Shown: in pieces, positions 1 through 64,000 of the stretch | Position numbering within the stretch: position 1 is the stretch's first letter | How the letters are laid out: each line of letters begins with the position of its first letter | Assembly (NCBI GenBank): GCA_019751815.1 | Contig: JAIEMW010000001.1 | Coordinates: forward strand, 690,197 to 754,196 | DNA from: Cyanobacteriota bacterium | GTDB lineage: Bacteria > Cyanobacteriota > Vampirovibrionia > Vampirovibrionales > Vampirovibrionaceae | Length of the DNA: 64,000 bases | Direction of reading: 5' to 3' | Translations under genes and position numbers: made by a program | The notes under the pieces: generated by a model | The model's input: only the letters and a program-made list of their open reading frames with translations | What the model was told of the DNA's origin: nothing | Database searches by the model: none

Positions 1-2
1 CC

Positions 3-392
3 AGGCCGTTTTCTCGTCCGCAATTTGGCGAACGGGTTGAGATTAGTACTGGAGAGGCATTATCAACTCTGGCAGAGAAGTCGCTGATGTCAACTTCTTC
101 TGGTAGCATCGCAGGGATGGATAGTGTGTCCACGGCTCTTGGCTCAGGTTCTGTCAGTGGAGGTTCTGCACTGGTGATAGGGGGTTCAGCCCTTGCCAGC
201 TCCACGCCTCATTCCTCTGCCGCTGCATCTGCATTGCACTCTGTCCAAACTGCGGGAACATCGGGTTCAGCAGGATTTTCTGCGGCTAACCCTGTTTTGG
301 GCGGTACTAGCCAAACCAGTGTGGGTTTTACGTTGCTGGGAACTGGGATGTCCTTACTCAGCAGCGAGAGTGATCTCACCCCTCCGTCATAA
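3..392 (+). CDS. C-terminal part of a Ser/Gly/Ala-rich protein, truncated by the window edge
   Basis: The frame is open from the left edge of the window to a TAA at 390-392, so the start lies upstream. The visible 129 or so residues are dominated by Ser, Gly, Ala and Thr, with runs such as GSGSVSGGSALVIGGSAL. This resembles a flexible low-complexity tail rather than a folded enzyme domain. No conserved domain can be recognised. The next gene starts only 6 bases after the stop, so the two are probably co-transcribed. The part that would identify the protein is outside the window. Confidence 0.6.
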   Translation, partial: RPFSRPQFGERVEISTGEALSTLAEKSLMSTSSGSIAGMDSVSTALGSGSVSGGSALVIGGSALASSTPHSSAAASALHSVQTAGTSGSAGFSAANPVLGGTSQTSVGFTLLGTGMSLLSSESDLTPPS

Positions 393-398
393 ACATAA

Positions 399-1616
399 AT
401 GATTACTTCGACCAAAACCTTCCAACCGGACAGAAGCTGCTACCCGAAGAGTGTTCCAACCTGTTCAAGTCTTGGCAAAGCACCTGCTAAACCAATCCCT
501 GTGCTTTCTTTTATGGGTGAACAACCTGCCCCCCCAAAAAATCGGCTGACTTATGCCGTCATTTCAAACTTAGAGGCAATGGTAAACGGCGCCGAACGGC
601 TTTTTCGTCGACTGGGGCACCGCTATATGAGGAAGAGACTGCAGCCGACCATTGATAAAGTGTCAGCCATTCTCAGTAATACCACGCCAGAAGCTCCAGA
701 CTACATCAGCAAAGTGATGCAGGTGGCGCGCTTATACGCCAATGTGCAGCCCATTGAGGCTGAAGTAAACACCGAAGATAAACGACTCGAAGCCATTGCC
801 GCATCGGATGAGGCATGTATTTTCGTGATTAATCACGATCACCAGGCTGAAGATCCTGTACTACTCAGCATGACCGCTGTGTTACTTTACAACGCTTATG
901 CGAAACTCGACAAACTCGCCCTCTGTCCGCGGCCTGGCGTGATTTTAAACGAGGATATCATCCAGACTTCTCCCCCAGAACAACAAGCACTGTGGCATAA
1001 AATGGGTGTGATTGGGGTCGATGCCAGCGTCTTTCCCTCTAAAAAGGGTGTCTCCAAAAATACTCGGGCCTTTATGAGAGTGTTGCCCAATTTCTGTCAG
1101 GATAAACAGCATCTATTTATTTTCCCCGAAGGCCGGCTTTCAGCCTTTAAAGGCTTAGCGCTCCGTCAGAAATTCCAAACAGGAGTAGCCGATATTGTTC
1201 GGGCCTCACTCAAACGGAAAGAGCGAGTCAAAATTGTTCCTCTGGGCTTTGCATACGGCAAAAAGACCAAGCAACGATTAGGGTCTATCTATGTGGGAGA
1301 ACCCGTGATATTTACGCGACAAGGGGAAAACACCCTGGTCTCTGTCGGAAATATCACACCAAAAAACGCCTCTGCGCCTTACCAACAGTTTTTCTGGCCG
1401 GGGGATGATTTTAACCCGTTTATCACTTTAGCGGGAAGTAACACCCCGTTTAAAGTGATGACGCATCAACGCAAGCCCATTAAAAATACAGATTTAAGCC
1501 CGTTTATCGCTGATGTGTTGGCTGAAAATTTGACCATTTGCCGAGATTTGGCACAAACACAATTACCAGCCGTCTCCTTAAAAGGAAGCCATCCCGAAAA
1601 AATTGGGATATATTAA
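399..1616 (+). CDS. PlsC-family (lysophospholipid) acyltransferase-like protein
   Basis: The 405-residue product carries the glycerolipid acyltransferase signature: an NH-x4-D-type catalytic block (NHDHQAED, near residue 145), a FPEGR block in place of the usual FPEGTR, and a later IVPLGFAYG segment typical of motif IV. Family members move an acyl chain from acyl-ACP, acyl-phosphate or acyl-CoA to a lysolipid at the inner membrane. The protein is longer than a typical PlsC (about 240 residues). The first 45 or so residues are low-complexity and include SFMGEQPAPP, which resembles the 'F-x-G' leader block in four other proteins here. An alternative start is ATG 513. It is followed at 27 bp by an MBL-fold hydrolase and then by a dehydrogenase on the same strand. 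The substrate cannot be read from the sequence. Confidence 0.75.
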   Translation: MITSTKTFQPDRSCYPKSVPTCSSLGKAPAKPIPVLSFMGEQPAPPKNRLTYAVISNLEAMVNGAERLFRRLGHRYMRKRLQPTIDKVSAILSNTTPEAPDYISKVMQVARLYANVQPIEAEVNTEDKRLEAIAASDEACIFVINHDHQAEDPVLLSMTAVLLYNAYAKLDKLALCPRPGVILNEDIIQTSPPEQQALWHKMGVIGVDASVFPSKKGVSKNTRAFMRVLPNFCQDKQHLFIFPEGRLSAFKGLALRQKFQTGVADIVRASLKRKERVKIVPLGFAYGKKTKQRLGSIYVGEPVIFTRQGENTLVSVGNITPKNASAPYQQFFWPGDDFNPFITLAGSNTPFKVMTHQRKPIKNTDLSPFIADVLAENLTICRDLAQTQLPAVSLKGSHPEKIGIY

Positions 1617-1643
1617 GGAAGCATTTTAAAAAGGACCCATTTC

Positions 1644-2495
1644 ATGTCACTGACTGAGCTTTTGACATCTGAACAACTGACCCTGGAAGACCACTACGGG
1701 GATGTGATCAGAAAGGCGATGCGCGGTCTGAATATCACGGTTTCGGATTTAGCAGTCCGCGCCCAAATTGATGAAAATGATGTGCACGCACTGCTCGATG
1801 GGGCCGTCGATTCGCTCGTGCTGAGTAAATGTGCCTTTGTCCTTCATTTACACGCACCGTCCCTTATACAGCTGGCTGAAGAGAAATGGGCTCCTCATCC
1901 CGTTGAACCTATGCCCGGGTTTGCGATGAGCACCACATGGTATGGTGATATGACTGTCAACGCCTATATTGTTTGGGACCTCGAGACCAAAAAAGCCGCT
2001 ACATTTGATACTGGTAGCAGTTGCCAACCCTTACTCGAGATTGCGCGCAATGAAAACCTCTGCATAGAGCGCGTGTTCATCACCCATATCCATCAAGATC
2101 ATTTGGCTGATCTGCCTTTATTACTCTCAGAGACAAGGGCTCGTGGGTTTGGTTCCTTGGTGGACAACCCGCTGTCTCTCTCTCCATTGAAACATGGCGA
2201 TGGTTTAATACTGGGTTCACTCACAATCCGAGTGCTCCAAACTTCGGGTCATACCCCCGGTGGTCTCAGTTACTATATCGAAGGGCTAGAGAAGCCCTTG
2301 GTGATTGTGGGTGATTCTCTCTTTGCGGCCTCACAAGGCGGCGCACCTGCCCATGCATACCAAGAAGCACTTCGCAACAACCGAGACAATATACTCAGCC
2401 TGCCGAAACAAACGATTATCTGCCCTGGGCACGGTCTTTTGACCACCGTTGAAGAAGAACGGGCACACAATCCGTTTTTCCCAGAACTAAAATAA
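1644..2495 (+). CDS. MBL-fold metallo-hydrolase with N-terminal HTH-like domain
   Basis: Residues 90-283 form a metallo-beta-lactamase-fold hydrolase. HIHQDHLADL is the HxHxDH metal motif, GHTPGGLSYY supplies the third-site His, GDSLF the bridging Asp, and GHG a late His. This arrangement matches glyoxalase II-like hydrolases that use two metal ions. Residues 1-75 are unusual: IRKAMRGLNITVSDLAVRAQ followed by IDENDVHALLDG reads like an XRE-type helix-turn-helix. An AAGGA ribosome-binding site lies just upstream of the ATG. The gene sits 13 bp before a beta-hydroxyacid dehydrogenase, which suggests a shared small-molecule thioester or hydroxyacid pathway. The substrate is unknown. Confidence 0.85.
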   Translation: MSLTELLTSEQLTLEDHYGDVIRKAMRGLNITVSDLAVRAQIDENDVHALLDGAVDSLVLSKCAFVLHLHAPSLIQLAEEKWAPHPVEPMPGFAMSTTWYGDMTVNAYIVWDLETKKAATFDTGSSCQPLLEIARNENLCIERVFITHIHQDHLADLPLLLSETRARGFGSLVDNPLSLSPLKHGDGLILGSLTIRVLQTSGHTPGGLSYYIEGLEKPLVIVGDSLFAASQGGAPAHAYQEALRNNRDNILSLPKQTIICPGHGLLTTVEEERAHNPFFPELK

Positions 2496-2508
2496 AGGAA
2501 CGCCACTG

Positions 2509-3468
2509 ATGACCTTGCCGCCGCCTCAAGAGAAGACAGCGTTTGCCAAAATAGGGTTTGTCGGTCTCGGCAGAATGGGCGCCAACATGGCCCGCCGACT
2601 TCATGAGGTTGGGTTCCCGATGACCGCTGTGTATGATCTGGACAGGTCCGTAGCAGCAACTATCGCAACAGAACTGGCTGCACAGCCGGTTAGTTCACTA
2701 GCAGAAGTCACACGTCTCGCCGATGTGATCATCACCGTGGTGAGCGATGACGCGGCAATGGAGGCCATCTACCAAAACCCAGCGGATAACTTGTTGAGCG
2801 GGGCGACAGGGAAGCTCTTTATCAATTGTGCCACCATCAGCCCCCAAACTCACAGAGACCTCTTTACAGCGATCACAGCAGCAGGTGCCGACGTTTTGGA
2901 ATGCCCGATGGCATCGAGCATCCCCCAAGCCCGAGCAGGAACACTCTTTTTGATGTGTGCCGGACTTATCGAGACCTACGAGCGTGCCCTTCCGATATTA
3001 AATGCGCTTTCTCAAAACCACCGCTATGTGGGAGAGGCGGGTCGGGCTGCGGAAATCAAAGCCCTGGTGAATATGGTGATGAACATGAACACCGCAGCAC
3101 TCGCCGAAGGGCTGGGTCTGGCGGATGCCTTGGGGCTCAATCTCACGCTGGTGCGAGAGATTTTTGCCAGCACCGGGGCCAATTCTCGCGTGTTGGAAAC
3201 CGATGGAGAGGACATGCAGGCCAGGGAGCACAGCGTGTATTTTTCTGCCGCCCATGCGGCCAAAGATAGCGGGATTGCGCTCTCACTGGCCCGTCAGTAC
3301 CAACTCCCCTTGCCTCTGGCTGAGGCCACGCTCTCTCAATACCAGGCCCTTTGTGCTGTCGGGCTGGGAGAGCTGGATAAATCAGCTGTCTCTGAGCTAA
3401 CTTTCCTATCACGAAGGCCCCGAACGCTTGCTAAAAACGCAGCCACAGCCTCCCCCACTTCTCACTAG
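2509..3468 (+). CDS. NAD(P)-dependent beta-hydroxyacid dehydrogenase (3-hydroxyisobutyrate dehydrogenase family)
   Basis: The 319-residue protein has the family N-terminal dinucleotide motif GFVGLGRMGANMARRL, then an all-helical C-terminal domain with the catalytic Lys in AAEIKALVNMV and a conserved Asn four residues later. Members oxidise or reduce beta-hydroxyacids such as 3-hydroxyisobutyrate, tartronate semialdehyde or succinic semialdehyde. The usual GG-x2-GA substrate loop is altered here to ASSIPQARAGTL, so substrate preference should not be assumed. It is the last gene of the plus-strand run and lies 58 bp before tRNA-Val. It was probably made from the same transcript as the two genes before it. 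Confidence 0.85.
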   Translation: MTLPPPQEKTAFAKIGFVGLGRMGANMARRLHEVGFPMTAVYDLDRSVAATIATELAAQPVSSLAEVTRLADVIITVVSDDAAMEAIYQNPADNLLSGATGKLFINCATISPQTHRDLFTAITAAGADVLECPMASSIPQARAGTLFLMCAGLIETYERALPILNALSQNHRYVGEAGRAAEIKALVNMVMNMNTAALAEGLGLADALGLNLTLVREIFASTGANSRVLETDGEDMQAREHSVYFSAAHAAKDSGIALSLARQYQLPLPLAEATLSQYQALCAVGLGELDKSAVSELTFLSRRPRTLAKNAATASPTSH

Positions 3469-3526
3469 ACGCCTCCTCCCCTTTGGCGTAAAATCTCACT
3501 CTGTGAGAAATCACCTTCGCTTTTGT

Positions 3527-3601
3527 GGGCGGTTGGCTCAGCGGTAGAGCACTCCCTTCACACGGGAGGGGTCACTGGTTCGATTCCAGTACCGCCCACC
3601 A
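3527..3601 (+). tRNA. tRNA-Val (CAC anticodon)
   Basis: A 75-nt cloverleaf can be folded by eye. The acceptor stem GGGCGGT pairs with ACCGCCC. The D arm is GCTC...GAGC. The anticodon stem CTCCC/GGGAG encloses TTCACAC, so the anticodon is CAC and reads the valine codon GTG. The T arm ACTGG-TTCGATT-CCAGT is perfect, and the CCA tail is encoded. A defence module follows immediately, consistent with tRNA-associated insertion, but no repeat of the tRNA 3' end was found before the flanking minus-strand operon. Confidence 0.95.
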
Positions 3602-3860
3602 GATTTCAGATTTTGCCATTTTGGCTAGGTCAGTGAATAGCTGGTGCATAGGGCAAGCATTTCCTTCTTATAGAGTGATTTGTTGCTCCTCTGGAGGTTA
3701 TTGAGCAGGCTATTCAGCTTTTGATAAATAGGGAGATCATTCATTTCAAGTATGATCTCGCCAAGCAAGAAATTACTTTACAAGCAAGAAATTACTTTAA
3801 AGGATGAAAGCTAGTGTTTATTCTTGGAATTCAAGAGCATGAAGTTTACGGTGAGCTAAA
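3602..3860. other. AT-rich non-coding spacer between tRNA-Val and the defence genes
   Basis: No credible gene or RNA was seen in these 259 bases. The composition shifts to A+T-rich right after the tRNA, as in the two following genes. It contains one exact tandem duplication, listed separately. This could be the left edge of an acquired island. Confidence 0.5.
3762..3799. repeat. Exact 19-bp tandem duplication
   Basis: The 19-mer CAAGCAAGAAATTACTTTA occurs twice back to back, at 3762-3780 and 3781-3799. It lies about 60 bp upstream of the OLD-nuclease start codon, in the presumed promoter or leader region of the defence operon. Confidence 0.9.
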
Positions 3861-5645
3861 ATGTATTTATCAAAACTCTCCATAAAAAACTTCCGAAAAA
3901 TAAAAGATTTAGAAGTAATCTTTCAAGACGGTATTAACGTTATTGTAGGTGAAAATAATGTTGGTAAGACGACTATCATTGATGCAATCCGGTTGCTCCT
4001 CACATCCAGTGATGATGAATATCTGAGCCTGTCAGAGGAAGACATTAATCATAGTGCCCTACAAGAAGGAAAGACGTTTATTCAGGTTGACTATACCTTC
4101 TCCGGGTTGTCCCTGACTGAGGAAGCCGCACTGATTGAAGCATTGGTTCCCATTGAGACTGGAGCCGAAGATCCCCCGCAACATCATTTTCAGGCTCATT
4201 TCAGCATTCGATATGAAACTAATGATTTTTCAACACGGCTTCGACAAAGGCGGTGGTGTGGAAAACATGAAGCCGATTCTATTCCGGCTGGCTTACTGGA
4301 TAACCTCCGGGCGATTTATCTAAAGCCATTGCGTGATCCAACGCAGGGTCTTATGCCTGGACGGAGGAGTCAGATAGCCCGGTTGATCAAAAACTTGGGA
4401 GAAAAAGCCCCAGAAAAGAAGCAGGCTTTAGAAGAACTGGCCACAAGGCACGATGGAGAGATTAAAGATAATGAACTTGTGCAAGATACTGGTTCAGCTA
4501 TTTACAACAGGTTGAACCAGATTTTGGGGACAGAGCTTTGCCAGTCCGTCGCTATGTCCTTATCCTCCTCCGACTTCAACCGCATTGCCACCAAGTTGTC
4601 CCTTTTAGCTGACCAGTTAGACATTGAACAGAACGGTCTTGGCTATAACAACGTTTTATATACAGCAACCGTTCTTGGTCAGCTTCAACAGGACGATCAA
4701 CACGTTTACAGGGCACTCCTTATTGAGGAACCAGAAGCACATCTACACCCCCAACTTCAATCTTTACTTCTGAAATATTTGCACGATCAGGTTCTACGCT
4801 CAGGCGTTCCATCGGAAGAAGCCCAAGAAACCGAAGAACAAGAGAGAATACAGGTTATCTTGTCCAGTCACTCCCCATCTTTTGCTTGTCTGGCCCCTGT
4901 GGACAGTATCATCTCCATTCATCACACTGACAATAATGAAATCAGGGCTTGTTCCATTGCCGCAGTGGAGATTGAAGCTAAATCAAAAAACAAACTCCGC
5001 AGGTTTTTGGATGCAACAAGGGCCGAATTATTTTTTGCAAAGAAGCTGATACTTGTAGAAGGTATTGCCGAAGCACTATTATTACCGGTTTTTGCAAAAA
5101 GAATTGGAAAAGATATCCGAGAACACGGTATTACTATTGTAAATGTGGAGGGCTTAAATTTCGATGCTTTCCTCCCCTTGTTCTCAAATGATTTAATTGC
5201 CATAAAAGTTTCTCAGGTCACTGATAGCGATCCTGCTGCCGATACCTATCCTGATTTGCCCTTACAGCCCATCATCGAGGAGCGGAATGAATGTGTCCGG
5301 GTGTTTAAATCTGTTAAAACCTTTGAATATGATTTACTTCTCCATGTGGAAAATCATCCCGCTATCTTTCATGCATACTCGGCTCTTCAACCGCAAAATT
5401 CCACTACAGTTCAAAATGAACTAGGAACTCTCACCTCTACCAAAGACAAAGCGGAAAAAGCTTTCCGTTCGATGTTTGGAGGAGATAGAACGAAACTCAA
5501 AAAAGGTGAGTTTGCTCAAGAACTTGCGTCTATATTAGAGGCTGATTCAAAATTGGATTTTAAAGTTCCACCATACATTGAATCGGCACTTGAACAGGTT
5601 ATCCTTCCATTAGTTCCTGCGGTAGAACAGCATGCCCACGTTTGA
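3861..5645 (+). CDS. gajA: GajA-like OLD-family ATPase/Toprim endonuclease (Gabija-type defence)
   Basis: The 594-residue protein has an N-terminal ABC/SMC-type ATPase with Walker A GENNVGKT (30-37), an NGLGYNN signature-like segment (about 258-264), Walker B LLIEEPEAHLHPQ (about 287-299) and a switch His in SSHSP (about 335). A C-terminal Toprim nuclease follows, with catalytic Glu in LILVEG (about 400) and the acidic DSD near 455-457. This order defines OLD nucleases; together with the overlapping UvrD-like helicase gene it matches the Gabija anti-phage system. GajA is known to nick DNA and to be held in check by nucleotides. The next gene starts 14 bp before this stop codon, so the two are translationally coupled. 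The length is close to that of characterised GajA. Confidence 0.85.
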   Translation: MYLSKLSIKNFRKIKDLEVIFQDGINVIVGENNVGKTTIIDAIRLLLTSSDDEYLSLSEEDINHSALQEGKTFIQVDYTFSGLSLTEEAALIEALVPIETGAEDPPQHHFQAHFSIRYETNDFSTRLRQRRWCGKHEADSIPAGLLDNLRAIYLKPLRDPTQGLMPGRRSQIARLIKNLGEKAPEKKQALEELATRHDGEIKDNELVQDTGSAIYNRLNQILGTELCQSVAMSLSSSDFNRIATKLSLLADQLDIEQNGLGYNNVLYTATVLGQLQQDDQHVYRALLIEEPEAHLHPQLQSLLLKYLHDQVLRSGVPSEEAQETEEQERIQVILSSHSPSFACLAPVDSIISIHHTDNNEIRACSIAAVEIEAKSKNKLRRFLDATRAELFFAKKLILVEGIAEALLLPVFAKRIGKDIREHGITIVNVEGLNFDAFLPLFSNDLIAIKVSQVTDSDPAADTYPDLPLQPIIEERNECVRVFKSVKTFEYDLLLHVENHPAIFHAYSALQPQNSTTVQNELGTLTSTKDKAEKAFRSMFGGDRTKLKKGEFAQELASILEADSKLDFKVPPYIESALEQVILPLVPAVEQHAHV

Positions 5646-7440
5646 GGAAATACTGACGCAAGAGAACTGCACTGAGGAACAACGAAGTGCTATCAATCAT
5701 CCTGATGCAGCCTGGGTTCTTCAGGCTTGTCCAGGAAGTGGAAAAACCAAGACAGCCGCTCTACGAGTAGGACATCTTCTTCAGAGTTGGCCGGACAAAC
5801 ACCGAGGGATTGCGCTTCTGTCACATACGAATGTTGCAGTAGAGAGCTTTACAAGCGCATTTAGGCGGTTAGGTTTGAACCGGGCTATGACATACCCACA
5901 CTTTGTAGGTACATTGGACAGTTTTATTGCTAAATTTTTGATTCTTCCTTTTGGTCATATTGTTATGGGTTGTTCCAAAGCTCCTATTTTACTAGAAGGT
6001 GATGAACACTTTTTAACCAGTTCTTATCAAGATAGAAATGGAAATACAAAGAAATTTGCCACATACGGTATTAAACATGGAATTACTGGTGAACAAACAC
6101 CTTGTATAACGAAATTCGAGCTTGTTAGAGATGGCGATAATTTTATAGGAGTTCCAACACAGGAAAACAAAACAAAGATTAAAGCGACTATTGCAACTGC
6201 CTGCAAGGAAAAAGCTCTTGATGCGCTCAATTCTTTTGGGGTAAAGGGCTTTTATACTCATGCCCACGCCAAGTATTGGGCCTTAAAGTTATTAAAAGAA
6301 TATCCTAAAATCTCTCAAATTATAGCCTATCGCTTCTCAAAAATTCTTGTCGATGAAGCTCAAGATACCAGTGACCTCCAAGAATGTATTTTAAAGCTTT
6401 TATCAGATACAGGCGTGAGCGTTTCCTTAGTGGGAGATCCAGATCAGGCAATATATGCTTTCGCGGGTGCAAACGGTAGCATTCTTGATCGGTTTAGAGG
6501 CGAGAACCAACCTCTTAAACTTTCCGTGAATTTCCGTTCCAACAACAACATTGTCCAAGCGGTAAAAGACTTTGCAAGCATTCAAAAAATGCAATCAAGA
6601 GAAACTGATGCCGTTGAGGGTCAAGGTGCTTTTGTTTTGACCTACCCAAACAATGATGAACAAGACGTTATAACTGCATTTTCAGAATCAATTAACTCCC
6701 TGAACCTAGAGGTTTTTCATTCAGCCATATTGCTTCGTGGCAATAAAGATTGTCGGCGCATACGGGGCGAACATGCCCAAGGTGCAAAAACAGGTCTTAT
6801 GCCGCATTTCGTGAAAGCTGCCTGTTACCGTGAAACAGGGGACATCGCCAATGCGTATAAAGAAGTCACACTGGGTATCTTTAACTTAATGGCTTGTCCT
6901 GAGAATCTAAAAAGACAACTTATTAAGAATCCCTCGGATAAGATTTCAAAGCAATTCAGGCGATTGGTATGGCTCTACTTGAGGGAGCAATTACCTTCAG
7001 CATCCTTACAGGGTACGACGTGGCACCCACGGTTACTAGCTTCTTTAGATACTTTTTTACCAAAAATTTCCACCCTCCTGTCCATTCAGCAGCCGGATCA
7101 GCTAGGGAGAAAGCTTCAAAACAGTTATTTTCAGGATCAACCGATGTTTAATGGTCTCCGCCAAGAACTTCGCGTAGATACCATTCATCAAGCGAAGGGC
7201 GAAACGTTGGAAGCTGTTTTGTTTTTTGCAAAAAGGAAACAGCTTCAGGCCCTATTTAACACTGATGGCAGTGATAACACTGATGGCAGTGAAGAGAAGA
7301 GAATCGCTTATGTTGCTATGACAAGGGCTAAAAGACTTCTTTGGGTTGCCCTCCCGAAAGATTGTCAAAACCCATATTTGAATTTGTTACAGAATAAAGG
7401 ATTTGTCCATTTACCATTAACGAAAGTCCAAACTAATTAA
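5632..7440 (+). CDS. gajB: GajB-like UvrD-family helicase (Gabija-type defence)
   Basis: This 602-residue superfamily 1 helicase shows Walker A ACPGSGKT (32-39), motif Ia near LLSHTNVAVESF, Walker B DEAQD (241-245), motif III LVGDPDQAIYAF, motif IV LSVNFRSNN, motif V VDTIHQAKGE and motif VI YVAMTRAKR. In Gabija, GajB assembles with GajA and is thought to sense DNA ends or use nucleotides during infection. It is about 100 residues longer than the best-known GajB, with extra sequence between motifs Ia and II and between IV and V. The start overlaps the end of the nuclease gene by 14 bp. An UvrD partner of a non-Gabija OLD class 2 nuclease is the alternative label. Confidence 0.8.
   Translation: MPTFEEILTQENCTEEQRSAINHPDAAWVLQACPGSGKTKTAALRVGHLLQSWPDKHRGIALLSHTNVAVESFTSAFRRLGLNRAMTYPHFVGTLDSFIAKFLILPFGHIVMGCSKAPILLEGDEHFLTSSYQDRNGNTKKFATYGIKHGITGEQTPCITKFELVRDGDNFIGVPTQENKTKIKATIATACKEKALDALNSFGVKGFYTHAHAKYWALKLLKEYPKISQIIAYRFSKILVDEAQDTSDLQECILKLLSDTGVSVSLVGDPDQAIYAFAGANGSILDRFRGENQPLKLSVNFRSNNNIVQAVKDFASIQKMQSRETDAVEGQGAFVLTYPNNDEQDVITAFSESINSLNLEVFHSAILLRGNKDCRRIRGEHAQGAKTGLMPHFVKAACYRETGDIANAYKEVTLGIFNLMACPENLKRQLIKNPSDKISKQFRRLVWLYLREQLPSASLQGTTWHPRLLASLDTFLPKISTLLSIQQPDQLGRKLQNSYFQDQPMFNGLRQELRVDTIHQAKGETLEAVLFFAKRKQLQALFNTDGSDNTDGSEEKRIAYVAMTRAKRLLWVALPKDCQNPYLNLLQNKGFVHLPLTKVQTN
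7258..7293 (+). repeat. Imperfect 18-bp tandem repeat inside the helicase gene
   Basis: AACACTGATGGCAGTGAT at 7258-7275 is followed directly by the same unit with one final-base change at 7276-7293. It stays in frame and encodes NTDGSD-NTDGSE, a hydrophilic loop between helicase motifs V and VI. An in-frame copy-number change would be tolerated. Confidence 0.85.
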
Positions 7441-7567
7441 TAGATTTAAAAAAATCACCAGTTTTTAAAGCAATATATTTTCTTGTACCATGCATTATTA
7501 ATGGTTGCATTCAGCCTGATTATAAATTACATAGAGCTTATCCTATCACTAACTAACGGGTTACTGA

Positions 7568-8605
7568 CTAACGGGCGTTGAATAAATAGTGGGAGACGTG
7601 CCATTCGTTGCCGTGGTCATATCCCCATAGTTCTGCGCACGCCATAAAAAACACCTGCCAGTAAACCCACCACCGTGTCACTTGCTCTTCTCCATACGTA
7701 CTGGCCAAAATCGGCAAAATCTCAGACCGGTGTCGCTTCATATTCTCCAACCAGGCTTCCGCCGTTTTTTGATAATGCACCCCATTCACCGCCCACTGGT
7801 TTGCTATCGTAAAATCATCCTGAAAATACAATAATAAATCATGGCTGGGCATCGTCCCACCCGAAAAGAAATACCGCGTCATCCAATCCCGCGGCCCCTG
7901 GTCTTCGTAATGATACGCCACCGTCTTGTGCGTAAAAATATGCACAAATAACCGCCCGTCATCCCTAACCCACCTTCGTATTTTACGAAGCAAGGCCTCG
8001 TAATTTTTCATATGCTCAAACATCTCTATCGAAATCACACGGTCAAACTGCGGTGACCCCTCAAAATCAAAGTCCACAATATTACCTGTGATAATCTCTA
8101 AATTTTTAAATCCCTTAGCCTGGGCCACACTATCAATATAGGCTTTTTGACTTCTGGAATTGGAAAGCCCCGTAATCTTAGCTTGTGGATACTTTTCAGC
8201 AAGCCATAACGACATCGAACCCCAACCACAGCCCAAATCCAATATGCGCTGTCCGTCTTCAATCTGCGCACGATCGCATGAGAGTTGAAGCATGGTCTCT
8301 TCCGCCTCAGCCAGCGTCTTGGTTTCAGGCGTCCAGTAACACCCGCTGTACTTTCTGCGCGGCCCCAAACAATAGTGATAAAAATCACTGGGCACTTCAT
8401 AGTGTTGATCGTTGGCCGCCTGTGTCTCAATCGCAATCGGACTCTGTTTTAGGTCGGCCACAAAATCCAAAATAACTTGGTTTTGATCTTCAACATTGGC
8501 CTTATATTCCACGCGAAGTTTTTGTGACAATAAATATCGAATCCCCAGACGAATCAAGGGCTCTGGCACCAAATTGCTTTCTATGAGTTGATCCAAAAAC
8601 GACAT
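7568..8605 (-). CDS. SAM-dependent methyltransferase, cyclopropane-fatty-acid-synthase family (second copy)
   Basis: The 345-residue protein is a class I methyltransferase of the CFA synthase family. The SAM site is ILDLGCGWGSMSLWLAEKYP, followed by the acidic ISIEMFEHMKNYE block and the family tail in HVSHYLF. The N-terminal half carries NDQHYEVPSDFYHYCLG, equivalent to the family YD-x-FY lipid-binding segment. CFA-family enzymes add a methylene or methyl group across a double bond of a membrane phospholipid acyl chain; this subgroup also includes small-molecule N-methyltransferases. It is the last gene of the lipid-tailoring operon, 12 bp after the DUF1295 gene, and is distinct from the first CFA gene (9782-11095). 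Confidence 0.8.
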   Translation of the reverse strand: MSFLDQLIESNLVPEPLIRLGIRYLLSQKLRVEYKANVEDQNQVILDFVADLKQSPIAIETQAANDQHYEVPSDFYHYCLGPRRKYSGCYWTPETKTLAEAEETMLQLSCDRAQIEDGQRILDLGCGWGSMSLWLAEKYPQAKITGLSNSRSQKAYIDSVAQAKGFKNLEIITGNIVDFDFEGSPQFDRVISIEMFEHMKNYEALLRKIRRWVRDDGRLFVHIFTHKTVAYHYEDQGPRDWMTRYFFSGGTMPSHDLLLYFQDDFTIANQWAVNGVHYQKTAEAWLENMKRHRSEILPILASTYGEEQVTRWWVYWQVFFMACAELWGYDHGNEWHVSHYLFNAR

Positions 8606-8617
8606 AGCTGACTCACC

Positions 8618-9466
8618 TTATCTCTCTAAATCTGGTCTCTCTAATGCTGACATCGAGTGCTTGGGGAACCAGGGAATAAACGGGCTGGTGGTTTTTTGGT
8701 AATCCGCATAATCACTTCGCGATTGAATCGCTCTGGCTTCAGTTGCTGCAATCCCCGTAAATTTCGTCAACAATAAAAGCATCAATAACGGGCTAAACAC
8801 CCCCCACCACGCAGACGTTATGGCAGCAGGTATAGAGAACGAAACCACAAAATAACCAACCCACATCAACCATTCACAAAAATAATTGGGATGACGCGAC
8901 ACGGACCATAATCCAGTTCGACATGTTTTTCCGTGGTTAGCGGGGTCTTTTTTAAAGTGACTCAGTTGGGTATCCGCAACCGCTTCTCCCACAAAGCCTA
9001 ACAGCCAGATAACGGCCCCCATCACGTCCCATCCAGAAAACCCAACAGTCGTATTGCTCATCGCAAACACAAAGGGTAAAGAAATCAACGACATTACCGC
9101 CCCTTGGAACCAGTAAATCACCAAAAAGAGGACATCATCTTGTGCGCCCCACATCCCGCGCATACTCGTATAACGGGGATCTTCAACCGGGTGTTCGTGT
9201 CGAAAGCGGGTGTATAAATACCAGGTTAAGCGCACACTGGCCAAGATCACCATGGCAGCGAGCAGTATTTTTCTGGGTATCCAGCCATCACCAAAATAAA
9301 AATACACACCGGCCAGACCGGAAAATCCAAATGCCCAAAAGATATCCACAACACCGGCATTTCTCAGGTATTTATACAACAGCCAGACGAAACTCATCAA
9401 CAGTAGCGTAAAAATCCATCCCGTCATCCATAACGCGCCAATATCGGTACTGATAAACGACAACAC
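8618..9466 (-). CDS. DUF1295 family membrane protein (steroid-5-alpha-reductase/ICMT-like fold)
   Basis: This 282-residue integral membrane protein has about six or seven hydrophobic segments. It carries the DUF1295 signature: RHPNYFCEWLMWVGYF near residue 190 and TQLSHFKKDP before it. The family belongs to the steroid 5-alpha-reductase/isoprenylcysteine methyltransferase clan, whose members reduce or methylate membrane-embedded lipids. In this operon, a lipid double-bond reductase is a plausible but unproved role. Two bases separate it from the DUF1475 gene upstream and 12 from the methyltransferase downstream. Confidence 0.8.
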   Translation of the reverse strand: MLSFISTDIGALWMTGWIFTLLLMSFVWLLYKYLRNAGVVDIFWAFGFSGLAGVYFYFGDGWIPRKILLAAMVILASVRLTWYLYTRFRHEHPVEDPRYTSMRGMWGAQDDVLFLVIYWFQGAVMSLISLPFVFAMSNTTVGFSGWDVMGAVIWLLGFVGEAVADTQLSHFKKDPANHGKTCRTGLWSVSRHPNYFCEWLMWVGYFVVSFSIPAAITSAWWGVFSPLLMLLLLTKFTGIAATEARAIQSRSDYADYQKTTSPFIPWFPKHSMSALERPDLER

Positions 9467-9468
9467 GG

Positions 9469-9810
9469 TTAACCTGCCCTTTCTGGGGATAATAAAACAT
9501 CTTTAGCAGTGGCACTCAGAGGCAGACGAAAGAGGACAAACAACAGATAAGTCGCCATCGCCATGTTCCCCAGTAGCATAATCAACACAAACCAAATAGC
9601 TTTGGGTAGCCATTTATTTTCCCGGTAAAACAACCAGGCATAAAACGTTAAAAAACCAAAGTAGGCATCAAATAATGTGGCAATAAACCATGGATCTTTT
9701 TGAACGATGACTGGAATTTTCAGAATATCCTCATTCAGACTGGCCCAACTTGTCACGCAGAGCATCGTGATTAGCACCAGGCTAAATAGAATACGTAGCA
9801 TCAATATCAT
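9469..9810 (-). CDS. DUF1475-like small membrane protein
   Basis: The 113-residue protein has three predicted membrane segments (about 4-22, 43-62 and 71-93). The middle one follows DPWFIATLFDAYFGFLTFYA, a pattern I associate with DUF1475. No catalytic residues are apparent. The start codon lies 29 bp inside the end of the upstream CFA synthase gene, so translation is coupled. Its position between CFA synthase and the DUF1295 protein suggests an accessory role in lipid modification. Confidence 0.65.
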   Translation of the reverse strand: MILMLRILFSLVLITMLCVTSWASLNEDILKIPVIVQKDPWFIATLFDAYFGFLTFYAWLFYRENKWLPKAIWFVLIMLLGNMAMATYLLFVLFRLPLSATAKDVLLSPERAG

Positions 9811-11095
9811 TGGTTTTTAATCCTTTTTTATCAGCGTAAGCCTCAGAAAGTAATGTATTATTGGGTCGTGTGTACACAGCCTGCACCACCGTGATATTTC
9901 GCATCACAAAGGCCGCGTGGCAATACATAAAGTAATAATGCCACTTCCGGATAAACGTCTCATTAAACCCCAGAGATTTGATAGCGTCTATCTGGTTGAA
10001 AAAAGCCTGATCCCAAAGCCAAAGCGTCTTGGCATAACTATTGCCCATATCATCGAGATCGAGTAAAAATAAGTCGCTAGTACGGGCTATTGCCTTGTGC
10101 ATACGGGCTAACGAAGGCAATAAAGAACCAGGGAAAATATGTTTTTGAATAAAATCAACATTTTTACGCAGAATGTCATAGCGTGAATCCGGGCACGTAA
10201 TCACCTGAAGACCCAACAGTCCGTCTTTTTTAAGCAGTTTGGCACATTGCCCAAAATACGTTTCCATATAGGCATCTCCAACCGCTTCAAGCATTTCAAT
10301 GGAAACAATCTTATCAAACTGACCTTGAACAAGACGGTAATCTTGCAGACAGATCTCGACCTGATCGCTAAGCCCTGCAGCTTCAATCCGCTTAACAGCA
10401 TAGTCATACTGGGCCTGTGAGATAGTAATCGTTTTGATACGGCAACCGTACGTTTTGGCCGCATATTCTGAAAAACCTCCCCAACCGGTTCCTATTTCCA
10501 AGACATAATCTGAGGCACAAATTTTCAGTTTTTGACACAAGGCTTCGTATTTGGCGATTTGTGCTTCTTCTAATGTGAACTCTGGAGACGAGAACCGAGC
10601 AGAAGAATAGGTCATGGTTGGATCTAAAAAGAGTTTAAAAAAATCATTGCTGAGATCGTAGTGATCCTGAATATTCTTAGCACTGGTTGCTAAACTATTG
10701 GGGCGAACGAGATGTATCATTCGGTTCACCCACCCGAGGATGTTCATCAACGCAGAGGTATGACCAGAACCTTCTAAGACTGTCGAGCGATCAATGTTTA
10801 AAATAAACCAGGAAATTACCCCACTGAGATCATCCGTATCCCAGTCACCCTCCATATAGGCCTCAGAAAAACCAATATGGCCGTAAAGCACACAACGGCT
10901 AAAAAACCGTGGGCGGTGAATCCGCAAAACAGGATATCCAGATTTAGATTGTGCGTCATCCCCAAGCATTAAAAATTTTCCGTTTGGATAGACCACCTGC
11001 AAGGAGCCTTGCTTCATTTTAGTGAGGGCTTTGCTCAGCCAATAAGCACAAAAACTCTCAAACAGCGTGGGTCCCTTTGTTGGCGTATCAATCAT
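9782..11095 (-). CDS. cfa: Cyclopropane-fatty-acyl-phospholipid synthase
   Basis: The 437-residue product aligns in outline with full-length CFA synthases. An N-terminal lipid-associated region (about 1-140) precedes the IQDHYDLSNDFFKLFLD segment, the SAM-binding YVLEIGTGWGGFSEYAAKTY, the bicarbonate/active-site region ISIEMLEAVGDAYMETY and the C-terminal FMYCHAAFVMRNITVVQ. The enzyme converts cis-unsaturated acyl chains of membrane phospholipids to cyclopropane chains with SAM. It overlaps the DUF1365 gene by 8 bp and the DUF1475 gene by 29 bp. A desaturase at the head of the operon could supply its double bonds. Confidence 0.9.
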   Translation of the reverse strand: MIDTPTKGPTLFESFCAYWLSKALTKMKQGSLQVVYPNGKFLMLGDDAQSKSGYPVLRIHRPRFFSRCVLYGHIGFSEAYMEGDWDTDDLSGVISWFILNIDRSTVLEGSGHTSALMNILGWVNRMIHLVRPNSLATSAKNIQDHYDLSNDFFKLFLDPTMTYSSARFSSPEFTLEEAQIAKYEALCQKLKICASDYVLEIGTGWGGFSEYAAKTYGCRIKTITISQAQYDYAVKRIEAAGLSDQVEICLQDYRLVQGQFDKIVSIEMLEAVGDAYMETYFGQCAKLLKKDGLLGLQVITCPDSRYDILRKNVDFIQKHIFPGSLLPSLARMHKAIARTSDLFLLDLDDMGNSYAKTLWLWDQAFFNQIDAIKSLGFNETFIRKWHYYFMYCHAAFVMRNITVVQAVYTRPNNTLLSEAYADKKGLKTNDIDATYSI

Positions 11096-11912
11096 CAGAT
11101 TTCTCCTGTTTAAGCATTGAGCGATGTGGGTTTAAAACCGCTTTTTGCAAGTGAATTTGAGACTCTTTGAGATGGAACTTGAGCCCTTTTAAAAACAGCA
11201 ATCCCGCATGCCAGTGAATCAGCGCGATAATTTTTAAGGTTAGCAACGGGTATTTGAATGTGAGTTTTAAAATATTGGCATCGGTTAAAGGCAAGCGTTT
11301 CCCCACAATACTGCTGAGTAGGATAGGCTGCTCTCCTGCTTCATCGGTCACATCATTAATGATAATTTTGAGCGACTCGTCCGGCATGGTCAGACGAAAA
11401 TCAAATTTGAGATCGAGATCAGAAAAAGGTGAGACATAAAAATATTTGGGGTAAATTGCTTTAAACGTTCCATTGTGTGTTTTATCCAACGGGATATAAA
11501 ACGGCTTCATCTCGTAAAACGTATTGCTGACTTCCGCAATAGCAGCCAGGGGTTGCTTGGCTTCATCCGTACAAAAATAAAACGAAACTGGATTAAATAC
11601 GTATCCCAAAGTTCTTAAATTAGTCAGTAAGATCACCCTGCCATTGCCTAGTTGGATTCCTTGTTCTGTCAAATAGCTACGAACGCGTTCTTTTAAGGGT
11701 TCTTCTGATAATTGCAAATGGTCAGACTCTAAAAAACGATAGAATCCGGCCTGCTTGGTATTAAACCAAAATAGCTGCTTCGACAGAGTTTCTAGCTCAT
11801 CGAGATCAATCGCAAAGAAAAACACGTTATACACAAACCGGTGTTTTTTGGGCGAAAGTCGGTGGTGCATCACCTGACATTCATACAATGAGGAATGAAT
11901 TACTGCGTCCAT
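11088..11912 (-). CDS. DUF1365 domain-containing protein
   Basis: The 274-residue protein begins with the DUF1365 pattern SSLYECQVMHHRLSPKKHRF, then VFFFAIDLDEL and LGYVFNPVSFYFC. No signal peptide or membrane segment is obvious. DUF1365 genes are typically found between a flavin amine-oxidase-like gene and a CFA synthase gene, and sometimes fused to them. That is exactly the arrangement here. The biochemical role is not established; a part in modification of unsaturated or cyclopropane acyl chains is inferred from this conserved neighbourhood. It overlaps both neighbours (13 bp and 8 bp). Confidence 0.85.
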   Translation of the reverse strand: MDAVIHSSLYECQVMHHRLSPKKHRFVYNVFFFAIDLDELETLSKQLFWFNTKQAGFYRFLESDHLQLSEEPLKERVRSYLTEQGIQLGNGRVILLTNLRTLGYVFNPVSFYFCTDEAKQPLAAIAEVSNTFYEMKPFYIPLDKTHNGTFKAIYPKYFYVSPFSDLDLKFDFRLTMPDESLKIIINDVTDEAGEQPILLSSIVGKRLPLTDANILKLTFKYPLLTLKIIALIHWHAGLLFLKGLKFHLKESQIHLQKAVLNPHRSMLKQEKSDD

Positions 11913-13177
11913 ATGGCTTCTCCCCGTATCACTCTGGCCAAATGGAGCGCTGAGGTAAAGGCATCTTCATGAAAGCCATAGTTAAAATAGCTACCGCAGA
12001 AATAAACAGACTGTTCTGGGCTCCGTTGATTGAGGAGCGGCAGTTGCGCTTGGGCATTGATGGCAGCAAGAGAAAACAATGGGTGCTCGTATTGTATCGT
12101 TTGATGAATCAGCATTGGGTCAATGGATTGGTTGGGATTAATAGATACAAAATACGGCCGGTTTTGCGACACGCCTTGTAGGTTATTCATCCAATAATGC
12201 GTAGATGATCGCGGGATATCTTGCTTCCCTTTTCCGATATCATAATTCCAAGACGCCCAACACCGTTTATGTTTAGGCATTACTGAAGGATCGCTATGCA
12301 ATACAGCCGTATTGTCTTCGTAAGTAAATGGAGACAATAGACGAGTTTGTTCAGGGTCTGGGTTATCTAGCATTTGTAAAGCCTGATCCGCATGACAGGC
12401 AAGAATGACTTTATCAAACGATTCTGACCGACCGTCTGAAAACATTACACTGGCATGATTCTCATGCTGATAGATATGTTTAACCGGCTGATTGACTTGA
12501 ATACGAGAGGCAAAGGGTTGTGTCAAAAGATCGACATAGTTTTTCGAGCCACCATCTACGGTATACCACTGGAAATGAGTATCCATACCCAAAAAGCCAT
12601 GGTTATAAAAAAATCGGATGAGTGTTTGCATCGGGAAATTCAGTATATTTTCTGCCGAAGTGGACCAAAGCGCCGATCCCATCGGGATTAAATACCAGTC
12701 TAAAAATTCCTGGCTGTATTTCTCCTGGCGAACAAACTCTTGAACGGTAACTTGAGCAAATCCCTCAGTATCTAATTTTTTGGGTGCCGTTTTATTGAAA
12801 CGATTTAAATCCATCAAAAATTGCCAGTAGTCTGGCCGAAAAAGATTACGCCGTTGACCAAACAACTGATTATAACCAGAACCGCACCATTCTAAGTTTG
12901 CTGGTCTGTGTTGCACACTGAAAGACATATCCGTCGCTTTGTACTGAACCCCTAAGGTTTCAAACAAACGAACCAGATTGGGATACGTGATTAAATTAAA
13001 CACCATAAATCCCGTATCAATAGGGATAGAAACACCTGATTCATCAACGATGATGGTGTTACTGTGCCCCCCCACATAGTCGTTTTGCTCAAACACTGTT
13101 AAATCAAAATGCGGGTGGAGAAAATACGCTGCACCTAAACCAGCGATGCCGCTACCAATGATGGCCAAACGTTTCAT
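11900..13177 (-). CDS. FAD-dependent oxidoreductase (amine-oxidase fold) of a lipid-modification cluster
   Basis: The 425-residue flavoprotein starts with a Rossmann motif, MKRLAIIGSGIAGLGAAYFL, followed by the FAD ribose-binding Glu in FEQNDYVGGHSN and the DTGFMVFN segment. The C-terminal FAD block is VYFCGSYFNYGFHEDAF. This subgroup is annotated as a NAD(P)/FAD-dependent or cyclopropane/furan fatty-acid-associated oxidoreductase and is normally adjacent to DUF1365 and CFA synthase. Related alphaproteobacterial flavoproteins act in formation of furan fatty acids, so acyl-chain desaturation is a reasonable guess. It overlaps the upstream desaturase gene by 4 bp. Confidence 0.85.
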   Translation of the reverse strand: MKRLAIIGSGIAGLGAAYFLHPHFDLTVFEQNDYVGGHSNTIIVDESGVSIPIDTGFMVFNLITYPNLVRLFETLGVQYKATDMSFSVQHRPANLEWCGSGYNQLFGQRRNLFRPDYWQFLMDLNRFNKTAPKKLDTEGFAQVTVQEFVRQEKYSQEFLDWYLIPMGSALWSTSAENILNFPMQTLIRFFYNHGFLGMDTHFQWYTVDGGSKNYVDLLTQPFASRIQVNQPVKHIYQHENHASVMFSDGRSESFDKVILACHADQALQMLDNPDPEQTRLLSPFTYEDNTAVLHSDPSVMPKHKRCWASWNYDIGKGKQDIPRSSTHYWMNNLQGVSQNRPYFVSINPNQSIDPMLIHQTIQYEHPLFSLAAINAQAQLPLLNQRSPEQSVYFCGSYFNYGFHEDAFTSALHLARVIRGEAIWTQ

Positions 13178-14142
13178 GCAGGTTGGTCCTGAATCACCCG
13201 TTTATTGGCTTTAGTATACACACTATCAGGCACAGGATTGATGTCCCATATCAAACCCAGTAAAGACATCAGCCTGAGAGCGTAATAAGTCATATCAATT
13301 TCCCACCAGTAAAACCCTTGTCGCGCTGAGCCTTGATAATGATGGTGGTTATTATGCCAACCTTCACCCAGGGTGATTAAAGCCAAGCAAAAATTGTTAC
13401 GGCTCATATCCCCGGTCACAAACCGCTGGCTTCCCCACACGTGAGACAATGAATTAATCGAACACGTGCCGTGAAATAGCACCGCTGTACTGACAAAAAA
13501 GCCCCAAACCAGTATTTGTAAACCATTGGTGTGCAGAGAAGGGAAAGACTGATTCAGCCATGTGCCCAGCCCCACTAAACTGAGCGCAAACAATAAGGGC
13601 ACAAGCCAGTCAAATCGATTGATAAAAACCAACTCAGGGTAGCGAGCCAAGTCTTTAATCCGATCGTAACGAGTGGGAATGTTGGCGGCACATGCAATCC
13701 ACCCAATATGAGACCACCAAAACCCACGCTGTTTGGGCGAATGGATATCTTCTTGCTGATCAGACGAACGGTGATGCTCACGGTGGTGGGAAGCCCACCA
13801 TAAAGGCCCTTTCTGGACTGAAGTCATCCCCCAAACCCCCATCGCAAATTGCATCAAACGAGAAGTTTTAAACGTCCGGTGAGAAAAATAACGATGGTAA
13901 AAGCCCGTGATGGCAAACATTCTAATAAAATACAGCAAAACGGTTACGGCAATCGCCACAGGGCTCCAGCCCACCCAAAAGACCAAAAGACAGCCCAAGT
14001 GAAGAAAAACAAAGGGGAGGCACCAAAACCAATCAACTTGTTTAGGCCCTGTCAGAACCACGTCCATACCTTGGGGGTAGTAGTGCATATCTACCCATGT
14101 TCTCAGTGATCGCCAATCCCAGTTTGTCTTACTATGAAGCAC
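13174..14142 (-). CDS. Fatty acid desaturase (acyl-CoA/acyl-lipid delta-9 type)
   Basis: The 322-residue membrane di-iron desaturase shows three histidine boxes: HRYFSHRTF, HHREHHRSSD and EGWHNNHHHYQ. Four hydrophobic segments flank them. Such enzymes place a cis double bond in acyl chains using oxygen and an electron donor. It is the first gene of the seven-gene minus-strand operon and would create the double bonds that the downstream CFA-type enzymes use. The chosen start is a GTG at 14142 with an AAAGGG box close upstream. The spacing is short, so a later start such as the ATG of MHYYPQGMD is possible. Confidence 0.9.
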   Translation of the reverse strand: MLHSKTNWDWRSLRTWVDMHYYPQGMDVVLTGPKQVDWFWCLPFVFLHLGCLLVFWVGWSPVAIAVTVLLYFIRMFAITGFYHRYFSHRTFKTSRLMQFAMGVWGMTSVQKGPLWWASHHREHHRSSDQQEDIHSPKQRGFWWSHIGWIACAANIPTRYDRIKDLARYPELVFINRFDWLVPLLFALSLVGLGTWLNQSFPSLHTNGLQILVWGFFVSTAVLFHGTCSINSLSHVWGSQRFVTGDMSRNNFCLALITLGEGWHNNHHHYQGSARQGFYWWEIDMTYYALRLMSLLGLIWDINPVPDSVYTKANKRVIQDQPA

Positions 14143-14333
14143 ACCATTCCCTTTACAAAGCTACTTCAGAATAGCTCGACTTTAACACGACCCTCTCAGT
14201 CTCCTGTATGCGAATTGTCAAAACCGACACAAGCATGCAAACCTCTCTCAGGTCTAGGCAGTTCTGTCATTTTCGGAACGGGCATTTCCGGAAAAGGTTA
14301 GTAAAAGGTTATAAATGAGTGTCCTCTAAAGCA

Positions 14334-15098
14334 TTAAATACTCCCAATAACACCCAAATCATTTGACTCTTGAACGACAGCATGACGGGCAATAAATTCT
14401 AGGACTAACTTAACCCCCATCGCTTCTTCCCGACTATTGGGAAATACCTGATGCCCACAGTTTTGAAAAACATGAAGTCGGACACGATCAGGCTGGTTAA
14501 TACCCTTGGCAATCTTTTGCATCTCACTGAAAGGAATCACCATATCATGCGGAGAGTGAGCCAACTGAACAGGAACCGTAATATTGGCTAATGCAGCTTG
14601 CAGCTTTTTTAGTAGGCCTGTCGCTTCTCGATACAGTGCTGGGAACCAACTCGGCAGAAATACCGGTGATTTATTGCCCGTTAAATACTCCGGGGCATAG
14701 CGTAAGCCCGGAAAGAGATGTTTGAGTGGAAATACCAAGAAGCCGTAGAAATAGTTCACGAAATAGGCATGCTCATAGGGTGTGGCAAACGTGATAACCC
14801 CATTTAATTTGGGCGGATTTTTTGAAGCTGTTAGTAAGCTTAAAATCCCACCCAAAGAGTGTCCCAAAATAAAGACCTGATCACATTGACTGGCCATTAA
14901 ATCGTACTCTTTTCGGCAGTGCGCCAACATGGATTCTCCGGTCACATGGATCAGTTTGCTCTCTGGCTGATCGCCATGTCCTGGTAAACTCACAGCATGG
15001 GTAAAAAAACCCTGACTATTTAAAATCGATTGCATAATTTTAAACTCATGAGGAGACCCGAAAATCCCATGAATAATCAAAACACCAATTCTATGCAT
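14334..15098 (-). CDS. Alpha/beta-fold hydrolase (esterase/lysophospholipase-like)
   Basis: This 254-residue protein has an oxyanion-hole segment VLIIHGIFGSPHEFK, the nucleophile elbow GHSLGG (Ser about 98), an Asp in HSPHDMVIP and the His in NCGHQVFPNS. The family includes carboxylesterases and monoacylglycerol lipases of about 250 residues. No signal peptide is present, so it is probably cytoplasmic. It follows a PlsC-type acyltransferase by a single base. The pair may release and re-esterify acyl chains, but that is inference. Confidence 0.85.
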   Translation of the reverse strand: MHRIGVLIIHGIFGSPHEFKIMQSILNSQGFFTHAVSLPGHGDQPESKLIHVTGESMLAHCRKEYDLMASQCDQVFILGHSLGGILSLLTASKNPPKLNGVITFATPYEHAYFVNYFYGFLVFPLKHLFPGLRYAPEYLTGNKSPVFLPSWFPALYREATGLLKKLQAALANITVPVQLAHSPHDMVIPFSEMQKIAKGINQPDRVRLHVFQNCGHQVFPNSREEAMGVKLVLEFIARHAVVQESNDLGVIGSI

Positions 15099-15099
15099 A

Positions 15100-15771
15100 T
15101 TATTTTGCCTCTTGTGCCTCTAATGTCTCAATATATATCGGTTTTTCCAGTATCTGTTTCATGCCCAATATCTGTTTCATGCTTTGAATCTCTTGATAAA
15201 GCTTATTTAAAATAGCCTCTTTATCTTGATCGTAGGCAATCATTGGCTCTCCAAATTTTAAATATATTTTTCCAAACTTAGGCACCCATTGACCCCAGCG
15301 CCAAGCTTCATAACCTCCGTGGATCGCAAAGGGAATAATGGGTGCCTGACTCTGTGTGTGTAAAAATGTGACACCGCCATGAAACTTCCCCAACTCCCCG
15401 TCCCGTGTTAATTCACCCTCAGGAAAAATACAAAGTGTTTGCTTGGCCTTGAGATATTGAATGGCACGTTTCAACGATCTTCTCGTTTGAGAATGTCGAA
15501 CCGTTAATATCCCGATCCATCTCACCAAGAATCCAATAACCGGCCAACTTAGCACACCTTGTGCCACCAAAAATAGAATAGGCGTTTCAGACCCAGCCAA
15601 AATAATAGGGCCGTCCAAAAAACCCGTATGGTTACCCGCAAGTATGGCACCCGGATATTTTTTGACGTGTTCTTGACCTTCAACTTCCAAAACAAAAAAA
15701 ATCTTCATCATCGCCTTAAAAAGAGGTCTTAACGTCAGGTAGGTTAATAATGAATCAATCCGTTTTGTCAT
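15100..15771 (-). CDS. 1-acyl-sn-glycerol-3-phosphate acyltransferase-like protein (PlsC family)
   Basis: The 223-residue product is of typical PlsC length. The catalytic NH-x4-D motif is NHTGFLDG (about residue 47), the FPEG block is FPEGELTRDG and the late motif is PIIPFAIHGG. The reaction known for the family is acylation of lysophosphatidic acid at the membrane. A GAGG ribosome-binding site lies 6 bp before the ATG. The start of a two-gene unit with the alpha/beta hydrolase fits membrane lipid turnover next to the fatty-acid-modifying operon. It differs from the longer PlsC-like protein at 399-1616. Confidence 0.85.
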   Translation of the reverse strand: MTKRIDSLLTYLTLRPLFKAMMKIFFVLEVEGQEHVKKYPGAILAGNHTGFLDGPIILAGSETPILFLVAQGVLSWPVIGFLVRWIGILTVRHSQTRRSLKRAIQYLKAKQTLCIFPEGELTRDGELGKFHGGVTFLHTQSQAPIIPFAIHGGYEAWRWGQWVPKFGKIYLKFGEPMIAYDQDKEAILNKLYQEIQSMKQILGMKQILEKPIYIETLEAQEAK

Positions 15772-15944
15772 TGGGTAACCTCATTAGAGATACGCTCACT
15801 GAAGTGCTGATGTTTCATAATTCTCAGTATAGAGAGTACAGATTCGAATGAAATAGACGTTATGACACTTTGCTAGCTGTCACAGTAAAACACGGAAATG
15901 ATTATTATGAGTGAGTTAGAGAGAAAAATATGGTTTAAACAATC

Positions 15945-15985
15945 AGAGTTTGTTATAGACTGTCAAAATGTATGACTCAAACTCT
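15945..15985. promoter_or_regulatory. 8-bp inverted repeat in the divergent spacer before the secreted-protein gene
   Basis: AGAGTTTG (15945-15952) and CAAACTCT (15978-15985) are perfect reverse complements, 25 nt apart and 14 bp before the ATG at 16000. They could form a leader hairpin or a binding site. The rest of the 228-bp spacer shows nothing else clear. Confidence 0.35.
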
Positions 15986-15999
15986 ATTGAGCGAGGTTT

Positions 16000-16665
16000 A
16001 TGACCGTGATGAAACGATATTCTTTCCTGTTGTTAAATCTTTTAACACTGCATTTGCTAACCGTTTCAGTCTCCCCAGAATTCGCATTAGCTGAGACGAA
16101 TCAGACACCCTCATACACCCCACCCGGGATATTTATTGATAAAGATGCATGTCCTTATGAGGGATGTTTTTACGGTTTCTGGCGTGTCGAAAGTGACTTT
16201 CCGCTCTTTGATAAAATCAACAGTGACCATATTATTGGGATTGCTAAGAAAGGGAGTAATATCAAATCTCTGACAGGCGAAGTCCACACGCTGCCAGATA
16301 TTCTCAAAATAAAAGCCAGTACCTTGCCTACAGACAGAAATAACCCCAACCATTACGCAGTCAATCACCCTGTTTATGTTCTCACCTATCTCGGGGAAGG
16401 ATTCTTTCGCGTTTGGTATGAGGGTCGATTCTACGAAGACGATGCGATTTATTGTGCCGTACCCAGTATGGGAGTGTGCACGCCTAAATTAGATATTTAC
16501 GATGTCGTTCGTCCGGGAAAACGGGTGTGGTGGATTAAAATTCAGCTGGCAAATAAAAAAACGGGTTGGGCTAAATCCACAGATTCTGCTTATTTACGCT
16601 TTAGCCATGCCGATCTCTATGGCGGAGAGCCACAGCTCAAGGGATTTTACGACAAAAGCAAATAA
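16000..16665 (+). CDS. Secreted protein of unknown function
   Basis: The 221-residue product has a good Sec signal peptide: basic MKRY, a hydrophobic core of Leu and Thr, and a likely cut after ALA near residue 31. The mature part has Cys pairs (DACPYEGCFYG, and later YCAVPSMGVC) that could form disulfides in the periplasm. Aromatic, acidic segments such as GEGFFRVWYEGRFYEDD suggest an SH3-like or beta-barrel fold, but no family is recognised. ATG 16009 is an alternative start. It is a single gene ended by a strong terminator shared with katG on the other strand. Confidence 0.8.
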   Translation: MTVMKRYSFLLLNLLTLHLLTVSVSPEFALAETNQTPSYTPPGIFIDKDACPYEGCFYGFWRVESDFPLFDKINSDHIIGIAKKGSNIKSLTGEVHTLPDILKIKASTLPTDRNNPNHYAVNHPVYVLTYLGEGFFRVWYEGRFYEDDAIYCAVPSMGVCTPKLDIYDVVRPGKRVWWIKIQLANKKTGWAKSTDSAYLRFSHADLYGGEPQLKGFYDKSK

Positions 16666-16682
16666 ATGCCCGGCTTCAAAGC

Positions 16683-16723
16683 AAAAGGGGCTGTTTAAAT
16701 AACAGCCCCTTTTGTTATTTTTT
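16683..16723. terminator. Rho-independent terminator between convergent genes
   Basis: A perfect 13-bp stem (AAAAGGGGCTGTT, 16683-16695, with AACAGCCCCTTTT, 16701-16713) and a 5-nt loop are followed by GTTATTTTTT on the plus strand. On the minus strand the stem's own T run also makes a tail. It probably serves both the gene ending at 16665 and katG ending at 16744. Confidence 0.9.
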
Positions 16724-16743
16724 CTTTGTCTCTATATTAAGTG

Positions 16744-18999
<2,256 letters not shown>

Positions 19000-19130
19000 T
19001 CAGGGTAAATCCTTCTCCATAACAACTTAATCTCCCAAAAAACTCAGGGCAAATGGCATTATCTAGGCCAAAAGAGCATACATCCTTTTAGGGGATCTCA
19101 AAATGAACTCTCTCACACAGAATCAAAATT

Positions 19131-20081
19131 CTATAATTTTTTTTCCATGTAGACTTCTGCGCGGCTGTAGTGAGGGATTTCTGGAAACGGTTTACTCTCA
19201 AAGCCCATTTTTCTGTAGAGATGAATCGCGCGCTCCATCTGATGGGTGGTTTCCAGAAACAACAGCGCCCCCTTTTGGCCTTTAACCCATTCAATGGCTG
19301 TTTTGATTAGTTTTTTCCCGATTTGACGGCCCTGGTAGTCAGGAGCAACACACATTTTGCTCAATTCAAAGCGGCCGTTTCCATGGGCGATCACCGCACA
19401 TGTGCCAAGCATCTCTTGTGAGTTGCCTTGTACGGTGGCAAAAAACACCGTCCCGCCAGGTTCAACAATATATTTTTTAGGATTACTCAGTACCTGTTTA
19501 TCATGGGGTTCTAAATCGTAGCCATATTCCAGCAACCAGGCTTCATTTAGCTGGCGAAACGCGGGGGCAAAATCAGATTGAAATTCAAGGATCTCGATCG
19601 CCTCCCACCCTCTTTTGGCAATAAAGCCGCGGATTCTGTCCGCATAACTCTCGCGGTCCAGAGCCTGCTCCAGGGCAGATAACACCGAGATCACGTCATA
19701 GCCTGTATCCAGAATGAGCTGATTGGCCGCAGCGGTCATATCCTGCCACAGGGGTTTGACGTCTTTTAGCATTTGATGTCCCTTACTGGTCAGTGAGAGC
19801 AATCGCTTGCGCTTATCGTGTTTATCCACCACGGAAGACACCACTTTTTCCCGAATCATCTCGTTCACCAGCACCACCACGGTGGGGTGTGCCAGCTTTA
19901 GTTCCCGGGCTATCTCCATAATACCCAGCTTGGGCTGTGTATCCAGCAGAGACAGCAGCAGAAACCAGCGGGGTTCAAAGGGAATTTGCCTTTCTTTAAA
20001 AATAAGGGCATTGTCCTGGTGCATCCGTTCCACCAGGCGTTTCATTCTACTGACGATAGCCCGAGAGCCCAAATGATTCAC
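19131..20081 (-). CDS. MarR-family regulator fused to a GNAT acetyltransferase
   Basis: Residues 1-140 form a MarR-type winged helix, with IMEIARELKLAHPTVVVLVN as the recognition region and the wing in VVDKHDKRKRLLSLTSKG. Residues 150-316 form a GNAT N-acetyltransferase with the acetyl-CoA loop QGRQIGKKL and the motif B segment AIHLYRKMGFE. This MarR-GNAT architecture is known in several bacteria, with poorly defined substrates. A perfect 16-bp palindrome about 120 bp upstream is a good candidate for its own operator. katG follows on the same strand, so co-regulation is possible. Confidence 0.9.
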   Translation of the reverse strand: MNHLGSRAIVSRMKRLVERMHQDNALIFKERQIPFEPRWFLLLSLLDTQPKLGIMEIARELKLAHPTVVVLVNEMIREKVVSSVVDKHDKRKRLLSLTSKGHQMLKDVKPLWQDMTAAANQLILDTGYDVISVLSALEQALDRESYADRIRGFIAKRGWEAIEILEFQSDFAPAFRQLNEAWLLEYGYDLEPHDKQVLSNPKKYIVEPGGTVFFATVQGNSQEMLGTCAVIAHGNGRFELSKMCVAPDYQGRQIGKKLIKTAIEWVKGQKGALLFLETTHQMERAIHLYRKMGFESKPFPEIPHYSRAEVYMEKKL

Positions 20082-20202
20082 AAAATCAGACAGGGTGCGG
20101 CTCCTTCGTTATTTTTGACTGTGTTGATGTAACTAAATCGAAACAGTATCTACTACAAACGTTGCAGTTTTAGGTCAGAGGAGATATATTGAATTATCAA
20201 AT

Positions 20203-20218
20203 ACGTAGTTAACTACGT
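20203..20218. promoter_or_regulatory. Perfect 16-bp palindrome, candidate MarR operator
   Basis: ACGTAGTTAACTACGT is fully self-complementary. It lies in the 201-bp spacer between the MarR-GNAT gene (minus) and the orphan gene at 20283 (plus). MarR dimers usually bind 16-20 bp palindromes, often with a TTAA core as here. The position would allow control of both divergent genes. Confidence 0.65.
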
Positions 20219-20282
20219 TTATTAAACAAATATATTTAATTATACACCTTTTTACACCGCTTTATTGTGAGGTTTTGTCCCT

Positions 20283-21347
20283 ATGCTTCCTCCAATCTCT
20301 CTGAAATTCTCTCGAACTTTCGACACCCAGTCTACGCCCATATCTAAATCCCAACTGGCTCTACGATTTGGGACCACGCTGCGAATCCCAGAATCTGTTG
20401 ATTCTTCTGTTTGGTTCCGAGATGTAGAGAATGATCCTGCCAAAGTCGCCGCCAGCAAACGCAGTTGGGATGCAGTGGCCAGAGGCTTAAAGGCTGCCTT
20501 GGATAATGATCCAGTCACCCGTTTGATTCTATGCGTCCCCGCCTTTCGACACATGCAAGTGACGTTCTTCCACAATTTTGAAAAAATCTGGAAACAGCCT
20601 GAATGCTTTGAAGCAGACACCTTGGACCGTGATGATCTCGAGTGCTATAGCAAAGGACCTGATGGCAGTAACTTTGTACTATTACCCGGAGACAATACCT
20701 ACCGGGGCCGATTGCGGAAGCTCACCACCATGCCAACAGACAATCAAAGCGCGTGGAGTGCCTGGGGGAAATCTTTAGAGGCAGACATGCCTTTTATGAG
20801 CCACAGTGTGATGGGCCGCATTATTTTTCCCAATCCCAAAGAACCCAGCCGGGTGGCCCTACTGGATAAAGACTTAGCGAAGTGGCCTATCCGGGGGCTT
20901 ACCACGCAGGGATTTGAAACACTGAACGGTCTTGATGATTGGAGTTATGAGATCGACTCTCTGCGAAAATATATGGATGATGACAAGCAGCTGAGAGCCA
21001 TTTTCTCTCTTCCTGGTCTAAGCGATGTCAAGATTCAGCTTGCTGCCGCAGGAGAAGTCACCATCCCTGTTCCTGGGAGTGAAAAAGACTCTCGCTTCTG
21101 GGTGGTGAAAAGCTTCCGCTTTGCTCTGGTATTACCTGACGGAACAACCCTCCCACACGAAGGCAGGGTCTATTTCCCAACCAATCATTACAATTTAAGG
21201 GATCTCGACGACTCACAGCATCCCCATATCACCAACGGGCATGAGGCGATTAAAAAAGCACTCGCCGAATATGCCTTTAGCCACGGACTGATTCAACCCG
21301 AGGACGATGTGAAAATTGAACGATTTACGCCCGAGAAAAGGAGTTAA
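20283..21347 (+). CDS. Protein of unknown function with N-terminal 'F-x-G' type leader
   Basis: The 354-residue protein matches no family I recognise. The first 35 residues are Ser/Pro/Gln-rich and end in LALRFGTTLRIPES, similar to the leader block of four other proteins in the window. The remainder looks globular and soluble, with mixed alpha/beta character and no membrane segment. Segments such as RFALVLPDGTTLPHEGRVYF suggest a beta-rich C-terminal domain. It is a single gene, divergent from the MarR-GNAT gene across the palindrome at 20203. It ends 12 bp before a convergent small gene. Confidence 0.8.
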   Translation: MLPPISLKFSRTFDTQSTPISKSQLALRFGTTLRIPESVDSSVWFRDVENDPAKVAASKRSWDAVARGLKAALDNDPVTRLILCVPAFRHMQVTFFHNFEKIWKQPECFEADTLDRDDLECYSKGPDGSNFVLLPGDNTYRGRLRKLTTMPTDNQSAWSAWGKSLEADMPFMSHSVMGRIIFPNPKEPSRVALLDKDLAKWPIRGLTTQGFETLNGLDDWSYEIDSLRKYMDDDKQLRAIFSLPGLSDVKIQLAAAGEVTIPVPGSEKDSRFWVVKSFRFALVLPDGTTLPHEGRVYFPTNHYNLRDLDDSQHPHITNGHEAIKKALAEYAFSHGLIQPEDDVKIERFTPEKRS

Positions 21348-21359
21348 AAGAGACTTTAG

Positions 21360-21668
21360 CTATTCCTCTGTCAACGCTGCAACCGCCGCTTTAATCCGCT
21401 GGCCCATATCTCCAAGTCTGTAATCGCCTATATAACCCAGAATAACGCCATGGGTTCTTGCATCAGTAGGAATGCCCTTTCCTTTTAACTCTGTCTCTAC
21501 AAATGAGGCTACATCAATATGTTTTGATCCATAGGCATTATCCAACAGTTTCCCAATCGTTGTGTTGGCAATCGCATCAGGATCGGGTAAGGCTGTTCCA
21601 CCTGCAAACTTTGCTTGCAGAGATCTAGAAGGGTTTACACTAGCGGTATACGGGCTTATTCTCAGCAT
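21360..21668 (-). CDS. Small protein of unknown function with N-terminal 'F-x-G' type leader
   Basis: The 102-residue protein starts MLRISPYTASVNPSRSLQ, then has KFAGGTALPDP, which resembles the leader block of the proteins at 20283, 46841, 55438 and 399. The rest is a short alpha/beta region containing GVILGYIGDYRLGDMGQRIK. No known domain is seen. It is convergent with the preceding orphan gene and divergent from the glycosylase-family gene. Confidence 0.65.
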   Translation of the reverse strand: MLRISPYTASVNPSRSLQAKFAGGTALPDPDAIANTTIGKLLDNAYGSKHIDVASFVETELKGKGIPTDARTHGVILGYIGDYRLGDMGQRIKAAVAALTEE

Positions 21669-21765
21669 TGACAGTCCTTTCTGTTGAAAAAGCGATCATT
21701 ACGATAATTTATTTAGAAAACAAAACTCTGAAGCCAGCAAATTGCTTCGATTATAATCAATCTAT

Positions 21766-22341
21766 ATGAACACATTAGAAACACTGATTATAGAAGCAAA
21801 GCACTGTCAGGAATGTTCCAAACACCTGCCCAATGAACCCAGACCGATTTTTCAGATAGGTAAGAATGCCAAAATTCTCATTATTGGGCAAGCCCCCGGT
21901 CGAAAGGTTCAAGATAGCGGCATCCCCTTTCAAGATGCCAGTGGGGATCGGCTTCGTGACTGGATGGGAATTAGCTCTGAACAATTCTATGACCCTGATT
22001 TTTTGGCAATCATGCCGATGGGATTTTGTTATCCAGGAAAGGGATCTAGCGGAGATCTCCCCCCGCGCAGCGAATGTGCCCCACTGTGGCATGCCGCTTT
22101 TTTATCGAAGCTGCCAAACATCCAGCTGACACTTTTAATAGGGCAATACGCACAAGCTTACTATCTAAAAGAGTCCTTGAAAGAGTCACTTACAAAGACA
22201 GTTGAAGCGTGGGAAACCTATTTGCCAGAATACCTCCCACTCCCGCATCCCTCCCCCCGCAATAATATCTGGCTAAAAAAGAACCCTTGGTTTGAACGAG
22301 ATGTGGTAACAGAATTACAGCGCCGTATTCGAGCTATTTGA
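21766..22341 (+). CDS. Uracil-DNA glycosylase superfamily protein
   Basis: The 191-residue product has glycosylase motif A as IIGQAPGRKVQ and motif B as LPHPSPRNNIWLKKNPWF, the spacing used by small uracil-DNA-glycosylase-superfamily proteins. An early C-x2-C pair (HCQECSKH) is present, but the four cysteines of family 4/5 iron-sulphur enzymes are not all found. Members remove uracil or other damaged bases; some superfamily members have other or unknown activities. A TATAAT hexamer at 21752-21757 ends 8 bp before the ATG, so the transcript may be nearly leaderless. Confidence 0.85.
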   Translation: MNTLETLIIEAKHCQECSKHLPNEPRPIFQIGKNAKILIIGQAPGRKVQDSGIPFQDASGDRLRDWMGISSEQFYDPDFLAIMPMGFCYPGKGSSGDLPPRSECAPLWHAAFLSKLPNIQLTLLIGQYAQAYYLKESLKESLTKTVEAWETYLPEYLPLPHPSPRNNIWLKKNPWFERDVVTELQRRIRAI

Positions 22342-22384
22342 ACGGATAATCGATAGGCAACCCATTTTTATGCCATGTTTGAGG

Positions 22385-22390
22385 TATAAT
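22385..22390 (+). promoter_or_regulatory. Consensus -10 box upstream of ppk
   Basis: TATAAT at 22385-22390 lies 50 bp before the ppk start. No good -35 hexamer is visible at 16-18 bp, so this is a candidate only. It would drive the ppk-ppx pair. Confidence 0.45.
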
Positions 22391-22439
22391 GGTTGTTTCC
22401 ACTTTATATTGAATCCAATGTTTAAACTAGGATGACACA

Positions 22440-24605
22440 GTGAGCGTCAAACTCGTCCACACCAAAAAGACCAATACCAAAAAAACTCCTTCTAAAACCA
22501 AGCTTCAGAAGTCGTCTAACTTGATCAATCGGGAAATTTCCTGGCTCAAGTTTAATGAGCGGGTTTTGGAAGAGGCCAATAATCCGCATAACCCTTTGCT
22601 GGAGCGGCTCCGCTTTTTGGCCATCGCTGATCGCAATTTGGATGAGTTTTACATGGTCCGCGTCGCTGGTCTTAAAAACCAGTTAGAGCTAAACATACAC
22701 CACACGTCTCACGACGGGATGACTCCCAAAGAGCAACTGGATGCCGTCAATACCAAGGCCAAAAAATTGGTGGCTGAACAGAACAAAACCTGGAGGAAGC
22801 TCACCAAAGAACTAGGCCAACATGGCATTGGGATTGTTCAGCCAGCCAGATTAAATCAACGGGAAAAACTATGGCTGAAAAATTATTTTTCGGAGCAAAT
22901 CTTCCCCGTGCTCACACCATTGGCAGTGGATCCGGCTCACCCTTTCCCGTTTATTCCCAATGACGGTTTATGCTTTGTGCTGAAAGTGAATGACCCTGAA
23001 GGGATCGTTCACTGGTCGCTAATCCCCTTGCCGCGTAATTTACCGCGTTTTATCCCCATCGGGAAAAACGGAAAACGTTTTTTAAAACTTGAGAGCGTCG
23101 TCTCAGAATTTTTGGATGATTTATTCCCCGAATTCACGATTAAAGATTACGGACTCTTTCACCTGATCCGTGACAGTGAAATGGCCATTGAAGAGGACAG
23201 TGAAGATCTCATTGAAACCTTCAAGATGGCTTTACAAATGCGGAAACAGGGTGAAGTGATTCGCCTGATGGTGAATAAAGAAATTTCTGACGATTTGCTG
23301 AATTTTGTGGTCGATGAACTGGAAATAGACAGGCAGGATGTTTTTCGGGTCAAAGGGTTGCTTAATTTAGACGATCTTGCCGAGTTAATTCTCCCCCAGT
23401 GGGCTCATCTGCAATTCCCCCCCTTTACGCCTCGCATTCATGAGCGGTTTCAAGCCTTTGGTGGCAATTGTTTTCAAGCCATGCAGAAATCCGATGTCCT
23501 CCTGCATCACCCCTATGATTCATTTCGCTCTGTGATGGACTTTTTGGATCAGGCAGCCATGGATCCCAATGTCCTGGCCATTAAACAAACTTTGTACCGA
23601 ACCCGGGAAGATTCTCCGATTATTAAATCCTTGATCAGCGCCGCTGAAGCGGGGAAAAATGTGACTGTGGTCATTGAGCTGAAAGCCCGTTTTGATGAAG
23701 CGGAAAATATTCGTCTGGCCGAAATGCTTGAAAGTGCGGGGGTTCATGTTGTCTACGGGTTTATTGATTTTAAAACCCACTGCAAACTGACCATGGTGGT
23801 GCGTAAAGAAGGGCGCCGGATCCGCAATTATTTGCATATGGGCACCGGCAATTATAATCCCACCACAGCCAAAATTTATACGGATATCTCTTTGTTTACT
23901 GCCAATCAAGAACTGTGCCGGGACGCCTCTAAACTGTTTAATTATTTAACCGGGTATGCAAAACCTCATCACTTAGAGCATCTAATTATCTCGCCTATTG
24001 ACATGCAGGCTAAACTCATAGAAATGATTGAACGTGAAATTGAATTGAACCGTGTAACTGGGGTTGGTCGTATTTGGGCTAAAATGAATGCCCTGGTTGA
24101 TCCCGTCATTATCAATATGTTGTACAAAGCCTCTCAAGCGGGCGTACAAATTGATTTGGTGGTCCGTGGTATTTGTTGTTTGTGTCCTGGAGTGCCTGGG
24201 CTTTCAGAAAATATTCGTGTCACCAGTATTGTGGGTCGGTTTTTAGAGCATTCCCGCATCGTTTGTTTTGGTAACGGGGCTGAACTTCCTTCTCCCACAG
24301 CGGATGTGTTTATTTCTTCCGCAGACTGGATGCCAAGAAACTTCCACTCCCGTGTGGAAACCCTGATCCCGATATTAAACCCCAAACTAAAAAAAGAACT
24401 TTTAGAAAAAATTATGTCTGGTTCGCTTCGCGATGAACGACAAAGCTGGGTGCTCCAGCCAGACGGAAATTATCAACGACTCACACATAATAAAGACGCC
24501 TTCAGTGTTCAAGATTATTTTATGCAGCCACCAGAATCCCCCGACCCTTCTCCCTCAGCGCCTAAACCCAAAGGGCGTAAAAAAAGTCGATTGAGCCTGG
24601 TTTAA
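22440..24605 (+). CDS. ppk1: Polyphosphate kinase 1
   Basis: The 721-residue enzyme makes inorganic polyphosphate from ATP. It begins in the family's way with NREISWLKFNERVLEEA and RFLAIADRNLDEFYMVRVAG. The autophosphorylated His is in FKTHCKLTMVV, and the second conserved His motif is HMGTGNYNPTTAKIYTD. All four PPK1 domains are present and the length is normal. A basic Lys-rich N-terminal tail of about 30 residues and a Pro/Ser/Lys-rich C-terminal tail are extra. The GTG at 22440 follows an AGGA box. The exopolyphosphatase gene begins 8 bp downstream, a classic ppk-ppx operon. Confidence 0.95.
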   Translation: MSVKLVHTKKTNTKKTPSKTKLQKSSNLINREISWLKFNERVLEEANNPHNPLLERLRFLAIADRNLDEFYMVRVAGLKNQLELNIHHTSHDGMTPKEQLDAVNTKAKKLVAEQNKTWRKLTKELGQHGIGIVQPARLNQREKLWLKNYFSEQIFPVLTPLAVDPAHPFPFIPNDGLCFVLKVNDPEGIVHWSLIPLPRNLPRFIPIGKNGKRFLKLESVVSEFLDDLFPEFTIKDYGLFHLIRDSEMAIEEDSEDLIETFKMALQMRKQGEVIRLMVNKEISDDLLNFVVDELEIDRQDVFRVKGLLNLDDLAELILPQWAHLQFPPFTPRIHERFQAFGGNCFQAMQKSDVLLHHPYDSFRSVMDFLDQAAMDPNVLAIKQTLYRTREDSPIIKSLISAAEAGKNVTVVIELKARFDEAENIRLAEMLESAGVHVVYGFIDFKTHCKLTMVVRKEGRRIRNYLHMGTGNYNPTTAKIYTDISLFTANQELCRDASKLFNYLTGYAKPHHLEHLIISPIDMQAKLIEMIEREIELNRVTGVGRIWAKMNALVDPVIINMLYKASQAGVQIDLVVRGICCLCPGVPGLSENIRVTSIVGRFLEHSRIVCFGNGAELPSPTADVFISSADWMPRNFHSRVETLIPILNPKLKKELLEKIMSGSLRDERQSWVLQPDGNYQRLTHNKDAFSVQDYFMQPPESPDPSPSAPKPKGRKKSRLSLV

Positions 24606-24613
24606 TTATAATA

Positions 24614-26116
24614 ATGGCACCGAAACAACATCATAAACCAGTTGCCGTCATCGATATTGGCTCAAACTCGATTCGTTTGGTGATTTATGCAGAATTAAGC
24701 CGTGCACCCATTGCACTGTTTAACGAGAAAGCCCTCTGTGCGCTGGCAAAGGGCATGGATGAGTCGTGCAAAATTCAACCCAAAAGACTTCAGATGGCAC
24801 TCGAGTGCTTATCCCGCTTTAGGGCTGTATTGGATACGTATGATGTCAGCAATGTTTCTATTGTTGCGACTTCTGCAGTCCGGGAAGCAAAAAATGTCAC
24901 TCAATTTATCAAACAGGCTGAAGCCATCATTGGTTACCCCATCAGCGTTGTTTCTGCCAAAGAAGAAGCGCGTTTGTCTTCACTGGGCGTGTTTTGTACG
25001 AGTCCCAGTCTTGATTCTGGTTTAATTGGGGATTTGGGCGGAGGGAGTTTGGAATTATCACTGATTCAAAAACATAAAATTCAAGATTCTACCTCCTTAT
25101 TATTGGGTCACCAGAGACTCAGCACCCTCTTAGAGCACTATCAGGGAAAATTATCCCCTATTAGACAACTCATCTTGGATGAGATCAGTGCGTATCATCA
25201 TTTAAAACGCCGGGGCTTGACAGAGTTTTTCGCCGTAGGCGGTCAATGGCGCGATTTGGCAGAAAAATATCTGGAAGTGACCCATTATCCCTTAGAAATT
25301 ATTGACGGATTTCGGATTCCTGCCAAAGATATTACCCAATTCTTATCGACGCATGTTCTCTCCCCTCACAAGCTCACTCTTGATGAGAAAGAGATCAGTC
25401 GTGGTTCCTGGTATATGGCGGCGTTGGTGCTAAAACAGATTATTCGAGAATTTGGCATTCAGCACATTACATTTTCCTCTTACGGTATCCGGGAAGGGGT
25501 TTTATACGATCAGCTCTCCCCCAAAGAGCAAGCCATGGACCCACTGCTGGTTTCTGCGCAATATCTAGGGCATAAGCTCCATGCCACCCCTAAAAATTTG
25601 GACGATTTAACAGACTGGGTGAATCATTTTATGTCTCAATTTGAGGGCTTTTCGCCCCGACTCACGCAGGCAATTTTGTATTTATGCGATATTTCCATGT
25701 TTGAAACCCGCCATATTCGTTCTCGAAATGCTTTTGAACGCGTGATCACGCTTGCCACCACAGGTCTGACGCACGATGAGCGTATCTCGATGGCCATTGC
25801 CATTTCTGTACGCTATGCTGGCAACTTAGGCGCCAGTCACTTACAACCTTTTTTACCACTGGTTTCACACCATCATTTGGCACAGGCACTGGTTCTGGGT
25901 CAACTTCTCAGACTGGCACAAACACTCTGCTGCAGACAACCTGGTTTATTACCTCATTTTTCATTGGATTTAACCAAAGATGAACTGATTTTAACCGCCT
26001 CCCCAAAAATGGATGCGTATCTTTTAGGCGATCGCGTGAGTAAATATCTCGATAATTTGGCAAAGAGTTTGCACCGCACCCCAAAGATGCAGCATTTAGA
26101 GTTTATTCGCTCTTAA
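24614..26116 (+). CDS. ppx: Ppx/GppA exopolyphosphatase family protein
   Basis: The 500-residue protein belongs to the ASKHA phosphotransfer fold. The phosphate-1 loop is AVIDIGSNSIRLVIY, the activating segment is VATSAVREAKN, and the phosphate-2 loop is GLIGDLGGGSLELSLI. An HD-like helical region follows after about residue 310. It releases phosphate from polyphosphate or converts pppGpp to ppGpp; the ppk partner favours the first. The 3' end overlaps the convergent SixA-like gene by 21 bp. Confidence 0.93.
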   Translation: MAPKQHHKPVAVIDIGSNSIRLVIYAELSRAPIALFNEKALCALAKGMDESCKIQPKRLQMALECLSRFRAVLDTYDVSNVSIVATSAVREAKNVTQFIKQAEAIIGYPISVVSAKEEARLSSLGVFCTSPSLDSGLIGDLGGGSLELSLIQKHKIQDSTSLLLGHQRLSTLLEHYQGKLSPIRQLILDEISAYHHLKRRGLTEFFAVGGQWRDLAEKYLEVTHYPLEIIDGFRIPAKDITQFLSTHVLSPHKLTLDEKEISRGSWYMAALVLKQIIREFGIQHITFSSYGIREGVLYDQLSPKEQAMDPLLVSAQYLGHKLHATPKNLDDLTDWVNHFMSQFEGFSPRLTQAILYLCDISMFETRHIRSRNAFERVITLATTGLTHDERISMAIAISVRYAGNLGASHLQPFLPLVSHHHLAQALVLGQLLRLAQTLCCRQPGLLPHFSLDLTKDELILTASPKMDAYLLGDRVSKYLDNLAKSLHRTPKMQHLEFIRS

Positions 26117-26641
26117 GCCAGCCTGCTTTGGCGATGTGGCCAGAAGACATTGGCCTGACTTTGCTTTTATAGCCCAAGAATCTGACTCAAACTGGATGAC
26201 AGCCACCGCACAGGTCGTAAATTTATCCTGAAATAAGTCCGGACGTTTTTCTAAAGACCAGTCCATCATCGCCTCTATCTCAGGATTATGACCAATCAAA
26301 AACACCGTCTCTATCGATGAGGGTAGAATCTCTAACGTCTGGAGATAGGTTGAGACCGACGATAGATATAAATCATCACTGAGTAAGAGAGGGGGCGTAA
26401 ATGCTTGCGTCTGGAGAGATGCATTGAATATTTCTAACAGGGTTTCCCATGTTTGCTTTGTCCGCAGGGAGGAAGAACAAAGTATCATTTGAGGCAAAAA
26501 GCCTTTCTGGGATAAATGTTCCCCCATGAGAGAAGCTTGTTGACGGCCAAACTCTGTCAGTGCCCGGTCGAAGTCTGCCATAGGTAGCTCTTTCGAAGCC
26601 GCTTTGGCGTGACGGATTAAGACTAATTGTCGTTTGCTCAT
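26096..26641 (-). CDS. sixA: SixA-like histidine phosphatase
   Basis: The 181-residue protein begins with the histidine phosphatase motif VLIRHAKAAS (the phospho-accepting His) and has the second catalytic His in IGHNPEIEAMMDW. FDRALTEFGRQQA is the SixA-type active-site extension. SixA removes phosphate from phosphohistidine in signalling proteins such as HPt domains. It follows the chlorite-dismutase-family gene by 9 bp and is convergent with ppx. Confidence 0.85.
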   Translation of the reverse strand: MSKRQLVLIRHAKAASKELPMADFDRALTEFGRQQASLMGEHLSQKGFLPQMILCSSSLRTKQTWETLLEIFNASLQTQAFTPPLLLSDDLYLSSVSTYLQTLEILPSSIETVFLIGHNPEIEAMMDWSLEKRPDLFQDKFTTCAVAVIQFESDSWAIKAKSGQCLLATSPKQAGLRANKL

Positions 26642-26650
26642 CTCGTTTAC

Positions 26651-27205
26651 TTATCTCGCTTGCTCTGACTTAATAAACCGGTAATCAATTTCACGGTCAA
26701 TATATTGCCATTCTTTCGTGGCTCTCAATTGGTCAGCCAAATCACTAAAGGCATTCTCATATTCTGGAGCGTACTCAAACCAGGTAATAAAATCAAACGG
26801 TTCATTCAAATCCCGGCTATGATGAAGGCGTCTAGACACCTCTGGAAGAAACTTCATGCCAATCTGGATGTGCTTTGACTCTTCTTCAAATATGCGTCGC
26901 CGTTCATCCTGCGCTAAATTCCACCAGGCCACGGATTTTTTTAGAATAATCATGGCACCATGGGTGGCTTCTACTCGTCCCAAAGGTGCGGATTGTTTTT
27001 TTAGTTCAACATCCTCAGTGTGGTTTGTATAGCGGATGTTACTGGTAAATCCACGGAGAATCCAAGTTGGATTCTGAATTAATTGATTTTCATCAGGTCC
27101 GACAATTTGTAGGTGAGAGATGTCAGGCATGGGCTCTCCCAAAATAACAGTTTGTTTTTTGAGAGTCCAAGAACCGGAATTGCCTCCGACAAAAAGATAT
27201 TGCAT
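26651..27205 (-). CDS. Chlorite dismutase family protein
   Basis: The 184-residue protein ends with FDFITWFEYAPEYENAF and LRATKEWQYIDREIDYRF, which I associate with the small chlorite-dismutase-like (dimeric alpha/beta barrel) family. SKHIQIGMKFLPEVSRRLHH may carry the haem-facing His. Proved activities in the superfamily include chlorite breakdown and coproheme decarboxylation; this short subgroup is not well characterised. A GAAGG box precedes the ATG. It probably shares a transcript with the SixA-like gene. Confidence 0.75.
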   Translation of the reverse strand: MQYLFVGGNSGSWTLKKQTVILGEPMPDISHLQIVGPDENQLIQNPTWILRGFTSNIRYTNHTEDVELKKQSAPLGRVEATHGAMIILKKSVAWWNLAQDERRRIFEEESKHIQIGMKFLPEVSRRLHHSRDLNEPFDFITWFEYAPEYENAFSDLADQLRATKEWQYIDREIDYRFIKSEQAR

Positions 27206-27315
27206 GATTTAAACCTTCATCAAAACATTGAATATTCGGTCATTCTGACAGTCAGTTCATACCATAAACCAGTTTCTAAAGTCTGTCATTTCATAATTAG
27301 GCTATACTGGCTAGC

Positions 27316-27630
27316 ATGCTTAGCATCATCTTAAAATTTTGCTTTTCGGCCGCGCTGATTGTTGCCGCCTCTGAAATGGCCAAACGCAATACCTTATTTG
27401 GAGGGCTCATTGCCTCTCTGCCTTTGGTCTCTGTATTGTCCATGCTCTGGCTCTATCAGGAAACCAAAAACCCTCAGGAATTGTCCCAGTTCTCATACGC
27501 CGTTTTTTGGATGGTGATTCCCTCTCTGGTTTTATTTTTAAGCCTTCCAGAACTGCTTAAACGGTCGATTTCATTTTATCCAGCCCTGGCAATCTCCTGT
27601 TTGCTCACGGTAATAGCTTATTGGGGATGA
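27316..27630 (+). CDS. DUF3147 family small membrane protein
   Basis: The 104-residue protein has four hydrophobic helices and the DUF3147 layout: SAALIVAASEMAKRNTLFGG, a loop with WLYQETKN, and LPELLKRS. The family has unknown function. It is followed 16 bp later by another membrane protein on the same strand, so the two may be co-expressed. Confidence 0.8.
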   Translation: MLSIILKFCFSAALIVAASEMAKRNTLFGGLIASLPLVSVLSMLWLYQETKNPQELSQFSYAVFWMVIPSLVLFLSLPELLKRSISFYPALAISCLLTVIAYWG

Positions 27631-27646
27631 ATCTAATTCTTGCGAA

Positions 27647-28411
27647 ATGGGGAATCAAACTTTGAAAAAACTCCCTGAAATCACGCTGGCATTCTGGGTG
27701 ATGAAAATTGCGGCCACCACACTCGGGGAAACCGCAGGAGATATGTTTTCGATGACGCTCCATCTTGGCTATGCAATCAGTTCGCTGGCCTTGATTTCAA
27801 TATTTCTGATCACCTTATTAAGCCAATTATTTTCTAAAAAATATCACCCTTTTTTATACTGGGCTGTGATTCTTTCCACCAGTACAGCAGGGACGACCAT
27901 GTCAGACTTTATGGACCGTACCCTGGGTTTGGGCTACGCCACAGGGAGCCTCATATTGTTTAGTCTGTTATTGGTCGTATTCCTTTTTTGGAGACTGACT
28001 GCTGGTTCCATGTCTGTCAATCTTATTAAATCGAAAAAGGTAGAGCTCCTCTACTGGATTGCCATTTTATTTTCCAATACCCTGGGAACTGCTTTGGGCG
28101 ATTTTTTAGCGGATAGTTCGGGTCTGGGATTTTTGGGAGGGGCCTTGTTAATTGGTTGTTTACTGGCGGGAATTATTTGTATGAATTATTTCACACCACT
28201 CTCTAAAGTTGGCTTGTTCTGGGCTGCCTTTGTTTTGACTCGGCCCTTTGGGGCAACAGTCGGCGATCTCCTCTCCAAAGTGCCTGCCAAAGGTGGTTTG
28301 GGCTTTGGCACCGTTGGTTCTTCTGCCGTTCTTGCCCTGATTTTGATCGTGTTGATTTTGGTGCAAATTCGTCAGGAATCGCGTCTAAGCAGTTTGACTC
28401 TTGAAACGTAA
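27647..28411 (+). CDS. Four-repeat integral membrane protein (COG4705-like)
   Basis: The 254-residue protein has about eight membrane helices built from four copies of a two-helix unit. Each unit has a Trp, then an Asp exactly 15 residues later: W17/D32, W72/D87, W137/D152, W192/D207. Each also carries a G-[LY]-G-[FY]-type turn, as in TLGLGYATGS and SSGLGFLGGA. The spacing 55-65-55 indicates a duplicated pair. Similar proteins are annotated as uncharacterised membrane-anchored proteins. Four buried Asp residues suggest a pore or cation path. The last 27 bp overlap the convergent gene. Confidence 0.85.
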   Translation: MGNQTLKKLPEITLAFWVMKIAATTLGETAGDMFSMTLHLGYAISSLALISIFLITLLSQLFSKKYHPFLYWAVILSTSTAGTTMSDFMDRTLGLGYATGSLILFSLLLVVFLFWRLTAGSMSVNLIKSKKVELLYWIAILFSNTLGTALGDFLADSSGLGFLGGALLIGCLLAGIICMNYFTPLSKVGLFWAAFVLTRPFGATVGDLLSKVPAKGGLGFGTVGSSAVLALILIVLILVQIRQESRLSSLTLET

Positions 28412-29188
28412 TTTGAAGATGCCCAGCGCCAAAGCGACAAGAGCCGACAAGATAGATGCGGTCCACAACACGGTTGTATTGGGCACTTCTGTGTTGGCAA
28501 TAATCACCGCGATTAGGCCCCATAATATAGTCCCTCCATACCAGAGATTTCCCTTCGTTCGAAAAAGCATCCAGCCAACCAACCCAAGCGTTACAATTAA
28601 TAAGCTCAAGGCATAATCCGTATATGTCAGCGCCAAGGTTTGCATAAAGTAGGGTTTCAGGACAGCTCCCACATTGAGAAACACCGCAAGAGAGAGCCAA
28701 CCACTTAATAAGCCCAATAGCGGCATCAAAAGAAAACTGGCCTTGTCGATGTGACGAACCATGTTTTCCGAGAGGACTTGTAAAAATACACGTATCGACA
28801 ATATCGTCATCATGGTTATCAACAGCGCCAGTTGCCAAACATCCCCGTAAATTTGAGCGATCAACATCCACACTGTATTGAGCAGAAAAATAACCGCCAG
28901 AGTGGGTCTAATTTGGTTAAACACTGGGTTTTGGCGGTGAGACGGGAGAGCTTGGACCACGGCATAAATCAGCGAAAGCGTGAAAATAACAAACCAAATT
29001 GCAAACGCATAACCAGCCGGTGTTTCTGGAGAAGTCCCCGGCAGACTATTGGCAGTCTCTTCTATCCGTAAGCCAATATGGGTGAGTTCTGCAAAAAATG
29101 GGGTCAAAAATTGAGTGAATGCCAACAATACTGTTGCAACTATTGGTAACAACGGGGTTGAATGAATTTTATTTTGCAAATTTTGCAA
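28385..29188 (-). CDS. TspO/MBR-like integral membrane protein
   Basis: The 267-residue protein has seven or eight hydrophobic helices. PAGYAFAIWFVIFTLSLIYA near residue 57 resembles the Pro/Trp segment of tryptophan-rich sensory (TspO-like) proteins, followed by a WMLIAQIYGDVWQ segment and WYGGTILWGLIAV near the end. TspO proteins bind porphyrins or sterol-like ligands. The match is loose, and a plain membrane protein of unknown function is the safer label. A DUF1348 gene lies 14 bp further along the same strand. Confidence 0.6.
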   Translation of the reverse strand: MQNLQNKIHSTPLLPIVATVLLAFTQFLTPFFAELTHIGLRIEETANSLPGTSPETPAGYAFAIWFVIFTLSLIYAVVQALPSHRQNPVFNQIRPTLAVIFLLNTVWMLIAQIYGDVWQLALLITMMTILSIRVFLQVLSENMVRHIDKASFLLMPLLGLLSGWLSLAVFLNVGAVLKPYFMQTLALTYTDYALSLLIVTLGLVGWMLFRTKGNLWYGGTILWGLIAVIIANTEVPNTTVLWTASILSALVALALGIFKLRFKSQTA

Positions 29189-29202
29189 TGAGACTCTCCT
29201 TG

Positions 29203-29628
29203 TTAAATAAGGTATTTTCGCTCAGATTCATTGATGGCCTTGTCATTAATACTGGCCGTGCGAGAAGTCATCTTCCCGTTTGGGTCAAACACCCAATGTT
29301 CCAAACCATAAGATCGGAACCAGTGTCGATTCGTATCATGCCACTCGTATTCGAATTGTACTGCTATTTTATTCGCTGAAAAAAGAAATAATTCTTTGTT
29401 GAGTTTGTAATCCAGCTCTGTTTGCCATTTACGGGTTAAAAACTCAATAATGGCTGGGTGCCCTTGGAAGCTTTCGTCTCTGTTTCGCCATAAACAATCT
29501 TCTGTATAAGCCATGACAACCTGAAAAGGTTCTTTGGTATTCCACAGAGCTTGGGCCTTTTTAACTTTGGCATAGGCCGTTTCCTCTGTAAATGGCGGGA
29601 TTAATAAGGGGGCTGGCGGGTGTGTCAT
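29203..29628 (-). CDS. DUF1348 / NTF2-like family protein
   Basis: The 141-residue soluble protein matches the DUF1348 pattern: AYAKVKKAQALWNTK, AYTEDCLWRNRDE, FLTRKWQTELDYKL and FRSYGLEHWVFD. The fold is an SnoaL/NTF2-like cone, used for small-molecule binding or isomerisation. No specific activity is established. It follows the YHS-protein gene but is separated from it by a terminator; it may start its own unit with the TspO-like gene. Confidence 0.85.
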   Translation of the reverse strand: MTHPPAPLLIPPFTEETAYAKVKKAQALWNTKEPFQVVMAYTEDCLWRNRDESFQGHPAIIEFLTRKWQTELDYKLNKELFLFSANKIAVQFEYEWHDTNRHWFRSYGLEHWVFDPNGKMTSRTASINDKAINESERKYLI

Positions 29629-29640
29629 ATGGACCTCTTT

Positions 29641-29683
29641 TATAATAAAAATCGCAAGAGAGAGAAACCCCTCTCTTACGATT
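29641..29683 (-). terminator. Rho-independent terminator after the YHS-protein gene
   Basis: Arms 29650-29662 and 29671-29683 pair at 12 of 13 positions around an 8-nt loop. Read on the minus strand, the hairpin is followed by a T-rich tail (TTTTTATTATA). It closes the AhpD-YHS unit before the DUF1348 gene. Confidence 0.75.
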
Positions 29684-29717
29684 ATCAGGATGCTAACAAG
29701 CTCTGAATAAAATCATT

Positions 29718-30179
29718 CTAGAGATCTTGAGCAGGTTTTCTCTCAATTTTGCTCCAGTTTTGCTCGGCTTTTTCAATATAGCCAGGCACATCTTGTGACC
29801 AGGTGTCACGAATGCCCATTGAGAGGTTTAAGTATAGCTTACCGTCAACCACTTTATAGACTTGTGGGTTTCCGACAAACTTTTTGCCGATGGCCACACC
29901 ATAAGCACAGTAACCATTATAAGCTGGAACGTATTTGTCAGGATTGGCAACGAATAATGCTTTATTGGTCTCGTTGGCAAACTCATAGAGTGCACCTTTG
30001 TGCTGAGCCACATAAAAGCCTTCTCCTTTAAGAGGGGCTTTTTCTGTTTGATAGCTCACAACATCATAGCCTTGAGCGGCCACCAAGGCTTGCTCATCTT
30101 GTGCAAATACTTGAGAAGCTGAGACCAAGACCAAGCTTAATCCCAGCAGAGATAAGCCAACTTTATTAAATAATTTCAT
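29718..30179 (-). CDS. Secreted YHS domain-containing protein
   Basis: From the ATG at 30179 the product is 153 residues. That start gives a clean signal peptide (MKLFNKVGLSLLGLSLVLVS, cut after VFAQ or VFA) and an AAAGGA box, so the longer upstream frame is rejected. The YHS domain is seen in YDVVSYQTEKAPLKGEGFY, LYEFANETNKALFVANPDKY and NGYCAYGVAIGKK. YHS proteins with signal peptides are common but poorly defined; copper or other metal binding has been suggested for the domain. It lies 116 bp after an AhpD-like gene, with a strong hairpin between. Confidence 0.85.
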   Translation of the reverse strand: MKLFNKVGLSLLGLSLVLVSASQVFAQDEQALVAAQGYDVVSYQTEKAPLKGEGFYVAQHKGALYEFANETNKALFVANPDKYVPAYNGYCAYGVAIGKKFVGNPQVYKVVDGKLYLNLSMGIRDTWSQDVPGYIEKAEQNWSKIERKPAQDL

Positions 30180-30231
30180 GATTATTTTTCCTTTATTGTT
30201 GTTAATTTTCTCTCCCGAAAGGGTTGCCGGA

Positions 30232-30257
30232 GGGAATGAAGGTGTACCCTCATTCCC
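30232..30257. other. Hairpin between the AhpD-like and YHS genes
   Basis: Arms 30232-30243 and 30246-30257 pair at 11 of 12 positions around a 2-nt loop (a long stem). No T run follows on the minus strand, so it may be an mRNA processing or stabilising stem rather than a terminator. Confidence 0.55.
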
Positions 30258-30295
30258 CGCCAAACAACTTATTTAGAGAGTAAGTACAGTCTGGA

Positions 30296-30856
30296 CTAAA
30301 CCAAAGCTGCTTTCTTGATACTGGTAGTAGAGATCACAGGGAAGTCTACTTCCGTTTGGGCAATATGGTTAAAGTAGTTGGTGAAAATATTGAGTGAGAC
30401 CACCGCAATAATTTCAACAATTTCTGCCTCAGCAAACCCAGCAGTTTTCACTGCGGCCAGCTCACTGTCAGAAACCATGCCGCGTTTTTCAACAATCTGG
30501 CGGGCAAAGGTTAAAACAGCTTCGGTTTTGGGGTCTGAGGATTTCCCGTTTAAGTTGCGTGTCAATTCAGCATCTTCAATCTTGGCCATTTTACCCAAGG
30601 CAGTATGAGCTGAAGCACAGTAATCGCAAGAGTTTTCACCAGCGACGACCAACGCAATTTGCTCACGAATGGCGGGAGTAAGTTTGCCTTTACCCAGCGC
30701 GCCACTAAAACCCAAATAGGCTTCTAACACGGCAGGTGAATGACTAAAGGTGCTAAAAATATTGGGAACGGTACCCATTTTAGCTTTAACGCCGTCCAGC
30801 ATTTTTTGGGCTTCAGCGTTAGGGGCTGTATTGGGTTGAATGCGTACTCTAGACAT
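30296..30856 (-). CDS. Carboxymuconolactone decarboxylase / AhpD-like alkylhydroperoxidase
   Basis: The 186-residue protein carries the AhpD-type redox site, E-x-C-x2-C-x3-H, in GENSCDYCASAHTALGK. This CMD-family subgroup is annotated as a peroxidase-related or AhpD-like enzyme and reduces peroxides through the Cys pair. An AGGAG box precedes the ATG. It is transcribed away from a TetR gene on the same strand 194 bp upstream. Putative operators lie before both genes, so TetR control of AhpD-YHS is likely. Confidence 0.88.
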   Translation of the reverse strand: MSRVRIQPNTAPNAEAQKMLDGVKAKMGTVPNIFSTFSHSPAVLEAYLGFSGALGKGKLTPAIREQIALVVAGENSCDYCASAHTALGKMAKIEDAELTRNLNGKSSDPKTEAVLTFARQIVEKRGMVSDSELAAVKTAGFAEAEIVEIIAVVSLNIFTNYFNHIAQTEVDFPVISTTSIKKAALV

Positions 30857-30958
30857 GATGTGACTCCTTTTTTTCTTACATTAGAACGATTGACGATAAC
30901 ATTTTTTATAGACAGTATTTTTTATTGAACACAAAGTAGATAAAAGATTTTAATAGTT

Positions 30959-30974
30959 ACCTACTACTAAATAG
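30959..30974. promoter_or_regulatory. Candidate TetR site upstream of the AhpD-like gene
   Basis: The reverse strand reads CTATTTAGTAGTAGGT, which matches 12 of 16 bases of the element at 31643-31658 before the TetR gene. The match is by eye only. Confidence 0.35.
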
Positions 30975-31050
30975 AAAAACCTGGACTAGATTACTCCTTT
31001 TTTACTAACAACAACGCACAATCTCGATTAAGCACGATGACTACTGATAA

Positions 31051-31623
31051 TTACGGCCTTATACGCGCAAGTAGTAAGTCCAGTGTTTCTGGCAGATAAT
31101 TTGGCCTTAGACAGACTCTGGCAATCAACATAGCACCCTCAATAGCAGCCACCATTTCTGCTGCTGTAGAGACAGGACGTACCAAGTGATGTATGCTCCC
31201 GTCCTGAACGCCTTGCTTCAATGTCTCTGTCGTCCAGGTTTCAAACCGTTGGAAAAATTCACCCAACTTATGTCGAGCTGGCTCAGAAACCGCATGCATA
31301 TTGGCAGACAGCATTCCACAAAGACACAGTTGTTTCTCTTGCCCTGATGTGGCAATCATGAGCTCCAACATCCCTTTAAAACGCTCATAACCGTTTGGGA
31401 AATTCTCGTTAATATTCTGTAAGCCTTGACTCAGATAGTCGATATAGTCATCGACCAAGGCTTCTGCTAAATCTTGTTTAGAGGGGAAATAATAATGAAT
31501 ACTGGAAGTTTTAATCCCAATTTCCTCAGAGATATCCCGGTAACTAAAGGCATCAAAACCCTGTTGCATCGTCATGCGACGAGCAATATCCATAATGTGG
31601 GTTTTGGTATCCAACTTATTCAT
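31051..31623 (-). CDS. TetR/AcrR family transcriptional regulator
   Basis: The 190-residue protein has an N-terminal TetR helix-turn-helix, MTMQQGFDAFSYRDISEEIG followed by IKTSSIHYYFPSKQDLAEAL. The C-terminal ligand domain contains KQLCLCGMLSANMH, the Cys pair and pattern of the NemR/AcuR-like group, some of which sense electrophiles through Cys. It lies upstream of the AhpD-like and YHS genes on the same strand and probably represses them and itself. An electrophile or hydroperoxide signal fits the target gene, but this is inference. Confidence 0.9.
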   Translation of the reverse strand: MNKLDTKTHIMDIARRMTMQQGFDAFSYRDISEEIGIKTSSIHYYFPSKQDLAEALVDDYIDYLSQGLQNINENFPNGYERFKGMLELMIATSGQEKQLCLCGMLSANMHAVSEPARHKLGEFFQRFETWTTETLKQGVQDGSIHHLVRPVSTAAEMVAAIEGAMLIARVCLRPNYLPETLDLLLARIRP

Positions 31624-31642
31624 CAGAATGGGGAACCTTTAT

Positions 31643-31658
31643 CTATCTACTGGTAGGA
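31643..31658. promoter_or_regulatory. Candidate TetR operator before the TetR gene
   Basis: CTATCTACTGGTAGGA lies 20 bp upstream of the TetR start codon. Its core CTACTGGTAG is an imperfect dyad, like the TAGAC-type operators of NemR/AcuR relatives. Confidence 0.4.
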
Positions 31659-31759
31659 GTATACATCGCGGACCCATCAAAGTCAAGTTTGTTTTTTTCG
31701 TCAAAAATCGCCCCCTCACACCCGGCTTGAGGGGAAATTACCTGAGTTTGCCTCTGCAA

Positions 31760-32515
31760 TTAAGCGTTTAAAAGTTGAGGTTCTAAAAAGTGAGAAAAGG
31801 CAGAACTCTCAAGCGTTTGAAAGTAATTTACTGATTGACTGCCCACTTCTTCAGTACTTTTTCTTACAATTTGAGACGCTTGACAGCCAGCATTTCTGGC
31901 GGCACTGATCTCTTTTGGGTGGTCTGATAAAAATAATATTGCCCCTGGAGAGCACCCTAAATGGCGGGCAATAAGAATGTAAGATTCACTTTCCTGTTTT
32001 GCCCCAACTCGGGTGTCAAAGTAATCCGAGAAGTAGGGGGTTAAGTCTCCTGCAATTGAATACTGAAACAGTAATTTTTGGGCTTCCACAGAACCAGAAG
32101 AATAAATTGCCAACTGTTTGCCTGTTTCTTTCCAATGAGCCAAAGCCTTTGGCACATCTGGGTAAATATGGCTTTGATACGCTCCTGTCTCGTACCCTTG
32201 ACGCCAAATGAAACCTTGAATAGTTTTTAAGGCCGTATGCTTCCTGTCCTCATCTATCCATCTCACCAGAATTTGACTCAATTCACTTGGAGCATCGATA
32301 GGGTGGTTGAGACCCTCTTCGATTAACGTGGCCTTTACCTGGGAGAGCGCCGTTAGCACCACCTCTTCTTGCCAGTGGTCTTGAATATAGGCATCCATCC
32401 GGTCTCGGGCATATGGGAATAGTACCTGATGGACAAAGGCAATCTCTGTGGTCGTGCCCTCAATATCAAGCAAAATCCATTGGGTTATATCACTGGTCGA
32501 TATATCATTGGGCAT
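31760..32515 (-). CDS. mtnC: Enolase-phosphatase E1 (methionine salvage)
   Basis: The 251-residue HAD enzyme starts with the nucleophile motif WILLDIEGTTTEIAFVHQVL, typical of MtnC (DIEGTT). The second motif is the Ser in AIYSSGSVEAQ and the late acidic motif is ILFLSDHPKEISAARNAG. It enolises and dephosphorylates 2,3-diketo-5-methylthiopentyl-1-phosphate to the acireductone. It is the third gene of mtnB-mtnD-mtnC, 4 bp after mtnD. Confidence 0.95.
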   Translation of the reverse strand: MPNDISTSDITQWILLDIEGTTTEIAFVHQVLFPYARDRMDAYIQDHWQEEVVLTALSQVKATLIEEGLNHPIDAPSELSQILVRWIDEDRKHTALKTIQGFIWRQGYETGAYQSHIYPDVPKALAHWKETGKQLAIYSSGSVEAQKLLFQYSIAGDLTPYFSDYFDTRVGAKQESESYILIARHLGCSPGAILFLSDHPKEISAARNAGCQASQIVRKSTEEVGSQSVNYFQTLESSAFSHFLEPQLLNA

Positions 32516-32519
32516 TTGA

Positions 32520-33071
32520 TTAACTCACCAAAACCAAATCAGCATAGCGACTGGCAATGTCTGAGCCGGTATAATGCGGTGTCCAACCAGAAGCATCCGT
32601 GAAAATGCGAATGGTTTTAACAAAGGGATGTACCCCCATTTCAAACCAATGCTTCACCCCGGCTGGGACAGAAATTAAATCCCCTTGCTGACAGCGCACA
32701 CAAAAGACCTCATTCTCGAGATGAAACCAGAAATCACCCACCCCATCGACAAAAAAACGGACTTCATCTTCGCTATGGGTATGTTCTTTTAAGAATTTTT
32801 CTCGCAAAGCCTCCAGATTGGGCGTTTCTGGATTAACCGTGATCACATCCGCCGTTTGATAGCCGTGAGCCTGCATATAAGGGGTGAGCTGGGCTTGAAA
32901 TAGATACAAAATTTCGGTTTCACTCAGCGGGGATTCTACTGTCTCTCCCTGAAACAACTCAGGAGAGACGGGCCACTGGAGAAATAAAATGCCACGTTCA
33001 GCGAGGAAGGCTTGAATAGAAGCGGGTTCCGTGAGTGTAACGCCAGAGTCTGGAACAGATAAAATCGCCAT
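32520..33071 (-). CDS. mtnD: Acireductone dioxygenase
   Basis: The 183-residue cupin has the ARD metal site in HTHSEDEVRFFVDG (His, His, Glu) and VPAGVKHWFEMG (His). The iron form makes the ketoacid precursor of methionine with formate; other metals give a side reaction. It starts directly next to mtnB and 4 bp before mtnC, with tight operon spacing. Confidence 0.95.
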   Translation of the reverse strand: MAILSVPDSGVTLTEPASIQAFLAERGILFLQWPVSPELFQGETVESPLSETEILYLFQAQLTPYMQAHGYQTADVITVNPETPNLEALREKFLKEHTHSEDEVRFFVDGVGDFWFHLENEVFCVRCQQGDLISVPAGVKHWFEMGVHPFVKTIRIFTDASGWTPHYTGSDIASRYADLVLVS

Positions 33072-33770
33072 TTAAACTCCCTTTTTTAGCTGAATCCACT
33101 TCAGCTGACAGTCAAACAAAAACTCAAACACTTCCGCATGCCGTTGCGCAGCAGGAGGCGTGTCTCCCCAAGTATACAAACCGTGTCCAGCAAGCAAAAA
33201 ACCATAACAAGAATTCTGCGGGCTGTGTGTTTGCAATACCGGTTCAATTTGTTGTACTAGGGCAGTCATGTCCTGATTGTTATCAAACACGGGGATGCTC
33301 ACCTTATCCAAATGGCTGGCAACACCTGAAAACCCTTTGAGGATTTCGTAGTCTTCAAACGCAAGCATGTCATAATCTGCCTGAATTTTCTCTCTATTTG
33401 TGCGGGCCCACTTGGAGAGTACCGTTGCGTTTGGCGAGTGAATATGGACTACTGTATTTGCGCTAGGATAAAGACGGTAAATCATCTCATGCAAAGCTGT
33501 TTCAGCCGAAGGCTTAAGATCTGTAACCGGCAGAGGTTGTTTTAGAGGCGAATCTACTGAAACCCGTAAAAAATCTTCGGTACGTAACTGACTTTTATCA
33601 AGACCCGATACAGAAATCCAAAACCCTCCTGCCTTTGAGCGCACTGAAAAATTGGAGCTGGTAGCAGGAGTCCACCCCATGCTGCTCAAAAAATGCACTA
33701 CAGTCACCAAGGACTGCCGCTCTGCACTATCTTCTATCGATACTTCTAGAGTCGCCATAGGTTTGGACAA
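33072..33770 (-). CDS. mtnB: Methylthioribulose-1-phosphate dehydratase
   Basis: The 232-residue class II aldolase-fold protein shows the zinc site VVHIHSPNATVLSKW and the later GFLLAGHGLYTWG. MtnB dehydrates methylthioribulose-1-phosphate in methionine salvage. It heads the three-gene unit. mtnA and mtnK are not in this window, so the upstream steps must be encoded elsewhere. No S-box riboswitch is seen upstream. Confidence 0.94.
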   Translation of the reverse strand: MSKPMATLEVSIEDSAERQSLVTVVHFLSSMGWTPATSSNFSVRSKAGGFWISVSGLDKSQLRTEDFLRVSVDSPLKQPLPVTDLKPSAETALHEMIYRLYPSANTVVHIHSPNATVLSKWARTNREKIQADYDMLAFEDYEILKGFSGVASHLDKVSIPVFDNNQDMTALVQQIEPVLQTHSPQNSCYGFLLAGHGLYTWGDTPPAAQRHAEVFEFLFDCQLKWIQLKKGV

Positions 33771-33844
33771 TTACGCCTCTGAACGGGTTTTATTGAGTGA
33801 GAAGTCACACAAGAGCCTATCACAAAAGGTGCCCAAAGATACTG

Positions 33845-33850
33845 TATAAT
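33845..33850 (+). promoter_or_regulatory. Consensus -10 box before the frameshifted gene
   Basis: TATAAT at 33845-33850 lies 30 bp before a TTG start with an AGGA box. No convincing -35 is seen. Confidence 0.45.
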
Positions 33851-33879
33851 TGCTACACCTCTTGAATTTAGGAACAGAA

Positions 33880-34798
33880 TTGGACGCTATGCCAAAAACA
33901 AACTATCGAAGTAGACCCATGAACTTCTTTATAGTGCTCTCCTTGGTAATTCTGATGCCATGGACAAGTCCATTTGTTTCTGTTGCCCGTGCGGAAATCA
34001 CCTTAAAAAAATCACAAGGCCCCCATTTTATGGGTATTTCGGCAAGATCTCTCCTCTAAAACCTCACATTCTCAAGATGTTTTTGAAGCAGAACTGCCTG
34101 AAAAAACCTGTATTAAATCTCAATGCATTCCTGAAAAAACCCGCTTACGGGGTCATCTGGTTGAGGTCAAGGCTTCAAAACGCTTTCATCGCCCGGGATA
34201 TCTTCTTATAGAGCTGGATTCGATGCTTATCCCGAGCATTTCTCCGAGCTCTTCACAGTTATCACCAACGGGGACGTATATATCCTTAGAAGCGCTTCCT
34301 TCAGAAGACAGACATATTCAGATTTTTAATCCCAATGCCACGCATTTAAAGTCATTTCTGCTCTCTCAAATTCCTGGTTTATTATTTGAAGCGGCTTTGC
34401 CCAGTGTTCTGGGAGCGACAACCACCTTAAAAGCAGGCAAACTGGCACTGGCTACTTTGGCCATTGGGGGTGCCTATGATGTTGGACAAGAAGTCATTGC
34501 CCCCACGTTCAAAAACACCTCCATCCCGCAACGGATCGGACTCGGGATTTTAAACATATTTTATATTCCCGATGCCATTGCTCTAGTAAAGCGTTCACCC
34601 GAGGCACAGGTGACTCAAAATCAACCGGTCCCCCTTATTTTCCCCAAACGGGTTTTTCATCAGTTGAGTGAGTGCGCCAACGCCTCATCAGCCTCATCAC
34701 AAACTCCCAACCCTGAAAACAGTATTGAACTCGAAGTGAAAGCACAGCCCCTTCCAGAACCAGTCAGCGACCCCGCTGAGTTTTATCCCAACCCTTAA
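33880..34798 (+). pseudogene. Secreted or membrane protein gene interrupted by a frameshift at an A7 run
   Basis: A signal peptide (MNFFIVLSLVILMPWTSPF, then VARAEITLKK) is read in one frame from TTG 33880 or ATG 33889. At the run AAAAAAA (34005-34011) coding character moves to the next frame. That frame is open from 34007 to the stop at 34798 and reads on through LRGHLVEVKASKRF and GYLLIELDSMLIP. The 3' part has a hydrophobic region AALPSVLGATTTLKAGKLAL and an acidic Pro-rich tail. One base less in the A run would restore a protein of about 300 residues. The family is not recognised. It may be a true mutation, a sequencing error or slippage. Confidence 0.65.
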
Positions 34799-36252
34799 AT
34801 AGTTGCCTTTAAAAACGTGATTTCAAAGGCCGCATCATTCTCTGGGTGAAATACGCTGGGCTGTATGGCAACCTGTGCTTGGTGAAACTCTGCGATCTCT
34901 TTAACAATAGACAAGCCTAACCCACTGCCAATAAGCTGTTCGGCATGAGCACCCCGGTAAAATCTTTCCCATATTTGTGATTGCTCCACCAATGGAATGC
35001 CTTCACCCGAATCATCGACACGTAATACGACTGTATTATCTGTGTTTAAGATACTGACGAGGATACTTCCATCTTCAGGGCTGTAACGAATCGCATTGTC
35101 GATTAAATTAATCAGCAACTCTTGCAAACTGGCCTGATTTCCATCTATCCAATGAGATTCTTCCAGACCTTCAAACTGAATATCTCGTTTTTTCGCCTCT
35201 TCAGACTGTGAAAGCAACTCAATCGCAACAGTTTGGACCAAGGCACTGAGGTCCAAGGGCTCTTTCAGCAAGATGAGTGCTGGAGAACTGGGTTCATAAC
35301 GAGCCAGGCTTAACAACTGATTAACCAGACGGTTAGTACGTTTAAGCGAAATCTGCATCTGAGACAATAGTGCCTGTTGTTCTGCAACCAGTCCCTTGTC
35401 CTGAGACAAGATATCCAGATAGGTTTGTAATCCGGCAATAGGGGTCTTGAGTTGATGGGCTGCATTGGACAAGAATCTGATTTGTGAGGAATACGCTTCT
35501 CTCAATCGACCCAAAAGCCCGTTGATAGCAAGCGTAAAAGAAAATACCTCTTTTGGAACACTCGTAAGTGATATCTCTTCGAGATCTCCAGGGTGTTTCT
35601 CAACCACCAGTGCCTGAAGAATTTCTAACGGTTGAAGTCCAAATCGAACAGCGACCCATATCAGGAGGATTCCCAGGAACAACATCACCAGTTCTGGAAT
35701 CACAATCGCCCATACAATACTTTGGTAAGCATCCTCTCGTTGTTGAATATCTTCACTGACTAACACATTAAGCTGTGGAACAGAAGGATTGCTTTGTATC
35801 GACGTGGGAAGCATCACCACACGAACCCGTTCTTGTTTATTTTGATCTGGATGTTGCAGATCAGGTTGAGGCAATGTGTCATTAAAGAATAATGAAGCAT
35901 CATCGTCATCTTCTTCAACGTGCTTCGAACTGGAAGGTGGCTTTAGATGAGGGTTACCTAGTAAAAACTGTCCTCCTTGAGTCCAGACACTGTATTCTTG
36001 CCGTTGTCCGACTTGACCGCGCAAGACCTCTTGGGCGTCTTGGTGAAGATCCAAGTCCAACTTACGGTTAACATATTTAATTCTGGCTTGGATGACTCGA
36101 GCCGTATCTTTCAGCCCTTCATCAAAGGCATCAGTTGCAATGGTGAGTGAAATACAATACAAAACAAAGGCTTGAATCAAACACAGCAGAATGAATGGTC
36201 CCAGCAAAAAGAACACAATCCGTCTGCGAATCGAAAGCGGGTTACGAAGCAT
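34795..36252 (-). CDS. Sensor histidine kinase (TctE/QseC-like)
   Basis: The 485-residue kinase has a first membrane helix (about 12-35), a periplasmic region to about 175, and a second helix (about 178-205). The phospho-acceptor His lies in SNAAHQLKTPIAGL, the form used by TctE/QseC-type kinases. The ATP domain has LLINLIDNAIRYSP (N box), DDSGEGIP (G1) and GSGLGLSIVKEIA (G2). The periplasmic region is acidic, with VEEDDDDASLF, which could bind cations. It overlaps the regulator gene by 11 bp. The pair is divergent from the aminotransferase operon. Confidence 0.93.
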   Translation of the reverse strand: MLRNPLSIRRRIVFFLLGPFILLCLIQAFVLYCISLTIATDAFDEGLKDTARVIQARIKYVNRKLDLDLHQDAQEVLRGQVGQRQEYSVWTQGGQFLLGNPHLKPPSSSKHVEEDDDDASLFFNDTLPQPDLQHPDQNKQERVRVVMLPTSIQSNPSVPQLNVLVSEDIQQREDAYQSIVWAIVIPELVMLFLGILLIWVAVRFGLQPLEILQALVVEKHPGDLEEISLTSVPKEVFSFTLAINGLLGRLREAYSSQIRFLSNAAHQLKTPIAGLQTYLDILSQDKGLVAEQQALLSQMQISLKRTNRLVNQLLSLARYEPSSPALILLKEPLDLSALVQTVAIELLSQSEEAKKRDIQFEGLEESHWIDGNQASLQELLINLIDNAIRYSPEDGSILVSILNTDNTVVLRVDDSGEGIPLVEQSQIWERFYRGAHAEQLIGSGLGLSIVKEIAEFHQAQVAIQPSVFHPENDAAFEITFLKATI

Positions 36253-36925
36253 CCAGAATATATCCCAAGCCTCGTATCGTTTTTACCGTCACCCCGGCAT
36301 CGGCATCCTCTATCTTTTTTCGGATCCGAGAAATACACACTTCCACAGCATTGGGCTGAACGTCCTTATCTTCTCCGTATAAGGAGTCTAAGAGTTGAGT
36401 TTTACTCACGACTTTGCCCTGATTTTGAAGCAAGTAGGTCAATACAGAGAGTTCACGGGCTGAAAAATCGAGGGCATGCTCATCGGCATAGACTCGACGT
36501 CCTTGTAGATCCATCCGAATTCGGCCGCATTGGATACTTTCGTTTAAAAATTGGGCTGAATGTCTCCGTAATAGAGCATTCACTCTTGCTTCCAGCTCTA
36601 ATAAATCAAAGGGCTTGGTCATATAGTCATCTGCACCCATGTTTAACCCACTCACTCTATCCGGTAGAGTATCCCGAGCTGTGAGCATCATCACCGGAAA
36701 GGTATAAGCGGCTTCTCTTATTTTTTTCAACAGCTGGAACCCATCCTCGTAAGGCAGTCCAATATCTAATATGACCAAATCGACCGTTTCTAACTGAAGT
36801 TGTTCAATTAGACCGAGCCCGTGGCGCTGCCATAAAACATCATAACCAGCACGGCGCAAAGCCAGTTCAATCCCAGGTCCCAGGACGGGATCATCTTCAA
36901 TCAGCAGTAAGCGGGGCAGAGACAA
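36242..36925 (-). CDS. OmpR-family response regulator
   Basis: The 227-residue regulator has a receiver domain with acidic EDD (10-12), phospho-acceptor Asp54 in VILDIGLP and Lys in YMTKPFDL. The OmpR-type winged helix ends in VKTIRGLGYILD. It resembles the QseB/TctD/PmrA group. The gene faces away from the aminotransferase operon across a 264-bp spacer and is a natural candidate to control it. Confidence 0.94.
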   Translation of the reverse strand: MSLPRLLLIEDDPVLGPGIELALRRAGYDVLWQRHGLGLIEQLQLETVDLVILDIGLPYEDGFQLLKKIREAAYTFPVMMLTARDTLPDRVSGLNMGADDYMTKPFDLLELEARVNALLRRHSAQFLNESIQCGRIRMDLQGRRVYADEHALDFSARELSVLTYLLQNQGKVVSKTQLLDSLYGEDKDVQPNAVEVCISRIRKKIEDADAGVTVKTIRGLGYILDAS

Positions 36926-37131
36926 TAGTTATTCTCCAACAGGGTTTGTTAAAGGCTTATTTGTTTTGTCAGTTTCGTGAAAGCTTCCAGACAGATTGAT
37001 GTCAGAACTTGGGGCTTCATCGTTCTATGATTGTAATCTGAGGACAAAGTGAGCGGTTTACTCGCAAAAATCCTCTGTAATTTGTCTGTATTGTAAGCCA
37101 CGCACACACTAAATGGTTTGCTTTTTACACA

Positions 37132-37163
37132 TTTTTTTAATCTAACCAATTTTTTTTAATCTA
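37132..37163. promoter_or_regulatory. 13-bp direct repeat upstream of the aminotransferase operon
   Basis: TTTTTTTAATCTA occurs at 37132-37144 and 37151-37163, a 19-bp period, ending 26 bp before the operon's first start codon. OmpR-type regulators bind direct repeats, so this is a candidate site, though poly-T content makes chance resemblance possible. The rest of spacer 36926-37189 shows no clear feature. Confidence 0.4.
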
Positions 37164-37189
37164 GCGTTTTTCTGATGGAGACCCTCTGT

Positions 37190-38623
37190 ATGAGTCCGCA
37201 ACCTGTTGCTAATACCCTGGATCAAGAGAACCTCAGCCCCCAAGAGCTCACCAAAAAGCTTTTGGCCGTTGAGAATAAAGTCTGCTCATACGGTGATACT
37301 GTTCACTACGCCAAAGATCCAAAGTTTTTTAAACACTGTGAAGGCAGCTATCTCTTTGATCTGGAAGAAACACCCTACCTGGATCTACAAATGTGGTACT
37401 CTGCTGTGAATTTAGGCTATGCTAACCCGCGAGTGAATGAGTCCCTGAAGCGTCAGATTGATCAACTTCCCCAATTGGCTTGTCAATACTTGCACCCAGA
37501 AAAAATTCATCTGGCTGAAAAGTTAGTCAACAGTGTTCAAAAAGGCTTTGGTCAAGTTGGTCGGGTGCATTTCAATGTGGGCGGAGCCCAAGCGGTCGAA
37601 GATTCCCTTAAACTTGTTCGCAAACATACTCGAAAACAGCATATGTTTGCTTTTGAAGGGGGTTATCACGGGCGAACATTAGGGGCGTCAGCGATTACAT
37701 CCTCATATCGCTACAGAGAACCCTTTGGTGAGTTTGGTGATCGGGCAGAATTTATCCCATTTCCATACTGCTTCCGTTGCCCCTACGGTAAAGAACCTGA
37801 TTCTTGCAAGCTATACTGCGCTCAGCAATTTGTACGCAAGTTTGAAACTGAATACTACGGTGTTTTAAATCCGAAAAACGGGAAATCTGAGTTTGGGGCC
37901 TTTTACATGGAACCCTTACAAGGGACAGGTGGCTATGTGAAACCACCAGAAGGCTATTTTGAAATCATCGCCGAGGTATGTAAGGCTTACGGGATTCTCT
38001 TGGTGGATGACGAGATCCAGATGGGCTTTTTCCGCACTGGGAAGCTTTGGGCTATGGAACACTTTGGGATTAAACCGGACATTATTGTGTTTGGGAAAGC
38101 CCTCACCAACGGAATGAATGCTTTGTCTGGTCTTTGGGCTAAAGAAGAGTTGATTAACCCAGAGCAATTCGGACCCGGTTCAACGCACTCCACATTTTCT
38201 TCCAACACCTTGGGCACTGCAACTGGGCTAGAAGTAATGACTATCTTTGAAGACGGTGATTTTGAAACCTCTGTGCCGGCCAAAGGCGCCTATTTCTTAG
38301 AACAGCTTCAATCGCTCCAGAAAAAACATCCTGAAATTGGTGATGTAGACGGGCTCGGACTGGCACTTAGAATGGAAATGTGCCAAAAAGACGGATTTAC
38401 CCCCAGCCGTGAATTGGCAGATGCGATGTTCCAGAAGGGTCTCAGCGGAGATCTCCAGGCACGAGGCAAGAAAATGGGCCTGATCTTAGACATTGGTGGG
38501 TATTACAAAAATGTGGTGACTCTCGCTCCTTCACTCACCATCACCCATGACGAAATCGATCTCGGCATTGAATTGTTGGATCAGGTGATCACCCTCTGCA
38601 AAAAAGAAGGGGCTGGTGCATAA
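37190..38623 (+). CDS. Class III PLP-dependent aminotransferase
   Basis: From ATG 37190, which has a GGAG box 9 bp upstream, the product is 477 residues. Class III features are present: GGYHGRTLGA, the Asp of LLVDDEIQMGFFRTGK and the PLP Lys about 303 in FGKALTNGMNALSG. These enzymes move amino groups from omega positions (ornithine, lysine, GABA, putrescine, diamines). A Cys4 motif C-x2-C-x8-C-x3-C (about 194-210, PYCFRCPYGKEPDSCKLYC) sits in the middle, as in a subset of the family, and could bind a metal or cluster. It is the first gene of a seven-gene overlapping operon. The substrate is not identifiable. Confidence 0.9.
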   Translation: MSPQPVANTLDQENLSPQELTKKLLAVENKVCSYGDTVHYAKDPKFFKHCEGSYLFDLEETPYLDLQMWYSAVNLGYANPRVNESLKRQIDQLPQLACQYLHPEKIHLAEKLVNSVQKGFGQVGRVHFNVGGAQAVEDSLKLVRKHTRKQHMFAFEGGYHGRTLGASAITSSYRYREPFGEFGDRAEFIPFPYCFRCPYGKEPDSCKLYCAQQFVRKFETEYYGVLNPKNGKSEFGAFYMEPLQGTGGYVKPPEGYFEIIAEVCKAYGILLVDDEIQMGFFRTGKLWAMEHFGIKPDIIVFGKALTNGMNALSGLWAKEELINPEQFGPGSTHSTFSSNTLGTATGLEVMTIFEDGDFETSVPAKGAYFLEQLQSLQKKHPEIGDVDGLGLALRMEMCQKDGFTPSRELADAMFQKGLSGDLQARGKKMGLILDIGGYYKNVVTLAPSLTITHDEIDLGIELLDQVITLCKKEGAGA

Positions 38624-38625
38624 CG

Positions 38626-39435
38626 ATGAGTCAAAAACCCTATAGCTCAAACCCATTTCAGACTTTCGCTAGTCCAAGTTCAGTTTCAAATGCTGTTTCA
38701 GAACTCGCAAAACAAGCGCTCCCATTTGGCCAGTCTGCCTTCACTGTTTTTTGCGATTTTGATGGAACCGTTTCTCTTAAAGACTGTACCGATACGCTTC
38801 TCTCAGCGCTGGCCTCTGCTGAATGGGAAAGCATCGAGGATGAGTGGGTTCGCGGTGACATTTCATCAAGAGAATGCCTTGCCCGTCAAATCCCTCTAAT
38901 TGAGGGTGGTTGGCCTGCTATTCAACGGGTGCTGGACACGATAGAAATTGATCCTGCCTTCCCACGTTTTGCTCAATGGTGCCGTAGCAATGGAATTCGC
39001 CTGTTTATGGTGAGTGAAGGCCTAGACCGGGTAATTCAGTACATGCTCGACAAGGCGGGCGTTCGCGTCGATGCGATCTTTGCCAATCACCTTGTGTGCC
39101 ATGAAGACGGCCAGGTGGATATTGAGTTTCCAAGGGCCAATCTCTCCGGCGGTTGCGATGCCGGTCTGTGTAAGTGTGCAATTCTGCAAAACCCACTTCT
39201 TAACCGACATAAGCAGACCATCGTGATCGGTGATGGACGCAGTGATTTCTGTTGGTCTTTAGAGGCGGATGTGTTATTCGCCAAAGGCAAACTCGTGGCC
39301 CATGCCGAAAGTCACCAGAAAGAAGTGTACGCCTTCCGTCAGTTTGATACCGTGCTGGCGGAGCTAAAGCATCTTCAGCTTCAGCAGATGCCCCTTCCTC
39401 AGATCACTTCGGAGTTTGAGTTAGTTCGGTCATGA
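38626..39435 (+). CDS. MtnX-like HAD-IB family phosphatase
   Basis: The 269-residue protein has the HAD nucleophile motif VFCDFDGTVSLKDCTDTL, motif II Ser in RLFMVSEGLDR and the acidic motif VIGDGRSDFCWSLEAD. This is the SerB/MtnX-like subgroup, which dephosphorylates small metabolites. A methionine-salvage role is unlikely because the window already has mtnC. It lies 2 bp after the aminotransferase and overlaps the esterase gene by 4 bp. A phosphorylated intermediate of the operon's pathway is the likely substrate. Confidence 0.88.
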   Translation: MSQKPYSSNPFQTFASPSSVSNAVSELAKQALPFGQSAFTVFCDFDGTVSLKDCTDTLLSALASAEWESIEDEWVRGDISSRECLARQIPLIEGGWPAIQRVLDTIEIDPAFPRFAQWCRSNGIRLFMVSEGLDRVIQYMLDKAGVRVDAIFANHLVCHEDGQVDIEFPRANLSGGCDAGLCKCAILQNPLLNRHKQTIVIGDGRSDFCWSLEADVLFAKGKLVAHAESHQKEVYAFRQFDTVLAELKHLQLQQMPLPQITSEFELVRS

Positions 39436-40316
39436 CTCCCGGCGAAACCGCGACTGAAAACCATTCTTCAGCAAAGCATTCTTCTTCAGCAGTCATCCTT
39501 TTGCACGGTCTGACTGGTACGCCTGCAGAAATGAGGGCGTATGCAAAAAAATTTGAGTTACTCGGTGTTCATACCGTAAATCCACTATTAGCGGGACATG
39601 GCGGCAGTAACAATGATTTACTGGCGGTGACCTGGAAAGACTGGTTGAACACCGTCACAACCGCTGTTCGCTTAACCCAAAAAGACTATAAACACGTTTT
39701 CATTGTTGGGGTTTCTATGTCATCGCTTTTGGCTGTTCTTGCTGCGGCAGAAATACCAACTGTCAGTGGTATTGTTTTGCTGTCTCCCCATTACGGGCCA
39801 TACGCGCGGGGGACTGATTGGCGAAAAATTTTTCTCCCGCTGCTCTATAAAATGCCCGACTGGGTACATCGGTGGATTTACTGGGAAGAGACCCCGCCTT
39901 ACGGAATGAAGGATGAGCGCCTACAGCGCAGGATTAAAGCACAGTTGGACCGCAACAGTCATGGGGACGGAGGAGAGCACGGTCTCTTTCGGACTTATGT
40001 AAAATACTTTTATCAGCTCCATCAGTTACAAAACCAGATCCACCAAGTTGCCGCCAAGGTCCACTGTCCGGCTTTGGTCATTCATTCTGTCGAAGATACG
40101 GTTATGGACCCCATGTGCGGCGCGATGCTTTACAGAGACCTTGGAACCACCCGCAAAACGCTTCGTATCATCAATGATTCCGATCATGTCATGATGCTGG
40201 ATCTCCGCAAACTGGACGTGTTTCAATGGATCTATCAATTTATTCAAACCCACACTCCAGAAGTCACTGAATTTTTGAACCGAGCCAATGAGCAACCACA
40301 GTCCCACACAGCTTAG
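39432..40316 (+). CDS. Alpha/beta-fold hydrolase (carboxylesterase-like)
   Basis: The 294-residue protein has VILLHGLTGTPAEMRAYA at the oxyanion hole, nucleophile Ser in VGVSMSSLLAVL (GxSxS rather than GxSxG), Asp in HSVEDTVMDP and His in DSDHVMMLD. It resembles Est30-type carboxylesterases. It overlaps the HAD gene by 4 bp and the next gene by 29 bp. An ester or thioester of the pathway's product is a plausible substrate. Confidence 0.85.
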   Translation: MTPGETATENHSSAKHSSSAVILLHGLTGTPAEMRAYAKKFELLGVHTVNPLLAGHGGSNNDLLAVTWKDWLNTVTTAVRLTQKDYKHVFIVGVSMSSLLAVLAAAEIPTVSGIVLLSPHYGPYARGTDWRKIFLPLLYKMPDWVHRWIYWEETPPYGMKDERLQRRIKAQLDRNSHGDGGEHGLFRTYVKYFYQLHQLQNQIHQVAAKVHCPALVIHSVEDTVMDPMCGAMLYRDLGTTRKTLRIINDSDHVMMLDLRKLDVFQWIYQFIQTHTPEVTEFLNRANEQPQSHTA

Positions 40317-41580
40317 TGCAACCCTTCACAACACCTGGCAGTCTATCACTGCCGAAGAATGGGGTCGCCTATTTCCTGCCACGGCAGATTCACCCCAAAT
40401 GCTCGCCCATAATGAACGCTCTGGGTTTGACGGCGTTTCATTTTTCAGTCTTGTGGTCAGCCAACGTGACCCAAATAGTCATAAATTGAGTCCCCGTGAG
40501 TTACCGATACTCTACATTCCCCTATTTTTAACCCCCTTTGATGTTCCTCGAATTTTTGATCCCGCCATTGCAAGCAAGGCTCAAGCTGTTTTGAAAGGCT
40601 TACCGAACTGGGTTCAGAAATGGTTTTACCCAACATTACTTGGTGTTGGCTTTTTGGAGTGCGAGTGGGGAGAAGTGGGCTTTGATAGGACAGTGAGCGA
40701 CGACGTACTGAAGGAAGCCTGGGCATTAGCCATCCAAGCATTGGATAAGTTTTCTCAGGCGATGAAAGTCGATTTACAGATTTATTCGCACTTTAATCCA
40801 CTTAGTTCTCAAGCCTTGATTCCAGAAGCGCTCCAAGGTTACTGTGTCATGGATTCTCCACCGATTGCGATGTTGTCTATGTTGGGGCTTTCCAGTCTCG
40901 ATGAGTATTTTGAGACGCTGTCTTACGCCCGACGCAAAAATATTCGCCGAAAACTGAAAGCAGCCAAAGAAATACGCGTTGAATGGACCACAGATCCAAC
41001 CCCTTGGATAGCCGACATTTATTCACTCTATCTCACCTCTCGCGATGCCGGAGAAGCCATGTTTACCCCCCACAGAGAAGACTTTTTTGCCCGTATCTGT
41101 CAGGAAGTTCCCGGTGCCCGCTACGCGCTATATTTTAAGGGAGACCGTCTATTGGCCTTTAATTTACTAGTTCATTATAGAGACAGATTGGTCGATAAAT
41201 TTTTCTGCAAACACCCTCAAGAAGCCGCCCCGTTTAATTTATATTTTGTCTCTTGGGTCGAAAATATTCGTCATTGTATCGAACATCAAATCCCCCTGTA
41301 TTATGCAGGCTCTTGGCTTGAAGCAGTGAAAGAAAAACTCGGTGCCCGTTTTTTACCAAGCTATGTGGCTTTTCACCACCGACATCCTTTCTTAAATTGG
41401 CTATTTCCTCTGATTCAGAAATTTTTGACCTACCAGCCCCAAGTGTCTCTGCCTCAGTATCGTTTGGGATACCCCATACAAGCTGTGCAAGACCCACAAT
41501 TGTTATCATCGCTCACACTACTGGCTCCCGGTTTATCGGCACCAGAGTCGGTACCACCGAATCTTAGTGTCATTCCATGA
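40288..41580 (+). CDS. FemAB/GNAT-like acyltransferase (COG3146 type)
   Basis: The 430-residue protein resembles the FemAB-like group of the GNAT fold. LDEYFETLSYARRKNIRRKL and RYALYFKGDRLLAFNLLVHY are typical, and LVDKFFCKHP near FNLYFVSWVENIRHCIE marks the C-terminal half. Related enzymes transfer amino acids or acyl groups to cell-wall precursors or small molecules. The start lies 29 bp inside the esterase gene, a long overlap that supports translational coupling. The donor and acceptor are unknown. Confidence 0.75.
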   Translation: MSNHSPTQLSATLHNTWQSITAEEWGRLFPATADSPQMLAHNERSGFDGVSFFSLVVSQRDPNSHKLSPRELPILYIPLFLTPFDVPRIFDPAIASKAQAVLKGLPNWVQKWFYPTLLGVGFLECEWGEVGFDRTVSDDVLKEAWALAIQALDKFSQAMKVDLQIYSHFNPLSSQALIPEALQGYCVMDSPPIAMLSMLGLSSLDEYFETLSYARRKNIRRKLKAAKEIRVEWTTDPTPWIADIYSLYLTSRDAGEAMFTPHREDFFARICQEVPGARYALYFKGDRLLAFNLLVHYRDRLVDKFFCKHPQEAAPFNLYFVSWVENIRHCIEHQIPLYYAGSWLEAVKEKLGARFLPSYVAFHHRHPFLNWLFPLIQKFLTYQPQVSLPQYRLGYPIQAVQDPQLLSSLTLLAPGLSAPESVPPNLSVIP

Positions 41581-42634
41581 GTCAGATTTTTGGAGTCAGA
41601 TTTTTGAGCCCACCGCAATGCCTCATCCAGGAATAAATTCAGTTCAATCTTCACCTGTGATCTCACAGTGGCTCAGCTTGGGTTTGGGCATAGATGACAC
41701 GCTGATGGCCCAAACCTGTGTGTGGGAGATGTTGGCCGTCAAGCCCAACTTCCGGCAATGGGAAGAGTCTCTTAGACTTTGGGCAGATCATCAGGCATTA
41801 AACACCTTCACAGAAGCATTGGCACAATTGAGAAAGACTTATCCGGAACAACCCTGGCTCACCTTTATCGGCTCTGGGGATTTTCATCATCTGACACATA
41901 CACTGTTGGAAACCCTGGCTATTCCCAATGAACGGCCACTGCATCTGATTCTGATTGATAACCACCCTGATTGGTTTCAATGGGGACCCAAGTATCACTG
42001 CGGCAATTGGGTTTCATTGGTGTTAAAACAAAAACATGCCAATACTCAACGTCCCAAGATTGCCTCTGTACACTTGCTGGGGCAAGACAGTGAAGATTTT
42101 AGCCCCACCAGTTTCTGCTTTATGCCCTTTGATGACTTAGCGCAAGGCCGGGTTAATCTCTACCCCTATCAAAAAAAGAGACTCCCTGTGCTGGGACGTT
42201 GGCCTGTTAAAGTTGCTGGCGTTAAACATTCTGTAAAACGTTGGTATGGTGTTGACTTGCACCCTCGAACTGTTAGCGAAACAGGAATTCAAGCCTTGTG
42301 CGAAGAACTCCTCCAGCAATATCCGGATGACTTGTTTTATATCTCCATTGATAAAGATTGTTTGCACCTGGAAACAAGTACCACCGACTGGGATCAAGGG
42401 AGCATGCATCCTAATGAGCTTCTAGACGCGTTGCGGGTATTTAAGGCTTCCCATCGTTTGATTGGCGTGGATGTTTGCGGAGAACTCAGTCAAAAACCGG
42501 TGCAAGGGTTATGGAAAAATATAGACAGTGGTCGTTATTTTCGCCATAGTCCCCCGTCAGAAGTACAAATTGCCCAAAACCAATCGGTGAATCAAGCCAT
42601 ATTAGAGATATTTTCAGGGACTAACCCGCTATGA
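41567..42634 (+). CDS. Arginase-fold (ureohydrolase superfamily) protein
   Basis: The 355-residue protein has the layout of the arginase/agmatinase/histone-deacetylase-like fold: GSGDFHHLTH near residue 105, LILIDNHPDWF (DxHxD metal ligands) and ISIDKDCLHLE (DxD ligands). These motifs bind two Mn ions in true ureohydrolases. The usual GGDHS and D-x-D-P elements are altered, so the substrate may not be arginine or agmatine. It overlaps the FemAB-like gene by 14 bp and the next gene by 4 bp. Hydrolysis of a guanidine or amide within the operon's pathway is inferred. Confidence 0.8.
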   Translation: MSFHESDFWSQIFEPTAMPHPGINSVQSSPVISQWLSLGLGIDDTLMAQTCVWEMLAVKPNFRQWEESLRLWADHQALNTFTEALAQLRKTYPEQPWLTFIGSGDFHHLTHTLLETLAIPNERPLHLILIDNHPDWFQWGPKYHCGNWVSLVLKQKHANTQRPKIASVHLLGQDSEDFSPTSFCFMPFDDLAQGRVNLYPYQKKRLPVLGRWPVKVAGVKHSVKRWYGVDLHPRTVSETGIQALCEELLQQYPDDLFYISIDKDCLHLETSTTDWDQGSMHPNELLDALRVFKASHRLIGVDVCGELSQKPVQGLWKNIDSGRYFRHSPPSEVQIAQNQSVNQAILEIFSGTNPL

Positions 42635-43005
42635 GTTTTACCGCCATTATCGCCTCCTTATGCTGCATCCTGATTGAAACGGTTCAGCAGTTGTCCTTTG
42701 CGCTGTCGTCTAAAGAGACGGGAGGCATAACAGCCACATCTTTAACAGCCTCTCCTGCTCCAAACAAAGTTTTCTGGCTTTCGTTGGGGATTATTTTGCA
42801 TATTGGCGTGCTTGGCAGCTGGTACTGGATGTTAACCCTGCTTCCCCTCAGTTTAGCAGCCCCGTTGATGGGGGGTAGTTATGCAACCACCACACTGGCC
42901 AGTCAATGGCTATTAAAAGAGCAGGTTTCGCTTAAACGGTGGCTGGGTGTTATTTGCATCACACTGGGATTAATGATTATATGGCGGGTTCAACCCAATG
43001 GATAA
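42631..43005 (+). CDS. SMR/EamA-like small membrane transporter subunit 1
   Basis: The 124-residue protein has four membrane helices. The last two follow the EmrE/EamA half-domain pattern: LAAPLMGGSYATTTLASQWL and VSLKRWLGVICITLGLMIIW. Such short proteins work as dimers; ArnE/ArnF-like pairs flip lipid-linked amino sugars and others export cationic drugs. The start overlaps the arginase-like stop by 4 bp. The next gene encodes a second, similar protein. Confidence 0.85.
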   Translation: MSFTAIIASLCCILIETVQQLSFALSSKETGGITATSLTASPAPNKVFWLSLGIILHIGVLGSWYWMLTLLPLSLAAPLMGGSYATTTLASQWLLKEQVSLKRWLGVICITLGLMIIWRVQPNG

Positions 43006-43411
43006 GGCCGCTGATAATAAATCTCATGTTAGATCTCCAGTTGTTTCCGGGGAAATTAGCCTATTTGCCTTTCTAAGCCTGCTGGCTATTGACGTTTTAC
43101 TCTTGTTACTTGAGAAAATTGCCGCACTCCATGCCCATGGAGAAGGTTGGAATTACTTTTACGATTTACTCAGCCATCATTATTTTTGGATGGCTATTGC
43201 TCTTGCACCACTCCAGCTTTGGCTGTGGACACAAATCTTAAAGCATGTGGATCTTAGCCTAGCCTACCCCCTGTTTAGCCTATCTTATCCATTATCCATG
43301 GTTGTGGCTCAATGGGTTTTAGGAGAGACGGTATCAACAACCGCCTGGTTGGGAGCAGGCTTAATCACCATCGGCGTTGGGTTACTGAAGGACAGTCCCA
43401 AACACAGTTAA
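42998..43411 (+). CDS. SMR/EamA-like small membrane transporter subunit 2
   Basis: The 137-residue protein has a hydrophilic 20-residue head and four helices, with AYPLFSLSYPLSMVVAQWVL and VSTTAWLGAGLITIGVGLL matching the same half-domain. It overlaps subunit 1 by 8 bp and ends the operon. Two unequal genes side by side are typical of obligate SMR heterodimers, which insert in opposite orientations. A flippase or exporter for the operon's amine product is the simplest reading. Confidence 0.85.
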   Translation: MDKAADNKSHVRSPVVSGEISLFAFLSLLAIDVLLLLLEKIAALHAHGEGWNYFYDLLSHHYFWMAIALAPLQLWLWTQILKHVDLSLAYPLFSLSYPLSMVVAQWVLGETVSTTAWLGAGLITIGVGLLKDSPKHS

Positions 43412-43413
43412 TA

Positions 43414-43477
43414 CCTCAATGATAAGACTTCCACGTTACATCGACTTAACAAGTGCTTGCCTCAGTGATAAGCTTCC
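43414..43477. repeat. Imperfect direct repeat after the operon
   Basis: CCTCAATGATAAGACTTCC (43414-43432) recurs as CCTCAGTGATAAGCTTCC (43460-43477), with one substitution and one deletion, in the short spacer after the SMR genes. Function is unknown. Confidence 0.6.
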
Positions 43478-43503
43478 TTTAAGATTACACCTGTAATATA
43501 AAT

Positions 43504-43947
43504 TTGTGTGTGATGTGTGTATTTATAATGATTCCAAGCCTGTCACGCGCGTCTCATTTTCATCCAAAGATGATGACGGCACCCCACCATTTTAAACACC
43601 CGCCCCAACCCCATTTTGGGTCGAGTCATCACGTCCCTTCTGTGGTGATGGTGACCGATCAGGATTTGAGTGACGCGGAAAAAGAAGTGATTGCACTGCT
43701 GAAACAAGCAGGCATTAATCCAGTTGTAGGGTTTGGAACAACCCCGAAACCCAATCCCGTTGGAATCCTTGTTCCCATTGGCTCACAGAGACAAGCAAAA
43801 ACTATCTTGACCCAAGATGCTAGATTTTCCCCCGTTGATCCCAGTGATCCGACGTTTTCGGTTTATAGACGCTTTGCACCTAACGCAGAAGCAGTCGAAT
43901 ATAACAAGCCAGGCAGCCCGTTTCCCATTCGCATTATTATTGAATAG
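43504..43947 (+). CDS. Small His-rich hypothetical protein
   Basis: The 147-residue protein starts at a GTG and has a short hydrophobic head, then a His-rich stretch with HFHPKMM, HHFKHPP and HFGSSHHV, which could bind metal. The rest is ordinary and hydrophilic, with DQDLSDAEKEVIALLKQAG. No family is recognised. The start is uncertain; ATG 43528 would remove the hydrophobic head. It is convergent with the next gene, 24 bp away. Confidence 0.55.
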   Translation: MCVMCVFIMIPSLSRASHFHPKMMTAPHHFKHPPQPHFGSSHHVPSVVMVTDQDLSDAEKEVIALLKQAGINPVVGFGTTPKPNPVGILVPIGSQRQAKTILTQDARFSPVDPSDPTFSVYRRFAPNAEAVEYNKPGSPFPIRIIIE

Positions 43948-43971
43948 GCCAGTCTTTTTAGATTAAGTTGG

Positions 43972-45252
43972 CTATTCTGTGGGAATCACTTGGGGAGCCA
44001 CTTGCGTCGGATTGAGTTGAATTGGATTCGGTGGCGTGACAGAAACTGGCGTCGAGGTCAGCGCCTGCTCTCTTGTATAGCGCTTAAAGAACTGCCAAAT
44101 CAGCTCACTGGCACTTAGGTCTCTATTTTGACGGCCTAAGAATGGGATATAATTGAGCGGAACTTCAGAACCAGGCCAAGTATGCCCGCCGTTATTAACT
44201 TTATACAGCAAGACACAGGCATTTTTCTTAGTGTGGTGGTACTCAACATCCACGGATGTTGGTTCTTCCTGAACAGCAGGGCCACTGGCGCAATGGATAC
44301 TCTCGGGTGTATCGACATCCCCACCATTAGCATTGATCCAATACTGCAAAGACTTTGGAACAGGGAGGACATCGCCCACTCGGACACCCAAAATACGAGT
44401 ATTACCGCCTTCCCATGGGAAAGCATGATCGTCTGTTCCATTAATCATCAATACAGGCACTGGCAATGACGGCTGCAGTTTTCTGTTAAATAAAGGCTCA
44501 GGGATACTAGAAGCCACAGGGGCAATGGCTGCTATGCGATGAGGATATTCCATACCCATTCTTTGCGCCATCATGCCGCCACTAGAATAACCCGTAATAT
44601 AAATTCGACTCGGATCCGCATGGTATTTAACGGCCAAGGAATCCATCAGCTTCAGTAAGAACTTTGTATCGTTCACATCACCAGAAGGAGTGTCTCCAGG
44701 GTTTCGCCCGTCATTCCATTGGTGATTCAGCGCCGTGGGATACGCAACCACAAAGCCTTCCTGATTTGCCCATTTATCAAACCCCGTTACCTCTTGGGCG
44801 ATTTTACCGTTGAGACGCGCGCCATGAAGCACCAACACCAAGGGATACTGTTTCCCTTCTTCCTCATAATTACAAGGAAGGTGAACCAAGGCCGTGCGAA
44901 CCAAGGCGTCCACAACCAGAGATTCTTTGACAGTGACGCCACCCGCGCAGTGAACCGTTTGCTTGACAGCATCATTTTCAACGTCCATCACTTGGTGTGC
45001 TTTGGATAGGGCAACCAACCATCGATTATCCTGTGGTACGTGCATATTCACATCCTCGTCTGAAATTTTCTTAATTCCTGGCTGTGCATTATACCGCTGG
45101 GCGTATTCCTGCTGAGTTGCCTCTAATGGGTTTGTAAGCGGGAGGCTATAAGCGCTTAACGTCAACTGCGGCAAGCAAAAAGCCAGTAAAAGCGTACCGA
45201 ACTGCAATCCTCGTTTGTATAAAGACTTGAAACTTGTTGTTTTGTTCAACAT
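43972..45252 (-). CDS. Secreted PHB-depolymerase/feruloyl-esterase-like hydrolase
   Basis: The 426-residue protein has a signal peptide (hydrophobic residues about 15-33). The mature part matches the LpqC/poly-hydroxybutyrate depolymerase family: VLVLHGARLNG at the oxyanion hole, lipase box GYSSGGMM, MINGTDDHAFPW with the Asp, and GGHTWPG with the His. It cleaves ester bonds outside the cytoplasm, on polyesters or aromatic esters. The C-terminal 30 residues are Pro/Thr/Gln-rich. It appears to be a single gene. Confidence 0.88.
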   Translation of the reverse strand: MLNKTTSFKSLYKRGLQFGTLLLAFCLPQLTLSAYSLPLTNPLEATQQEYAQRYNAQPGIKKISDEDVNMHVPQDNRWLVALSKAHQVMDVENDAVKQTVHCAGGVTVKESLVVDALVRTALVHLPCNYEEEGKQYPLVLVLHGARLNGKIAQEVTGFDKWANQEGFVVAYPTALNHQWNDGRNPGDTPSGDVNDTKFLLKLMDSLAVKYHADPSRIYITGYSSGGMMAQRMGMEYPHRIAAIAPVASSIPEPLFNRKLQPSLPVPVLMINGTDDHAFPWEGGNTRILGVRVGDVLPVPKSLQYWINANGGDVDTPESIHCASGPAVQEEPTSVDVEYHHTKKNACVLLYKVNNGGHTWPGSEVPLNYIPFLGRQNRDLSASELIWQFFKRYTREQALTSTPVSVTPPNPIQLNPTQVAPQVIPTE

Positions 45253-45331
45253 GTACCTGTTCCTATTCTAGTGCATTTTTAAGAGTTTTAGTAGATTAAC
45301 AGCGGTGAAATAGGGCCCTCTATTTCTGAAA

Positions 45332-45919
45332 CTAATGTTTTTTGACCCGATGAAACTTAGAACCTTCTAAAGACAAATTGACCATTAATCCCTTCTGCCC
45401 GTAGACAAATCCCACAACGGGCTGTTTGAGTGTATTGGTGTCAATATCACCACCAGCACCCAGTTTTAGCATCGCCACAGAAGCGTCAACTCCCGCTTTC
45501 CAGCCTTCACTTTGACGAAAGCGTTTCAGAGAAGCGGTGTCCATAAAGACGAGAATCACTGATTTTTGTTGCGCCCCGAGCTGAAACCCCCATGAGGCCG
45601 AAAGCATCTTGTAGTAATCAACCGTTTTGCCATGGATCCTCAGGGCTCCTTCTCCGTATTCTCCACCCACACCGATTCCAGCCTTTAAAACTTTCGGCAT
45701 AACCAAAACAGCCTTTGCCCCTTTTAAAAAGGCTTCCCCACCGTGGACATCCTGCTTGAAACGAGACAAAGCCACATCCACACTGGCATTAATTTCTTTG
45801 GCAGAGTCAGCGTAACATCTTGAGTCGGTGAGTAAGACTGCAGAACAAACGGCTACTGCAATCAGCACGAAAGCTGTGATGAGATTGAAAGAATGATAGT
45901 GGTATTTTTTTGAAAGCAT
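45332..45919 (-). CDS. SYLF-domain (Ysc84-like) lipid-binding secreted protein
   Basis: The 195-residue protein has a signal peptide or anchor (about 13-35) followed by a complete SYLF domain: LKGAKAVLVMPKVLKAGIGV, GGEYGEGALRI, YYKMLSASWGFQLGAQQKS and VVGFVYGQKGLMVNLSLEG. SYLF domains bind phospholipids; bacterial forms are secreted or periplasmic and of unknown role. It appears to stand alone. Confidence 0.88.
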   Translation of the reverse strand: MLSKKYHYHSFNLITAFVLIAVAVCSAVLLTDSRCYADSAKEINASVDVALSRFKQDVHGGEAFLKGAKAVLVMPKVLKAGIGVGGEYGEGALRIHGKTVDYYKMLSASWGFQLGAQQKSVILVFMDTASLKRFRQSEGWKAGVDASVAMLKLGAGGDIDTNTLKQPVVGFVYGQKGLMVNLSLEGSKFHRVKKH

Positions 45920-46005
45920 TTGCTTACACTAGCGCAAAAACACAGGAGCGCCTATACCAATAAGACTGAGAGAGTCTCTTTTTTTCGCTTTTCAACTTTC
46001 GCATG

Positions 46006-46305
46006 TTAACGTTTCATTTTATTAAACCAGGCACGAATCGTTGCCAACACTTCACTCAACAGGGATAACTCCCCCTCATCACACTGAAGCATCAACGAGA
46101 CTATCAGATACAGCCGTGAATTGTGTTGGAACGTTTGGCCTTGCTCACTTGTAAAGAAAGCTTCTTGGTTAATTCCAAAAAATTGAGCGCTCTCTTGAAC
46201 TGGATGACTGTGCGTTTGACTGGTTTCATCAAACTCACTCTGATTGGCCTGTGTGTCATCCAGTGTGTCCTCAGTCGAATCGTGCCAGATAAAATCATGA
46301 TTCAT
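46006..46305 (-). CDS. Small acidic protein of unknown function
   Basis: The 99-residue product has an acidic Ser/Thr/Gln-rich first half (EDTLDDTQANQSEFDETSQ) and an amphipathic helix at the end. A strong GGAGG box sits 9 bp before the ATG, which supports real translation. No domain is recognised. Confidence 0.6.
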   Translation of the reverse strand: MNHDFIWHDSTEDTLDDTQANQSEFDETSQTHSHPVQESAQFFGINQEAFFTSEQGQTFQHNSRLYLIVSLMLQCDEGELSLLSEVLATIRAWFNKMKR

Positions 46306-46535
46306 GCCTTAAAACCTCCAAATGTATGCAGATAAGCACCACAAGTTGTTGAATTGTGTGTAAACAACCCTGCGGTTTGGTTATCTGCTTTCACCTGAAG
46401 GGGGAATCATCCCTAATCAGCAAAGCACGTGCCAGTAGCACCTATAAAAATGAGACAAGCTCTATCTATGAAAATAACCTGTCAGAGTGAGCCTGCAAAC
46501 GGGTAAATTTTCGGTTATCCAGAAAGGCACTTCCC

Positions 46536-46841
46536 TCAAGCTAACACAGCTGCAGATTTTTCTGCCACGCCTGCCACCAATGAATAGAGACGTCTCATCA
46601 TTCCGGCTAGCCTTGGAAAGGGCTTCTCAACCACTTCAAAAACCTGTAACCAAGGTACTTGTCGTAACCATTGGAATAACCCCTTTAATAGCGCTTCTGT
46701 TGTATTTTCAGCCGCAGCCACAGGGCTTCCAGCAAAATAAACGGGTGACAATGTTTGTTTTGCAGCCAATTGCGGCGGCTGTCTTGTCTGAAAAAACGAG
46801 ATTTGATGCTGTTCTGGCAGAGAATGAGACCTAATTTTCAC
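46536..46841 (-). CDS. Small protein with N-terminal 'F-x-G' type leader
   Basis: The chosen start is GTG 46841, 10 bp after an AGGAG box; the frame is open further upstream but without a comparable site. The 101-residue product starts KIRSHSLPEQHQISFFQ and continues to LSPVYFAGSPVAAAEN, matching the leader block of the proteins at 20283, 21668 and 55438. The remainder may form two amphipathic helices (ALLKGLFQWLRQVPWLQV). The overlapping plus-strand frame 46487-46834 has no such features. Confidence 0.5.
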   Translation of the reverse strand: MKIRSHSLPEQHQISFFQTRQPPQLAAKQTLSPVYFAGSPVAAAENTTEALLKGLFQWLRQVPWLQVFEVVEKPFPRLAGMMRRLYSLVAGVAEKSAAVLA

Positions 46842-47141
46842 AGTTACCACACTCCTAACTACAATCGTAATCACCTGTCGTGATTGAGCGGACATTGTAT
46901 TGCCGTCTTCTTAAATTGAAGACCCTTTTTGATAACCCCCAGCGTAGATATTATACCGTCGATTTTATTAAAACCAGGATCGGGGTTTTTGTGCGCGCCC
47001 CAAAATTAGAATCCGGTCTTTTATAATCATACTTTTCTGCTAAATTGGAGGGAATTAGTTCTGTCAGTCCTCTTGCACTGTATATCGTACTGCCATTGTT
47101 TTGCCATTTGCTTGTAAATAGACGCCCGTCTATAAAGGCCT
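46842..47141. other. Spacer with one terminator-like hairpin
   Basis: A 300-bp non-coding stretch. GTCTTC (46905-46910) and GAAGAC (46918-46923) form a 6-bp stem followed by CCCTTTTT on the plus strand. No plus-strand gene ends nearby, so its role is unclear. Nothing else was seen. Confidence 0.35.
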
Positions 47142-47144
47142 GTG

Positions 47145-48944
47145 ATGCAACACCCTCTTTTAAATCGATATAAAATTCACCGCTTACCTAGTAATAATAG
47201 ATCATCTAGCGATCGCCTTCGATTATTACTTTGTCTATGTAGTGTTTTACTGGGATTCGCTCTGCTCAACATACGGGGACTCAGCTGGGCCTCAACCCAC
47301 AATTGCCATAGCACACAAAACCAATCGCCGGTCCTGCTGAACAAAACAACCCCCAAGAACCCTCTAGAATCCCCTTCTAAAGCCCCTGATCTCTTAATGG
47401 ATTCCGGCATGGGTGGCTTACCTTCTCTCATCACAAAACCAGTTCCGGACTTCCTCAGTTTTCTGGAGTTGCAACACCTGGCAGTAGACAGCGTCCAAAC
47501 GCCTGAATTAACCGAAAAGCTGAAGCATTTATTGTCTACGCCCATAGAATACAGCTTTCCTGAAAGTTTTAAGCCGGTTGGAAGCCCTTTAGATAGCTCC
47601 TTTCTTGGCCCGTTTATCCGTGTGGCTAGCTGGAACATCGAACGCGGCTTTGAACTCGACTCCATTAAAGGGATTTTCAAGCCGAAATCTTCTAGAGAAG
47701 AGGCCCCCGAGCAATCTGAAATGGAGGGGATTAACGAAGAAAGACAATGGCTCGCCGCAAGCCACGTGTTACTTCTCACTGAAGTGGACATGGGGATGAA
47801 ACGAACAGGATATGAAGATGTGACGGCAGAACTTGCCAGAACACTGGGAATGAATGCAGTTTTTGCCCCAGAATTTATCGAACTAGCCCCGGTCAGACCC
47901 GATGTGGTGAAGCTCAGCCAAAAACCACTCCCCAAGACGATGACCTTTGGAGAAGATATTTTTGTCGATCCGCTGCGCTACAAAGGACTTCACGGATCTG
48001 CGATTTTTAGCCGTTACCCCATCAAAAACCCCCGTATCCTCAGGCTTCCGCGTTGTTATGATTGGTACATGCATGAGCGCGAAAATATCTCCATACTGGA
48101 AAAAACCGTTCGGGTTCTGGCAGATAAAATTTTTCTAGAGACCATTCTGACAGAGTTACGATACGGCGATCGTATTGCGTTGGTCGCTGAGATTGAGGTA
48201 CCTGACGCTGACAACTCCGATCACCAGATTACCGTTGTCGCGACCCACCTGGAAAACCGTGGACCCGCCTCGTGCCGGTTAAAACAGTTCCGGACGATTT
48301 TAGATCATGTCAGCTCAGTCCAACACCCCGTCATTATTGGGGGGGACTGGAACACTTCTGGTGGCGATGTCAGCCCAACCTCGTTTAAAAAAGAAATTAT
48401 GATCCGGGTAAAAGACCCTTCTTTTTGGTCAAAACAAGCCATCAGTATAGCGGTTCCCTATGGCTATGCGCTAAAAGCCGGGCTTGATATCTCCCAGTAC
48501 TTCCATAACTTAAGGGACCCCAGTGTTCACGGGCTTCCTCTGTTGGCCCCCAACAAAGAAGAAGCCTTCTTCAACACGCTGCGAAACTTCACCTTTGATG
48601 ACGGGTTCTCTTTTGACCTGCGCGGTGATTCAAAACGCTCTTATGGCAATAAGTCTGGCTTTATGTCCAATTCAAACGAGCGCTGGCTAAAGGGGTTTCA
48701 AGCCACTTTTTCACTTAACCGGACCCTACTGCACGGGTTAATAGGCCGATATAAACTAGACTGGATGCTCGTGAAAGCTTACGCCGCCAAAGGAGCGGAC
48801 CAGCAACAGCCTTATAAAATGGCTCCTCACTTTGCTCGAACGTTGCTAAAGGTGAATCAAACACTGGAAAAGCGGATTTCTGATCACGCCCCAATGACAG
48901 TGGATCTGCCTTTGAAAGAACCGGGTAATGCCAATGCCATTTAG
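47145..48944 (+). CDS. Endonuclease/exonuclease/phosphatase family protein with membrane anchor
   Basis: From ATG 47145, with AAAGG 6 bp upstream, the product has 599 residues. An N-terminal hydrophobic helix (about 25-45) acts as signal or anchor. The EEP fold begins at IRVASWNIERGFE (the Asn ligand) and continues through LLLTEVDMG (the Glu), ATHLENRGP (the His), IIGGDWNT (Asp and Asn) and ISDHAPMT (the final DH). Members cleave phosphodiesters in nucleic acids, sphingolipids or phosphoinositides. The anchor suggests a periplasmic role. The cytidine deaminase gene starts 5 bp after the stop. Confidence 0.88.
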   Translation: MQHPLLNRYKIHRLPSNNRSSSDRLRLLLCLCSVLLGFALLNIRGLSWASTHNCHSTQNQSPVLLNKTTPKNPLESPSKAPDLLMDSGMGGLPSLITKPVPDFLSFLELQHLAVDSVQTPELTEKLKHLLSTPIEYSFPESFKPVGSPLDSSFLGPFIRVASWNIERGFELDSIKGIFKPKSSREEAPEQSEMEGINEERQWLAASHVLLLTEVDMGMKRTGYEDVTAELARTLGMNAVFAPEFIELAPVRPDVVKLSQKPLPKTMTFGEDIFVDPLRYKGLHGSAIFSRYPIKNPRILRLPRCYDWYMHERENISILEKTVRVLADKIFLETILTELRYGDRIALVAEIEVPDADNSDHQITVVATHLENRGPASCRLKQFRTILDHVSSVQHPVIIGGDWNTSGGDVSPTSFKKEIMIRVKDPSFWSKQAISIAVPYGYALKAGLDISQYFHNLRDPSVHGLPLLAPNKEEAFFNTLRNFTFDDGFSFDLRGDSKRSYGNKSGFMSNSNERWLKGFQATFSLNRTLLHGLIGRYKLDWMLVKAYAAKGADQQQPYKMAPHFARTLLKVNQTLEKRISDHAPMTVDLPLKEPGNANAI

Positions 48945-48949
48945 AAGCC

Positions 48950-49786
48950 ATGATTATTAACGCCGCTCCAGACATCACCCCACAGACCTTAACGTCTTTT
49001 TACAGACCCCTGCTAGATCAGGCATCCGAATTTTCTCACCCCCCAGTCTCCAACTACAAAGTTGGCGCCGTCGTGATTGGCAATTCTGGCAAAGCCTATT
49101 TGGGAAGTAATTTTGAGGTAAAACGCGGGGCCTATGGGGATACGATTCATGCCGAACAATTTGCAGTGACTCTGGCCAAACTGGCCGGCGAAACCGGGAT
49201 TAAAGCCATCGTTGTCTCTGCAGAACCGTGCGGTCATTGCCGCCAATTTATGATGGAGACAGGGGTCTGCCAGCTACCCATCTATTTCCAGGACAGCCAA
49301 AACAAGGCAGGACCAGGCCAACCCCCTTTATGGAAAGAAACATCCTTAGGGCGCCTTCTTCCCAGCCCTTTTACCCTTGCCGGAGAAAGGGTTAACCTAT
49401 ATACCCATAGACCCATTGTAAGGCAGCGAGTGGGCGGAGGCCCGTTAAGCCGCGCGAAAAAAATTCTGGTGGATAGAGCCCTGGAAGCTGCTGCCCAAAG
49501 CTACCACCCAATTACCAAAGACACGTGGGCAGGGTTGGCAATCGAAACTTTAAACGGAGAGTTTGCCACTGGTTTCCCCATTGAAAGTGCCGCCTTTAAC
49601 CCAACGATGCCACCGCTTCAAGTCGCTCTCGTCGATTTAATCAGCAAAGGCTTTCGCCCCAACCAAATTCGCCGGGCTGTCTTGATTGAACCGGTGTCGC
49701 CCGATTTATCCTTTAAGGACAGCACCCTGAACACACTCAAAAAACTAGCTCCCCGAGCCCAATTCTCCTGCATTAAAGGACGCTAA
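48950..49786 (+). CDS. cdd: Cytidine deaminase
   Basis: The 278-residue protein has the zinc site of CDAs: THAEQFAVTL (His ligand and catalytic Glu) and AEPCGHCRQF (two Cys ligands). The substrate-binding part YKVGAVVIGNSGKAYLGSNF precedes it. At about 280 residues with a second, degenerate domain (PIESAAFNPTMPP), it is of the dimeric E. coli type. It deaminates cytidine or deoxycytidine to the uracil nucleoside in pyrimidine salvage. It follows the EEP phosphatase gene by 5 bp. Confidence 0.93.
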   Translation: MIINAAPDITPQTLTSFYRPLLDQASEFSHPPVSNYKVGAVVIGNSGKAYLGSNFEVKRGAYGDTIHAEQFAVTLAKLAGETGIKAIVVSAEPCGHCRQFMMETGVCQLPIYFQDSQNKAGPGQPPLWKETSLGRLLPSPFTLAGERVNLYTHRPIVRQRVGGGPLSRAKKILVDRALEAAAQSYHPITKDTWAGLAIETLNGEFATGFPIESAAFNPTMPPLQVALVDLISKGFRPNQIRRAVLIEPVSPDLSFKDSTLNTLKKLAPRAQFSCIKGR

Positions 49787-49806
49787 TTTAGGCATAACTG
49801 CGCTTT

Positions 49807-50850
49807 TTAAGGGCAGGGATTCGAGCAGGCCAGATGCACTTGTTCAATCGCTTTCAGCGTATCTGCAGAAAGCACAATCTCGGCACTGCCGATATTTTCT
49901 TTGAGTTGTTCCAGCGTAGTAGCGCCGATCAAATTGCTGGTGAGAAAGCGCTGTTGGTTGATAAACGCCAAGGCCATTTGTGCCGGGGACAAGCCCGCCT
50001 GTTTGGCGATATCCACATATTGACGGGTGGCTTGAACAGCAGGTTCACTCATGTAACGACCAAAATAATCCCCAAATATCCCGAGTCGGGACTGTGGCGG
50101 ACGGGCTCCATCTATGTACTTACCACTGAGTGCCCCAAACGCCAACGGAGAATAGGCCAAGAGTCCGCAGTGTTCTTTAATGGCCATCTCTGCCAGACCC
50201 ACTTCAAACGTGCGGTTGAGCAGATTATACGGATTTTGGATACTGACGACACGGGGCAAAGCACCTGGCTGTGCTAGATTGAGGTACTGCATCACCCCCC
50301 ATGGGGTTTCGTTAGAAAGCCCGATGTGCCGAATTTTACCCGCTTGTACCAGTTCTGATAGCGCCGAAAGTGTCTCTAATATATCCACACTGGTATCGTT
50401 GGGATCATGTTTATAACCAAGTTGCCCAAAGCAATTGGTCTCTCGATCGGGCCAGTGGACCTGATACAGGTCGATATAATCCGTTTGGAGGCGCTTCAAA
50501 CTGGCATCTACGGCCAGATGGATATTTGTTTTGTCCAAACAAGATTTCCCGCCCCGAATCCAGGTCAGGCGCTCTGAAGCACCAATTACTTTGGTTGCCA
50601 AAATGACGTGCTCTCGGTTTTGACGGGCTTTCAACCACGTGCCAATGTATTCTTCAGTTCTGCCAGTTGTTTCTGCCCGAGCGGGCACTGGGTAAAGCTC
50701 AGCTGCATCAATCAGGTTAACCCCGAGTGAAAAGGCCAGGTCTAATTGGGCATGCGCTTCCGCTTCGGTGTTTTGTTCACCCCAGGTCATGGTGCCTAGG
50801 CCAATCACACTCACTGATATCTCTGTTTTTCCCAGCGGATTCATTTGCAT
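49807..50850 (-). CDS. Aldo/keto reductase (Tas-like)
   Basis: From the ATG at 50850, behind a GAGGA box, the product is 347 residues. The longer upstream frame is rejected because its start lies in a terminator-like hairpin. AKR features are VIGLGTMTWGEQ, the DAAELYP active-site Tyr, Lys in ILATKVIG and His in YQVHWPD. The Tas-type insert with GLSNETPWGVMQYL is present. AKRs reduce carbonyls with NADPH; the substrate is unknown. Confidence 0.9.
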   Translation of the reverse strand: MQMNPLGKTEISVSVIGLGTMTWGEQNTEAEAHAQLDLAFSLGVNLIDAAELYPVPARAETTGRTEEYIGTWLKARQNREHVILATKVIGASERLTWIRGGKSCLDKTNIHLAVDASLKRLQTDYIDLYQVHWPDRETNCFGQLGYKHDPNDTSVDILETLSALSELVQAGKIRHIGLSNETPWGVMQYLNLAQPGALPRVVSIQNPYNLLNRTFEVGLAEMAIKEHCGLLAYSPLAFGALSGKYIDGARPPQSRLGIFGDYFGRYMSEPAVQATRQYVDIAKQAGLSPAQMALAFINQQRFLTSNLIGATTLEQLKENIGSAEIVLSADTLKAIEQVHLACSNPCP

Positions 50851-50872
50851 GAATAGAAATTCCTCTAAATAA

Positions 50873-50924
50873 AATTCAGGCCACGTGCTTGTTATGAAAA
50901 CACACAAGCGGCATGACCTGAATT
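50873..50924. terminator. Bidirectional terminator-like hairpin
   Basis: AATTCAGG (50873-50880) pairs with CCTGAATT (50917-50924), and inner bases GCTTGT/ACAAGC extend the stem. T-rich tails follow on both strands (ATTTTTTTTAA on plus, TTATTTAG on minus). It separates the small secreted protein gene from the AKR gene. Confidence 0.6.
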
Positions 50925-50955
50925 ATTTTTTTTAATGAGTTTTAAAGAGAGAGAA

Positions 50956-51213
50956 TTAGGACTTTTTGCCTTCAGCTTTCTCTTCTTTGGCTTCATTCTC
51001 AGTTTCTTTTTCTTGCTTGGCTTTGTACGCATGTTTGTGAGCATTGGCTTTATGGGCATGTTTGGCTTCAGGTTTCAATTCGCTATGATGAGCTGGATTT
51101 TGGGCTGGTTTCAATTCTTTGCTGGCTTCTGTTGAAGGGGCAGCAGCTTGCACACGACCAACCAACAAAACACTCACAGCCAAGACGGCAATTAAAGAAC
51201 GGTTCATAGACAT
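50956..51213 (-). CDS. Small secreted Lys/His/Glu-rich protein
   Basis: The 85-residue product has a clear signal peptide (LIAVLAVSVLLVGRVQAAAP, cut after QAA). The rest is almost only Ala, Lys, Glu and His, with HAHKANAHKHAYKAKQEKE. It is probably disordered and could bind metals or nucleic acids. It resembles a class of small secreted low-complexity proteins rather than an enzyme. Confidence 0.65.
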   Translation of the reverse strand: MSMNRSLIAVLAVSVLLVGRVQAAAPSTEASKELKPAQNPAHHSELKPEAKHAHKANAHKHAYKAKQEKETENEAKEEKAEGKKS

Positions 51214-51348
51214 GATTATTTCCTTTCTGGATCAATTTAAAGAAGTTTGCCCTTAAAAAACAGGCAACACGATGTTTGTCCCGTCCCATGGCAGTGACAA
51301 TAGCAGAAAGCAAAGATCACTCTTTTGACTAGTGTCTAAAAAATAGTC

Positions 51349-52485
51349 CTAAGCAGAGGTAGAAGCCGTCGCCTTGGGAGCTGAAGCAGCTTGTGCTTTC
51401 AGTTGTTTAATCAATTCCGGAACAACCTGATACACATCGCCGACAATCCCATGATGGGCAAAGGTAAAAATGGGGGCATCAGGGTCTTTATTGATAGCAA
51501 TAATCAGGTTGGATTTACTCATGCCAACTCGGTGTTGAATCGCCCCAGCAATACCGCAAGCAATGTACACTTTGGGCCGCACTGTTTTTCCGGTCTGCCC
51601 CACCTGGTGTTGGTAGGGAATCCAGCCAGCATCCACCACTTTGCGAGAAGCGCCAATGGCAGAATTCTCAAAACAGCCTGCCAGAGATTCTAAAAGGGCA
51701 AATCCATCCGGTGTTCCCAGCCCAAACCCTCCGGCAACAATCACATCGGCTTCAGTGAGTTTCACTGTGTTATTGAGTTCACGAACGATATCTAAAATTT
51801 CAGAACGGTAATCCTCAGTCTGAAAATTCATGGGCACCTGGGTAACGATACCCGTTCGGTTGTAATCTGGCTCCAGTGGAATCATCACACCAGGTCTGGC
51901 AGTGGCCATTTGGGGGTTGTTCCAGGGACCCAAAATTCTGGCCTTCAAGCTTTCCCCAAAACTAGGGCGAACGGCGTACAAACAACCAGGGTATAGACCG
52001 AACTTGGCGGGATCGGCTTTACTGGTGTGCTCATAGGGACCAATATCTAATTCTGTACAGTCGGCCGTCAGTCCGGTTTTCAAGTTAGCCGCAACTCGGG
52101 GTGCCAAATCGCGCCCTGTGGTGGTTGAGCCCAACAGAACGATGTGAGGCGGCAGGTCATAGGCATGGAACCAATCGCAAATGACACGTTTAAACAAGAG
52201 GGTCCGGTAATATTTCAGATCCGGGTGATCGGCGACGTAAACTTCATCAGCCCCGTAAGCAATTAGCTTGGCGGGCAGTTCACCTATCTCGTGACCCAAC
52301 ACAAAGCAAGAGAGCTTACCACCAAGCTTATTAGCCAAATCACGACCTGCGCCCAAGAGCTCTAGGGTGACGGTTTGAATTTCACCTTCTACTTGCTCTG
52401 CCACGATACACACTTCTCGGTTGCTCGGTGTGATAATCTCTGGCATCGGTTCTGCGGAGGTATTGGGTTTCTCTTCAGGGCTCAT
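51349..52485 (-). CDS. etfA: Electron transfer flavoprotein alpha subunit
   Basis: The 378-residue subunit carries the FAD domain signature: GFGLGTPDGFALLESLAG, GQTGKTVRPKVYIACGIAGA and a late INKDPDAPIFTFAHHGIVGD. ETF takes electrons from acyl-CoA dehydrogenases and passes them toward the quinone pool. The N-terminal 30 residues are extra and Pro/Glu-rich, and the C-terminus is Ala-rich. The start overlaps etfB by 4 bp. An acyl-CoA dehydrogenase gene lies 3 kb away. Confidence 0.95.
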   Translation of the reverse strand: MSPEEKPNTSAEPMPEIITPSNREVCIVAEQVEGEIQTVTLELLGAGRDLANKLGGKLSCFVLGHEIGELPAKLIAYGADEVYVADHPDLKYYRTLLFKRVICDWFHAYDLPPHIVLLGSTTTGRDLAPRVAANLKTGLTADCTELDIGPYEHTSKADPAKFGLYPGCLYAVRPSFGESLKARILGPWNNPQMATARPGVMIPLEPDYNRTGIVTQVPMNFQTEDYRSEILDIVRELNNTVKLTEADVIVAGGFGLGTPDGFALLESLAGCFENSAIGASRKVVDAGWIPYQHQVGQTGKTVRPKVYIACGIAGAIQHRVGMSKSNLIIAINKDPDAPIFTFAHHGIVGDVYQVVPELIKQLKAQAASAPKATASTSA

Positions 52486-53336
52486 GCGTGCGTAAACTCC
52501 AGTAAATTGGTGTTGTTTAAAACATCACCCACCAGGTCTTCGACGGAAGATCCTTGGTGCATCACACAACTACCACCAATCTCAGCGATTTTAAATGTTT
52601 TGGCAACAATGGTGGGAGACCCAACCAAACCTGTCTCTTTGGGTTCCGCTTGAACATCATCGAGGTTCAAGATCCGGATATATTTCGATTTTTCTTCTGG
52701 GTTACGCTGCAGACTCAAGACCATTTGTGCGCCTCTGAGTGATTTATACTCCAGCGGGTGGTAGGAATTGGCGACTGTGACCAAGCCAGGCAAGGCCATT
52801 CTCACCCATTGATATCCACCCTCGATCACGCGTCGGGCGTTTAAATTTGGTTTTTCTGCGGTGCCTTCCACGCGAAAATCTTCACAGTAGCTTACTTGCG
52901 GCAGGTTCAATCTTTCTGCAATTTCAGGTCCCACTTGGGCAGTATCCCCGTCTGTTGTTTGCAGACCGCAGAAAATCAAATCGAAGGGCCCTAGGTGTTC
53001 AATGGTCTTCCACAAGGCGTATGATGTGGCCCACGTGTCAGAGGCTGCCAAACGACGATCTGAGAGCAAAACACAGTTGTCCACGCCGTGGGCAAGGGCT
53101 TCTAACAAAATTTCTTCTGCCAGAGGGGGGCCCATGGAGATAGCAGTTACCTTGCCGCCATACAGTTTTTTTGTATGAAGCGCTGCCTGAAGTGCGTAGC
53201 GATCAAACGGGTTCATCATCCGCTTGGCTTTAGCACGGTCAATCGTTCCATCTGGGTTGATTCCAGCTTTTGCGGACTGATCCGGCACCTGTTTCATCAA
53301 AACATAGATTTGTCGAATAAGTGAGGTCATCATCAA
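52482..53336 (-). CDS. etfB: Electron transfer flavoprotein beta subunit
   Basis: The 284-residue subunit shows the ETF-beta AMP-binding region and its FDRYALQAAL, GLQTTDGDTAQVGPEIAERL and LPGLVTVANS segments. It forms the heterodimer with the alpha subunit encoded downstream, overlapping by 4 bp. There are three Met codons at the N-terminus (MMMTSL); the exact start is uncertain by a few residues. Confidence 0.95.
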   Translation of the reverse strand: MMMTSLIRQIYVLMKQVPDQSAKAGINPDGTIDRAKAKRMMNPFDRYALQAALHTKKLYGGKVTAISMGPPLAEEILLEALAHGVDNCVLLSDRRLAASDTWATSYALWKTIEHLGPFDLIFCGLQTTDGDTAQVGPEIAERLNLPQVSYCEDFRVEGTAEKPNLNARRVIEGGYQWVRMALPGLVTVANSYHPLEYKSLRGAQMVLSLQRNPEEKSKYIRILNLDDVQAEPKETGLVGSPTIVAKTFKIAEIGGSCVMHQGSSVEDLVGDVLNNTNLLEFTHA

Positions 53337-53423
53337 AAATTTCAGGTCAAAAATACAAAAACAATTGAATGCAAGAGTGAAGACAAATACTGACGAAGAA
53401 TAAGGGATGTGACTTCTGACTAT

Positions 53424-53475
53424 AGAGTGCTAAAGGGGGGATTTCATTGAACGTGTTATGAGAATATAGCACTCT
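53424..53475. promoter_or_regulatory. 9-bp inverted repeat in the etfBA/thiDE divergent spacer
   Basis: AGAGTGCTA (53424-53432) and TAGCACTCT (53467-53475) are perfect complements with 34 nt between. The 380-bp spacer 53337-53716 otherwise shows no gene, no TPP-riboswitch consensus and no other clear signal. Confidence 0.45.
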
Positions 53476-53716
53476 GGGCCAATCGGGCAAGTCATTCTTG
53501 GGCAATTCTTGAATAAAACAAGGCTTGTTTGGAAAAATGACAGGTCTGTACCGGTGCCTATGCTTACTATCATAACTGAAAAGCAAGATTTTCAAGTGGC
53601 TATTTTCGTCTCAATTGTCTGAGAAAAAACACAGCAAACAAAAACCAAACCCAGTATTCTAGAGGTATTAAGCCCCACTGGCAATCAACGATTTACACGA
53701 AAGAAACGCGACACTC

Positions 53717-55396
53717 ATGCCTAACATGTCAAAAACAATCGTAAGCCCTGTCTACCCTTTTCATACAACCACCTCAATGCCAATCACATGGACGATTGCC
53801 GGGTCAGACTCAGGCGGCGGGGCCGGCATACAAGCTGACTTGAAAGTAATGAACCAATTACAGACCCATGTCTGTAGTATTATCACTGCCATCACCGCCC
53901 AGAACACTCAGCAGGTCCTCTCATACCAATCTGTTTCAAGCGACATGATTACCGCCCAAGGTGAGGCGCTCCTGGAAGATCTCTTTCCAAAAGCCCTAAA
54001 AATTGGGATGATTGGGGATGTTCCCACGCTCGAGGCTGTTATCTCTATACTAAAAGCCCTCAAAGCTAGCCGAAATGAAAAGCCGTCACCGTTTATTATT
54101 TGTGATCCTGTCTTAATCGCTACCAGTGGCGACTCTCTCAGCGACCCATCCCTGGCCAAAGCGATTAGAGAGAAACTATTCCCCTTCGTTGATCTCATCA
54201 CCCCTAACCGACACGAAGCCGCAGTATTGTTAGGAGAAACGCCTAACGAAGGTCTGTCGGCAGAAACCGTTGTTGATTATGCATCACGACTACGCACCTT
54301 GGGTGTCCCTAATGTTATGATTAAAGGCGGTTCTAACACAGAAAAACTCGCCTCTGACTATTTTTCAGGCAGTACAAGTTTTTGGATCCACAGCCCCACT
54401 CAAAATACTCGAAGTACCCATGGGACCGGCTGCACACTGTCTGCAGCAATCACTGCGTTTATTGCCCATCAGGAAACACTGGAAGATGCTGTGGTCGCGG
54501 CGAAAGCCTATATCAACCAAGGGCTGTCTTTTGCGCCAATTCTAGAACAAGACAGCGACAAGCAAACCAGAAGCACGGGACATGGCCCCTTAGCGCATCT
54601 GGCCTGGCCGGTTGATAGCATCACCCTTAATCACGAAACCCATGGGATGTCAGATGCCCCTATCACACCAGCAAACCTTTTTCCGACGGTGAGCATCTCA
54701 AACATTTCACAGCCCAATACTTGCTTTGCAGGTTTAGGACCAGAACCACTCGGTTTTTATCCAGTGGTCCCCAACGTTGAATGGGTTGAGAGACTAGTCC
54801 CATTAGGGGTAAATACCCTTCAACTTCGCCTAAAACAATCAGAAAAAACCTCTTGGGATGCTATCGAAGCCCAAGTGAAGCGTGCGGTTGAAATCACTCG
54901 AAACACCACATGTCGACTGTTTATTAATGATCATTGGGAATTGGCCCTTCAGTACGGTGCTTACGGGGTGCATTTGGGACATCAGGACCTGCCCGACGCT
55001 GATTTGGAAGCACTCAAAAATGCAGGGCTCAGGCTTGGCATTAGCACCCATTGCTACAAAGAACTCGCACTCGCACTAGGGCATCAGCCTTCCTATGTCG
55101 CCTTTGGACCCGTTTATGCCACCACCACCAAAACAATGACGTTTTCTCCCCAAGGGTTGAATAAACTCAGGCACTGGCGAAGCATTACTTCGCCCCCCTT
55201 GGTTGCCATTGGGGGAATTTTTCTCGATGAGAACGCCGAAGAGGTTTTAAATACAGGTGTTGACGGGTTGGCTGTGGTGCGTGATATCACTGAACATAGC
55301 GATCCCGAGTCCCAAACTCTTCGCTGGCTGGATTTTATGAGGGGATCTGGTAAAAATTCGGACGCTCTTTGCACGTTGCCCTCGCTTGTTTTATAG
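53717..55396 (+). CDS. thiDE: ThiD-ThiE fusion: HMP-phosphate kinase and thiamine phosphate synthase
   Basis: The 559-residue fusion has an N-terminal ThiD domain (about 20-280), with TIAGSDSGGGAGIQADLKV, CDPVLIATSGDSL and the anion-hole HGTGCTLSAAIT. The C-terminal ThiE domain (about 340-550) has CRLFINDHWELALQYGAYGV, HLGHQDLP, GISTHCYKELALAL and VAFGPVYATTTKTM. It phosphorylates HMP-P to HMP-PP and joins it to the thiazole phosphate, giving thiamine phosphate. A linker of about 60 residues joins the domains. M21 (MPITWTIAG) would start the ThiD domain directly; the first 20 residues may be an extension. Confidence 0.93.
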   Translation: MPNMSKTIVSPVYPFHTTTSMPITWTIAGSDSGGGAGIQADLKVMNQLQTHVCSIITAITAQNTQQVLSYQSVSSDMITAQGEALLEDLFPKALKIGMIGDVPTLEAVISILKALKASRNEKPSPFIICDPVLIATSGDSLSDPSLAKAIREKLFPFVDLITPNRHEAAVLLGETPNEGLSAETVVDYASRLRTLGVPNVMIKGGSNTEKLASDYFSGSTSFWIHSPTQNTRSTHGTGCTLSAAITAFIAHQETLEDAVVAAKAYINQGLSFAPILEQDSDKQTRSTGHGPLAHLAWPVDSITLNHETHGMSDAPITPANLFPTVSISNISQPNTCFAGLGPEPLGFYPVVPNVEWVERLVPLGVNTLQLRLKQSEKTSWDAIEAQVKRAVEITRNTTCRLFINDHWELALQYGAYGVHLGHQDLPDADLEALKNAGLRLGISTHCYKELALALGHQPSYVAFGPVYATTTKTMTFSPQGLNKLRHWRSITSPPLVAIGGIFLDENAEEVLNTGVDGLAVVRDITEHSDPESQTLRWLDFMRGSGKNSDALCTLPSLVL

Positions 55397-55437
55397 TATT
55401 GTTTTCTAAACTGAATAGAGTGAATGGGGTGAAAACA

Positions 55438-56763
55438 ATGACGAAAATAGCGCTTTCTGCTGCGGGAATTCACACGTGGACGTCTAAATTGGGGAATCAG
55501 CCCATGCAGGGCCAACCAGTCTCTGCAAACACATTTCCCAGTAGTCTAGATACGGTTCTTTTTTCTGGAAAAACGGCCACTGCAGCGGTGGCCAAAACGG
55601 ACAACTGGGGGCTTACTGCACAAGACAGAGCCTTTCAGGCACAAGCCCGAGACTACGCACAAACCATTGCGCTCCCCCGAGCAGCCAAAAATGACAAAGA
55701 GATGCAGTTTGACATTCGGGCCGTCCAAGAACTTGGCAGCCGTGGCTTTCTTGGGGTCGCCGTCCCCAAAAAGAATGGGGGCATGGGTCTGGGATACCTA
55801 CAAACGGTTTTGCTACTGGAGCAAATCGCTCAAGCCGATCCCTCAATGGCTATCTCTCTCAACGCGCATAATTTAGCCGTATCACTGATGGAAAAGTTTT
55901 GCAATGATGACCAGAAGAAGAAATTCCTAAAGCCACTCGCCAGTGGCCAGGGTCTTGCAGGCTTTGGCATGACTGAAGAAAAAGTCGGGAGTGATGTCGC
56001 CAATATTGAGACCACCGCAACACGAGACGGTAAGCACTTTGTGATCAACGGCGGCAAAAGACTGATCACCAATGCCAATATCGCCAAAACCTTCGTGCTT
56101 CTCGCTTCAACCAAGCCGGGAGAAAAGGCCAGAGGGATTACCACGTTTTTGGTAGACGCCAATGCTCCTGGCTTTACGCGAGGTGAGATTAAAGACAAAG
56201 TGGGTATCCGGGGTGCAGACTGGGGCACACTCAAGTTTCATCAGGTGCGCGTCCCAGAGGAAAACATTATCGGCTCAGAAAACGACGGCTTCAAGAACGC
56301 GATGTACGCGCTGAATTGCGGCAGAGTTCTGGTCGGGGCCGTTTGTCTTGGGATTGCCCAAGGGGCCTTCGACCGTGCCTTGGCTTATGCACGCAAACGG
56401 GTACAGTTTGAAAAGCCACTGATAGAGCACCAAGCCGTACTTCATCAACTGGCACGAATGGAAGCCGACATCACGCAATGCCGCCAATATGTTTATCATG
56501 TGGCAAAGTTAAGGGATCAGGGTGCTGATTTTTCACATGAAGCCGCCATCGCAAAATTACAAGCCTCAGAAATGGCGACTCGCGTGACACAACAGGCACA
56601 ATTACTCTTAGGCGGCAATGGGATTTTGAAAGAATTCGAGGTCGAACGCTATGTGCGCGACGCACTGGCGATGCCCATTATAGAAGGGGCAACGAATATT
56701 CAGCTGAATATTATCGGAAAAGGCCTCCAAAAACGCAGTCAGTCAGAAAGAAGCACGTCTTAA
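55438..56763 (+). CDS. Acyl-CoA dehydrogenase with N-terminal 'F-x-G' type leader
   Basis: The ATG at 55438 is preferred over a TTG upstream that would overlap no useful signal. The 441-residue product starts TKIALSAAGIHTWTSKLGN and continues to LDTVLFSGKTATAAVA, matching the leader of other proteins here. The rest is a normal acyl-CoA dehydrogenase: GFGMTEEKVGSDVANIE, the FAD-binding region and the base Glu in IIEGATNIQLNIIG. It oxidises acyl-CoA thioesters and hands electrons to ETF, encoded nearby on the other strand. Chain-length preference is not clear. Confidence 0.9.
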   Translation: MTKIALSAAGIHTWTSKLGNQPMQGQPVSANTFPSSLDTVLFSGKTATAAVAKTDNWGLTAQDRAFQAQARDYAQTIALPRAAKNDKEMQFDIRAVQELGSRGFLGVAVPKKNGGMGLGYLQTVLLLEQIAQADPSMAISLNAHNLAVSLMEKFCNDDQKKKFLKPLASGQGLAGFGMTEEKVGSDVANIETTATRDGKHFVINGGKRLITNANIAKTFVLLASTKPGEKARGITTFLVDANAPGFTRGEIKDKVGIRGADWGTLKFHQVRVPEENIIGSENDGFKNAMYALNCGRVLVGAVCLGIAQGAFDRALAYARKRVQFEKPLIEHQAVLHQLARMEADITQCRQYVYHVAKLRDQGADFSHEAAIAKLQASEMATRVTQQAQLLLGGNGILKEFEVERYVRDALAMPIIEGATNIQLNIIGKGLQKRSQSERSTS

Positions 56764-56778
56764 TTTGGACCTAAAAAA

Positions 56779-58320
56779 TTACCAGCCACCGCCCAAGGCT
56801 TTGTATACCGAGAGCATATCGACCAGACATGCTGTTTTGTTCGTAGAATTTTGCTTTTGAGCCGTGAGCCATTGGCGCTTTTGCTGTAAAAAATCAGGGT
56901 AGGACAGTAAGCCCGTCTGATAGCGAGACTCAAACAAGGCGGTTTGCTCTTGTGCATCACGCTCAACCCCTTGCGTCTGTAGGTAGCTTTGCCGGTTTTC
57001 TTGGAGACCTGTCAGACTGTCTTCCACTTCTTTCAAGCCCTTCACAATCACGTCGTGATAAGCCAACAAATTCTCTTTGTAGAGCGCTTTGCGGTATTTC
57101 AGTTCTGCTTGTCGAATACCGCCATTAAAAATGGTTTCACTCATACTCGTGCCCACAGAGGCCAGCAGACTATCAATACTGGAAAATTTAGACAAGCGCG
57201 TACTGGCCAAACCCACCTGTCCGGTAATGTTAAACGTCGGCAAAAAAGCACGCCGGGCAATACTGACATCAAGTTTCATTTTTTTCATTCGGGTTTCTGC
57301 GGCCAAAATATCCGGTCGGTGTGTCAATAATTCTGAGGGAATCCCAGACTGAACCGTAATTGGTAATGTAATCTCTTCGAGAGAGGTTCTCTGAAAAGAG
57401 GGGGCTTCAAATTGGGTTCTTCCCAGTAAATAGGCAAGCTGATGTGCCGCCAGTGCCTGATTTTTTTGATACCCGGTCAGTAAACTTTGTGCGGTTTCTA
57501 TCTCCTGGTTTTTTTGCAACACATCACTATAAGCGCTTAAACCAGAGGCGTAACGAGACAGCAGTAAATCCTTTTGCAAAGTTATTAGTGCAATCTCTTC
57601 TTTGCTGCGAGTAATCAACGCGTCCGCCTGAATTAAATTAAAATAGGCTGTGGCGACATCAGCGCCCAAACTGGCCATCACTCCTTTTTTATCCCACTCG
57701 GTGGCACCCGCTGTCAGGCGGTCCCCTTTGGTCCTCAGTCGATTGCGTAAAAACACATCAGCCTCGTAGGAGGCATTGATCGGGATATTATAAATATTGA
57801 CGGTCTGACCCGGAGCAAAAAACCGGACCCCGGTGCCCGTAAATTGGCTGGTATTTGGGGTGGTGAGCGTCTTAGAGTTTTTTTGTCGGTTAAATGTAGG
57901 TGCAAAAGTAAAGGCAGGAAATTCTTTCCCAAAAGATTCTCTGGCCAATGCTCTGGCTTCTTCTACACGTTGAACAGCCTGTTGCAGAGAGCGGTTATGT
58001 TCAAAGGCTTCAACTATATATTGATTTAAATAAGGGTCATTAAATTGTTCCCACCACTGTTTATCAGGAAATACCGGGGCTAGGGTCATCCCCACTGATT
58101 GTGATTTTTCGGTGGAAGATTCACTCCAGATTGAGATATTACCGGGTAAAACCATTTGATTTTGGTGGACCGGAAGGACTTCTTCTTTTTGTTTACTTTT
58201 TTGACCCGAAAAAGGCCAGGAAAGCGCGGGTGTCGACACAACATGGATACAAACAAATAAAGCCGTTATGGTCATCGCAAAACCGAAATATCGGTGCTGG
58301 GTTTGCAGAGTGTTCGTCAT
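56779..58320 (-). CDS. TolC-family outer-membrane efflux protein (NodT type)
   Basis: The 513-residue protein has an N-terminal signal (hydrophobic about 13-32) and the two-repeat TolC/OEP fold: YLNQYIVEAFEHNRSLQQAV, SLGADVATAYFNLIQADALI, LTHRPDILAAETRMKKMKLD and LPTFNITGQVGLAS. It forms the outer-membrane channel of the ABC exporter encoded upstream, 32 bp from the adaptor gene. It is the last gene of the minus-strand TetR-permease-ATPase-adaptor-channel unit. Confidence 0.92.
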   Translation of the reverse strand: MTNTLQTQHRYFGFAMTITALFVCIHVVSTPALSWPFSGQKSKQKEEVLPVHQNQMVLPGNISIWSESSTEKSQSVGMTLAPVFPDKQWWEQFNDPYLNQYIVEAFEHNRSLQQAVQRVEEARALARESFGKEFPAFTFAPTFNRQKNSKTLTTPNTSQFTGTGVRFFAPGQTVNIYNIPINASYEADVFLRNRLRTKGDRLTAGATEWDKKGVMASLGADVATAYFNLIQADALITRSKEEIALITLQKDLLLSRYASGLSAYSDVLQKNQEIETAQSLLTGYQKNQALAAHQLAYLLGRTQFEAPSFQRTSLEEITLPITVQSGIPSELLTHRPDILAAETRMKKMKLDVSIARRAFLPTFNITGQVGLASTRLSKFSSIDSLLASVGTSMSETIFNGGIRQAELKYRKALYKENLLAYHDVIVKGLKEVEDSLTGLQENRQSYLQTQGVERDAQEQTALFESRYQTGLLSYPDFLQQKRQWLTAQKQNSTNKTACLVDMLSVYKALGGGW

Positions 58321-58352
58321 CTTATAGGGGTGCTTTCTGTCATTCTGTTAGC

Positions 58353-59414
58353 CTACTTTTTTAAGTAAACATCCACTTGTTGACCAACATAAACAGGGAA
58401 CTGGGGCTTGGTAAAGCGGTATATCATTTGCAATACCCGAACATCAACCCGTTCTGTGGAAAGACCGGTCAGATTTTTTTTCGGGAGCATATAGGGTTCA
58501 ATCCGAACAAATTCAATGGGGAAAGAACGTTTAGCGTCTCCCTTCAGATAAGCAACACCGGCTAAATTGGGTTGCACTAAGCTGGCATTGACTTCATCAA
58601 TATCCACTCTGACTTGGAGTAATGCTGTATCACCCACTAACATAGGAGCAGTAGACGGGGTTTCCATTACGCCTTCACCCGGGCGAATATTAATCTGCAA
58701 CACTTCCCCGTCACGAGGGGCTTTTACTTGAGAGAGCATGATTTTGGTATCAATCTCTCTTAAGGCGGCCTGTGTGGATCGGTATTGGGCTTCTCCCTGC
58801 TGTAATTCGTAGATCCAAGACCCAACGCGGATTTCTTTGAGTTGGGCTTCTGCTTTTTCTAAGCTGGCCTTTGCGAGCGCTGCAGCATATTTTTTTTGTG
58901 TATATTCATCTTGGCTCACACTGCGCTTATCACTCAGGCGTTCATATCGTTCCAGTTGCGTCTGTGCATTTTCGTAAGTTAAGCGTGCTTCTTTCACAGC
59001 AGCTTCTAATGGTTTTAAGGTTTCTGGGCGGGGCAAATGACGCAAGCGATCTAAATTGGCTTTTTGCGCATTAATATTGGCGGTTAATGTTTGGCGCGCA
59101 GAATCTAATTCAGTGGTATCCAGCGTGTAAAGCAAATCTCCCTTATGGACTTTTTGCCCTTGTTTCACCAAAACTTCTTTCACATTCCCGGTTCTTAGCG
59201 GGGCAACGCTAATATTTTCTCGCCATGCTTCCACAATACCCGTGCCAGCAACCGTATTGATTGACGGTTTTACGGCCGGTTGGCGAATGGGTTGATTACG
59301 AGGAGGCACTTGCTGAGACTGTAAAACAAAATTAACCCCAAAGACGAGCCCGAACAAAGACACCGGCACAATGGGCGGAATCATCTTAAAGCGATTCCAA
59401 AACACGTTAAGCAT
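58353..59414 (-). CDS. HlyD/DevB-like periplasmic adaptor
   Basis: The 353-residue membrane-fusion protein has a single N-terminal anchor (about 13-32), a lipoyl domain in IVEAWRENISVAPLRTGNVK, a coiled-coil hairpin (about 115-200, with LEAAVKEARLTYENAQTQLE) and a second lipoyl half with EVLQINIRPGEGVMETP. It links the inner-membrane ABC pump to the TolC channel. Its gene overlaps the ATPase gene by 8 bp. DevB in cyanobacteria has the same place in a heterocyst glycolipid exporter. Confidence 0.9.
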   Translation of the reverse strand: MLNVFWNRFKMIPPIVPVSLFGLVFGVNFVLQSQQVPPRNQPIRQPAVKPSINTVAGTGIVEAWRENISVAPLRTGNVKEVLVKQGQKVHKGDLLYTLDTTELDSARQTLTANINAQKANLDRLRHLPRPETLKPLEAAVKEARLTYENAQTQLERYERLSDKRSVSQDEYTQKKYAAALAKASLEKAEAQLKEIRVGSWIYELQQGEAQYRSTQAALREIDTKIMLSQVKAPRDGEVLQINIRPGEGVMETPSTAPMLVGDTALLQVRVDIDEVNASLVQPNLAGVAYLKGDAKRSFPIEFVRIEPYMLPKKNLTGLSTERVDVRVLQMIYRFTKPQFPVYVGQQVDVYLKK

Positions 59415-60114
59415 GAATCTTTCCTTCTACAGTCTTTCCTTCTTCTATAACGCGACCGTCTTCCATCTTTACCATGCGGTCCCCAAATTCAAAAATTCGA
59501 GAATCGTGTGTCACCACAAGTACACAGCGATCTGCCTGAGAGGCCATGGTACGCAGTGTTTCCATAATTTTTCGGCCCGTGGGGCCGTCTAACGAAGCTG
59601 TGGGCTCATCACAAATCACGAGTTTGGGATCACGGATTAAAGCGCGGGCAATGGCGACACGTTGTTGTTGACCGCCTGATAACTGAACGGGACTACTCTC
59701 CAGTCGGTCTCCCAGTCCCACAGAGTCAAGCAATTCTTTGGATTTTTCCAAGGCCAATTCCCGGTTAACCCCTTGAATCAAAAGCGGAATGGCCGCATTT
59801 TCTTGCACCGTGAGCGTTGGGATTAAATTAAATTGTTGAAAAATAAACCCAATATATTTTTTGCGAAATTCTGTTTTCTCCCTACCACTCATTTTAACCA
59901 TCGATTGACCAAATACGGTTACTTCACCATCATCCGCATTTAATATGCCACCAATGATACTGATTAACGTGGTTTTTCCACAGCCAGAAGGGCCTACAAT
60001 CAAGATCACTTCCCCCGTGGGAAGGGTCAGATTAATGTCGTGCAAAATATGCGAAACCGTCGGCCCAGAGCGAAAACTCTTATTCATATTTTCAATTTTA
60101 ATGGCTGTGGTCAT
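59407..60114 (-). CDS. ABC transporter ATP-binding protein (DevA/MacB-LolD type)
   Basis: The 235-residue ATPase has Walker A VGPSGCGKTT, Q-loop FIFQQFNLIPTL, signature LSGGQQQRVAIARAL, Walker B LVICDEPTASLDG and switch His in VVTHDSRIFEF. It belongs to the LolD/MacB/DevA group that powers FtsX-type permeases. It sits 9 bp after the permease gene and overlaps the adaptor gene by 8 bp. Confidence 0.95.
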   Translation of the reverse strand: MTTAIKIENMNKSFRSGPTVSHILHDINLTLPTGEVILIVGPSGCGKTTLISIIGGILNADDGEVTVFGQSMVKMSGREKTEFRKKYIGFIFQQFNLIPTLTVQENAAIPLLIQGVNRELALEKSKELLDSVGLGDRLESSPVQLSGGQQQRVAIARALIRDPKLVICDEPTASLDGPTGRKIMETLRTMASQADRCVLVVTHDSRIFEFGDRMVKMEDGRVIEEGKTVEGKIHA

Positions 60115-60123
60115 CGAAATATT

Positions 60124-61248
60124 TTATCCTCGAAACACTGTGGCAGGCTCAACACGGACAATTTTTTGGATACTCAGCAGGCTAGAGATGGTGCACACAA
60201 ACACCACAGCAACAAAGGCAATCAGCAACAAGGCCGGATGGGTATTAAAAGCCAACACCGTCTTTTTAGGGACTGTACTGCCGAACCATGCCATCAGCCC
60301 CAAACCATTTCCATACCCAATTAACCCCACCAAAAAGCTTTGAAACAAGACCATTTTAGTCAGCATCCAGTTGGTCAGCCCCATTGCTTTTAATGTGGCA
60401 AAATGTTTTAGATTTTCTAAGGTAAATGTGTAAAACGTTTGTGCTGCAATGGCCGCCCCCACAATGACACCCAGCGTGACAGTAATGCCAAAATTAATGG
60501 GAATACCGGTATTTTTCAAATACCAGGCAAGCGTTCTACTTTTAAATTCTTCTTCAGTATAGGCTCCCAGACCAGTCAATTTGGTGATTCGCCTGGCCAA
60601 GTTTGGTCCGGAGATCCAGGGTTCTGGTTTCACCAAAATATACGATAAGAATTTTCGTTCAACCGGGGTGTAAGATTGGGCCCGGTCGTACGTGGTGTAA
60701 ATTAAGGGCAGGGATAAAAAATTACGGTTGGTATTGATGATTGCAACCACTTTGGCCCGCTGGTCATTAATTTCAAACGTATCCCCAATCCCTGGGTCTC
60801 CCAATTTTTTGAGCTCATTCTTATCGACCACCACGGCATCAGGAGTATTTAATTCAGCGATACTTCCAGCAATAACGTTCTGAGGGAGTCCCACAAGTGA
60901 ATCACTATCAACCCCAATGAGTTGAACAGCGCGAGAAATTCCCGATCTAAGACGGGCATTGCCTGTTCCTAGTCGGTATGGTTTGGCCCAGGCGACGCCC
61001 GGGACACTCTCTACTCGTGGCAGAACCGTATTATCCATCGGAGAAGGAGAATCCACTTGTTCAGTGGTAGGGTCCATCACCCAAATATCGGCCTGTGCGT
61101 TGTTGATGGTGGTGAAAAAGCGAGACATAATTCCCCAAAAAATTGATCCTTGCTGGGTGATTAGCAAAACAGAGAGTGTTAGACCAATCACCAGCGTGAT
61201 AAATTTAATCCGATCGCCGGTTAGCATTTTTAAAGCGACTAAATACAC
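60124..61248 (-). CDS. FtsX-domain ABC permease (DevC-like)
   Basis: The 374-residue permease has one N-terminal helix (about 16-40), a long extracytoplasmic domain (about 45-255) and three C-terminal helices. MLTGDRIKFITLVIGLTLSV at the start, NAQADIWVMDPTTEQVD, and LENLKHFATLKAMGLTNWML before the last helices are typical of DevC-like FtsX proteins. It would move lipids or amphiphiles to the adaptor. The start overlaps the TetR gene by 10 bp. Confidence 0.9.
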   Translation of the reverse strand: MYLVALKMLTGDRIKFITLVIGLTLSVLLITQQGSIFWGIMSRFFTTINNAQADIWVMDPTTEQVDSPSPMDNTVLPRVESVPGVAWAKPYRLGTGNARLRSGISRAVQLIGVDSDSLVGLPQNVIAGSIAELNTPDAVVVDKNELKKLGDPGIGDTFEINDQRAKVVAIINTNRNFLSLPLIYTTYDRAQSYTPVERKFLSYILVKPEPWISGPNLARRITKLTGLGAYTEEEFKSRTLAWYLKNTGIPINFGITVTLGVIVGAAIAAQTFYTFTLENLKHFATLKAMGLTNWMLTKMVLFQSFLVGLIGYGNGLGLMAWFGSTVPKKTVLAFNTHPALLLIAFVAVVFVCTISSLLSIQKIVRVEPATVFRG

Positions 61249-61910
61249 GGATCGGACTCCTTTAAACCAGCCAGAATTAATCGAATAACCCGGGTGGCAT
61301 CGCGCTTAATCCCATCTTCGCTACCCGTCAGTAAATTGATACTGGGATGATACGGAGGAAAAAAGCTGGCTAAGGCCAAGGAGATAGTCCGAAAGCTTTC
61401 TGCATAATGACGCTGGGGCATAATTTCTTGGTTTTCCGCTGCCTTTTGGAGCAGGTTGCCAAAAAATTCGTCTTTCTTCTTCAAATATCTTACCAGTGTC
61501 TCTTTCATCTGTTCACGGGCCATCAACATCAACTCTGGGCTATGAAACATCTGGCGGGCATCGCCAAAGACCCGAAGTATATGTTCTACATAGATTGTCT
61601 CAATAGCCTGCAAATAGGGAGGTTGTGCTGCTTGGACTTGGGTTTTCATCCATACAAAGGTCCGGGCCAAATGGGCATCCAGCATCGCTTGAAGGACATG
61701 TTCTTTGGATTGAAAATCTAAATAGAGCGTACCTTTGCTCACGCCCACTTCACGGGCAATATCGTCCATGGTGGTTTTTTCAAAGCCGTAATGGGTAAAA
61801 AGCTTTCTTGCAGCCTCTAAAATCCGTTGGACTCTCTCCTTGGGTAAGGCACCTTCAGGGCTGTCTTCTAAGTCAATCGCTAAAAAATCTGACGCTGTAA
61901 GATCTGACAC
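61239..61910 (-). CDS. TetR regulator of the ABC exporter
   Basis: The 223-residue regulator has a TetR helix-turn-helix: FEKTTMDDIAREVGVSKGTL followed by YLDFQSKEHVLQAML. It heads the exporter operon and overlaps the permease gene by 10 bp, so it probably controls its own unit in response to the exported compound. No clear palindrome was seen in the short region upstream. Confidence 0.92.
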   Translation of the reverse strand: MSDLTASDFLAIDLEDSPEGALPKERVQRILEAARKLFTHYGFEKTTMDDIAREVGVSKGTLYLDFQSKEHVLQAMLDAHLARTFVWMKTQVQAAQPPYLQAIETIYVEHILRVFGDARQMFHSPELMLMAREQMKETLVRYLKKKDEFFGNLLQKAAENQEIMPQRHYAESFRTISLALASFFPPYHPSINLLTGSEDGIKRDATRVIRLILAGLKESDPCI

Positions 61911-62002
61911 AATTACCTTTCGGGGCCAAATTCTTGGAAATAATCAGCTGGCATACCGCTGGCTAAATTATTGACCCAAATCGTCATTTGGTCAATCTGC
62001 TT

Positions 62003-62392
62003 TTATTTTAAAAAGTGGCCCGCGACTTGTGTGATTGCCTGATGAACCAGTGGATGCTCCCCTAATGGCGGCAAAATGTCTATACGAACACTCGGGTATT
62101 GGTTTGCAAGTGCCTCGATCATCGGCGGGATATCGTGGCGAACATGACCGCCGGCGGACATAAACAACGGAAAAATCTGCCATTGTGTCTTTCCTGCCTG
62201 GTTTGCCAAAACGGCGACGTCTGCCAAAGTGGGTTCTGCCATTTCCATATAAGCCAAATACACCGCATGGTTACCAAACTGCATTTGAAGAGAATCCAAA
62301 AGCACTTCAAACGGCCTTCGCCAGTGTGGATCTCGACTCCCGTGTGCCAGCAGAATAAACGCTGTCTTCGTATTGATATCAGGGGAGGTCAT
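62003..62392 (-). CDS. cbiX: Small CbiX-type sirohydrochlorin chelatase
   Basis: The 129-residue protein is the short, single-domain form. The metal-binding His is in LLAHGSRDPHWR, and the second in MSAGGHVRHDIPP. It inserts cobalt (or iron, as SirB) into sirohydrochlorin for cobalamin or sirohaem synthesis. It overlaps the upstream membrane-protein gene by 14 bp. Confidence 0.88.
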   Translation of the reverse strand: MTSPDINTKTAFILLAHGSRDPHWRRPFEVLLDSLQMQFGNHAVYLAYMEMAEPTLADVAVLANQAGKTQWQIFPLFMSAGGHVRHDIPPMIEALANQYPSVRIDILPPLGEHPLVHQAITQVAGHFLK

Positions 62393-62906
62393 GAGGCAGC
62401 CCTTTATATTGACCTGCGTTTTGTGAAAGCGTCCCCCATAACAAGAGGAGTAACAGCAGACCGCGTAAGCTCCAAAGCACTGTGCGCACCCAGTTACTCT
62501 GAGTCAGAAAATGGTGCACACTAGCATCGTAACCCATTTGAAGTTTCCCATGGCAGGGGACTTGCAGAAAAGCCGTGGAAAGCCAAATAAGCCCCAGCAA
62601 AATAAACGCCCACAGAAGTTGGCCTAGAGACATCCCTGGCGGCACAAAGTAAAGCAGGGCCACAGCAGTGATCAGCTCTAAGATCATCACAGGAGCGACG
62701 ACCCAGGTGGTCATTCGGGTATGGGCTTCGGCGTAAACCGAGAATAAATCTGGACCAACGCGATCATACAAAGGGTAATGGACAATTTGAACAAACCATA
62801 TCAGACCCACCATAAACCAGGTGGCAGCAAAATGAATCAGCCATATCATATTCGCCAACTGATCGCGTGAAAGTGCTGTATTCCATATATTTAGAGTCTG
62901 TATCAT
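62379..62906 (-). CDS. Four-helix integral membrane protein of unknown function
   Basis: The 175-residue protein has four helices. Conserved-looking features are HFAATWFMVGLIWFVQIVHY, a YPLYDRVGPD segment, TAFLQVPCHGKLQMGYD and an HH pair in ASVHHFL. Several His in or near helices would suit haem or metal binding. It is coupled to cbiX by a 14-bp overlap and divergent from a TetR gene across a 32-bp palindrome. Confidence 0.8.
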   Translation of the reverse strand: MIQTLNIWNTALSRDQLANMIWLIHFAATWFMVGLIWFVQIVHYPLYDRVGPDLFSVYAEAHTRMTTWVVAPVMILELITAVALLYFVPPGMSLGQLLWAFILLGLIWLSTAFLQVPCHGKLQMGYDASVHHFLTQSNWVRTVLWSLRGLLLLLLLWGTLSQNAGQYKGLPHDLP

Positions 62907-63018
62907 GACTTTCCTTAAATGATAGGGCTAGCATAATCAAAAAAATGCCCAGTACTGATACGACTGGGCAAGGTTTGGAGACATGTTAGGTTTGAGACTG
63001 ATAAAAAGTAGAGATTTC

Positions 63019-63050
63019 TCATAATATACCGAACATTCAGTATATTATGA
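63019..63050. promoter_or_regulatory. 32-bp near-perfect palindrome, candidate TetR operator
   Basis: Arms TCATAATATAC (63019-63029) and GTATATTATGA (63040-63050) are perfect complements, and 3 of the 5 central pairs also match, giving 14 of 16. The core ACCGAACATTCAGT resembles TetR-family operators. It lies between the divergent genes at 62906 and 63181. Confidence 0.75.
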
Positions 63051-63180
63051 CAATCCCAACTATAAATAAGCTTTCGGCACTTGTCAACTGTATTCTAATG
63101 AACTGAAACCTACTGGGTGGTATATAATAATGGGCATCGATCATCAACACTAGTAACGGGGCTAGAACGGAATAATCTGC

Positions 63181-63843
63181 ATGTCAAATTCACGGTCAAC
63201 CCCAAATAAACGGGTGATTGGGCGACCCAAAAAATCCGAACATGCACAAGCGGAGTCCGCTTCCGTAGAAGTGCAAATTATTGAGCACGCCAAAAGATTG
63301 TTTCGCCAACAAGGCTTTCACGGTGTTTCTATCACCGACATTGTCCAAGCAGTTGGCATCACCAAACCCACACTATACTACTATTTCAAAGACAAAGAAG
63401 CCTTGTTTGTGGCAGTTTTTAAGTCCATGCTCAGTCATGGCAATCGTTATATTACTGATGGTGTTGACGCCAGCATCCATATTCGAGAGCAACTTTATCT
63501 CCTCAGCCGTGGGTATTTAAAAAACTCCCCAACCAGTATGACGGCGATGTTACGAGATACATTTGAGCATATCAGCCCTGAAGCCCGTTCAGAGATTATG
63601 CAAGCCCATGAGCAATTCCTGATTCTGCCCTTTCTCGCCTTATTTGAAACAGCCAAAACCCGAGGAGAAATCAATCCAAAGCTTGATCCCCGATTACTCG
63701 CTGAAATTTTTCTCAGTCTATTGGATACCGTGACGATTCGACTGACTTCCACCCACGGTGGACGAGATTTTGATTTTGATGAGGCAGCGAAACATTATAT
63801 TGACTTATTGATGGACGGTATTTGTTTTAAAAGCCCATCCTAA
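63181..63843 (+). CDS. TetR/AcrR family regulator
   Basis: The 220-residue protein starts with a basic tail (VIGRPKKSEHAQ) common in AcrR-type regulators, then the helix-turn-helix FHGVSITDIVQAVGITKPTL followed by YYYFKDKEALFVAVF. The C-terminal ligand domain is diverse. The 32-bp palindrome 131 bp upstream is the likely operator and may control this gene and the cbiX-containing unit. Confidence 0.92.
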   Translation: MSNSRSTPNKRVIGRPKKSEHAQAESASVEVQIIEHAKRLFRQQGFHGVSITDIVQAVGITKPTLYYYFKDKEALFVAVFKSMLSHGNRYITDGVDASIHIREQLYLLSRGYLKNSPTSMTAMLRDTFEHISPEARSEIMQAHEQFLILPFLALFETAKTRGEINPKLDPRLLAEIFLSLLDTVTIRLTSTHGGRDFDFDEAAKHYIDLLMDGICFKSPS

Positions 63844-63926
63844 GTGTTCTCTTTAAAGACCCAGCATTTAAGTTAAAAATGTTATGATTGAGATATCAAC
63901 GTCAGGTGCAAAGGGCTGATTTTGCA

Positions 63927-64000
63927 ATGACCCAAGTTCCTTCAGACACAAATACCACCTTAGAACAGAAACAGGTTAGTGTTACAGACACTGGAAATCT
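63927..64000 (+). CDS. Start of a gene cut by the right edge
   Basis: ATG 63927, with an AAAGGG box 12 bp upstream, opens a frame that stays open to the edge and reads MTQVPSDTNTTLEQKQVSVT. The product cannot be identified. Its orientation and spacing suggest it is co-regulated with the TetR gene upstream. Confidence 0.5.
   Translation, partial: MTQVPSDTNTTLEQKQVSVTDTGN

Follow-up and report, generated by a model that had tools for sequence, protein, structure and literature searches.

A recurrent seven-gene operon beside a divergent two-component system, tentatively read as a pathway for a flipped cationic lipid

Within the whole stretch of DNA that we analysed (64,000 nt, hereafter the window), the ORF listing placed seven closely spaced ORFs on the plus strand between 37175 and 43411, with a two-component system on the opposite strand. 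The features, with the evidence for each in brackets, are as follows.

34795..36252, minus strand: sensor histidine kinase with a 2CSK_N periplasmic domain (PF08521, PF00512, PF02518, hydropathy)
36242..36925, minus strand: OmpR-type response regulator (PF00072, PF00486)
37132..37163, plus strand: TTTTTTTAATCTA, a 13-bp direct repeat whose two perfect copies lie 19 bp apart, just 5' of the aminotransferase gene
37175..38623, plus strand: class III (PLP) aminotransferase (PF00202, 258.9 bits)
38626..39435, plus strand: MtnX-like HAD-IB phosphatase (TIGR01489, 106.5 bits, cut-off 81.55)
39432..40316, plus strand: alpha/beta hydrolase of the monoacylglycerol-lipase type (PF12146)
40288..41580, plus strand: tandem-GNAT transferase with a FemABX/MprF-like fold (PF13480, predicted model, Foldseek)
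41567..42634, start possibly 41618, plus strand: arginase-fold (ureohydrolase) metallohydrolase (PF00491, predicted model, metal-ligand positions)
42631..43005, plus strand: SMR/EamA-like small membrane protein, subunit a (profile scores, TM1 acid, negative charge bias)
42998..43411, plus strand: SMR/EamA-like small membrane protein, subunit b (profile scores, positive charge bias)

Evaluating the junctions in gene order, we found a 2-bp gap followed by overlaps of 4, 29, 14, 4 and 8 bp, and thereby verified, ORF by ORF, the seven-gene plus-strand operon that an earlier, sequence-only reading had claimed. The start of the arginase-like gene is uncertain: an ATG at 41618 would give a protein of 338 aa (the length of the arginase-like database entry P0001) and a 37-bp gap to the GNAT gene instead of an overlap. 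Five Pfam models passed their cut-offs for the five enzymes (PF00202, PF12710, PF12146, PF13480, PF00491), and its GC content (47.1%) was not distinct from that of the window (45.8%). A promoter and terminator scan returned no site above shuffled sequence and none upstream of the first operon gene, and a PADLOC search with the seven proteins (E <= 1e-5) gave no anti-phage defence match.

The divergent two-component system proposed earlier is present, although the extent then given took in only the regulator (36242-36925), whereas the kinase extends to 34795. The kinase carries an acidic stretch (VEEDDDDAS) and scored best among NCBIfam models against a heavy-metal sensor model, below its cut-off (176.2 of the 292.55 needed); PmrB was not its top model and the PmrB equivalog was not reached (157 of 314). 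For the regulator the top model was PmrA, again short of equivalog level (186 of 330 bits). The 13-bp repeat is a possible regulator site, and it was absent from the corresponding regions of loci L006, L007 and L008.

Among the soluble enzymes, the aminotransferase matched PF00202 far above its cut-off (258.9 vs 30.5 bits) and reached no NCBIfam equivalog, the ornithine and GABA aminotransferase models included; K308, which from its position we take to be the PLP lysine, was kept in 13/13 deduplicated rows of its subfamily (15 duplicate or short sequences having been removed before counting). The phosphatase has an invariant D44 and D46 (DFDGT) in aligned rows and reaches only the MtnX-like subfamily level, with scores against the MtnX equivalog models well short of those needed (86 vs 303.2 and 104.3 vs 292). 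For the hydrolase, the nearest solved structures were LipS, a thermostable monoacylglycerol lipase and a carboxylesterase, and its nucleophile was Ser in 22/31 and Cys in 9/31 aligned rows.

The arginase-like protein passed PF00491 (26.3 bits, cut-off 22) and kept all the metal-ligand positions (H107, D131, H133, D135, D262, D264) in 43/43 rows, which together place it in the ureohydrolase superfamily, and its predicted model had a pLDDT of 92.5. Position 306 was acidic in every one of these rows (29 E, 14 D) and is preceded by a one-residue insertion (DVCGE); from residue numbering and the alignments, we tentatively take this acid to be the guanidinium-binding Glu of arginase. The transferase passed PF13480 (32.1 vs 22), with no FemAB Pfam match above cut-off and no match to PF09924 (LPG_synthase_C, DUF2156) at E <= 0.01. 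Its predicted model (pLDDT 89.8) resembles the FemX/MprF/Sbb17 aminoacyl-tRNA transferases, with N-myristoyltransferase close behind (Foldseek, VIA-align), the top Foldseek matches being the streptothrisamine-using synthases Sbb17 and Sba18; judged from this model, the protein shares the fold of both the MprF synthase domain and FemABX.

For the two small membrane proteins, subunit b narrowly passed the EamA model (28.7 vs 28.2) and subunit a fell narrowly below it (26.3). Both scored highest against the ArnE/ArnF models, yet far below cut-off (a: ArnF 33 of 99, ArnE 31.8 of 92; b: ArnE 33.7 of 92, ArnF 31.4 of 99). With loop limits placed by hand on the alignment, the Arg/Lys bias ran from -5 to 0 in subunit a (negative in 9/10, zero in L005) and from +1 to +7 in subunit b (positive in 10/10), and this opposite bias is that of a paired SMR, i.e., a heterodimer of fixed topology. 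An acid in TM1 was present in 10/10 subunits a and 8/10 subunits b, and a sequence search of subunit b against solved structures gave no match.

We then turn to recurrence. The complete enzyme set of five, together with two or more SMR ORFs, occurred in 83 of the 94 fetched loci with matches, a set that contains close relatives (the contig scan covered the best 80 of at least 527 relatives, mostly Pseudomonas), and 7 of the 11 incomplete loci were Pseudomonas loci ended by contig ends. The five enzymes spanned 5.2-9.2 kb (median 7.0 kb), and the set was found, in several gene orders, in Vampirovibrionia, Pseudomonas, Rhizobiaceae, Roseomonas, Azospirillum, Aureimonas and Xanthomonas. A two-component system flanked it in most loci, with the kinase no more than 700 bp from the GNAT gene in 64/64 complete Pseudomonas loci. 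Entries attributed to Desulfuromonadaceae and Thermodesulfovibrionales were also listed in the GNAT family. In a search of 72,556 plasmid records, 47 matched the arginase-like family and 47 the HAD phosphatase family, with identical genus counts; 40/40 listed arginase-like accessions, 43/44 GNAT records and, in a search run only at E <= 1e-100, 34/34 aminotransferase records fell among these 47, the phosphatase accompanied the cluster on 47/47, and 17/47 were predicted to be conjugative. Gene distances, uncorrected for species descent, correlated strongly among the HAD, hydrolase, GNAT and arginase-like genes (r 0.81-0.95) and less so between the aminotransferase and the other enzymes (r 0.39-0.54), the latter because four loci carry another class III subfamily.

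The gene-neighbourhood search was the check proposed beforehand, with a failure to co-occur in related genomes to count against the grouping, and the genes do co-occur there. This recurrence in other genomes rules out chance adjacency of the seven genes, and because they co-occur across phyla in rearranged orders, it supports the single pathway claimed for them. A search of the open-access literature found no description of this gene set, which is weak evidence of novelty; PMC5047915, in the part available, was unrelated to it. Routes of the phosphoethanolamine, bacterial ceramide synthase and serinol types were also considered, and the open-access search on the ceramide synthase yielded nothing pertinent.

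Neighbouring genes add to this picture. A fatty-acid desaturase (PF00487) was present in 28 loci and lay within the cluster in 27 of them, with representatives in Melainabacteria, Pseudomonas, Agrobacterium vitis and other rhizobia. Cyclopropane synthase occurred in 5/15 annotated plasmid loci and KS and ACP genes in Xanthomonas; these recurrent neighbours speak for a fatty-acyl lipid, a product that the sequence-only reading had not proposed. In L008, L091 and L106 the SMR pair had beside it an aminotransferase of the DegT family, to which ArnB belongs; EptA adjoined one locus, UppP two Roseomonas loci, and MacAB- or ABC/TolC-type efflux genes some others. MipA/OmpV was found in 63/64 complete Pseudomonas loci, its barrel adjoining the two-component system in the majority of Pseudomonas clusters and in many from rhizobia; in P. 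aeruginosa, a MipA binds polymyxin and assists ParRS (PMC10936184). The genome of the window itself has LpxC and gave no match to MipA or, at 93.9% completeness, to the MprF synthase domain (PF09924).

To summarize this biology, we tentatively interpret the operon as encoding an inducible route to a cationic lipid, of the amino or aminoacyl kind, together with the means of flipping this lipid outward. It would resemble MprF and Arn in effect and be a member of neither, and we give this reading a probability of roughly 0.45. The aminotransferase and phosphatase would jointly yield a head group that is an amine or an amino alcohol, much as HisC with the HisB phosphatase, and SerC with SerB, act on other phosphorylated keto compounds. 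The tandem-GNAT protein may join this head group either with an amino acid supplied by aminoacyl-tRNA or with a fatty acyl group; an amine may be unmasked by the arginase-fold enzyme through removal of a guanidino or similar group; and the lipase-like hydrolase may trim or exchange acyl chains. The SMR heterodimer is predicted to carry the cationic lipid across the inner membrane to its outer face, where it would make the cell more resistant to antimicrobial peptides, and the two-component system would turn the pathway on under envelope stress, e.g., cationic antimicrobial peptides. Taken as a whole, the operon would then be the counterpart of MprF or Arn, split over several enzymes.

Alternatively, the product of these genes might be small, soluble and cationic, resembling a polyamine or streptothricin, and the SMR pair might serve to export it. 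That reading would account for the Sbb17 and Sba18 matches, the efflux genes at some loci and the retained TM1 acid, which proton-coupled exporters of cations keep (PMC9574504); we nevertheless consider it unlikely given the desaturase within so many clusters, the cyclopropane synthase and KS and ACP neighbours, and the monoacylglycerol-lipase-like hydrolase. Slightly less probable is an Arn-like route, in which an amine or amino sugar is placed on undecaprenyl phosphate, turned across the membrane by the SMR pair and finally attached to lipid A or a different surface glycan: ArnE/ArnF as best-scoring SMR models, the DegT, UppP and EptA neighbours and a host LpxC speak for it, and against it stand SMR scores of about 31-34 where 92-99 are needed, the retained TM1 acid, and a core set without glycosyltransferase, nucleotide-sugar enzyme or ArnT-like transferase.

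Arginase plus a class III aminotransferase is the classical ornithine route, so that an arginase-fold hydrolase with its metal ligands kept beside such an aminotransferase could suggest catabolism of arginine or related amines, the other genes being accessory. We find this quite improbable, as the ornithine and GABA aminotransferase models stayed below cut-off, such a route has no need of the GNAT protein, SMR pair, phosphatase or desaturase, and regulation is by a two-component system, not by metabolite. Least credible, to the point of near-dismissal, is a chance mixture in which the MtnX-like phosphatase is part of the methionine salvage group just upstream (31760-33770), since it follows the cluster on every one of the plasmid records; its identity as MtnX itself is ruled out because MtnC (acireductone synthase, 261.7 bits vs cut-off 128.1) and MtnB lie upstream and the MtnX models are not reached.

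Returning to the cationic-lipid reading, a bolder form of it, which we hold to be doubtful, is that the product is an undescribed class of inducible Gram-negative cationic membrane lipid exchanged between phyla. Its amine head group, possibly phosphate-free, would come from the aminotransferase and phosphatase, with a stand-alone aminoacyl-tRNA transferase, arginase-fold deguanidination and SMR-heterodimer flipping, so that Arn and MprF would be joined by a third way of reversing envelope charge. If the cationic-lipid reading is right, many soil- and plant-associated bacteria would carry an unrecognised means of altering envelope charge, partly on conjugative plasmids; seven families now annotated by fold alone would gain a function; SMR pairs would be shown to flip a lipid distinct from Arn's undecaprenyl carrier; and a cluster-dependent lipid would be predicted, open to lipidomics.

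Set against known systems, the arginase-fold protein is distant in sequence from the ureohydrolases (arginase, agmatinase, formimidoylglutamase) and differs by the one-residue insertion before its conserved acid, and the closest folds to the GNAT model, among FemABX and Sbb17/Sba18, are 9wqw, 9wqy, 1xf8 and 1lrz at ~10-16% identity. The P. aeruginosa MipA/MipB-ParRS system is resembled in the barrel beside the two-component system in relatives' clusters, a likeness that the window's own genome, with no MipA match, does not share. With Arn/PmrAB the operon has in common amine chemistry (as claimed earlier, and supported here), paired SMR subunits, OmpR-type two-component control and, in one relative, an EptA neighbour. 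The parallel drawn earlier with PmrAB-Arn is partly supported: it stands for envelope and regulatory logic. The ArnE/F, PmrA and PmrB scores were all below cut-off. We agree that its enzymes are not Arn homologues: Pfam and NCBIfam matches of the seven proteins include no Arn sugar enzyme or ArnT, and the SMRs, far below the ArnE/F cut-offs, mostly keep the TM1 acid. The likeness to MprF/LpiA lies in a tandem-GNAT fold, a membrane flipping partner and a putative cationic lipid product, and MprF homologues are reported also to produce Lys-DAG and Lys-Glc-DAG (PMC10580965, PMC8893666). Unlike MprF/LpiA, the operon has its GNAT protein as a separate gene without an LPG_synthase_C match, would leave flipping to the SMR pair, and adds an aminotransferase, a phosphatase, an arginase-fold enzyme and a lipase-like hydrolase.

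Recurrence in other genomes supports the seven genes strongly as a conserved unit. The sequence-only reading had proposed one amine-modification pathway and asked whether its genes recur; the arginase-like protein (ARG) led to 80 genome loci (the best of at least 527 relatives). Across all retrieved loci, once 15 duplicate or short ones were removed, 94 had matches, and 83 of these held the class III aminotransferase (AT), MtnX-like phosphatase (HAD), alpha/beta hydrolase (ABH), FemAB/MprF-like transferase (GNAT) and ARG together with two or more SMR ORFs. The stretch occupied by the five enzymes is 5.2 to 9.2 kb long (median 7.0), and the other operon genes, as queries against all retrieved loci, found the same partners close by. 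The 11 incomplete loci comprise seven from Pseudomonas at contig ends (L009, L019, L027, L049, L052, L078, L083), a short stretch (L100), and partial loci from Melainabacteria (L008), a planctomycete (L017, at a contig end) and Bartonella (L105). The features in the window are as follows.

37175 to 43411, plus strand: seven operon ORFs, joined by one 2-bp gap and otherwise overlaps
36925 down to 34795, opposite strand to the operon: response regulator and histidine kinase
34223-34795 and 43504-43944: two ORFs flanking the operon, no Pfam matches at E <= 0.001
31760-33770, minus strand, upstream of the operon: methionine salvage genes, of which MtnC acireductone synthase and MtnB, with one gene between, exceed NCBIfam cut-offs

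Both the tight coupling and the divergent two-component system of the sequence-only reading are present, although the ARG start may lie at 41618, in which case the sole loose junction would precede that gene. None of the seven proteins reached an NCBIfam equivalog cut-off, and their names from Pfam and NCBIfam are family level only.

One gene order is common to the window and two other loci (L006, L007), Pseudomonas has ARG-SMR-SMR, then HAD-AT-ABH-GNAT-kinase-regulator, Rhizobiaceae have regulator-kinase-HAD-AT-ARG-SMR-(desaturase)-ABH-GNAT-SMR, and Roseomonas and Xanthomonas have yet other orders; equal content in shuffled orders argues for a shared function. In three clusters that are unrelated to one another, the neighbour of the SMR pair is a divergent DegT-family aminotransferase (L008 11763-13004, L091 7330-8565, L106 16155-17405).

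Among 72,556 plasmid records, searched as an independent check, ARG and HAD queries each found 47, with identical genus counts and all 40 listed ARG accessions among the HAD records. The GNAT query (E 1e-20) found 44, of which 43 fell within that set and one was a Streptomyces outlier; this query missed Xanthomonas and three Bartonella. All 34 AT records (E 1e-100) fell within it. AT belongs to a different class III subfamily in clusters from Roseomonas, Azospirillum, Aureimonas and one further genome (L091, L101, L102, L103). In Bartonella the phosphatase is on the same plasmid as the other cluster genes but distant, and the reduced cluster of Bartonella sp. HY328 (L105, 8965-15014; AT, GNAT and ARG) adjoins an MBOAT O-acyltransferase. 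The family occurs in 4 of 58 relatives, in 1 of 194 genomes of the window's phylum (the window itself), and, counting each centre genome, in 2/289 sampled around Agrobacterium, 1/274 around Pseudomonas and 1/199 around a planctomycete. A Vampirovibrio chlorellavorus bin (G006) is the same-family relative of the window genome that has the cluster. Being rare, patchy and plasmid-borne, the cluster suggests horizontal spread.

Accessory genes point to a lipid product. Queries from L107 and L008 placed a PF00487 fatty-acid desaturase in 28 loci, within the cluster in 27 (the other, L100, is a short stretch of the L103 genome, where it sits within the cluster); these include 19 of the 64 Pseudomonas loci that are complete, a pair from Agrobacterium vitis, other rhizobia and one Melainabacteria bin. 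The 15 annotated plasmid loci examined carry desaturase (7), cyclopropane-fatty-acyl synthase (5) and KS plus ACP (1). Two side observations concern enzymes of related type. A cyclopropane-fatty-acyl-synthase-like methyltransferase (7568-8605, minus strand; 162.4 of 400, under equivalog cut-offs) lies ~29 kb from the operon. In the ABH alignment, 9 of 31 rows, those of Rhizobiaceae (L107, L071, L090 and others), have Cys in place of Ser as the nucleophile and retain the triad Asp and His; this change may signal that the enzyme transfers acyl groups instead of hydrolysing them.

A charged product and a link to peptides are suggested by the amine chemistry, by MipA and EptA, and by the acidic residue of the SMR proteins. 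The same plasmid loci carry MipA/OmpV (7/15), UppP (2/15) and EptA (1/15; 590.8 bits against a cut-off of 500), the last together with a gene annotated diacylglycerol kinase, a partial piece of which matched no NCBIfam model; of the 64 complete Pseudomonas loci, 63 have MipA. One P. aeruginosa study describes a MipA that binds polymyxins and aids ParS, and a two-component system adjoining mipA in most loci screened (PMC10936184). In the host genome (93.9% complete) neither MipA nor an MprF synthase domain was detected; lipid A is made by this host, which has LpxC.

In 13 of the 15 plasmid loci the immediate neighbour of the cluster is a response regulator or a two-component pair, and in all 64 complete Pseudomonas loci the end of GNAT and the start of a kinase are no more than 700 bp apart. 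The periplasmic acidic run of the window kinase (VEEDDDDAS) is reminiscent of PhoQ EDDDDAE, to which PMC8534201 ascribes the binding of divalent cations and of antimicrobial peptides, and rhizobial sensors share NEDADDYADAH; because the L008 sensor is not acidic, this likeness is no more than suggestive. The first operon gene is preceded by a perfect 13-bp repeat, which the relatives checked do not share.

With moderate support, we read the cluster as a cationic-lipid system. Envelope stress would turn the pathway on through the two-component system, an amine-bearing head group would form and be coupled to amino-acyl or acyl groups, a further amine would be unmasked, and the cationic product flipped; this order is our inference, and support for the individual reactions is weak. 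So read, the cluster is a variant of a known theme, envelope charge modification.
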